Positions 1 through 33,987 of a stretch of DNA of 33,987 nt are shown here, piece after piece. Made by a program: the position numbers and the translations under genes. The stretch's first letter is position 1, and each line of letters starts with the position of its first letter. Under the pieces are notes generated by a model. The model was given only the letters and a program-made list of their open reading frames with translations. It searched no databases and was not told where the DNA came from. Source of the stretch: Gelidibacter salicanalis (GTDB taxonomy: Bacteria; Bacteroidota; Bacteroidia; Flavobacteriales; Flavobacteriaceae); the NCBI RefSeq assembly GCF_016469035.1, contig NZ_JAEHJZ010000054.1:4550-38536 (forward strand). The letters run 5' to 3'.

Positions 1-63
1 CGGTTGATTTGCCGTCTATGGGTAAAAGGTTGGGTTAAGGGAAGGATATTTAAAGGTTGCGCT
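1..63. repeat. 63-bp direct repeat, copy 1
   Basis: This segment recurs at 3929-3991. The first 24 bases are identical (starting CGGTTGATTTGCCG), the middle differs, and AAGGATATTT and GGTTGCGCT are shared at the end. In the second copy it directly follows an attC-like palindrome, so the window start probably cuts a similar composite. The pair brackets the pseudogene, intron relic and first kinase. Its function is unknown. Confidence 0.7.
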
Positions 64-198
64 GTGAGTGATTTGGTTAAAATGCATAGAGTTCAATTAT
101 TTTCTAACATTCTCCGTGGTTTTAAAAATAAAAAGTGCTTTGATTAAATTGTATCCCATCCTTAAAAGTAATATGTTTGATAGGAACATAATAATAAA

Positions 199-224
199 TA
201 TAGACGCAACCAGTTGCGTCTATA
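199..224. repeat. Perfect 12-bp inverted repeat with 2-base spacer
   Basis: TATAGACGCAAC is followed by CA and then its exact reverse complement. It lies 26 bases before the coiled-coil pseudogene. There is no T-tract directly after it, so it looks like a dispersed palindrome rather than a terminator. Confidence 0.6.
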
Positions 225-250
225 CATGTGTTACCTGTAATTTAAAAAAA

Positions 251-622
251 ATGGAGAAGAGAGAATTTCAAGAGTTAAAAACACAAATTTGCGAAAAAAA
301 CAAAAAAGAGAAAAGTGAGTAAACTTCTCAACTTTTTCTCTACTTTTTTATCCATTTTAGGAGTCATAGTTATAAGCTATTATTTTACAAATAATCTAAA
401 TTTAGATACTGAAAATAATTCTTCTAATAAATTAGTTTTACAGGAAATTCAAAATACACTATTCAAAGAAGAAATAAAACTCTGGAATTAAAACTTAAGA
501 ATATAACATCTGACTCTACTATTATAAATAATTTGAAGGAAAAACGCGTACAAATTTTAGAAGACAAAATTGAGTTTTTAGAGAAAGTAATAATGGACTC
601 ACCCATCAGAGTCGTTGTATAG
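251..622 (+). pseudogene. Frameshifted small membrane/coiled-coil protein remnant
   Basis: Three overlapping reading segments appear to be one broken gene. ATG at 251 gives a charged 23-residue start ending at 322. A second frame from GTG 315 gives a hydrophobic helix (about 20 residues, around ILGVIVISYYF) followed by a Gln/Glu-rich stretch, and stops at 491. A third frame from about 482 continues as a Lys/Glu-rich coiled coil (LKEKRVQILEDKIEFLEKV) and stops at 622. The simplest reading is a single-pass membrane protein with a cytoplasmic coiled coil, broken by at least one indel near 470-482. Its tail runs into the intron relic. I do not recognise the family. Two short genuine genes are possible but less likely. 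Confidence 0.5.
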
Positions 623-1244
623 GCAAAGGCTCTAAACCACCTAAAGGTGCTGTGATTAATAGTCTTGGTGCTGCGCGTTTAGGAGAATCTAGTCCTTGAG
701 ATTAGCAGGTATGAATAAAGGAGTTGAACCTGCCTATGCCGGCAGGCAGGCGAAAGTGAACCATTGAAAAGGTGTCGAAAAGTTGCTGCCTCCAGTCAAA
801 AACTACGAAGTATGAAACGGAGTGAAAAGTAATGTTAGCAATAACATTAATTACAGAGATAACCTATTTATTTTCTGTAAGGCCAGGCGTCATTTAGGAG
901 GCATGACCATTATTTGGGCTTATTTACGGAACTCGGGAAGCTGCATACAAATGATAAGGAAAATGCACAATAAGAACAACTTAGAGGCAAAATACAGATA
1001 GTGTATGCAGTGGCAGACTCATTCGTAGTAGTGATGATCCCGGTAGCTATCGGGACTGTAATGGAAGTGGACCGAAGGGATGGGCTAATTATATTTACGA
1101 TTTGCCAACTTGCAAAAGGATGAGCTTATATTTGTAAATAAAATTAGAAGGGTCGCGTGAGGGGAGACTTTCAAGCACGGTTCCCTGCCCGTCCGGCAGG
1201 CGGGTGTGGGAGGGGAAGGGTGAAATACCCGTTTCCTACTCAAC
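597..1244 (+). mobile_element. ORF-less group II intron relic, 5'-truncated (copy 1)
   Basis: This segment aligns block by block with the longer element at 8868-9570: the AAACCACC...AGGTGCT block, GGCATGCGTCATTTAGGA-like and GGGCTTATTT blocks, AACTCGGGA, GTAGTGATGATCCC, CTGTAATGG, then a domain V-like hairpin near 1153-1185 (GGGGAGACTTTCAAGCACGG) and a terminal hairpin ending in CTACTCAAC. These are group II intron signatures. The first ~100 bases of domain I (GTGTG start) are missing and the domain V catalytic AGC reads GGT. No reverse transcriptase lies between domains IV and V. It is therefore an inactive relic. It ends 72 bases before the first kinase gene. Confidence 0.75.
1127..1134 (+). 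promoter_or_regulatory. Candidate -7 box TATATTTG inside intron copy 1
   Basis: TATATTTG matches the Bacteroidota -7 consensus TAnnTTTG. TTTG at 1101-1104 is 22 bases upstream, at the upper end of the usual spacing. It would drive the kinase at 1317 with a leader of about 175 bases containing the domain V/VI hairpins. A comparable box sits at the homologous place in the other intron. It could also be chance in AT-rich intron sequence. Confidence 0.35.
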
Positions 1245-1316
1245 ACAAGACCATTGGCATAAATTTTGCCCCATCATGAATAAAGGCTACATAATTCTAC
1301 ATAATTATGTATAAAA

Positions 1317-3389
1317 ATGGCCTGGCGTAAAATTAGAAGCAACGTGAGATTAGGAGTAATAATGTTCATCATGGCATTATTTTTTAATATCCTTGTTTTA
1401 CAAATATTAAGTCCAATGCTTAACACTTATGACTTTGCCAGATTAAAATATAGAACTATGAACGAGCAGGACAAACACAAAGATGAACTTAGAGAGGAAT
1501 TAAACGAATTAGAGCAAGAATTTTTAAGTTCAATAAAAGATCTTGATCTCAACAAGCGCATTCAACTTAAGCAAGAATTAGCAATTGCTCTTCAGGGAAT
1601 TTCTTTAGAAAACGACGAGAAAACAAAACGTGCCACCGAATTAATAATTGCTAATTTGGAAGTAAAATTTCTGAATGAAGAAAAAGCGAATCGTGCGGCA
1701 GAGCTGGTTATAGCAAATATCGAACTTGTTTTTCAAAATAAGGAGAAGTCAAAGCGTGCAGCCGAATTAATTATTGCCAACAAAGAACTCCTCTTTCAAA
1801 ACGAAGAAAAAGAAAAACGTGCCGCAGAGTTGGTTATCGCAAATATTGAACTTGTCTTTCAAAATAAGGAAAAATCAGAACGTGCAGCCGCATTGATTAT
1901 TGCCAACAAAGAACTGCTTTTTCAAAATGAAGAAAAAGCAAAGCGTGCGGCAGAGCTGGCTATCGCAAATATTGAACTTGTCTTTCAAAATAAGGAGAAA
2001 TCAAGGCGTGCAGCCGAATTGAACATTGCCAATAAAGAGCTTGTCTTTCAAAATGCAGAAAAAGCGAAGCGTGCAGCAGAGTTAGATATAGCAAATATTG
2101 AACTTATTTTTCAAAATAAAGAGAAATCAAAGCGTGCAGCCGAATTAATTATTGCCAACAAAGAACTCCTCTTTCAAAACGAAGAAAAAGAAAAACGTGC
2201 AGCGGAACTAATCCAAGCAAAGGAAAAAGCAGAAGAAAGCGACCGATTAAAATCAGCATTTTTAGCTAATATGAGTCACGAGATACGCACTCCAATGAAT
2301 GGCATACTCGGTTTTACTGATTTATTGAGAGAGCCCGAACTAACAGGAGAAATACAGCAAGAGTATATCCGCATCATTAAAAAAAGCGGCGTGCGAATGC
2401 TCAATATAATTAATGATATTATTAGTATTTCAAAGATAGAATCGGGACAAGTGGAGGCTAATATTCAGGAATTCAATATTAACCACAGGATCCAATTCAT
2501 CTATAGCTTCTTCAAACCCGAGATTGAGAGAAAAGGAATTCTTTTTGAAACTAAAAACACGTTGCAGAATAAAGAAGCATTTATTAAATCTGACAGTGAA
2601 AAACTCTATTCAATTCTTACCAATCTGGTTAAAAATGCTATTAAACATACTGAAGAGGGCTCCATCGAATTGGGATATGTTGTAAAAACAGAAAACGAAC
2701 ATTCAGAATTGGAGTTTTATGTAAAAGACACAGGAATTGGGATACCCAAAGACAGACAGATGGCAATATTTGAGCGTTTCACACAAGCCGATATTTCAGA
2801 TGAAAAGGCATTTCAGGGCGCTGGTTTGGGCTTGTCAATTTCTAAAGCGTACGTAGAAATGCTTGGGGGAAAAATTAGGTTAGAAAGTGAAGAAGGAAAA
2901 GGTTCAATATTTTATTTTACACTTCCGTATCAGACAATACAACACCATAAAACCGTTAGTAAAACTAAGAATGTGTCTAAAAGAACTCAACTAAAGCTTG
3001 ATCCTCAAGCTTTGGGACTAAAAATATTAATTGTTGAGGACGATGCCATATCGAGAATGCTTATATCGGCTTTAGTAAAAGATTGTAGTTTGATGTTGTT
3101 TCAAGCAAAAACAGGTGTGGAAGCTGTAGATATATTCCGAAATAATCCTGATATTGATTTAATTCTGATGGATATTCAAATGCCTGTTTTGAATGGACTT
3201 GAAGCAACCAAACAAATTCGTCAATTTAACAACAAAGTTATAATAATAGCGCAGACAGCTTCTGGACTATCTGAAGAAAAAGAAAAGACAATTGAAGTGG
3301 GATGCAACGATTATATTTCAAAACCCATTAGCAAAGAAAAATTACTTGCATTGATACAAAAGCACATCAACAAATTATATGTTGCATGA
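1317..3389 (+). CDS. Hybrid sensor histidine kinase with 21-residue repeat helix
   Basis: This is a two-component hybrid kinase of 690 residues. One membrane helix (residues ~10-33) is followed by a long coiled coil that includes nine 21-residue repeats (105-293) of the form RAAELxIANxELxFQNxEK. The HisKA phosphoacceptor is His321 in [15 protein letters not shown]. The ATPase domain has the N box (NLVKNAIKH), G1 (DTGIGIP), F box (FERFTQAD) and G2 (GAGLGLSIS). A receiver domain at ~572-688 has phosphoacceptor Asp619 (LMDIQMPV) and a conserved Lys in SKPIS. There is no extracellular or PAS/GAF input domain, so the signal is unknown; the helix may sense membrane state or a partner. ATG 1317 is used because an in-frame TAA lies 15 bases upstream. 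No separate response regulator gene is adjacent. The family call is secure and the role unknown. Confidence 0.95.
1629..2195 (+). repeat. Nine tandem 63-bp repeats inside the kinase gene
   Basis: Nine full 63-bp units encode RAAEL...-type 21-residue repeats, and a tenth partial unit leads into the HisKA domain. Units alternate between an [14 protein letters not shown] form and an [14 protein letters not shown] form, so the effective period is 126 bp. Unit 3 and unit 9 plus flanks are identical over 72 bases (starting at 1749 and 2127, exactly 378 bp apart), which points to recent unequal exchange or gene conversion. Confidence 0.9.
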
Positions 3390-3400
3390 CAAATCAAGAA

Positions 3401-3486
3401 CCTCGGGGCAAGCCCACGAGGTTTGAACAAGAAAATACTTTGAAAAATTCGAGGCATGCCTCGGGGAATTAAACCCTCAATGAGGG
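3401..3486. repeat. Cluster of three short palindromes after the kinase
   Basis: Three hairpins follow one another: CCTCGGGGCAAGCCCACGAGG at 3401-3421 (one bulge per arm), a perfect 14-base palindrome CGAGGCATGCCTCG at 3450-3463, and CCCTCAATGAGGG at 3474-3486. No clear T-run follows the first, so termination of the kinase transcript is possible but not shown. The first two share the CCTCG core in inverted form. Confidence 0.55.
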
Positions 3487-3623
3487 ATTAAAAGACAAAA
3501 AAATAAAGCCACATCTTATAACAAAGTAAAATAATAGTTTTAATAACAACAAATTAGCCTTTGCTGCCCACTCCATTTTTTTACAACCATAATACCAATG
3601 AGCTTTTCATTGGTTACCATTCC

Positions 3624-3651
3624 GCCATTGTAGAAGTTTTCCACCAACAAT
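3624..3651 (-). repeat. Degenerate relative of the array A hairpin
   Basis: Read on the minus strand this gives ATTGTTGGTGGAAAAC, four mismatched bases, then ACAATGGC. The first 16 and last 8 bases equal the A hairpin of the 17.4-19.3 kb array. The right arm is mutated, so the stem would no longer form fully. This shows that the array hairpin also occurs as a solitary, decayed element. Confidence 0.5.
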
Positions 3652-3847
3652 CTTCACCGTTGCCACGATCTTTGAACATCATCCTAAAGCATCACTTTTT
3701 TTAGTCACATTAATAGACCATTAATGCTTAGGATAGTTTTAAAAAGTTTTAATATGTTAGTTTTTCAATAGGGTAGTTGCAACACCTGTCTCATTAAAAC
3801 ATAGTGCGTCAAATTAATAGAGAATATGAAAATTAAAACCTACGCAT

Positions 3848-3922
3848 AATAACTAAGAAGTATTCGGCTCGCCGCACCTGTCCCGCCTTAGCGGGGTAGG
3901 CCAGAGCTGAATATTGTGTTGG
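3848..3922. repeat. attC-like palindromic element (copy a)
   Basis: The element starts AATAACTAAGAAGTATTC and contains imperfect inverted arms AGTATTCGGCTC and GAGCTGAATATT around a GC-rich inner hairpin (CCCGCCTTAGCGGGG). The same AATAACTAAGAAGYATT start occurs at 12727 (plus) and 19374 (minus). It is a dispersed family. The resemblance to integron attC sites is in layout only; a canonical GTTRRRY core is not evident here. Confidence 0.55.
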
Positions 3923-3928
3923 CGCATC

Positions 3929-3991
3929 CGGTTGATTTGCCGTCTATGGGTATAATAATGGATTTAGGTAAGGATATTTGGAGGTTGCGCT
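3929..3991. repeat. 63-bp direct repeat, copy 2
   Basis: This is the second copy of the sequence at 1-63, 24 of 24 identical at its start. It begins just after the attC-like element. GCGCATCC at 3923-3930 and GGTTGCGC at 3983-3990 form an imperfect inverted pair, so the whole segment could fold into a stem about 70 bases long. Confidence 0.65.
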
Positions 3992-4034
3992 ATTTTTTGG
4001 ATTGCCAAATGTTATCAACGTTCTAGAGTTATTT

Positions 4035-4064
4035 AGCCATTGTTAATTCTTTCCACCAATTTTT
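4035..4064 (-). repeat. Second degenerate relative of the array A hairpin
   Basis: The minus strand reads AAAAATTG, a 3-base gap, GTGGAAA, a divergent arm, then ACAATGGCT. This matches the flank, left arm and trailing ACAATGGCT of the array unit at 17.4-19.3 kb. It lies in the same orientation as the copy at 3624. Confidence 0.4.
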
Positions 4065-4461
4065 CTCTACACTAAAAGCACCAACTTGATTCTCGAACTG
4101 CCCCAAAACACTTATCCATCGCGTACGCTTCCCATCGTTGCGGGGCTGACAAGTCAAAGTCTACCTTGCACTCTTCACTATAACAAACTTGACGGTTTTT
4201 CATATAAGACACAACGAAGGGGTTTATCTGAAATGGACAGTACACTATTTTAGGGACCGAAATCGGCCAATAATTCTTTTGGTTTGAACTTACAACCCTG
4301 AGGTTGAACTATTACACCCCTATAAAAAAACACCTACACCCTTTCCCGATTTATTCAATTACACGAGATTTAGATAATCAATAATAATACAGTATATCTA
4401 TTTTAATTTCTATAAATATTTAATAATACGCAATGAGTACTAAACATAAAACCGTAATCCT

Positions 4462-7400
4462 ATGAAAAACTTTATTTTACTTTTTATTTTAACGCTAAGT
4501 ACTATTACACTGTCGCAAGCACAGATTGGTTCTTTGGCAAGTAACAACTGGACCAATTTTGGTAATACCGAAATCACATTCATTACAACTGACGGCGATA
4601 ACGGCGATGGTGTAAATGATGGGGCTCAAAAATTAAACAATCTCTCATCTGGCGTGGGTCACGGCATGTCTTACAATTTTAATGGTACCATGCTTACAGG
4701 TGAAAGTTTAGCCTTTGAAACTTATGTTTTTAATCCTAATGTATCCTATGTAAGGATTAAGGTGGAATTGATCAATGTTACCGATAACGTTGTACTGGCC
4801 AATTCAGGCACGGTGGTAATGTCCACATCAGGGATAGTTCAAAAAGTGGTTTTAAACTATACGCCTTTAGCCACTGATAATGGAGATCAGTTACAACTGC
4901 GATACACACGGGTTGATGATGGCAATGCTGCGCGTACTTTTGCGATAGACAATGCCAAGTTAAACGGTAGCTATCTATATCCTGAAGGTGTAGCGCCGCC
5001 AGCTCCCTCTTGTTTTACGACTACAGGTAACGAAGAAGGCTGGGCCAGAATTGGCGATGTCACCATTAATGCAGTAACAAATGATGGCGATAATGGCGAT
5101 GGCCTGAATGATGGCGCACTCGCGGTAGTATCTTTATCATCAGGCGTTAATGAGCAGCAGGGTACATTTTACACCTTTGACTGCGCTATGATAGCTGGAG
5201 AAACATTACAAGTAGCAACGGTACTCTATAATTCCCGAAACTCATATGTAGCGGCAAACATGCAGCTTTATAACAGTACTGACGGTGTGGTCCTAGCCTC
5301 TACAGGAAGACAAACAGTTGCGGCAAACGGAACAACGCCACTGGCATTCTCATACATAACACAAAGTTCCGATGTTGGAGATGAGCTGCAACTACGCATT
5401 TTGAGGTCAGATGATGGCAATCCTGTACGGAGTTTTAGTATAGACTACGGCACAATAAACGGAGCTACCTTGAACATGCTTATCATTGAGCCTCCTTTAA
5501 ATCCTGCCTGTGCCAACGGTATTGATGTAAATCCTGATATACCTTTGTCTCCTGTAACACCACAACAAGTTCTCCAAGCCGAGAAGGTATACCAAACGCT
5601 TTCTGATACTTATCTAGGAACCGTAGCCCCTTCCAACTTTCAGGGTCAGATGGATAGAGCCTTGCAAGATTATGATCAGTTAGAAATCACCGTTAATGGT
5701 AATCTAGTGAACGGAAAAGAAACTACTTTCAAGTATGCTGGAAGTATTATTGAAATCTTTGCCAAACATCTCAAATTAGTTGATCCAAACGATACCGTTA
5801 TCGTTGAAAAAGCCTCCAACCTGGTCGCTTTAGTTTCCCAACAATTCTGCAAAGGGACTATTTTATTAGATGGCAATGCCTATGATTTTGAAGATTTTTC
5901 CCGCCCTACCATCTATTTAAAGGATTATCTTTCTGACGCTGTTAAAGATCAGTATGGCTATGTTCTCGATGCCCAAACAAGAAACTTTTTCCGTTTCTGG
6001 GACGCTGATTATCAAGAGGGACAGGAATACAATACCGATTGGATGTTTAATATGAGCGAGCAAATGATCTTGTATGGTGCTTTTAGATATCCAGACAATG
6101 ATGAGGAAAAAGTGCGCTATATGAAAGCAGGAAAACGTTTTCTCGAACGCTTTTTAACGCACTCCGATGGTACTGGCGACGGTTTAAAGCCTGATGGTAC
6201 AGGTTTTCACCACTGGTTTGCCTATGATGGATATATGTACGCTCTTACCACAGTTATCAACAATGTTGATGCATTTAACGATACAGAATTTCAAATTGAT
6301 CCAGAATATTATTACGTGTTAAGAAACGCCATCTATGCACAAAAAATGTTCTCAAATGATGCCCAAACTAAAGCTTTATCAATGTCCGGAAGAAATCCTC
6401 AAATCAGAAAAGTAACTACGGGGAAAAATGAACTTGCAAAACTAGCAATCAGCGGAGGTAAAATATTGGGCCTTTCTACTGCTGATCCACTTTTGGCGGG
6501 ATATTACAATCGCGTTTGGGGAACTAATCCAAAATTCAATTCTACGGCAGTCACCCCTTTTGAAGAAGGCTTTATTCAATTGAACTATGCTCAGGCCGGT
6601 GTTTATAGAAAAGACAATTGGGTTGCGGTGATGAAAGGTTTCGGTGACGCCCTTCCGGGGTCTGAACTTTATCCTACTACAAACCGTTATGGCAGATACC
6701 AAAGTTATGGTACATTGGAAATATTATATCCGGGTGGGATAGCTCAAGGCGAAAATGCCTATGACGTGGAAACTTGGGACTGGAACTATAATCCAGGCGC
6801 GACTACCATCGTTCTACCTTGGGAAAAATTACATGGCGAGCGTTCACGCTTAGATGAGGTGCAACAAAAAAGTTTTGTAGGTGCTCTAGCTTTTAAAAAC
6901 AAAGGAGAATCTTTAGGTGTCCTTGAAAAAAATTATGGTACCTACGGACTATTTGCAATGGATTTTCAGGAATTAGAAAACCAAGGTTTTGGCACTGTTT
7001 ACGGTCCTAATACCCATAACGCAACCTTTACCTTTAAAAAATCCAACTTCGCTTTTAAAGATTTTATCGTGAGTTTAGGATCCGGAATTTCCAATAATGA
7101 TGTGGATAACCCTACCGTAACTACGTTATACCAGCGCACAGGAGATGCTCAAAGCGGGGCCACAGTAAATGCAACGTTTTATGATGAAGGAATAAATAAT
7201 TTCTCAGGTGCACAGGACAACTGGGTCATCAGCGATCATAACACAGGTTTTTATGTAGTATCTGGAAGTGGAGCGCTGAAAATTTGGAAAGGGGATCAGC
7301 AAACACCCAACCATAATGAAATTAATCCAAATGCTTATCTTGATAATGCCATTGGCACTTATACAAAAGGATATATAGACCATGGGAATGCTCCTGTAGA

Positions 7401-8373
7401 TACTGGTTATGAATATGTGACCAAGCCTAATGCAACAGCGAGCGATATGCAGGCTATTGCCGCGGCAAAACCTTATACCGTTTTAGAAAAATCTTCTGAG
7501 CGCCATGTGGTTAAACATAACGAGGATAATATTTGGGGGTATTCACTCTTTAATTCATCAACAAACCTTAATCATGGAATTATAAAGGCTAATGATGCCG
7601 CTTGTTTGGTGATGTATGAGGAAATTGACGATAAAAACATTTCACTTTCTATGACTGATCCAGATTTGGCATTGGTAGCTAGATCAAACCAACCGGCTGC
7701 CATTAAGACTATTGTATTGACCCTACACGGCGAATGGTCGCTTTCAAATCCACATTCACAGGTGACTAAGGTGATCGCAACAGATAGTACGACTACCTTC
7801 CAGTTTAGGGTGGAACATGCAATGCCTGTAGAAGTTGATTTGATAAAAACCAAAACAGTCAAAAAAGTACATATAACTCCTGCCGTTACCCGCTATTTAG
7901 AGGTGGGCGATACCTATAACTTTACTGGTTTTGTAACCCCTACCAAGGCTACTGACGTATCTTTAGTATGGCGTTCTAATAATGAAACGGTAGCTACTGT
8001 AGACCAGCAAGGAAAGGTCACCGCAGAATTTGTGGGCAATGCGACTATTACCTGCACCGATGAAGGAAGTGGAAAATTTGCCACTGTTGAAGTCATTGTG
8101 AATCCTTCTAAAGCAGATGACAAGTCGAATACTTCTGATAGTGAATTATTGATATATCCAAACTCAACAACGGTATTCTTTACAGCCAAATTGGAAAATA
8201 ATATGACCAGTTATAAAATATATGATTATATAGGTAATGTTAGGCAATCACAGGAAAACTTAAAATCGAAGGAATTGGTAATCCAGGTAGATCGTTTGAT
8301 AGAAGGTGTATATATCCTTCAGGTTACAGATGATATAGGGGCTACCCACTCTAAATTATTTATTAAAAAATAG
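4462..8373 (+). CDS. Secreted polysaccharide lyase family 8 (chondroitinase/hyaluronidase-like), type IX secreted
   Basis: A predicted secreted lyase of 1303 residues that should cleave uronic-acid-containing glycosaminoglycan-like polymers by beta-elimination. The signal peptide is residues 1-20. Two homologous ~150-residue modules follow (about 25-170 and 185-335), each with TxDGDNGDGxNDGA; they look like carbohydrate-binding or adhesion modules. The PL8 alpha-toroid and beta-sandwich cover ~370-1120. The motif DGTGFHHWFAYDGYMYA places His584 and Tyr591 seven apart, as in chondroitinase ABC, with Arg644 in SGRNP and the WDWNYNPGATT motif behind them. A bacterial Ig-like domain (~1133-1215) and a type IX sorting tail (~1228-1303, starting LLIYPNS, ending LFIKK) close the protein. 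Start ATG 4462 gives a perfect signal peptide. It is a lone gene with its own terminator and no SusCD pair nearby. Exact substrate is not determinable. Confidence 0.9.
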   Translation: MKNFILLFILTLSTITLSQAQIGSLASNNWTNFGNTEITFITTDGDNGDGVNDGAQKLNNLSSGVGHGMSYNFNGTMLTGESLAFETYVFNPNVSYVRIKVELINVTDNVVLANSGTVVMSTSGIVQKVVLNYTPLATDNGDQLQLRYTRVDDGNAARTFAIDNAKLNGSYLYPEGVAPPAPSCFTTTGNEEGWARIGDVTINAVTNDGDNGDGLNDGALAVVSLSSGVNEQQGTFYTFDCAMIAGETLQVATVLYNSRNSYVAANMQLYNSTDGVVLASTGRQTVAANGTTPLAFSYITQSSDVGDELQLRILRSDDGNPVRSFSIDYGTINGATLNMLIIEPPLNPACANGIDVNPDIPLSPVTPQQVLQAEKVYQTLSDTYLGTVAPSNFQGQMDRALQDYDQLEITVNGNLVNGKETTFKYAGSIIEIFAKHLKLVDPNDTVIVEKASNLVALVSQQFCKGTILLDGNAYDFEDFSRPTIYLKDYLSDAVKDQYGYVLDAQTRNFFRFWDADYQEGQEYNTDWMFNMSEQMILYGAFRYPDNDEEKVRYMKAGKRFLERFLTHSDGTGDGLKPDGTGFHHWFAYDGYMYALTTVINNVDAFNDTEFQIDPEYYYVLRNAIYAQKMFSNDAQTKALSMSGRNPQIRKVTTGKNELAKLAISGGKILGLSTADPLLAGYYNRVWGTNPKFNSTAVTPFEEGFIQLNYAQAGVYRKDNWVAVMKGFGDALPGSELYPTTNRYGRYQSYGTLEILYPGGIAQGENAYDVETWDWNYNPGATTIVLPWEKLHGERSRLDEVQQKSFVGALAFKNKGESLGVLEKNYGTYGLFAMDFQELENQGFGTVYGPNTHNATFTFKKSNFAFKDFIVSLGSGISNNDVDNPTVTTLYQRTGDAQSGATVNATFYDEGINNFSGAQDNWVISDHNTGFYVVSGSGALKIWKGDQQTPNHNEINPNAYLDNAIGTYTKGYIDHGNAPVDTGYEYVTKPNATASDMQAIAAAKPYTVLEKSSERHVVKHNEDNIWGYSLFNSSTNLNHGIIKANDAACLVMYEEIDDKNISLSMTDPDLALVARSNQPAAIKTIVLTLHGEWSLSNPHSQVTKVIATDSTTTFQFRVEHAMPVEVDLIKTKTVKKVHITPAVTRYLEVGDTYNFTGFVTPTKATDVSLVWRSNNETVATVDQQGKVTAEFVGNATITCTDEGSGKFATVEVIVNPSKADDKSNTSDSELLIYPNSTTVFFTAKLENNMTSYKIYDYIGNVRQSQENLKSKELVIQVDRLIEGVYILQVTDDIGATHSKLFIKK

Positions 8374-8393
8374 AAATTATTGTTATTATTACT

Positions 8394-8451
8394 GTGGCTA
8401 TAGCTTAGGAGCGTAATTTTTAATACGTCCTTAAACTATAGCCATTTTTTT
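8394..8451 (+). terminator. Rho-independent terminator of the lyase gene
   Basis: The arms TGGCTATAG (8394-8402) and CTATAGCCA (8436-8444) pair perfectly, an inner TTAGGA/TCCTTAA stem extends them, and seven T follow directly (8445-8451). It sits 20 bases after the stop codon. Confidence 0.9.
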
Positions 8452-8867
8452 ATTAAGAGTTTCGGCGAAAGCCCGCCCGATTGGTACGGGTAGGCGTACA
8501 AGATACGATTGAAGCTATTTTAAAAACTTCACAAAAAGTCACTGGAAATCAAGCCCTCAATAAAGGAATAGCACTGGTTGGAAACCTACATTGCTTTTTA
8601 TTAAGAAAGCTAATGATAAACCTATAACTCCCCTTTTTCCAGCTCAATTAATCCAAAAGAAGAAGAACTATTATTCCTGAAAAGATAAGTTAGAGAAAAC
8701 TTTGGTACTAGCAAAAACAGCGCTAGTTGTTCAACAAAGTCAGATAAATTTGTTTTTGTGAATATCTCTTAAGATATAAAGAGAAATTATAATAATTTCA
8801 GCGGAATTTCCACAGACTCGATCAATTTTTAGTACTTTAAGTGTGTAATCCACACAACTATACTTAC
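8452..8867. other. Decayed intergenic stretch before intron copy 2
   Basis: No intact gene. From about 8499 to 8632 a frame reads VQDTIEAILKTSQKVTGNQ and onward until a TAA, followed by another short open piece. It resembles leftover coding DNA but could not be assigned. A GTGTG/CACAC hairpin (8841-8855) stands 12 bases before the intron 5' end. Confidence 0.4.
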
Positions 8868-9339
8868 GTGTGCCGAGAGTAACGAGCGGCTAAAAATCGT
8901 TACGCAACTGTTTATAAGATGGTGGAACCGACCCACCAGTGTTGTCCTACAGGGGAGAGCATCAAACCACCATAAGGTGCTTTGGTAAAGAGCCAAGGTA
9001 TTGAGCGTTATGGAAAAGGCTACGCCATGAGCTGGTCAGGTATAAATAATGGAGATGAACCGGCCTATGCTGGCAGGTACAAATGAACCTCTGGTGAAGT
9101 GTAAATAAAGTGCTACATTCTGTCAAAAGTGTTTGAAGTATTACAAACATTATAAGTTCTGTGGCTACCTGTTTAATGGTTGGGCGGCATGCGTCATTTA
9201 GGAAACATAACTTTTTTTGGGCTTATAAATTTAACTCGGGACCTATACGATAATGCAATGGGAAATGTTTAATAAGATCAACGTAGAGCCAGAATACTGA
9301 CGTATTATACAGAGATGGACTCATCCGAAGTAGTGATGA

Positions 9340-9357
9340 TCCCGATAGCTATCGGGA
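9340..9357. repeat. 18-bp perfect palindrome nested in intron copy 2
   Basis: TCCCGATAGCTATCGGGA is a perfect palindrome. The identical sequence occurs outside the intron at 33910-33927, and a one-mismatch copy sits at the homologous place in intron copy 1 (1038-1055). It is therefore a dispersed palindrome that sits in the tip of an intron hairpin. Confidence 0.75.
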
Positions 9358-9428
9358 CTGTAATGGAAATAGAGGAAAGGGATGAGTTAATTTGAGATAT
9401 AGCATGTCCAACTTGAAAAAGTATGAAC

Positions 9429-9436
9429 TATCTTTG
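9429..9436 (+). promoter_or_regulatory. Candidate -7 box TATCTTTG inside intron copy 2
   Basis: This matches TAnnTTTG and lies at the homologous position to the box in intron copy 1. The closest TTG upstream is only 13 bases away, short for this promoter class, so the -33 element is unconvincing. If active it would transcribe the kinase at 9618. Confidence 0.25.
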
Positions 9437-9617
9437 TGTATCAACTTAGAATAGCCATATGATGGGAGACTTTTATTGCCTGTCACGATTTTTCTTCGGG
9501 ATACGGTTCCCTGCCCGTCCGGCACGCTGGAGTGAGAGGCTTGGGTTGAAATTTCCTTTGTTTACTCGACTACAAACTCGTTATAGCCATTATTAATTAA
9601 AATTTAAAACCAACGTT

Positions 9618-11663
9618 GTGTATTTAAAAAAAGAACTTTACGAACTATTAAAAACCAATGAAAGTATTTTTGACTTTATACAGGAAAGTGCCTTAGATGG
9701 TTTATGGTATTGGGATTTGGAAAATCCGGAAAACGAATGGATGAATGCCAAATTTTGGACGGTATTGGGTTATAATCCCAATGAGATGCCACATAAAACG
9801 AATGCTTGGCAGGATATTATAAATCAGGATGATTTAAAGCTTACAACAGAAATTCTTACGAAACACTTCGAAAACCCAAATATTCCATATGACCAAATTG
9901 TAAGATACACTCACAAAAACGGTTCCACGGTTTGGATACGTTGTCGTGGAATGGCAGTTCGCGATAAAGATGGAAAACCTATCAGAATGTTAGGTGCGCA
10001 CCAGGATATAAGCGATATCAAAAATAAAGAGTTTGAATTAATAATAGCCAAAGAAAAAGCTGAGGAAAATGAAAGAAAATTTCGTGAGATTACTGAAAAT
10101 ATAACTGAAGTATTCTGGCTTAGCAGTACTGATTTCCAAACAATATTTTATGTAAACCCAGCTTATGAGAAAGTTTGGGGTCGCAGTTGCCAAAGCCTGT
10201 ACGATAACCCCGAGTCTTTTTTTGATTCTGTAAACCAAGAGGATAAGCCCGGAGTGTTTTCCAAATTCGAAAAATACAGGAAAGGAAAAAAGATTAATTT
10301 GGAATATCGTATAATAAACAACAAGGGTAACATAAAATGGGTGCGGATAAAAACCGTCCCTGTAAAAAACTCCAACGGAGAAATTGTACGGCACGTAGGC
10401 ATAGCATTGGATATAAGTAATTCCAAAAGATTTCAGCAAACTCTGACATTGCTAGCCAATATGGCGAAATCCTTTATCCATATCCCCCTTAAAAATATTT
10501 CAAAAGAAATCAAAAAAACCCTGGGAACTATGGGCAACTTTGTTAATGCTGATCGGGTTTATATTTTTGATTACGACTGGGAGAAGCAAATTTGCAAAAA
10601 CACCTACGAGTGGTGCAATGATGGTATTACCCCCGAAATAGAACACCTACAGGAAGTGCCCCTTGATGCAATTCCATGGTGGGTGGAAGCCCATAAAAAA
10701 GGTGAAAAACTTGCAATTGCCAATGTGTCCTCTTTGAACAAAAATGATGGTGTAAAAAAGATTCTTGACCCTCAGGGTGTAAAAAGCTTATTTACTTTGC
10801 CCCTCATGCAATCTGGCAAATGTGTAGGTTTTATGGGTTTCGATAATGTCAGAAAACATCATAAATACTCGAAAAGAGAAGAAATGATTTTAACTTTTTT
10901 TTCTGAACTAATGGTAAATATTCAAAACCGGAAATCTCAGGAAAATTTATTGGTATTGGAGAAGGAAAAGGCTGAACAATCCGATAAATTAAAAACCGCT
11001 TTTATCAACAATATTTCTCATGAAATAAGAACGCCATTAAATGGAATTTTGGGTTTTGGACAAATGCTAGCCGAAAGCGATTTTTCTGCTGAGGAAAGAG
11101 CTGAGTTGCTTAACGGCTTATCAATTTCAAGTTCCCGTTTAATGAGCACCATTACTGATTATATAGACATGTCCATGATTTTTTCCGATGCTGTGAAAGT
11201 TGATAAAAAAGAATTCTTGCTAAAGCCCTGGTTTGAGGGTATAACCGAAAAAGCAAAAGTCTTGGTTTCAGAAAAAAATATAGACTTCGAGATTGTTATT
11301 CCTTCAGAAAATGATAACCTGAAAATTACTACTGACCCCAAATTACTGGAGAAAATATTAGATAAACTGCTCGATAATGCTATTAAATTTACAAACGAAG
11401 GAAGCGTAACATGCACATATAAAGCAAAACCTAAAGATGTTGAGTTTTTTGTTCAAGATACTGGCAAAGGTATAGCTGGCGATAAATTAGAATTGATTTT
11501 TGAAATGTTTTCTCAGGAAGATTCGTCAATGACACGTGGACACGAAGGAAGCGGCCTGGGGCTTAAAATTGCTAAGGAGTTGGTTGGATTATTGGGTGGT
11601 GAAATGAATGTTGTTTCTGAAATTGGAAAAGGTTCGATATTTACATTCACTATTCCTCTTTAA
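9618..11663 (+). CDS. Soluble PAS-PAS-GAF sensor histidine kinase
   Basis: A 681-residue cytoplasmic sensor kinase without a membrane helix or receiver. PAS 1 (~20-140) ends in the PAC-like IRMLGAHQDISDIKNKE. PAS 2 (~150-275) ends IVRHVGIALDISNSKR. A GAF-type domain follows (~285-440). HisKA has the phosphoacceptor His468 in NISHEIRTPLNGILGF. The ATPase domain shows DKLLDNAIKF, DTGKGIAGDK and GSGLGLKIAKE. It should sense a small soluble ligand or redox cue and pass phosphate to a regulator encoded elsewhere. The start is GTG 9618: no ATG lies in frame before PAS 1, and an in-frame TAA is at 9594. It is the last thing before a gap, with no partner gene. It is preceded closely by an intron relic, as is the kinase at 1317. 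Confidence 0.93.
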   Translation: MYLKKELYELLKTNESIFDFIQESALDGLWYWDLENPENEWMNAKFWTVLGYNPNEMPHKTNAWQDIINQDDLKLTTEILTKHFENPNIPYDQIVRYTHKNGSTVWIRCRGMAVRDKDGKPIRMLGAHQDISDIKNKEFELIIAKEKAEENERKFREITENITEVFWLSSTDFQTIFYVNPAYEKVWGRSCQSLYDNPESFFDSVNQEDKPGVFSKFEKYRKGKKINLEYRIINNKGNIKWVRIKTVPVKNSNGEIVRHVGIALDISNSKRFQQTLTLLANMAKSFIHIPLKNISKEIKKTLGTMGNFVNADRVYIFDYDWEKQICKNTYEWCNDGITPEIEHLQEVPLDAIPWWVEAHKKGEKLAIANVSSLNKNDGVKKILDPQGVKSLFTLPLMQSGKCVGFMGFDNVRKHHKYSKREEMILTFFSELMVNIQNRKSQENLLVLEKEKAEQSDKLKTAFINNISHEIRTPLNGILGFGQMLAESDFSAEERAELLNGLSISSSRLMSTITDYIDMSMIFSDAVKVDKKEFLLKPWFEGITEKAKVLVSEKNIDFEIVIPSENDNLKITTDPKLLEKILDKLLDNAIKFTNEGSVTCTYKAKPKDVEFFVQDTGKGIAGDKLELIFEMFSQEDSSMTRGHEGSGLGLKIAKELVGLLGGEMNVVSEIGKGSIFTFTIPL

Positions 11664-12011
11664 TAATCTAGAAGAACCCACTTCTAATAAGAAGCAGCTA
11701 AATCAATATGGACTAAAGTGCCATAGGTTTTTAAATCTGACTAAAGCTAGGGGATTATTCAAGTATGAAAGCTTCTGTGTCTTTATCTGATTTTCCGTGA
11801 TGTTTTGTTAGTAATATTTCCAGCACTGCAATATGAAACCCTATGGTCACTACTTTAGCCCCAATAAGTGGGGGAGTGATTTTTAAGATTTAAAATTTAT
11901 ACATGGAAAATATGACATGGACCTTAGATGCTTTACAGGAATTGAGTACATACACAGGTTGACAGTAATATAAATGAGCAATGAGATTCGAGATAAAATT
12001 ATTTTAAAGAT
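11664..12011. other. Intergenic region, nothing recognised
   Basis: About 350 AT-rich bases between the kinase and the transporter. Short open frames exist but look non-coding. There is no strong hairpin with a T-tract. TTGACA at about 11959 has no good partner box, so no promoter is claimed. Confidence 0.5.
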
Positions 12012-12719
12012 ATGTTGTTAAAACTTATATTGTTTTCTGGATTTGCAGGAATAACTGTTTTTATTGGCGGAATTTTAGCAAATTATTTCAATCATCATGT
12101 AAATGAAAACTATGTCAAATATGAAATTATTCATACACTGATGTCTTTTGGTTCAGGTATCATGTTGTCAGCCTTAGCATTAGTTTTAATTCCAAAAGGG
12201 ATGGAACAATTGGAATTGCTGCCAATAGTTATTTCCTTTCTACTCGGAGCACTTTTATTTATGATAATAGACCAATATCTAGCAAATAAAGGCGGTAAAA
12301 CTGCTACGCTTTTAGCTATGCTCATGGATTTTATTCCTGAATCAATCGCGTTGGGAGCTGTCTTTGCAATTGAACCAGAGATGGCCGTACTTTTAGCTGT
12401 ATTCATAGGTCTTCAAAATTTACCAGAAGCATTTAACTCATTTAGAGATTTAATTCAGAGCGGATTTACAGTAAATAAGACATTATTAATGTTCTTTTTT
12501 TTAAGTTTTTTTGGAATTATTGGAGCATTGATTGGGCATTACCTTTTAAGTGATTCTCCAGATTTAACAGCTCATTTGATGATATTTGCAAGTGGAGGTA
12601 TTTTATATTTACTCATTCAAAACATTATTCCTGAAAGTAAGTTAGAAAAGAACTATTTGACATCATTAGGTGCTATTTTGGGTTTTTTAGTAGGAATTAT
12701 AGGAGATAAAATAATATAA
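12012..12719 (+). CDS. ZIP-family-like divalent metal transporter
   Basis: A 235-residue integral membrane protein with about eight helices and no signal peptide, of the size and layout of bacterial ZIP transporters that import zinc or related metals. The signature in the fourth helix reads MDFIPESIALGA with Asp106 where HNxPEG has His, and the next helix has LQNLPEAF with Gln135 where His is usual. Glu110 and Glu139 remain. Metal choice may therefore differ from classic ZupT. The family is likely but divergent, and the direction of transport is inferred. ATG 12012 begins right at the first hydrophobic helix. The gene stands alone, and an attC-like element starts 8 bases after its stop. Confidence 0.8.
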   Translation: MLLKLILFSGFAGITVFIGGILANYFNHHVNENYVKYEIIHTLMSFGSGIMLSALALVLIPKGMEQLELLPIVISFLLGALLFMIIDQYLANKGGKTATLLAMLMDFIPESIALGAVFAIEPEMAVLLAVFIGLQNLPEAFNSFRDLIQSGFTVNKTLLMFFFLSFFGIIGALIGHYLLSDSPDLTAHLMIFASGGILYLLIQNIIPESKLEKNYLTSLGAILGFLVGIIGDKII

Positions 12720-12726
12720 ACAACTA

Positions 12727-12813
12727 CAATAACTAAGAAGCATTTGGGTGAACGGGACAGCTTGCCCAGAGGGGTTCAACATGAATGGCATGTTGACTGA
12801 ACAGTGTTAGGTT
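12727..12813 (+). repeat. attC-like palindromic element (copy b)
   Basis: It begins CAATAACTAAGAAGCATT, matching the elements at 3848 and 19374. It contains a perfect 8-bp hairpin (TCAACATG / CATGTTGA, 12776-12796) and ends near GTGTTAGGT, which contains a GTTAGGT core like the attC GTTRRRY box. It follows the transporter stop codon by 8 bases. Confidence 0.5.
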
Positions 12814-13160
12814 TGTCACCTTAGCGCAAAGCATTACGCTTGTGGCACTTTCAAAATGCAACACGTGTTTAAAAAAATAAAAGAGAACGCTTTTACAAAA
12901 AATGTAGAGGGGTTTTGTCCCAAGTTTTGTCCTTGGTTCTTTCGTAGCTCGTGCTAGGATACTGAAAAATAAGTCAGGCCAGGGAGAAAATAGGCAAGAC
13001 GCCATTCAAGGAAATTACAAATACTCTATTAGTTGTAGAGTGAATATAGACAATTGTATATATCCAATTGTTGGCAAACACACTAAAACACTTCCTTGCC
13101 TTTAATGTTACAATTACATAAATTGATCGTCTTCTTAATATAATTAAATTATTACAGAAA
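12814..13160. other. Intergenic region, no credible gene
   Basis: No frame looks coding. It contains CCAAG/CTTGG (around 12920-12937) and some AT-rich DNA just before the next gene. This kind of filler may belong to the same composite repeat as the attC-like element; no function is assigned. Confidence 0.4.
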
Positions 13161-13643
13161 ATGAAAACATTAAAAATATTCAATTACACATTACTCCTTT
13201 TTATCCTATTTTCAAACGCTCTTTTTTCACAAGATGCAGATAAAGTGAAAGCCAAAGTATCTTTAGAACACGAAATTCTAAAAATGGACAGCCTGTTTTT
13301 TAATATCGCATTCAACAAATGTGATTTAAAGCTTTATAAGAAAATAATGTCCCCAGATATTGAGTTTTATGATGACCGTTCTGGACTTAATACATCTTTT
13401 GAAACAGAAATAGCCTCTTTTAAAGACAGATGTTCCAGACCTTTTGCTGTAACCCGAAAGTTGGTCGGTTCCACTGTACATGTTTTAGGCGATTATGGTG
13501 CCGTACAAATGGGTGTCCATGAATTTTATGAGGATAGTAAAAAAGTACAAAGAGGAAAATTTATTACCATTTGGGAAAGAAAAGAAGGTTCTTGGATTTT
13601 AAAACGCGCCATAAGCTACGATCATGAGCCTGTTTCAAACTAA
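13161..13643 (+). CDS. Secreted NTF2-like (SnoaL/DUF4440-type) protein
   Basis: A 160-residue protein with a signal peptide (1-~23, ending ALFSQ). The mature part has the cone-shaped NTF2-like pattern: a first helix (EILKMDSLFFNIAFNKCD), LYKKIMSPDIEFYDD, a central strand region, and a closing WERKEGSWILKRAISYDHEP. Members bind small molecules or act as accessory domains; many have no known activity. The 3' end overlaps the following gene by 20 bases (its ATG is at 13624), which suggests they were one operon. Since that partner is now truncated, this protein may have lost its context. The fold call is fairly firm and the function unknown. Confidence 0.8.
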   Translation: MKTLKIFNYTLLLFILFSNALFSQDADKVKAKVSLEHEILKMDSLFFNIAFNKCDLKLYKKIMSPDIEFYDDRSGLNTSFETEIASFKDRCSRPFAVTRKLVGSTVHVLGDYGAVQMGVHEFYEDSKKVQRGKFITIWERKEGSWILKRAISYDHEPVSN

Positions 13644-14220
13644 ATTTTTCTACGGGTATTGTTTGTTCTTTTTATTGATTGTTGCTTGCACGAGTCAGCA
13701 AAAATCAAACAGCAAAACAACCATCTTTAAACCGAACTATAAAAAGACATTAGATAGCATTGTGCCAAAACTTATGGCTGAATACCTTGCTCCAGCCGTT
13801 GGAGTGGGAATTATAGAAGACGGTAATATTGCATTTGTAAAAGTGTATGGAGAAAATCAAAAAGGCTTTAAAGCACCTCAAAACACCATTTTTAATATAG
13901 CAAGTATTACCAAACCTGTTGTAACGGCAGCCATTTTAAAACTGGTGGCTCATGGCGATTGGGATTTGGACGAACCCTTGTTTCATTATTGGACAGACCC
14001 AGATGTGGCACATGATGCCTATGCAAAACTGATAACCACCAGAAATTGCCTTTCGCATACCACAGGTTTTAAAAATTGGCGTTGGGACGAAGCAGATGGG
14101 AAATTAAAATTAAACTTTAAACCTGGAACAAAGTTTCAATATTCTGGTGAAGGGATGGAATACTTGCGGCATGCTGTTGAAAGCAAATTTAAAATGGGGA
14201 TTACAGACAAAAAATTTTGA
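13624..14220 (+). pseudogene. Truncated beta-lactamase-family serine hydrolase lipoprotein
   Basis: This is the first ~190 residues of a class C-type serine hydrolase. It starts with a lipoprotein signal (FLLIVAC, lipid-carrying Cys22), then has the SxxK motif S94-I-T-K97 with the catalytic serine, LDEPLFHYW, an SHTTGF motif and a FQYSGEGMEYLRHAVE segment around the second motif. Family members are usually 350-500 residues. Here the similarity ends near residue 185 and a stop follows at 14218-14220. The next sequence belongs to an unrelated TonB receptor. It therefore looks like a 3' deletion product and probably makes no active enzyme. The start overlaps the preceding gene. Confidence 0.8.
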
Positions 14221-15174
14221 CTTTAGTGAGTTATATTTCTGGAAATGCCAATTTAAGCGAAACTAAAAGTACAGTTTGGTTTGAGTTTGGAAGACACAAA
14301 GACTATAGGAATCAATGCAGAAATGGATCAGGAAACCATAAATAAATACACGAAACTATTTCCAACCCTCTATTTTTCATGCAAAATGAATGATGATAAC
14401 AATTTTAATCTTTCCTACGGCAAAAGAATTAGTAGACCAAATTTCAGAAACCTCAATCCATTTCGATTTTATATAAATACCAATAGTTATAGTGATGGAA
14501 ATCCTTTTTTACAGCCCTCCTTTTCTGATAATTTTGAATTTTCCCATCTGTATAAAAAGATGATTAATTCAAGTGTTTTTCTAAGTATTACAACCAATGG
14601 CTCAGGAACTGTTTTTACTACAGATGCAGAGAGTCAAACACAAATTATCATTAGAGAAAACTATTACGAACAATACAATTACGGAATAACGGAAAGTTTT
14701 TCTTTCAATAAAATCAAGTGGTTTAAAAGTGATAATAGCATTAATCTTTTAGGGTATTATACAAAATTCATCAAAGATTTTGGAGCGATGCCTAAAAAGG
14801 GACTTCAACTATATTTAACTTCAAACAATACATTTTCTTTGAGTGATAACACCAAACTTCAAGTAAATTCATATTATAGTTCCCAACACAACAGAGGTTT
14901 GTTTAGTGTTATTGGCGAAATGTTCGACTTGTCCTTTGGAATACAGCATAGCTTTAAAAACAATTTAAAAATGTCCCTATTATTAAGTGATGTTTTTAAT
15001 ACGGCAAGTTTAAAAGACTATACTTCAACTATAAACGGAATTGAGCAAATCTACAGACAAAATGAAAGCTCTAGAGATCTTAGAGTTTCCCTTTCTTACG
15101 ATTTTGGAAACAAAAAGGTAGATGTGAAAAATAGAAATTTTGGAAATGATGATGAAATAAAAAGAAGTAATTGA
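14221..15174 (+). pseudogene. C-terminal fragment of a TonB-dependent receptor-type beta-barrel
   Basis: The fragment codes for the end of an outer-membrane barrel of the OMP_b-brl_3 / TonB receptor type. Recognisable are KVQFGLSLEDTK, then KLFPTLYFS, a NLSYGKRISRPNFRNLNPF motif typical of this family, and a last strand RDLRVSLSYDFGNKK. The frame opens at about 14257 after a stop, without a credible start codon or signal peptide; TTG 14281 is only nominal. The plug domain and most of the barrel are missing. It is fused directly to the broken hydrolase gene upstream, so it is a deletion remnant. The short stretch 14214-14260 is in yet another frame. Confidence 0.8.
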
Positions 15175-15245
15175 TAGGATCTTGTGCAGCGCGGAGGAAG
15201 AAAAAAGACTTTTGGAATTTACATTATTTACTTCAATCTTATGAG

Positions 15246-15347
15246 GTCAACCAAATGCTAGCTTTACACAACGCTAGGTTTTAGAATATTGCATCGAAGA
15301 AATAAAATTCGTTTATGGTCATAGTATGACGTCTTCTTTTGGTTGAC
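15246..15347. repeat. 10-bp inverted repeat pair, 102-bp span
   Basis: GTCAACCAAA (15246-15255) and its exact complement TTTGGTTGAC (15338-15347) flank 82 bases with no coding potential. It could be an insertion-sequence scar or a large hairpin; no target duplication is obvious. Confidence 0.3.
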
Positions 15348-15460
15348 TATCATTGGATTGGATGAATAGATGCTTTATTTCTATTGATATTATAATTTGT
15401 AGCACATAGCTATTAGATTTTTAAAATCTGTCAAACAATTAAAGAATTAAAAAACGATCA

Positions 15461-17167
15461 TCAAATGCCGTTGACATATATCTTATTGAATTTACGTTTC
15501 ATTTCGATGTTTCCAAGCATGACTATTTCAGCTCCATGAGGAAGTATGGTTTGTGCCGATAACAACGTCACTACTTCAGAATTTTCTTTTATTGCAATGA
15601 CAGATAATCCCGTTTTAGCGCCAATACCAGATTCTGCAAGGGACTTACCCTCTAGTGATTTTGGTATCGGGATTATAAACAAGGTAAAACCCTCCCCAAG
15701 AACGGTTAGTTCCTGGTTTTTAGAAATCGATAAAACGGCTTCAGAACCTAATGTGGAGAAGCTTAATACAAAATTAGCGCCTGCCTTTTGAATGATATCA
15801 ACATTTCGAGCTTCGGATATACGGCTCACTATTCTTACATCCTTGTTCAATTGACGACAATAGGAGGCGAGATAAATGTTCATGGTGTCGTCATGGGTAG
15901 ACAATAATACCGAAGGTGCTTCTAGAATTCCTGCTCTTTTTAGTAATTGGTAATCGGAGGCATCACCCGAAAATACCTTATTGCAAAAAGGACTTACTTT
16001 TTTGCATATCTCCGGATCCTTGTCCACGACATTTACTAAGACGCCATTTTTATGTAAAGATTTTGCAGCCGCCAATCCTACCCGGCCCGCTCCGATTAAC
16101 AATACAGGATGTGGGTTTACATCGTAATCATGGAAGAGCTCATCAATGTTTTTGAGCTGTTCTTTATGTCCTATGATGACTAATATGCTTTCCTGTGTTA
16201 GTCTTTCCTTACCGGTTATAGGTTGCAATCTGCCTCGCTCCCAAATGCCCACAATACTGACCCCGAATCGTTGTCTTAATTCCGTCTCCCGGATAAGTTT
16301 TGACACCAAAGGGGTGTTGTAGATTGGTAATTCTGCAATCAATAGATCTTCATATTGACCTATGGCATGAGACTCTGCATGTTGTGTGTTTACCCTATTT
16401 GCCAATTGTTCGCCCAGCCATTTTTTTACAGGCAACACGTGGTCCGCGCCGCTTAGTTTCTGCACATCTACGGAATCAATATCAGTCGCTATGGCAACAA
16501 TGGGAATCGTGGGGGCAATTTCCCTGATAGTGAGTATGATTTTGGTATTTAAAAAATCATCTCTATTAATCAAAACCAGTTTTGCATCTTTAATATTGGC
16601 AAGGATAAAGGTTTCCTTGTCATCCAATTCCCCAAGTAGTACAGAAACATGTTCATCATGATTTTTAATCGCTTTTTCTATATCGTTTTCAATGACATAA
16701 TAAGGAGTTTTCTCCTGCTTCAATCGCTTTGTAAGATCTCTTGCTATGACATCATAAGAACATATTAAGATGTGATTTTTTGTTCCGGCAGGCACCTGAC
16801 GAAGCACCTTGTTTTTCTTTTTTGACTCTAGAAGAGGGATATAAAAGTGCCTAATAAAGGCAAACGGCAATACAATCATTAACATGAAAATGCCAGAAAG
16901 TAATACGACAATACTGAAAAAGCGACCCAGATCGGATGCAAATGTAATATCACCGAAACCAAGGGTACTCATAACCGTAAGTGTCCAATAGAAGCCTGTA
17001 ACCCAGGAGTGATTTTGGTTTTCAGACGCCATTATAAAATGGAAAAGAACAGAATAAATGACGATGACAACTCCTAAGAGAGCTAAATATTTAAGTAAGA
17101 CCTTAGAGTTTCTTTTAAAGTCTCTGTCGCCCATATAATAGGCCAACTGACTACCGATAAATTTCAT
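15461..17167 (-). CDS. Two-helix potassium channel with two cytoplasmic RCK (TrkA-type) domains
   Basis: A 568-residue ligand-gated K+ channel subunit of the inner membrane. TM1 is ~25-46, the pore loop carries the filter T68-L-G-F-G-D73, and TM2 is ~82-107. The first TrkA-N-like domain (~130-255) lacks the glycine-rich GxGxxG (it reads HILICSYDVIARDL), and a TrkA-C-like part follows (~270-335). The second TrkA-N has the intact G359-A-G-R-V-G364 with an acidic VVDKDPE strand, so it can bind a nucleotide, and is followed by a second TrkA-C (~480-560). Channels of this layout normally assemble as tetramers gated by nucleotides or ions. Start ATG at 17167 is clear. It is a single-gene unit. Confidence 0.93.
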   Translation of the reverse strand: MKFIGSQLAYYMGDRDFKRNSKVLLKYLALLGVVIVIYSVLFHFIMASENQNHSWVTGFYWTLTVMSTLGFGDITFASDLGRFFSIVVLLSGIFMLMIVLPFAFIRHFYIPLLESKKKNKVLRQVPAGTKNHILICSYDVIARDLTKRLKQEKTPYYVIENDIEKAIKNHDEHVSVLLGELDDKETFILANIKDAKLVLINRDDFLNTKIILTIREIAPTIPIVAIATDIDSVDVQKLSGADHVLPVKKWLGEQLANRVNTQHAESHAIGQYEDLLIAELPIYNTPLVSKLIRETELRQRFGVSIVGIWERGRLQPITGKERLTQESILVIIGHKEQLKNIDELFHDYDVNPHPVLLIGAGRVGLAAAKSLHKNGVLVNVVDKDPEICKKVSPFCNKVFSGDASDYQLLKRAGILEAPSVLLSTHDDTMNIYLASYCRQLNKDVRIVSRISEARNVDIIQKAGANFVLSFSTLGSEAVLSISKNQELTVLGEGFTLFIIPIPKSLEGKSLAESGIGAKTGLSVIAIKENSEVVTLLSAQTILPHGAEIVMLGNIEMKRKFNKIYVNGI

Positions 17168-17257
17168 ATTCTGTTTTTTAAAAGGGTTGCAATTTGGTCA
17201 TTCGGATTCTAATCTATGGAATTTAATTCAGGTTTTGCTGTTTGATTAAGAAGTTTT

Positions 17258-17265
17258 CAAATATA
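17258..17265 (-). promoter_or_regulatory. Candidate -7 box TATATTTG for the potassium channel
   Basis: Read on the minus strand, TATATTTG fits TAnnTTTG and lies about 90 bases before the channel start. A TTG 14 bases upstream is too close for a normal -33 box and no better one is clear, so support is partial. Confidence 0.4.
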
Positions 17266-17441
17266 ATATTCTAAAGCGCCAAGAAAGTATCTTTTTGAGA
17301 AAAAATAAGGCAATGCTTTAAAGCAGTCCAACGATAAATAATCAAAACAAATTGCAAAGCTTCATTTTGAGCCACCGCAAGGTGTCCATTTATACTTGTA
17401 TTAATTAGGTTTTCTTACGCTTTCCAATTTAGGCGCATTTT

Positions 17442-19290
17442 ACGCCGCTGTTGGTGTTTTTCACCAACAGCATTCATTGTCTATTCATTTGACATTTTAA
17501 TGTTATTTGGTTGAAGTGCTTTATGTTTTATTTTCAGGTAATTATTGGTTAAAACATTAGTTCTGGCTGTTTGTGAGGTGTAGTAAGGTTAAACAAAAAT
17601 TGTTGGTGGAAAACACCAACAATGGCTCAAAGGATTCTATTGCACTTTTTACGCCGCTGTCGGTGTTTTTCACCAAAAGCATTCATTGTCTATTCATTTT
17701 GACATTTTAATATTATTTGGTCGAAGTGCTTTATGTTTTATTCAAGCAATTATAGGTCAAAACATTAGTTCTGGCTGTGTGGGAGGTGTCGTAAGTTTAA
17801 ACAAAAATTGTTGATGGAAAATACCAGCAATGGCTCAAGGGATTCTATTGCACTTTTTACGCCGCTGTCGGTGTTTTTCACCAACAGCATTCATAGTCTA
17901 TTCATTTTGACATTTTAATGTTATTTGGTTGAAGTGCTTTATGTTTTATTCAAGCAATTATAGGTCAAAACATTAGTTCTGGACGTTTGTGAGGTGTCGG
18001 AAGGTAAAACAAAAATTGTTGGTGGAAAACACCAACAATGGCTCAAGGGATTCTATTGCACTTTTTACGCCGCTGTTGGTGTTTTTCACCAACAGCATTC
18101 ATTGTCTATTCATTTGACATTTTAATGTTATTTGGTTGAAGTGCTTTATGTTTTATTCAAGCAATTATAGGTCAAAACATTAGTTTTGGCTGTGTGGGAG
18201 GTGTCGTAAGTTTAAACAAAAATTGTTGGTGGAAAACACCAACAATGGCTCAAGGGATTCTATTGCACTTTTTACGCCGCTGTTGGTGTTTTTCACCAAC
18301 AGCATTCATTGTCTATTCATTTTGACATTTTAATATTATTTGGTCGAAGTGCTTTATGTTTTATTCAAGCAATTAGAGGTCAAAACATTAGTTCTGGCTG
18401 TTTGTGAGATGTTGGAAAGTAAACAAAAATTGTTGGTGGAAAACACCAACAATGGCTCAAGGGATTCTATTGCACTTTTTACGCCGCTGTTGGTGTTTTT
18501 CACCAACCGTATTCATAGTCTATTCATTTGACATTTTAATGTTTTTTGAGTTGAAGTGCTTTATGTTTTATTCAAGCAATTAGAGGTCAAAACATTAGTT
18601 CTGGCTGTGTGGGAGGTGTCGTAAGGTTAAACAAAAATTGTTGGTGGAAAACACCAACAATGGCTCAAGGGATTCTATTACACTTTTTACGCCGCTGTTG
18701 GTGTTTTTCACCAACAGCATTCATAGTCTATTCATTTTGATATTTTAATGTTATTTGGTTGAAGTGCTTTATGTTTTATTCAAGCAATTATAGGTCAAAA
18801 CATTAGTTCTGGACGTTTGTGAGGTGTCGGAAGGTTAAACAAAAATTGTTGGTGGAAAACACCAACAATGGCTCAAGGGATTCTATTGCACTTTTTACGC
18901 CGCTGTTGGTGTTTTTCACCAACCGCATTCATTGTCTATTCATTTGACATTTTAATGTTATTTGGTTGAAGTGCTTTATGTTTTATTCAAGCAATTATAG
19001 GTCAAAACATTAGTTTTGGCTGTGTGGGAGGTGTCGTAAGTTTAAACAAAAATTGTTGGTGGAAAACACCAACAATGGCTCAAAGGATTCTATTGCACTT
19101 TTTACGCCGCTGTTGGTGTTTTTCACCAACAGCATTCATAGTCTATTCATTTTGACATTTTAATGTTATTTGGTTGAAGTGCTTTATGTTTTATTCAAGC
19201 AATTAGAGGTCAAAACATTAGTTCTAGCTGTTTGTGAGGTGTCGTAAGTTTAAACAAAAATTGTTGGTGGAAAACACCAACAATGGCTCA
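17442..19290. repeat. Nine-copy ~208-bp tandem array of inverted hairpin pairs
   Basis: The marker ACGCCGCTG starts units at 17442, 17651, 17859, 18067, 18274, 18481, 18689, 18897 and 19104, spaced 207-209 bases. Each unit has hairpin B (arms GCTGTTGGTG and CACCAACAGC, loop TTTTT), a ~150-base linker, hairpin A (arms ATTGTTGGTG and CACCAACAAT, loop GAAAA), then a ~34-base spacer to the next B. B is close to the reverse complement of A, so neighbouring A and B could also form one ~20-bp stem. Unit 1 is the most divergent; the array ends after the ninth A hairpin. Period and stops in all frames argue against a protein. It resembles BIME/REPIN-type arrays, but no transposase lies in the window. 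Confidence 0.95.
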
Positions 19291-19318
19291 AATGGAAATT
19301 ATAAATAAAACCTATTGC

Positions 19319-19374
19319 CAATAACTAACATCCGTGTGGCTGATAGGCCAGAGCTGAATACTTCTTAGTTATTG
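19319..19374 (-). repeat. attC-like palindromic element (copy c)
   Basis: Ten-base perfect outer arms CAATAACTAA (19319-19328) and TTAGTTATTG (19365-19374) enclose an inner GGCTGATAGGCCAGAGC part. On the minus strand it reads CAATAACTAAGAAGTATT, as in the copies at 3848 and 12727. Its outer arm supplies the last two Asn codons and the stop of the methyltransferase. Confidence 0.6.
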
Positions 19375-20006
19375 ACCATAATACTTTTCCGTAAAACTAT
19401 TCCAATCAGCCGAGGAATTCCCCTTTGGTTTTCCTCGTCAAACCACTCCTTAAATTCTATTAATTCAAATCCGTATTTATTTGCGTGGTTCATGTATTCA
19501 GAAAGGTGATGAGTATAAGTTTCTAATTCTTGCGTCCCGTTTTCAGTCTCAAATTTTGCTTTACTACCGGAATATTGTTTAAACGGATGAAGTTCGCTGA
19601 TAAAGAAATGCCCACCTATTTTTAATTTTTTTCTCGCTTGGTCAAAAATGAAACTTATATTTTCTATGTGTTCAAGTACTAAACTACATGTTATCAAATC
19701 CCAATAATCATCTTCAATATTCCATTGGATTGTTAGATCCGCTTTTATAAATTCCGCTCGTTTATCCTTGATTTTGGATCTGGCTTTGTCCAACATTTTT
19801 TGCGAAAAGTCCAATCCAATTACTTTATCTGCTTTCTGTAATAAATAAGCAGTGTTTTTACCAGTTCCGCAACCCAGCTCGATAACTTTTAAAAAATCAA
19901 TTCCTTTTAGCGTTTCGAAAGTAGATTTCGCATCTAAATCTCTGGTCTTATTCATATTTGTATCATATTGGCCAGCCCAATTATTATATGCTTTTTCAAT
20001 AGTCAT
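19365..20006 (-). CDS. Class I SAM-dependent methyltransferase
   Basis: A 213-residue soluble methyltransferase of the Methyltransf_11/25 type. Motif I is VIELGCGTGKN (~41-51), the acidic residue after strand 2 is in VIGLDFSQKML, motif II-like is IKADLTIQW, and motif IV-like is DLITCSLVLEHIEN, followed by GGHFFISELHPF. The substrate cannot be deduced; this group methylates small molecules. The final MVNN before the stop comes from the flanking palindromic element, so the original end may have been at IVLRKS. It lies alone, between the hairpin array and a decayed DUF5694 gene on the same strand (40 bases upstream). The start ATG at 20006 gives a normal MTIEKAYNNWAGQYD opening. Confidence 0.88.
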   Translation of the reverse strand: MTIEKAYNNWAGQYDTNMNKTRDLDAKSTFETLKGIDFLKVIELGCGTGKNTAYLLQKADKVIGLDFSQKMLDKARSKIKDKRAEFIKADLTIQWNIEDDYWDLITCSLVLEHIENISFIFDQARKKLKIGGHFFISELHPFKQYSGSKAKFETENGTQELETYTHHLSEYMNHANKYGFELIEFKEWFDEENQRGIPRLIGIVLRKSIMVNN

Positions 20007-20045
20007 TCTCTAATTTTTTTTAGTATTAAATTTTAAATCAAACAA

Positions 20046-20790
20046 CTATTTTACACTAGATTGACAATGGTGTCCATTTAAATAATCATTTATCTGTATT
20101 AGTTTATATTCTGGAGAAGCTTCAAAGAAAATAGCTTCAGGTTGTGCATGAATGCGTTGTATATATCTAAAGATCCTCAAATTTCTATTAAACCACCACA
20201 ACGTGGCAAAGTCTGGTTCTAATTGTCCGTTTTCATTTGTCTCATATTAAAGATTCCCAATAAATAGTCACCTAATCCCCTTTTAGCATGCTTCGGTATT
20301 TAATCTCTTTAATGCTGCCAAAACACCTTCAGTCTTAAACAAACGTTTTCCTTTAAATAGGAAGCTGAAATAATATCTGGATTCTTATGGAAATAATCTC
20401 TAAATTTTCATTTCTCAATTGAGTCATTTCCCTCGAAAATTCTTTTAGCATCTTCATAATCTCTATCCCAGGCATCAGTACAATATAATCTTTTCAAACC
20501 CCTACGTTTGGTTATTATAAATCCTATTTGTTGTTCTTCACTCCTTGTTAGTGTATGCACCCCGTTTATGTAGGACATGTACAGAGAATCATATTCTTGT
20601 TGTTTTTCAGGCTCTCTTTCAATAACAATCTTGTTAGGTTTAAATTTACCAAGTTTATCCACAATTAATTCAATTTCTTTTTGATAGTTGAATATAAAAC
20701 ATCAATTTGATCATGAACATCTGTTTTAGCAATATCAAGATTTGGAAACTTAAAGTGAAAAATGCCGAGTGTTAGAACTTTAATGGGTTC
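20046..20790 (-). pseudogene. Decayed DUF5694-type gene
   Basis: Pieces of one protein appear in order on the minus strand in different frames. KVLTLGIFHFKFPNLDIA is the start (20790-20680). Then DKLGKFKPNKIVIEREPEKQ leads into ITKRRGLKRLYCTDAWDRD (20662-20408). GDYLLGIF and ETNENGQLEPDFATLWWFNR lead to RNLRIFRYIQRIHAQ and a SPEYKLIQINDYLNG end with stop at 20046-20048. This is the pattern of the DUF5694 family (about 250-280 residues, function unknown). Several frameshifts and a missing section before the C-terminal strand make it non-functional. The N-terminus lacks a start codon: a TAA lies just upstream of the first recognisable residues. Confidence 0.75.
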
Positions 20791-20814
20791 TGGTTATGCG
20801 CAGCTCATCGGTTT

Positions 20815-21961
20815 ATGTGTTATGTAATCATCCTTATTCCAAACTATTTAGGAAAAAACTATCTGAATCTTGTCGATAATCAGCTGCCCAAAGAAAAGCG
20901 TTATGAAAAGGCCAACTCCCATTTTAAAGAAGCACTGCAATTGGCCGTGCATGTCGGTTCGCTCGAAGATCAGAATGTCGCACTGGAAAATTTAGCCATG
21001 ACCTATTTTCAAATAGGAAATTATAAAGAAGCCTTTGAGGCTAAGAATAGGTCCATCGTTTTACAGGATAGTATTCGTTCTTCGGAAATTAGAGAAGAGA
21101 TCACGCGTTTGGAAATGCAGTATGAATTCGATAAAAAAGCGGCCCTGACCAAGGCTGAACATGAAAAAGAACAGCTTCAGGTTGAGGCCGAGTTACAACG
21201 GCAAAGGTTTATTAAAAACGGATCAATTTTAGGCGGAGGCACCCTACTGCTCGTTACTTTTGCGGGCGTATTCCTATACAAGCGAAGACGGGATGCCATA
21301 ACGGAAAGACAAAAATCTCAATTTGATACGGTGGTCGCTGAAACAGAATTGAAAGCCCTTAGGGCGCAAATGAATCCGCATTTCATATTTAATTCCCTCA
21401 ACTCTATCGGTGATTATTATGCCAGAAACGACAAAGATTCGGCCAATAAATACTTGTCTGAATTTGCCAAATTAATGCGTCTGACCTTGGAGAATTCTGA
21501 AAAAAAAGAGATTCCCCTAATCGAGGATGTCAACTTATTGAAGCTTTATCTAGAGGTGGAGTCAAAAAGAATGGTCGACAAGTTTAGTTACGAGATTAAA
21601 TTAGACCCGGCTTTAGATCCTGAAAATGTTTTGGTTCCGCCACTAATCCTCCAACCCTTTATTGAAAATAGTATTTGGCATGGTATTGCAAAAAAAACAG
21701 GGAAAAGGCCATATTCTGATCGAAATAAAAAAAGATGGGGATTCAATTATATGCAGCGTAGATGATGACGGGATTGGACGGAAAGCTTCACTAGCCTTAA
21801 AAGAAGAAGTAGGGAAGTCCATGGGCATGAAAATAACCAAAACCAGAATTGATATTATCAACAAGCAAAAAAACACAAATGGCGATATGTCAATTATTGA
21901 CAAGCCAAAAAACCAAGGACTTCGAGTAGAGGTAAAACTACCATTAGAACAGCTATTTTGA
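20815..21961 (+). pseudogene. LytS/YehU-type histidine kinase, N-terminally truncated and frameshifted
   Basis: The readable protein has one TPR-like helix pair (NSHFKEALQLAVHVG... YFQIGNYKEAFEAKNRS), a coiled coil, one membrane helix (GTLLLVTFAGVFLY), then the His_kinase domain with His189 in RAQMNPHFIFNSLNSI, and LQPFIENSIWHGI. At GGAAAAGG (21701-21708, A-run 21703-21706) one extra A moves the frame. The first frame stops at 21765, while the other frame continues GHILIEIKKDGDS, DDDGIGRKAS and ends at 21961. Relatives have several TPRs before the coiled coil, so the first half is missing and ATG 20815 is nominal. The last codon overlaps the start of the LytTR regulator. A sequencing error could explain the frameshift but not the lost N-terminus. 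Confidence 0.8.
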
Positions 21962-22701
21962 AAATAATCAGAACTATAATTGTAGATGATGAGCCGCATT
22001 GTATCAATAGGTTGACCGAGCTTGTGACACCGCTGGAAAATATTGCGTTAGTAGGCGCATATACCTCTGTGGAGGATGGCTCACATGCCATACTAAACCT
22101 TGCCCCGGATTTAATTTTTTTAGATGTCCAAATCAATGATAAAACAGGTTTTGATCTTTTAAAATTGGTTGGAAAAATGGGTTTCGAAGTCATTTTTACA
22201 ACAGCTTTTGATACATATGCCGTCCAAGCATTTAAATTCAGTGCAGTGGATTATCTTTTAAAGCCAATAGATTTCGATGACTTGACACAGGCTTTGGATA
22301 AAGTAAACGAAAAACTGGAAAGGAAGGATTTTGAAAAAAAGGTGGAGACCTTACTAAGCAATTTACATAAGCAGGACCTACACAAAAAAATAAGCGTTCC
22401 AACTTCTGAGGGACTAACTTTTATAGAAGTTTCGGAAATTATTCGATGCCAATCTGACATTAACTATACCCACATATTTTTGAACGGAAACAAAAAAATT
22501 ACGGTGTCCAAAACACTTAAATCTTTTGAGGCCTTGCTTTCGGAATGTAATTTTTTTAGGATACACAATTCCCACCTCATCAATCTTGAGTGCATAAGCA
22601 AGTATATCAAAGGCAAAGGCGGCTATGTTACCATGGTCGATGGGACATACTTAGAAGTTTCCACTAGACGTAAAGATGAATTTTTGAAACGATTTATTTG
22701 A
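21958..22701 (+). CDS. LytTR-family response regulator
   Basis: A 247-residue transcription regulator: receiver domain (1-~120) with acidic DDE at 11-13, phosphoacceptor Asp56 (LIFLDVQI) and Lys in LLKPID, a coiled linker, then a LytTR DNA-binding domain (~145-245) with FFRIHNSHLIN and STRRKDEFLKRF. Its cognate kinase is the gene directly upstream; stop and start overlap as TTGA (start TTG 21958, stop 21959-21961), a sign of coupled translation. The kinase is broken, so this regulator may be unphosphorylated, cross-activated, or a remnant. The regulator itself shows no damage. Targets are unknown; nothing suggests it controls the operon starting 283 bases downstream beyond proximity. Confidence 0.92.
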   Translation: MKIIRTIIVDDEPHCINRLTELVTPLENIALVGAYTSVEDGSHAILNLAPDLIFLDVQINDKTGFDLLKLVGKMGFEVIFTTAFDTYAVQAFKFSAVDYLLKPIDFDDLTQALDKVNEKLERKDFEKKVETLLSNLHKQDLHKKISVPTSEGLTFIEVSEIIRCQSDINYTHIFLNGNKKITVSKTLKSFEALLSECNFFRIHNSHLINLECISKYIKGKGGYVTMVDGTYLEVSTRRKDEFLKRFI

Positions 22702-22984
22702 TGACATTCGTTTGAAATGCGATTAAAAAGAAAAGATTCATCACCTTTCTTAGACACAAGTGCTTCCAGAATAAGTGACTGTTTAAACGGCAAAAGAGAT
22801 TTGTATTTTGTTTTTGTTTTGAAATTTATTTTTATTTCAGAAATTTAGTTAGTAACTTCATTGTGAGCTATTAAGCATGTGTTTTTTAGAGAAATCAATT
22901 CCGCCGTGCTTATATAAACCCATTTTAGGGTAAATTGTGTTTAAAGCATGCCGTGAAATTCTTTAGTCTTAATCATAACTGGAC

Positions 22985-24244
22985 ATGAATAAACTTACGC
23001 CTCTATTGCCAATCATCTTTTTTATAAATTTTCATGCTTTATTTGGACAAGTGGAGGTTATAGAAATCACTTATGATTCTACCAGTAATTCACTTTTATT
23101 CGGCAACCTACCCAAAAAAGTAAAAGCGAATAAAGACTACGTTCTAATGCTCACTAAGGTGAATTCTGCACACGTAGGCGTGGTTAGTCAATTAAGCGCT
23201 TATGACTATATTTCTGATCTTCCTGATATTCTAAAGCCAATTTTTCTCGGGATACCCAACACTAATGTAATGGGACAATTCGAATTGGATTCCAATAGAG
23301 GAAACACCAGACTATTTTTGAATGCCATGAACCATTATGATAAATTACAAAAAATAAGGAGTGCTGGAAACGACTATTATGAAAAAACCAAATTTAATCC
23401 AATTCCCGGAGATACGATTCCCCTTCATAATCTTAAGAAAACATTAGGATTGGATAATGTCAAGGCTATAGCAAATCAGTTGTTAATGTCTGAACAGTTT
23501 ATTTTAAATGCTATAGAGAGCTATCGATACAGTATTAAGACTATTGATGTTAGAGATCCTATGTTAGAAGTCATTCACACGGAATACGCCACATTAAACA
23601 CTATTAAAGATCGGATAGAAAGCGGTGTATTTCGTAAATCCTTACAATTTTTAATAGATTCTGAACGTGCAAAAAACCAGATGAATATTGACACATTTAC
23701 AGCTTCAAAGGATGTCACCGAGGTGCATCTGCAAGTCGTAAATACTTATACTGGCGTTACTGTTTTTGAAGGCGACCTTAATTTTAAAACCTATCATAAT
23801 TGGAGTTTCGATTTTACTACAGGATTTTTCTATTCCAATAGGGTGGAGAAGAAATACTATTTAGAAAATAGGGATGAGTCATTCAATTGGATCCTAAAAG
23901 AAGACATCCCAGAAGTTGATATTTCTATTGGGGCTTTAGGACATTTCTCTTATAAATTTTCACCAAGCTTTATGGCGGGTATTTCAGTTGGAGCGTCATT
24001 ATCGCCTTTTGATGGGAAGCTCAGATACTTAACGGGTACGAGTTTACTCTTTGGTGAGCAAAAATATGTAGGCATAAATATAGGGGTAGCGTTTGCAAAA
24101 ATAGCATCATTATCAGATGGTACGCGCCAGGATAGTGGCGGCTATTATCAATCAAAAGATATGACATCAATAAATACTGTTGAGCGTATTGAAACTGGCC
24201 TGTATATAGGTTTAACCTATAATTTTATAAATAAAAAACAATAA
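22985..24244 (+). CDS. Exported protein, probable outer-membrane barrel (operon gene 1)
   Basis: I do not recognise the family. The 419 residues start with a signal peptide (1-~21, ending FHALFGQ). A mixed domain follows to ~260 with several helices (LLMSEQFILNAIESYRYS) and no obvious catalytic motif. From ~265 to the end the pattern is alternating aromatic/hydrophobic strands (NWSFDFTTGFFYSNR, ALGHFSYKFSPSFMAGISVG, KYVGINIGVAFA) ending TGLYIGLTYNF, as in small outer-membrane barrels. The most likely place is the outer membrane with a periplasmic N-terminal domain. One base separates it from the next gene, so it is the first gene of a three-gene operon with a membrane protein and a zinc protease. 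Confidence 0.8.
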   Translation: MNKLTPLLPIIFFINFHALFGQVEVIEITYDSTSNSLLFGNLPKKVKANKDYVLMLTKVNSAHVGVVSQLSAYDYISDLPDILKPIFLGIPNTNVMGQFELDSNRGNTRLFLNAMNHYDKLQKIRSAGNDYYEKTKFNPIPGDTIPLHNLKKTLGLDNVKAIANQLLMSEQFILNAIESYRYSIKTIDVRDPMLEVIHTEYATLNTIKDRIESGVFRKSLQFLIDSERAKNQMNIDTFTASKDVTEVHLQVVNTYTGVTVFEGDLNFKTYHNWSFDFTTGFFYSNRVEKKYYLENRDESFNWILKEDIPEVDISIGALGHFSYKFSPSFMAGISVGASLSPFDGKLRYLTGTSLLFGEQKYVGINIGVAFAKIASLSDGTRQDSGGYYQSKDMTSINTVERIETGLYIGLTYNFINKKQ

Positions 24245-24245
24245 C

Positions 24246-24743
24246 ATGAAAACGATAAGAGATCTTATTCCATTTCTAGTCATTGCAGCTCTAGTAGGTT
24301 TTATAGCAAGTTCTGCATTTTTATTTTATAAGGCCTATGATCTATTGATCGATGGAAAATTACCAGCAGATTATCTTAAGGATCTAAGTTCTGGACTCAT
24401 CTATGTTACCACTGGTCTAACCGGATTGGTTGGCGGCATAGTAGCCTCAGGATTTGGAGTGAAACCACAAGCGGGCGTACCTAAACGTGGGGAAGAAACA
24501 GCATATGCTTATAAACTTCAAGGTTTAGGATCTTTGGCTGTACCAGAGAAACAATCGGATGGCACTAAGGAGAAAATAGGATTATATTATGCGCTGACCT
24601 ACTTTATTGTTGGTGCAGCCGCCGTGATTATCTGGATCCACTTAGACGAAAATGCAATTAGTAGCGTCTCCCATATGGCAATGGCATTTATAGGAATGGT
24701 CATCGCTATTGTTGCTCAATTTTTTAACACTCAAAACTCATGA
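24246..24743 (+). CDS. Small integral membrane protein (operon gene 2)
   Basis: 165 residues, no family recognised. About four hydrophobic helices are visible: ~8-30, ~47-70 (glycine-rich, TTGLTGLVGGIVASGFG), ~113-131 and ~140-158. A polar loop of ~40 residues (KPQAGVPKRGEETAYAYK...) lies between helices 2 and 3. There are no transport or catalytic motifs. It starts one base after the preceding stop and overlaps the protease gene by ATGA (24740-24743), so the three products are made together. It could be an inner-membrane anchor or small pore for its partners; that is inference only. Confidence 0.75.
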   Translation: MKTIRDLIPFLVIAALVGFIASSAFLFYKAYDLLIDGKLPADYLKDLSSGLIYVTTGLTGLVGGIVASGFGVKPQAGVPKRGEETAYAYKLQGLGSLAVPEKQSDGTKEKIGLYYALTYFIVGAAAVIIWIHLDENAISSVSHMAMAFIGMVIAIVAQFFNTQNS

Positions 24744-25666
24744 TTATGCAGAAAAAAGAAATCTATGTTGAATCATACCCAGACAGGATTCAAGCACGAT
24801 TAGAAAAACGTGAGAGAATCAAAAAACGAAACGTTCCGTCTTATATCAATGGGGCGGCAAGAGATCTTGTATTCGAAGACTTAAAACTTTGGCGTGTTGG
24901 GGTTTTAACTGTTAGTTTTAAAGGGGGCAACAAAAATCTTCATCGTCAAATATCCGAAGTTGCAAGTGAATGGAGTAGGTACGGAAATTTGGTTTTCGAT
25001 TTTGGTTATGACAAGCTAACGGGTGAATACAGGCAATGGAAACCCGATGACAATAGCCATATTCGCGTTGCTTTTGAATACAAGGGCTATTGGTCTTTAG
25101 TGGGAAATGATACTATGGATGAAGCAATTATTAAACCCGGTGAGATTACGCTTAATTTATCAAATTTTGATAAGCAGCTTCCAATCAATTGGCAAGGCAC
25201 GGTATTGCATGAATTTGGGCATGCAATAGGCTTTCATCATGAGCACCAATCTCCAGATACTGAATGTGATTTTGATTGGGTAAAACTTTACGATTATTTA
25301 GGTGGCCCCCCAAATTATTGGACCAAAGCTAAAGTAGACCATAATTTGAGACAATTAACTGAAGGAGGATTGACCTATTCAGCGCACGACGTGAATTCAA
25401 TTATGCATTATAGTTTTCCTGCTTGGATGTTCAAATCTGGGATAAAATCGTCGTGTTATACGGAAGAAAACCACCTATTATCAGCTGAGGATAAAAAGAT
25501 GATGGCGGAGGCATATCCTTATCAAATAGAACTGATTGCTAAAATAGATCATTCAAGAATTGAACATTTAACGGAATTGAGCACTATGGTTGATTTAAAT
25601 AAAGCAACCAATCAAGTACATCAAAAACACTTGGAGTTTTATCTTGAACATGGTATTGGTGAATAA
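24740..25666 (+). CDS. Astacin-type (M12A) zinc metalloprotease without signal peptide (operon gene 3)
   Basis: The 308-residue protein has the complete metzincin zinc site H157-E158-F-G-H161-A-I-G-F-H-H167, with HEHQSPD after it as in astacins, and a Met-turn S220-I-M222-H-Y224 supplying the fifth-ligand-type Tyr. It should hydrolyse proteins using Glu158 as general base. The N-terminus (MQKKEIYVESYPDRIQARLEKRERIKKR) is charged and has no signal peptide, lipobox or membrane helix, and no type IX tail is seen. That is unusual, since astacins are normally secreted. Either export uses its operon partners, a non-classical route, or the enzyme acts inside. ATG 24746 is an alternative start. A C-terminal ~50-residue helical tail follows the catalytic domain. 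Confidence 0.88.
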   Translation: MIMQKKEIYVESYPDRIQARLEKRERIKKRNVPSYINGAARDLVFEDLKLWRVGVLTVSFKGGNKNLHRQISEVASEWSRYGNLVFDFGYDKLTGEYRQWKPDDNSHIRVAFEYKGYWSLVGNDTMDEAIIKPGEITLNLSNFDKQLPINWQGTVLHEFGHAIGFHHEHQSPDTECDFDWVKLYDYLGGPPNYWTKAKVDHNLRQLTEGGLTYSAHDVNSIMHYSFPAWMFKSGIKSSCYTEENHLLSAEDKKMMAEAYPYQIELIAKIDHSRIEHLTELSTMVDLNKATNQVHQKHLEFYLEHGIGE

Positions 25667-25842
25667 ATTTAAACATACATACCAAAAGCTTATTATAGGT
25701 TTATAAAATAGATCTACTACAGTAAGATTAATTATTTGAGAATCCGTTGCGTTGGGTGTTCCATATCTAATTTTTATTGGGGACAAAAACTATTTTTATA
25801 CGGCTTAAGTATACCTTCACTAACGTCAATTAGAAAAAAGAA

Positions 25843-25872
25843 ACAACACTTCTTTGTTGTGCTTTATTTTTT
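25843..25872. terminator. Possible bidirectional terminator
   Basis: A 6-bp hairpin (ACAACA / TGTTGT, 25843-25860) is followed by CTTTATTTTTT on the plus strand, and on the minus strand by TTTCTTTTTTC. It stands between two convergent genes, immediately past the minus-strand stop codon. The stem is short, so efficiency is uncertain. Confidence 0.5.
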
Positions 25873-27003
25873 GTCTGAAGTAATCCTCTTATACTTTTTC
25901 ATTATTTTAATGACATCATTGATCGGTAAAGCCTCTACTTTATGATTGTTTCTCCCACTCATTGTTTTTGCAGCAAATAGCGAATTTATAATCGCTTCCT
26001 CAGTTGCTTCAATAACTGCTAAGAATAGCGGTGTAATAGCTCCATTGTCCAGTTCTTTGGTTTTAATAAATAAAGATTTGTTGGGGTATGGAATAAAATT
26101 GTCTTCAAAGGTAGATACAGCAATAACATAATCACCACTCCCATTTGACGCTATTCCGCCTGTTTTTGCCAATCCCATCATTGCACGTTTCGCCAATCGT
26201 TCTAAATTTCTGGAATTCAAAGGCGCGTCAGTCATGACTACTATCATACAAGAACCATCAACATCATAGGTATAATTTCTAGGATAATTATCTAATTCTT
26301 TTGCTATCGGGACACCATTTATTTGAAGAATACCCCCAAAATTAGTTTGTACTAATACCCCAACAGTAAAACCTCCCAGATTTTCTGGTATCACACGAGA
26401 AGATGTTCCTATACCTCCTTTATATTCAAAACAATTTGTTCCTGTACCGGCACCTACATTGCCTTCTTCTATATTTCCGCTTTTCGCATTTTCAATAGCG
26501 TCTAAAACATGAACTTCTTTAACGTGCCTGCCTCTTATATCATTCAGCCATCCATCATTGGTTTCTCCAACAATCGAATTAACAGAATGAATACTTTCAT
26601 TGCCTTTTTGTTGTAGTGTATAAGTAATTAATGCATTGCTGGCAGTAGGCACACTTAAAGTGTTTGTTAAAATTATAGGTGTTTCAATATTTCCTAATTC
26701 CTTTACTTGGCTATAGCCAGCTAATTTTCCAAAACCATTTCCTAAATAAATAGCTGCTGGAACTTTCAATTGAAATATATTTCCGGAATGAGGTAAAATT
26801 GCAGTAACACCGGTCCTAATATTATCGCCTTTTATTATTGATGTATGTCCAACTTTAACTCCCTTTACGTCTGTAATAGAGTTGTATGGCCCTGTTTTTA
26901 ATATACCAATTTCAATACCATAATCTCTGGCTCTCTTTTTTTGAGCAGACAGATTAATTGATATCAGTAAAAATGTGATCAATAATAGTCTTTGTTTAAT
27001 CAT
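25864..27003 (-). CDS. P1 (S58) family peptidase, DmpA/beta-peptidyl aminopeptidase-like
   Basis: A 379-residue N-terminal-nucleophile hydrolase. It is exported: the signal peptide is 1-~20 (ISINLSAQ). Family motifs are SITDVKGVKVGHTS at the start, LTNTLSVPTASNAL, GNVGAGTGTNC, and the self-cleavage site G250-S251 within DVDGSCMIVVMTDAPLNSRNL; cleavage before Ser251 should yield the alpha and beta chains and free the nucleophile. Members release N-terminal residues (D-Ala, beta-amino acids) from small peptides. Length and motif order fit full activity. It is a single-gene unit on the minus strand, convergent with the astacin operon. Confidence 0.93.
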   Translation of the reverse strand: MIKQRLLLITFLLISINLSAQKKRARDYGIEIGILKTGPYNSITDVKGVKVGHTSIIKGDNIRTGVTAILPHSGNIFQLKVPAAIYLGNGFGKLAGYSQVKELGNIETPIILTNTLSVPTASNALITYTLQQKGNESIHSVNSIVGETNDGWLNDIRGRHVKEVHVLDAIENAKSGNIEEGNVGAGTGTNCFEYKGGIGTSSRVIPENLGGFTVGVLVQTNFGGILQINGVPIAKELDNYPRNYTYDVDGSCMIVVMTDAPLNSRNLERLAKRAMMGLAKTGGIASNGSGDYVIAVSTFEDNFIPYPNKSLFIKTKELDNGAITPLFLAVIEATEEAIINSLFAAKTMSGRNNHKVEALPINDVIKIMKKYKRITSDKK

Positions 27004-27160
27004 ACTGGTTATTATTGGAAACTATTGTATAAAGCGTAGCTGATTTTATTGAATATAACAATTCAGCCATGGTTTAGCCATTAGTTTATTAAATGGAGTT
27101 GCTTTTATTTTAACTCTTTCAGCTCCGTTAGATATAGCCATTTTTGGCGTTTGTTGTTTA

Positions 27161-27691
27161 TTAGATATTAACTATTTTTTTGATTGTATTCCAATTTCTT
27201 GTCGTAATGTTTTTTCCAAATAGTTTTTCTAACTCATTCATTCCTTTTGTGGTGGTTGTTGTCGAAAGGTCCAAAACGCTGAAAATTGTGTTATTTTGGA
27301 CGGAAAGGATGTTATAAGCTTTGTCATCTGAATGATAAGGTGCGGTCAACTCAATTTTACTTCTGCTTTTTAAAAAAGAGACATATAGACGGATCTCTTT
27401 GTGGATATTTATTGTGGCAAAGGGACTGGCGGCAACTAAGTCAGAGATTTCCTTTTGGTGTCTTAAAATCACGGGAATTGGAAATCCGAACGATTGAGAA
27501 AGAGAACTTTCTATACTGTTTTCCAGATTTTTAATATTCGACTGCTTTGTTTCAAATACAAAATTTCCTGTATTCATTAATGTTCTTACCTTATGACATC
27601 CCAATTCAATCAATTTGTCGCGTAGATCTGCCATTGGCACTTTATGATGTCCGCCAACATTAATACCCCTAAGAAATCCTATTATTTTCAT
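27161..27691 (-). CDS. DUF1697 protein
   Basis: The sequence matches the DUF1697 family: MKIIGFLRGINVGGHHKVPMADLRD at the start, CHKVRTLMNTGNFVFE, FPIPVILRHQKEISDLVAASPF and a final NWNTIKKI. The reading frame extends seven codons further to ATG at 27712, but the family begins just before the LLRGINVGG motif, so the ATG at 27691 is preferred. The result is 176 residues, cytoplasmic, of unknown biochemical function. It is a single-gene unit. Confidence 0.87.
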   Translation of the reverse strand: MKIIGFLRGINVGGHHKVPMADLRDKLIELGCHKVRTLMNTGNFVFETKQSNIKNLENSIESSLSQSFGFPIPVILRHQKEISDLVAASPFATINIHKEIRLYVSFLKSRSKIELTAPYHSDDKAYNILSVQNNTIFSVLDLSTTTTTKGMNELEKLFGKNITTRNWNTIKKIVNI

Positions 27692-27712
27692 GATACCATC
27701 TTTAATATCCAA

Positions 27713-28439
27713 TAAGCAAAGACTTTTTCATAGCCCATACAATGACCGCCAAGAGTTTTTGTTAATAATGGATTACGTGGTTAAGTTAGTAATTTAGCAC
27801 ATAAAAACCGAACCTGCCTGCCTGTCGGCAGGTATAAATCCACTCAGATTTTCTTAAGTAGTCAAGAACCAAGCAATTAATTTAAAAGTTGCTATGCTTT
27901 CGATTTTTTATATGCGCTTGTATTTGATTAAAGTCTATTCCTACTTAATAAAAAAACAAATGGATCAATAAAAGCATATCCAATAATCCCAATATTCCTA
28001 CTACCGTTTACCACACCAACTATTCCGATAAGGCTTTAAGAGTCATAAAATTAACATAAAGGATGAGACTGGTTTTAAAAACGATCTGGAAAAGTTGTAG
28101 AAACTAAATGCCAAATTAAAAGAAACGAAAATTAAGATGGATCTGACGGAATTTAAAACCATTCTCCAATCCCATCAGCACCAAATGGTATTGTATTAGA
28201 GTGGTTGCAATGTCTTGAAAACCACTATGACGCTAAAATAGAGCAGGCCAAATCTACCCAATTCTGCAGTAGTGGTTTTTAGTGCGATTAGTTGTTTTGG
28301 GTGATTCTTAAAGTTGATCTAAAGAAGGTTTTTTAACAAAACTAAAAAGATTTGCTCCTCTGACCTAGATCATTTTCAATACCCTAGTTTCATCTTAATT
28401 TAGTAGTAAATAAATTGATTAGCTTAAAATTGTAAAATT
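27713..28439. other. Intergenic region with a dispersed palindrome and unassigned coding debris
   Basis: No intact gene. Plus-strand fragments in shifting frames (NIKDETGFKNDLEKL, KETKIKMDLTEFKTIL, then EWLQCLENHYDAKIEQAKST ending QFCSSGF at about 28280) look like a decayed gene of some 100 residues, family not recognised. A GC palindrome is at 27812-27833. The stretch just before 28440 would hold the heat-shock gene promoter, but no clear TAnnTTTG box was found. Confidence 0.45.
27812..27833. repeat. Dispersed CCTGCC/GGCAGG palindrome
   Basis: ACCTGCC and GGCAGGT form a 7-bp stem with an 8-base loop. Related CCTGCC...GGCAGG hairpins lie in both intron relics (near 730, 1187, 9060 and 9510), so this is a dispersed short palindrome of the genome. 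Confidence 0.6.
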
Positions 28440-28887
28440 ATGTCACTAGTAAAATTTAAAAGAAGACCTTGAGGAAATCTTGTTACATCAAATCTATTTG
28501 ATATTAGTGATTTTTTAACAATCAACCTTGGAACAATGAATTGTGGAACACTCACTTGAATGAGCCAGCGCTGACATTAAAGAAACGGACAAATCTTTTG
28601 AGGTAGAATTAGCAGCACCTGGATTTTATAAAAAAGATTTTAACGTCACCATTGATGATGGATGCTTGAATATTTCAGCAGAAAGTTCGCGTTCTAAAGA
28701 AGAAAAAGAAGACAAATACACACGTCAAGGATTTAGTTATAATTCCTTTGAGAAAAGATTGCAACTTCCAGATTCTGTAAAAGAGGAAGACGTGAAAGCA
28801 AAGTATAAAGATGGAGTTCTTCGTTTCAATCTTATTTAAAAAGAAGTATCTAAACAGCAGAAACCAAAGAAAGTTGAAATATCTTAA
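28440..28887 (+). pseudogene. Hsp20 (small heat-shock protein) pseudogene
   Basis: The sequence begins MSLVKFKRRP, then TGA where small heat-shock proteins of this group have Trp, then GNLVTSNLFDISDF. One indel follows, in the stretch that should read LWNNELWNTHLNEPAL, and probably another before KSFEVELAAPGF. The alpha-crystallin domain is well preserved (KKDFNVTIDDGCLNIS, FSYNSFEKRLQLP, VKAKYKDGVLRFN), but a TAA comes right after LRFNLI, followed by KKEVSKQQKPKKVEIS. At least four lesions make it a recent pseudogene. It probably once encoded a cytoplasmic holdase chaperone of ~148 residues. A terminator follows at 28920. Confidence 0.9.
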
Positions 28888-28919
28888 TGTGTGCTTTTTA
28901 TTTAGATTTCTTCAAAACA

Positions 28920-28967
28920 CCCTCTTACCAATAACTTCAGCTTAAAGATTTGGTAAGGGGGTTTTTT
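28920..28967 (+). terminator. Rho-independent terminator after the Hsp20 pseudogene
   Basis: CCCTCTTACCAA (28920-28931) pairs with TTGGTAAGGGGG (28950-28961) over 12 positions including one G-T pair, and TTTTTT follows. It still looks functional, although the gene it served is broken. Confidence 0.88.
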
Positions 28968-29016
28968 AATTCTAACGCTTCACCAGTAAGGGATATAAAA
29001 TTAAATACCATTTATC

Positions 29017-31662
29017 ATGTTAGAACCTTTCCATCTTTCCATAAAAGCTGTTGTAGAGAAGTTAAACAGTAATACTAAGAAAGGGTTAACTGAAAGCGAG
29101 GTTAAGCAACGTATTAAAAAATATGGTAAAAATGAGATCGCTTCTAAAAAGCCTAAAAGAAAATGGAAAATCCTGTTTGATCAGTGTAATAACCCAATCA
29201 TTTTCATTCTTATCATAGCAGCGGGTCTTACCTTTTATTTTAATGATGATTTAGCTGAGACTATTGCAATAATTGCTGTGATTATAATTACAATTAGTAT
29301 TGGTTTTGTAATGGAATTACAAGGTATTCGTTCTCTAGAAGCCCTTCGCCAAATGGGATTCACAGAGAGTACGGTTTTGCGTGATGGAAAAATTAAAACT
29401 GTAAAATCGTCATTTTTAGTGCCTGGGGATATTGTTTTTATACAAGCAGGAGATGTCATTTCAACAGATGCACGCCTAATTTCTGTGGAGAATTTAACTA
29501 TTAAAGAAGCCTCGTTAACTGGAGAAAGTAACACTATATATAAAGATATACTTCCACTTCCTATCAACACCATCTTATCAGACAGGAGCAATATGGTGTT
29601 TAAAGGTACAACTAGCGAGCAGGGTTCAGGCAAAGCAATCGTTGTAAACACAGGGAGAAATACGCAACTTGGGAGAATTCAGGAAATGGGAACTAACGTT
29701 AAAGAACAACGAACGCCATTAGAAAAAAAACTGAATGCATTAAGCAAATGGCTTATATCCCTCACTTTAATTTTTGCAATCCTCATTATTTTTACTGGCT
29801 ATTTAAGAGGCTTGGAGATGCTGTTAATTATAGAAACTGCAGTAGCACTTGCCGTGGCAGCAATACCTGAAGGTCTACCAGTAATAGCAACTATCGCTTT
29901 GGCTAGAGGAATGCTGACGCTATCCAAGCGAAAAGTAATTATTAAAAAAATGGAATCAGTAGAGGCGTTGGGTGCTACAAACATTATTTGCACAGATAAA
30001 ACTGGTACGCTTACTGAAGATAAAATGCAGGTTCACACGCTGGTCTTTGAAGATGAAATTTTAAATCAGCTACTCATTAAAGAGCGGGTTGATTTTCATA
30101 ATGTAGAGAAATCGGATGCCTTAACAGCAATGATGATGACCAGCGTGTTGTGTAACAATGTTATTTTAAATGTTGAAGAAATGAGAGGAGACAGTCTTGA
30201 ACTCGCACTCATTCAAGTTGCTGAAAAATTTAATTTTAATCCAAAAGAAATTAAAGAAAATCATCCTGAAGAGTTAGAGATTCCTTTTAATACGTCCAGT
30301 AAGTTGATGGCAACATTAAATCAAAATAAAGAAGGTTTCACTGTTCATGTAAAAGGCGCTTTTGAGAGTGTTATAAATTACTGTGATACCATTTTTAAAA
30401 ATAATAAACCACAAGTATTTATTAATAAAAAGGAATGGGTTCATCGGGTAAATGATTTGGCATCTCAAGGCTTAAGGGTCTTGGCATTTGCTTATAAAAA
30501 GCACGAAAGAAAACCAGAAAAAAAAGATATACTATCACAGTTAACTTTTATAGGAATTATTGGATTCTTAGATCCAGCCAGAGAAGATGTAAAAGCAACC
30601 ATACAAGTGTATAAAGAAGCAGGTATCAAAGTGGTTATGATGACAGGTGACCATCCTGGAACTGCAAAAAAAATTGCTGAAGATATAGGCTTATTGTCAA
30701 AAAATGCGGCTTCCAACAGCATCATTCACGGAAAGGACTTGCAGTTTGAATCCCATACAAACACTATTTTTGAAAAGAATTTATTGGATGCTTCCGTCTT
30801 TGCAAGAGTTACACCCGAGCAGAAATTAAAATTAGTTTCACTTTATCAAGAAAATGATAATGTGGTGGGGATGTTTGGTGATGGCATCAATGATATTCCT
30901 GCATTGCGCAAAGCAGATATTGGGATTGCTATGGGAATAAGAGGTACACAAGCCGCAAGAGAAGCCGCAGATGTTATTCTTAAAAACGACAAATTCACTG
31001 CAATGGAATTGGCCATCAAACAAGGACGTTCCATTTTTGACCATATCAGACAATTTGTGGTGTATCTTCTTTCTTGCAATTTGGCAGAGGTTGTCTCAGT
31101 TGGTTTGGCGGCGATACTCGCCTTGCCAGCACCTCTCTTGCCTTTACAAATTTTGTTTTTAAACCTTGTTACAGATATATTTCCGGCATTGGCATTAGGC
31201 ATGGGAAAGGGCGAAAAACAAATTATGAAACGTCCACCTAGAAGAGCAAATGAACCCATTATGTCAGCAAAACGATGGAAATCAACTATTCTCTACGGAC
31301 TTTCGATTACCGCTGCTGTTGTAGGTATTACTGCATATGCCTCTTTAGTGCTCGAGTTATCAGCTAAAATTATAAATAACATGGCATTCTTTACCTTAGT
31401 TTTAGCACAGTTATTAAATGTATTTAGTATGGCAGATAGGAAAGTGTCGTTTTTTAATAATGAAATTGTACAAAATCCTTGGGTATGGGCTGCTATTATA
31501 CTATCGTTATTAATTACCATAAGCGCATACTACATCCAACCTGTGGCCAACGCACTTTTCTTAACCAATTTATCACTGGAACAAATAGGCTGGGTCATTG
31601 CTTTTGCATTTGGGTCATTGGTTTTGTCGCAGCTTTTTAAGCGATTGGGATTGACGTTTTAA
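29017..31662 (+). CDS. P-type cation-transporting ATPase, Ca2+-ATPase-like (P2 type)
   Basis: An 881-residue inner-membrane pump of normal length. The N-terminal cation-ATPase domain is 1-~60. The actuator domain has T168-G-E170-S. Helix M4 has AVAAIPEGLPVIA. The phosphorylated Asp327 is in CTDKTGTLTED. The hinge has TGDHPGTA and G621-DGIND626. Helix M6 reads FLNLVTDIFPALALG with the Asn...Asp pair of calcium-type pumps, and the usual four C-terminal helices follow. It most likely exports Ca2+ (perhaps Mn2+) from the cytoplasm; the ion is inferred from M4 and M6. ATG 29017 is close behind the Hsp20 terminator, so it has its own promoter, not identified. Confidence 0.93.
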   Translation: MLEPFHLSIKAVVEKLNSNTKKGLTESEVKQRIKKYGKNEIASKKPKRKWKILFDQCNNPIIFILIIAAGLTFYFNDDLAETIAIIAVIIITISIGFVMELQGIRSLEALRQMGFTESTVLRDGKIKTVKSSFLVPGDIVFIQAGDVISTDARLISVENLTIKEASLTGESNTIYKDILPLPINTILSDRSNMVFKGTTSEQGSGKAIVVNTGRNTQLGRIQEMGTNVKEQRTPLEKKLNALSKWLISLTLIFAILIIFTGYLRGLEMLLIIETAVALAVAAIPEGLPVIATIALARGMLTLSKRKVIIKKMESVEALGATNIICTDKTGTLTEDKMQVHTLVFEDEILNQLLIKERVDFHNVEKSDALTAMMMTSVLCNNVILNVEEMRGDSLELALIQVAEKFNFNPKEIKENHPEELEIPFNTSSKLMATLNQNKEGFTVHVKGAFESVINYCDTIFKNNKPQVFINKKEWVHRVNDLASQGLRVLAFAYKKHERKPEKKDILSQLTFIGIIGFLDPAREDVKATIQVYKEAGIKVVMMTGDHPGTAKKIAEDIGLLSKNAASNSIIHGKDLQFESHTNTIFEKNLLDASVFARVTPEQKLKLVSLYQENDNVVGMFGDGINDIPALRKADIGIAMGIRGTQAAREAADVILKNDKFTAMELAIKQGRSIFDHIRQFVVYLLSCNLAEVVSVGLAAILALPAPLLPLQILFLNLVTDIFPALALGMGKGEKQIMKRPPRRANEPIMSAKRWKSTILYGLSITAAVVGITAYASLVLELSAKIINNMAFFTLVLAQLLNVFSMADRKVSFFNNEIVQNPWVWAAIILSLLITISAYYIQPVANALFLTNLSLEQIGWVIAFAFGSLVLSQLFKRLGLTF

Positions 31663-32033
31663 TATTTCTTTTTATATGGTAACGCTTATGATGTCACTGT
31701 TTTTAGGTTTCATCGACACTAGCTATCCAGTCATTAAAACTTTATTGATTGTCCGTAAAACATCATAATTATATAATCGATTCATATAATAACATGAATA
31801 TTTCCTCAAAAAAAAACAAATATTTGTTTTTGTTCAGCGTAAACCTGCGAGATCTGCGGCATAATTTTTCCATACGCTTATTGTTTTCCCGCTGATTACG
31901 GAGATGTTCGCTGATTTTTTACTAGCATGAAAGGAAGCGGATATACAATTTTATTTATCATACTATTATTTCTTTAAACTAAAAGAAACCCGAAAAAAGA
32001 AAATCAATGCATAAAACTTCCACCCATGGCATT
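31663..32033. other. Intergenic region with a palindrome and a long imperfect stem
   Basis: Convergent gene ends meet here and no gene is present. The notable content is the palindrome and the long imperfect hairpin at 31812-31914. No T-run terminator was clearly identified for either neighbour. Confidence 0.5.
31812..31914. repeat. 20-bp A/T palindrome plus long imperfect inverted repeat
   Basis: AAAAACAAATATTTGTTTTT (31812-31831) is a perfect 20-base palindrome. Immediately after it, arms of ~25 bases (start CAGCGTAAACCTGCGAGATC, end ATTACGGAGATGTTCGCTG) form an imperfect stem spanning about 31835-31914 with roughly 70% pairing, followed by TTTTTT. The CTGCGAGATCTGCGG type is a common dispersed bacterial repeat. 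It could serve as a terminator for the pump gene. Confidence 0.55.
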
Positions 32034-33866
32034 TCATAACATCTCATTGAATTCCAATTTGGGCAATAAGGCTCCTTTTTTGTTTTGGATCTGTTGCATT
32101 CTGTGTAGTATTTGATCCAACATTTTAACGGTTTGCTCTACATAAGGTCCTTTGTTCAGCATGACGCAGGTTGCGCGTTGCGCCATTGCAGCATCAGTGA
32201 TTTCTGCCCTGGTAGGAATTCCTTTTTTAGTCAAATTTTCTAAAACTTGCGTGGCCCAAATATCAGGTAAATGTGCGGCATCACAAATCTGTATGATTTC
32301 TTCTTGGATGATGGCGAAGTTTTTCCAACCGGTTTCAATGGCCAAATCGCCACGGGCAATCATGACCCCAATTGGGTAGTTCTCCATGGCTTTTAATAGG
32401 ATCCCCGGCAGATTCCTGAATCCTTCCATGGTTTCGATTTTTAAGACAACGCCAAGATTGGCATTCAGTTTTGTCAACTCCTCCAATAAGGCTGCGACAT
32501 CCTGCTTATTATTTACAAACGAAAAATTGACGATATCGGCGTTTTTTACTATAAACTTCAGGTCTTCCTTATCCTTGTCAGTCAGGCCCCCAAAATCGAT
32601 TTTACTGGAAGGCAGGTTTATTCCCTTATCCGCCCTTAGTTTTCCGCCTTTCTTTTTTGCGTTCGTGATTTCAATAATCAAATATTTGGAATGGGTCTCT
32701 ATGACCGCACCTCCAATCTTACCATCATCAAAAAAAATAGGGTCTCCCACTAAAACATTGTTTAGAAATTCAGGAGAGGTGCTGGAAATATGGGCAATTT
32801 CGGTAACTTGTCCACTCTCATCAAGGACGGCTGGATTTCCTGGGATGGGGTCTTTATCGAGTCTTAGCAAATCACCTTTGGACAGGAAGATAATCGCTTC
32901 CAATTGTTCCAAATCATGAACGGTGTGGACCTCAAATGTGGTTTTTTTCTCAAAAAACACATTCAATACGGTTTCACTGGTCACGAAGGCAGACTTGTCG
33001 CACAGGCCCCAAATGCCATTGTCCTCTTTTGCATCGATATAGATTTGACGTTTTTTGCCTCTCGCATCCTTAAAAACAATCGTGGCCCCCTTTTCACTTT
33101 TTTTAAGCCATTTTTTGTTAACGGTAATGACCGCATCTACTTGCATGTCCCTTGGTGGTGCAATCCCTCGCGATGACAGCCAGACCCTGGCAGGCGCTAT
33201 GACTTTTCCTAACATGTTCTTCCTTGGTTGTATATGAATTGCCTTGGCACCGGGCTTTATGTTTCCCGTTCTTATTTTTAGACCCGCAAGGTCCATTGCA
33301 ATCTTACAATCGCTTTCGACTTCCTTAATGTTGTTTATAATTTGCTTCCAAATACGCTTATCATCATGGGCACAATTGATTCTGGCACAGTCCATGCCCA
33401 GTTTCAACAAGGATTCTACAAATTTTTTGTCGGTTGCCGCCTCAGTCGGTTGGGTGATCATAATAGCCGTTTCCCTTTTATTCTTTATCGTTCCGAAAAT
33501 CACTTTGGAATTACGGTATTGAATGGCCTTTGCTTCCTTGTTAGTGAGATGGATTTTATCACCAGTGGGCAGATCAATGTGCAATAGACTATTGAGGATG
33601 GTTTTGAAATTCAGTAGTCTGTGTAAAATGCTATTTTTGGATTCGGGAGATATGGGCAAACCTATGTCATCCAATTTTTTCTGTAAGTCGCTGATATCAA
33701 ATGTACGCAGGGCTAAATAGTGAATCAGATTTTTGGCACTTTGGTCGTAATTTGGATGCACGTTGTCTAATTGCACTTTATATTTTAACTCAAATTCAGA
33801 AATCCTATCAATAATTGAATCAATGGCAACTGATATTACTCGCAATTTCTTTTCTGGGTAATGCAT
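32034..33866 (-). CDS. Pyruvate-kinase-like protein with N-terminal extension
   Basis: A 610-residue cytoplasmic protein. Pyruvate kinase motifs lie in order: R162-I-N..H167 (RINCAHDD for RxNxSHG), DLAGLKIRTG (192-201), KGINLPSSKIDFGGLTDKD (~414-432), catalytic-type Lys476 in VVLKIETMEG, ARGDLAIETGW (504-514), ATQVLENL (538-545) and PTRAEITDAA (551-560). It differs from the housekeeping enzyme: ~130 extra residues precede the barrel, a ~100-residue insertion lies between 260 and 400 alongside the B domain, and the allosteric C-terminal domain is absent. It may act on phosphoenolpyruvate or be a relative with another substrate. The genome presumably has a separate normal pyruvate kinase. Start ATG 33866 gives MHYPEKKLRV. 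Confidence 0.82.
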   Translation of the reverse strand: MHYPEKKLRVISVAIDSIIDRISEFELKYKVQLDNVHPNYDQSAKNLIHYLALRTFDISDLQKKLDDIGLPISPESKNSILHRLLNFKTILNSLLHIDLPTGDKIHLTNKEAKAIQYRNSKVIFGTIKNKRETAIMITQPTEAATDKKFVESLLKLGMDCARINCAHDDKRIWKQIINNIKEVESDCKIAMDLAGLKIRTGNIKPGAKAIHIQPRKNMLGKVIAPARVWLSSRGIAPPRDMQVDAVITVNKKWLKKSEKGATIVFKDARGKKRQIYIDAKEDNGIWGLCDKSAFVTSETVLNVFFEKKTTFEVHTVHDLEQLEAIIFLSKGDLLRLDKDPIPGNPAVLDESGQVTEIAHISSTSPEFLNNVLVGDPIFFDDGKIGGAVIETHSKYLIIEITNAKKKGGKLRADKGINLPSSKIDFGGLTDKDKEDLKFIVKNADIVNFSFVNNKQDVAALLEELTKLNANLGVVLKIETMEGFRNLPGILLKAMENYPIGVMIARGDLAIETGWKNFAIIQEEIIQICDAAHLPDIWATQVLENLTKKGIPTRAEITDAAMAQRATCVMLNKGPYVEQTVKMLDQILHRMQQIQNKKGALLPKLEFNEML

Positions 33867-33909
33867 AATTGAAGCGTTTTTATTATCTAGTTAAGGGTTA
33901 AAATCCTGC

Positions 33910-33927
33910 TCCCGATAGCTATCGGGA
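33910..33927. repeat. 18-bp perfect palindrome
   Basis: TCCCGATAGCTATCGGGA, identical to 9340-9357 in intron copy 2. It lies in the leader of the pyruvate-kinase-like gene, 44 bases before its start codon, so a role in its mRNA or operator is possible but unproven. Confidence 0.7.
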
Positions 33928-33987
33928 TCCATTGCAGTTACTTTAGTTTCTATAAATTTTTAAGGATATTTTGTCATTTCGACAGAG

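Follow-up and report, generated by a model that had tools for sequence, protein, structure and literature searches.

The window, a 33,987-nucleotide stretch of the Gelidibacter salicanalis genome, contains a tandem array of nine hairpin-bearing units that is very probably the local expansion of a nonautonomous mobile element of the REPIN kind, whose likely partner, a REP-associated tyrosine transposase (RAYT; HUH/Y1), has its gene on contig C78 of the assembly. The units are built from inverted REP pairs, the hairpin is dispersed in the genome, and an uninterrupted RAYT gene lies among hairpins of the same type. The likeness to REP/BIME (REPIN) organization proposed in an earlier, sequence-only reading was therefore right. 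No host function is needed to explain the array.

Anatomy and surroundings of the array

Tandem repeat analysis of the window with TRF places the array at 17438 to 19291 (+ strand), with a period of 208, 8.9 copies, and 93% matches. A hairpin-by-hairpin table resolves it into nine units, each 181 to 183 bp long when counted from GCC to GGC and separated from the next by 26 nt (eight such stretches), so that the nine-unit array with a period of ~208 bp described earlier is real. Its layout is (E X)8 E, where E is a REPIN-like unit of ~182 bp and X is a spacer of ~22 nt. Each E consists of two inverted REP hairpins with their feet outward that enclose a body of ~125 nt, and each REP has a GCC tag and a 10-bp stem (TGTTGGTG/CACCAACA) with a 5-nt loop. 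The A hairpin reads GCC GCTGTTGGTG-TTTTT-CACCAACAGC and the B hairpin reads ATTGTTGGTG-GAAAA-CACCAACAAT GGC; B is an A-type hairpin turned round, with GCC at the outer foot in both. The inverted pair is found in 9/9 units. Two hairpins per unit, as first described, were thus confirmed, although pairing is full in only 13 of the 18 stems (5/9 for A and 8/9 for B) rather than in all of them. The ~34 bases that had been taken for the spacer from A to B in fact lie between B and the A that follows (32 nt from the B4 stem to the A5 stem), whereas A and B within unit 4 are 125 nt apart.

All nine copies lie on the + strand. Copy 1 (17444 to 17626; REP A at 17444 to 17471 and inverted REP B at 17599 to 17626) is by eye the most divergent and is followed by the first of the eight 26-nt stretches (17627 to 17652), which consists of TCAA plus X and ends in TTTTTAC. 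In copy 2 (17653 to 17834), the stems are mutated, with 2 and 3 mismatches. The remaining units are copy 3 (17861 to 18042), copy 4 (18069 to 18249), which was also used for folding, copy 5 (18276 to 18456), copy 6 (18483 to 18664), copy 7 (18691 to 18872), copy 8 (18899 to 19079), and copy 9 (19106 to 19287). Spacer X is confined to the interior of the array (17627 to 19105) and is absent both to the left of copy 1 and to the right of copy 9; thus, the founding flank is not seen. No open reading frame (ORF) of ≥100 aa overlaps the array, in agreement with the earlier statement that no frame is coding, but ORFs of ≥60 aa take in 192 bp of it. No Rfam family matched the array at gathering scores.

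Pfam identifies the neighboring genes as encoding an ion channel with TrkA domains (15461 to 17167, − strand) and a methyltransferase-domain protein (19365 to 20006, − strand). Beside the same channel gene in seven same-genus genomes, no array was found, nor any hairpin within 1.5 kb of the gene start, and the right flank of the window array has no match at that locus. No clean empty site was found, as synteny breaks both at the window locus and at the second locus tried. The genome is a 5.16-Mb draft in 682 contigs with 2.55% contamination, and the length of the array and the linkage of contigs rest on its assembly. Elsewhere in the window, positions 592 to 710 and 8921 to 9041 match the Rfam group-II-D1D4-2 intron model (89.3 and 98.7 bits). 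A 63/126-bp tandem repeat (1677 to 2212) lies within an ORF of 690 aa (1317 to 3389) that by eye appears histidine kinase-like and in which the repeat yields a recurring AAEL.IAN.EL motif.

Each unit had also been proposed to switch between two small stems and one long joined stem. With DNA parameters, separate hairpins are favored (−21.9 versus −15.7 kcal/mol). With RNA parameters applied to isolated segments, the minimum-energy fold is the joined stem with extra pairing (−39.9 kcal/mol for B4-A5 and −65.2 kcal/mol for A4 to B4); the long stem alone gives −28.8 or −27.4, and two hairpins alone give −32.1. In a 226-nt piece containing A4, B4, and half of A5, the hairpins fold separately, and the minus strand of the same piece folds into the long joined stem. 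These predicted folds make it possible that both states form, but they do not demonstrate a switch between them. For the small-RNA or boundary role that had been suggested, we found no support.

The hairpin family and its transposase

The hairpin is dispersed in its own genome. With at most one mismatch, 101 sites were found, compared with 1 for the reversed pattern, and the whole unit has 36 matches, including the nine of the array and many that are partial. The unit body recurs at C651, C273, and C284, while the copies at C78, C325, and C392 appear by eye to have the same hairpin with other bodies. Inverted REP pairs also occur at other loci of this genome, along with single and direct REPs. 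At one of these contigs (L049:2295-2560; G000:C284:98795-99060), there is another interspersed repeat of ~240 bp, outside the window, with about 29 further matches listed in the same genome and many in G001.

Beyond this genome, the pattern GCC-NN-TGTTGGTG-N5-CACCAACA was found in at least 118 stretches of genome contigs; among the matches listed, 117 come from named taxa that we take to be Bacteroidota and 1 comes from an Ignavibacteria metagenome-assembled genome (MAG). The exact hairpin is present in 6 of 392 genomes of a phylum sample, its own genome included, and unit or hairpin matches occur in seven of nine same-genus genomes. When the genome was searched without GCC in the pattern, most of the hairpins displayed carried GCC; several later patterns had GCC built in, so its conservation there is partly a product of the search. 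The tag at the feet is GCC, and no GTAG tag was seen there.

The pattern places no constraint on two pairs at the foot, and these are Watson-Crick in 147/170 and 161/170 hairpins of the named stretches, compared with 46.6 and 91.5 of 170 expected for independent columns; all four pair types occur, and, because REP copies are mutually related, these counts represent nonindependent events. The foot pairs thus covary and the unit has matches elsewhere, so that a chance minisatellite, which the sequence-only reading had tied to a unit found only here with freely varying arms, is not supported. The hairpins also avoid ORFs and are mostly extragenic. Only 32 of 215 lie in mechanically called ORFs of ≥150 aa, though such ORFs cover 73% of the bases, and in the hairpins' own genome, the count is 0/81 with an ORF coverage of 63% (again with mechanical ORFs).

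In several of the named stretches, ORFs with an HUH motif lie between hairpins, and a tblastn search with one of them revealed a relative in the G. salicanalis genome, at C78, with 56% identity. This RAYT gene (L045:2698-3204, − strand) lies within a cluster of 15 hairpins of the same type. The earlier statement that no REP transposase is present therefore holds for the window but not for the assembly. The C78 protein has 169 aa, is uninterrupted, keeps the HUH and Y residues, and carries the motifs NHIH, WQ, and YIHQNP. Its score against the NCBIfam model REP_Tyr_transpos (NF047646) is 67.3 bits, below the cutoff of 80; two of three relatives pass (L107 with 88.7 and L072 with 85.7) and the third, L139 (60.7), falls below it. 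PF01797 alone misses the C78 RAYT (15.8 bits; cutoff, 23). The sole PDB match of an alignment of ten RAYTs, in which the L072 row starts without an ATG and the L179 row is without its N terminus, is TnpArep (4er8; E = 2e-5). Around the RAYT gene (L045:1900-3900; G000:C78), half-hairpins (GGAAAACACCAACATTGGCA) recur beside whole REPs.

The tyrosine transposase was also looked for, as had been suggested, in other genomes carrying the hairpin. In a sample of 14 genomes chosen for the hairpin, 30 matches to a RAYT model were returned as loci. The hairpin lies alongside 10/10 RAYT loci with ≥250 bits, although six of these (L302 to L306 and L316) were known beforehand and only L307 to L310 are new, and it lies alongside 0/12 full RAYTs with ≤130 bits. 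At eight of the ten top loci, there is one hairpin on each side with its foot outward. Eight intermediate or partial loci have the hairpin in five cases and lack it in three; L311 and L318 (179 and 185 bits) and the partial L329 are without such a hairpin. In nine of the hairpin genomes (the 14 minus the five that gave rows to the RAYT model), six have a RAYT with >150 bits, compared with 13 of the 391 other genomes of the phylum sample (Fisher's exact test, 3.8e-7). Matches to the model at E ≤ 1e-3 are found in 186 of the 392 phylum-sample genomes; many are distant, and the nearer ones have other stems.

The hairpin changes along with its RAYT. Of 11 more distant RAYT loci, 8 have one or more hairpins (arm of 9 or more, loop of 3 to 5) within 300 bp of the gene, and over all 11 there are 22 hairpins in the 6,600 bp near the gene versus 5 in the 26,400 bp farther away. 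Where stems were seen at these loci, they differ from that of the window array. Among the 10 genomes of the genus, a high-scoring RAYT (273 bits) is found only in the genome of the array itself. The RAYTs of G004 and G008 score ~104 to 112 bits, that of G009 is an interrupted remnant, and hairpins but no RAYT match are found in G001 and G002. Because the hairpins persist in these last two genomes without a close RAYT, present activity is not established.

Origin and growth of the array

As the most probable course of events, we infer that the C78 RAYT, a single-domain HUH/Y1 nuclease, would recognize the GCC-tagged hairpin in single-stranded DNA and would cut and rejoin beside it, thereby spreading REPs and REPINs. 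Two REPINs would then have inserted 26 nt apart in the same direction, and the ~182-bp copies would have expanded by unequal recombination or slippage into (E X)8 E, with REP feet at the outer edges.

Other origins have to be weighed against this one. IS200/IS605 elements and their gene-less derivatives depend on an HUH/Y1 nuclease and have subterminal hairpins, and at C651 an IS200/IS605 transposase gene (P0001; 131 bits) lies between the halves of a unit copy. The units might therefore be read as gene-less derivatives of this insertion sequence (IS). We consider this very unlikely, as the P0001 copies at C540 and C1 align with that at C651 over 581 bp (91% and 98%) but lack the unit body and the hairpins. 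Furthermore, among nine same-genus genomes, P0001 has a close match only in G006 (84%, interrupted) and a weaker one in G008 (49%, interrupted), whereas unit or hairpin matches occur in seven. P0001 was thus rejected as the mobilizer: the lack of unit ends at C540 and C1 indicates that the IS inserted into the unit. The C651 locus (L044:7655-8128; G000:C651) accordingly represents a REPIN unit interrupted by an IS200/IS605-type IS whose other copies lie at C540 and C1. The hairpins of the window array also differ from those of IS200/IS605 elements in being inverted with their feet outward, and their probable partner protein is recognized by the RAYT model and not by the IS200 model.

A scan of positions 17000 to 20100 predicted 11 terminator-like sites, compared with 2.1 ± 1.3 in shuffled sequences, and on the minus strand 8/9 B hairpins resemble terminators. 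One of them, in copy 9 (19260 to 19284, − strand), runs into TTTTGTTTAA and lies downstream of the methyltransferase gene. From these predictions, it is plausible that B hairpins act as terminators on the minus strand, and the array may end transcription from the methyltransferase gene. That the hairpins are kept mainly for this purpose, with the array as a terminator cassette between two genes, is nevertheless also very unlikely, if slightly less so than descent from P0001: only 3/9 A hairpins score as terminators, with poor T tails, and the GCC tag, the inverted pairing, the linkage to RAYTs, and the nine copies would be left unexplained. The hairpins may be terminators secondarily. A minisatellite produced by slippage, with no mobile origin, is the least credible of these readings. 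The copy number must owe something to slippage or recombination, but the dispersed copies, the covariation, and the RAYT linkage refute a minisatellite as the sole explanation. Expansion of a REPIN thus accounts best for the array.

Tandem arrays are not peculiar to the window. In the named stretches, tandem arrays (period, ≥60) make up 1.5% of the bases and contain 56/250 hairpins, from 9/118 loci; at 19 own-genome loci, picked for hairpins or transposases, 37/72 hairpins lie in such arrays, compared with 7% of the bases. At 23 loci, most of them ~3 kb long, from relatives in the genus and from G032, TRF found no array of period ≥60, and 0/41 hairpins are in arrays; in each of the 8-kb genus records L099 and L106, it found one array.

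The edges of these arrays show a polarity with respect to the hairpin. A looser first test, which allowed 12 nt to either side, counted 13/38 edges versus 7.4 expected (P = 0.02). In 19 hairpin arrays, 14/37 edges lie ≤8 nt outside a GCC foot and 3 lie at the other hairpin end, with 3.4 expected for each; this comparison is post hoc, and two edges count as both. The criterion was then fixed before 33 new loci gave 13 arrays, 11 of them with a hairpin. In this held-out set, 9/22 edges lie at the GCC foot, compared with 1.84 expected (simulated P = 4e-5), and 1 lies at the opposite end of the hairpin, although seven of the 11 arrays come from one genome, that of Chryseolinea serpens. In 8/22 compared pairs, the stretch in common beyond the foot measures exactly 5 nt, and in 4/22 it is zero; the L044 row was left out of this comparison, and the inner partner of L293 is not a clean REP.

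If two REPs recombined, one edge would carry a foot and the opposite edge the other hairpin end. Since foot edges are in excess and other-end edges are not, the breaks can be read as starting at the tagged foot, as by an enzyme that reads the tag. This excess suggests that RAYT cutting would start local amplification. Arrays of the REP family would then begin not with random duplication but with a RAYT cut ~5 nt beyond the GCC foot, with rejoining or repair synthesis as the next step. We regard this as a tentative reading that is rather less probable than its opposite. The edge counts of both tests and the recurrent 5-nt run favor it, but several observations weigh against it, among them the modest result of the looser test, the dominance of a single genome in the held-out set, and the pairs that share no base outside the foot. 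The bases outside GCC are pyrimidine rich, so that the shared run may partly be the REP itself. For the window array, which has feet at both edges, recombination alone suffices. A fuller version, in which the RAYT drives local amplification by a nick ~5 nt outside the foot and rejoining or repair synthesis recopies the hairpin with its flank into foot-anchored arrays, is perhaps a shade more doubtful. Foot cutting would in any case add to the REPIN explanation of the array and not replace it.

Relation to known REP systems

Both the REP/REPIN kind and tandem REPIN clusters are already known; newer are the GCC tag, its occurrence across the phylum, and the array edges at the GCC foot. In a literature search, mainly of open-access texts, we recognized no account of GCC-tagged Bacteroidota REPs or of foot-anchored arrays. 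The main text of Bertels and Rainey (2011; PMC3116915) describes tandem clusters of REPINs with their flanks in Pseudomonas fluorescens SBW25, so that the tandem array is less unusual than had been claimed. The largest REPIN cluster in the part of that work consulted contains four REPINs plus one REP, and REP arrays there reach 12. The Pseudomonas REPINs and RAYTs, as described there, resemble the present system in their inverted REP pairs, dispersal, nonautonomy, RAYT in the genome, and tandem clusters with flanks, whereas the window array differs in its GCC tag, TGTTGGTG stem, ~182-bp unit, nine copies, and occurrence in Bacteroidota. A second mechanism was inferred for the SBW25 clusters, and RAYT-driven amplification could conceivably be that mechanism, with the same reservations as for the amplification itself.

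Tagged palindromes with GTAG or CGTC occur singly, as dimers, and in clusters that are repeated together with their flanking DNA, the CGTC type in Bacteroidetes, according to the sections consulted of Di Nocera et al. (2013; PMC3733652). The REPs described here are similar in being tagged palindromes that form clusters with flanking DNA but differ in their GCC tag and in having no GTAG at their feet. For the E. coli TnpA-REP, cutting of the REP at CT beside the hairpin is described in the portion consulted of PMC8266576, where GTAG is crucial. The polarity of array edges makes the growth of REP and REPIN clusters testable with one protein and short single-stranded DNAs.

Also among the closest known systems are the proteins of TnpA-Y1 subclass 2.6 (Bertels group 5), which the portion consulted of Quentin et al. 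(2018; PMC6006769) characterizes by the motifs NH[LIV]H, WQ, and YIH[QN]NP, occurrence in Bacteroidetes, a median length of 179 aa, and flanking "atypical secondary structures" with copies elsewhere in the genome. By its motifs, the C78 protein fits this Bacteroidetes subclass, and it is similar also in its length, its host phylum, and its flanking structures with genome copies. Some of the ten aligned relatives depart from the subclass motifs (SHVH and THFH; YIHYNP and YIHANP). The flanks here differ from those structures, as characterized there, in being plain GCC-tagged hairpins, and the comparison of the proteins is by motifs. Subclass 2.6, with its "atypical" flanking structures, thus gains a concrete hairpin, GCC with the TGTTGGTG stem, which is found in several Bacteroidota lineages and changes as its protein does.
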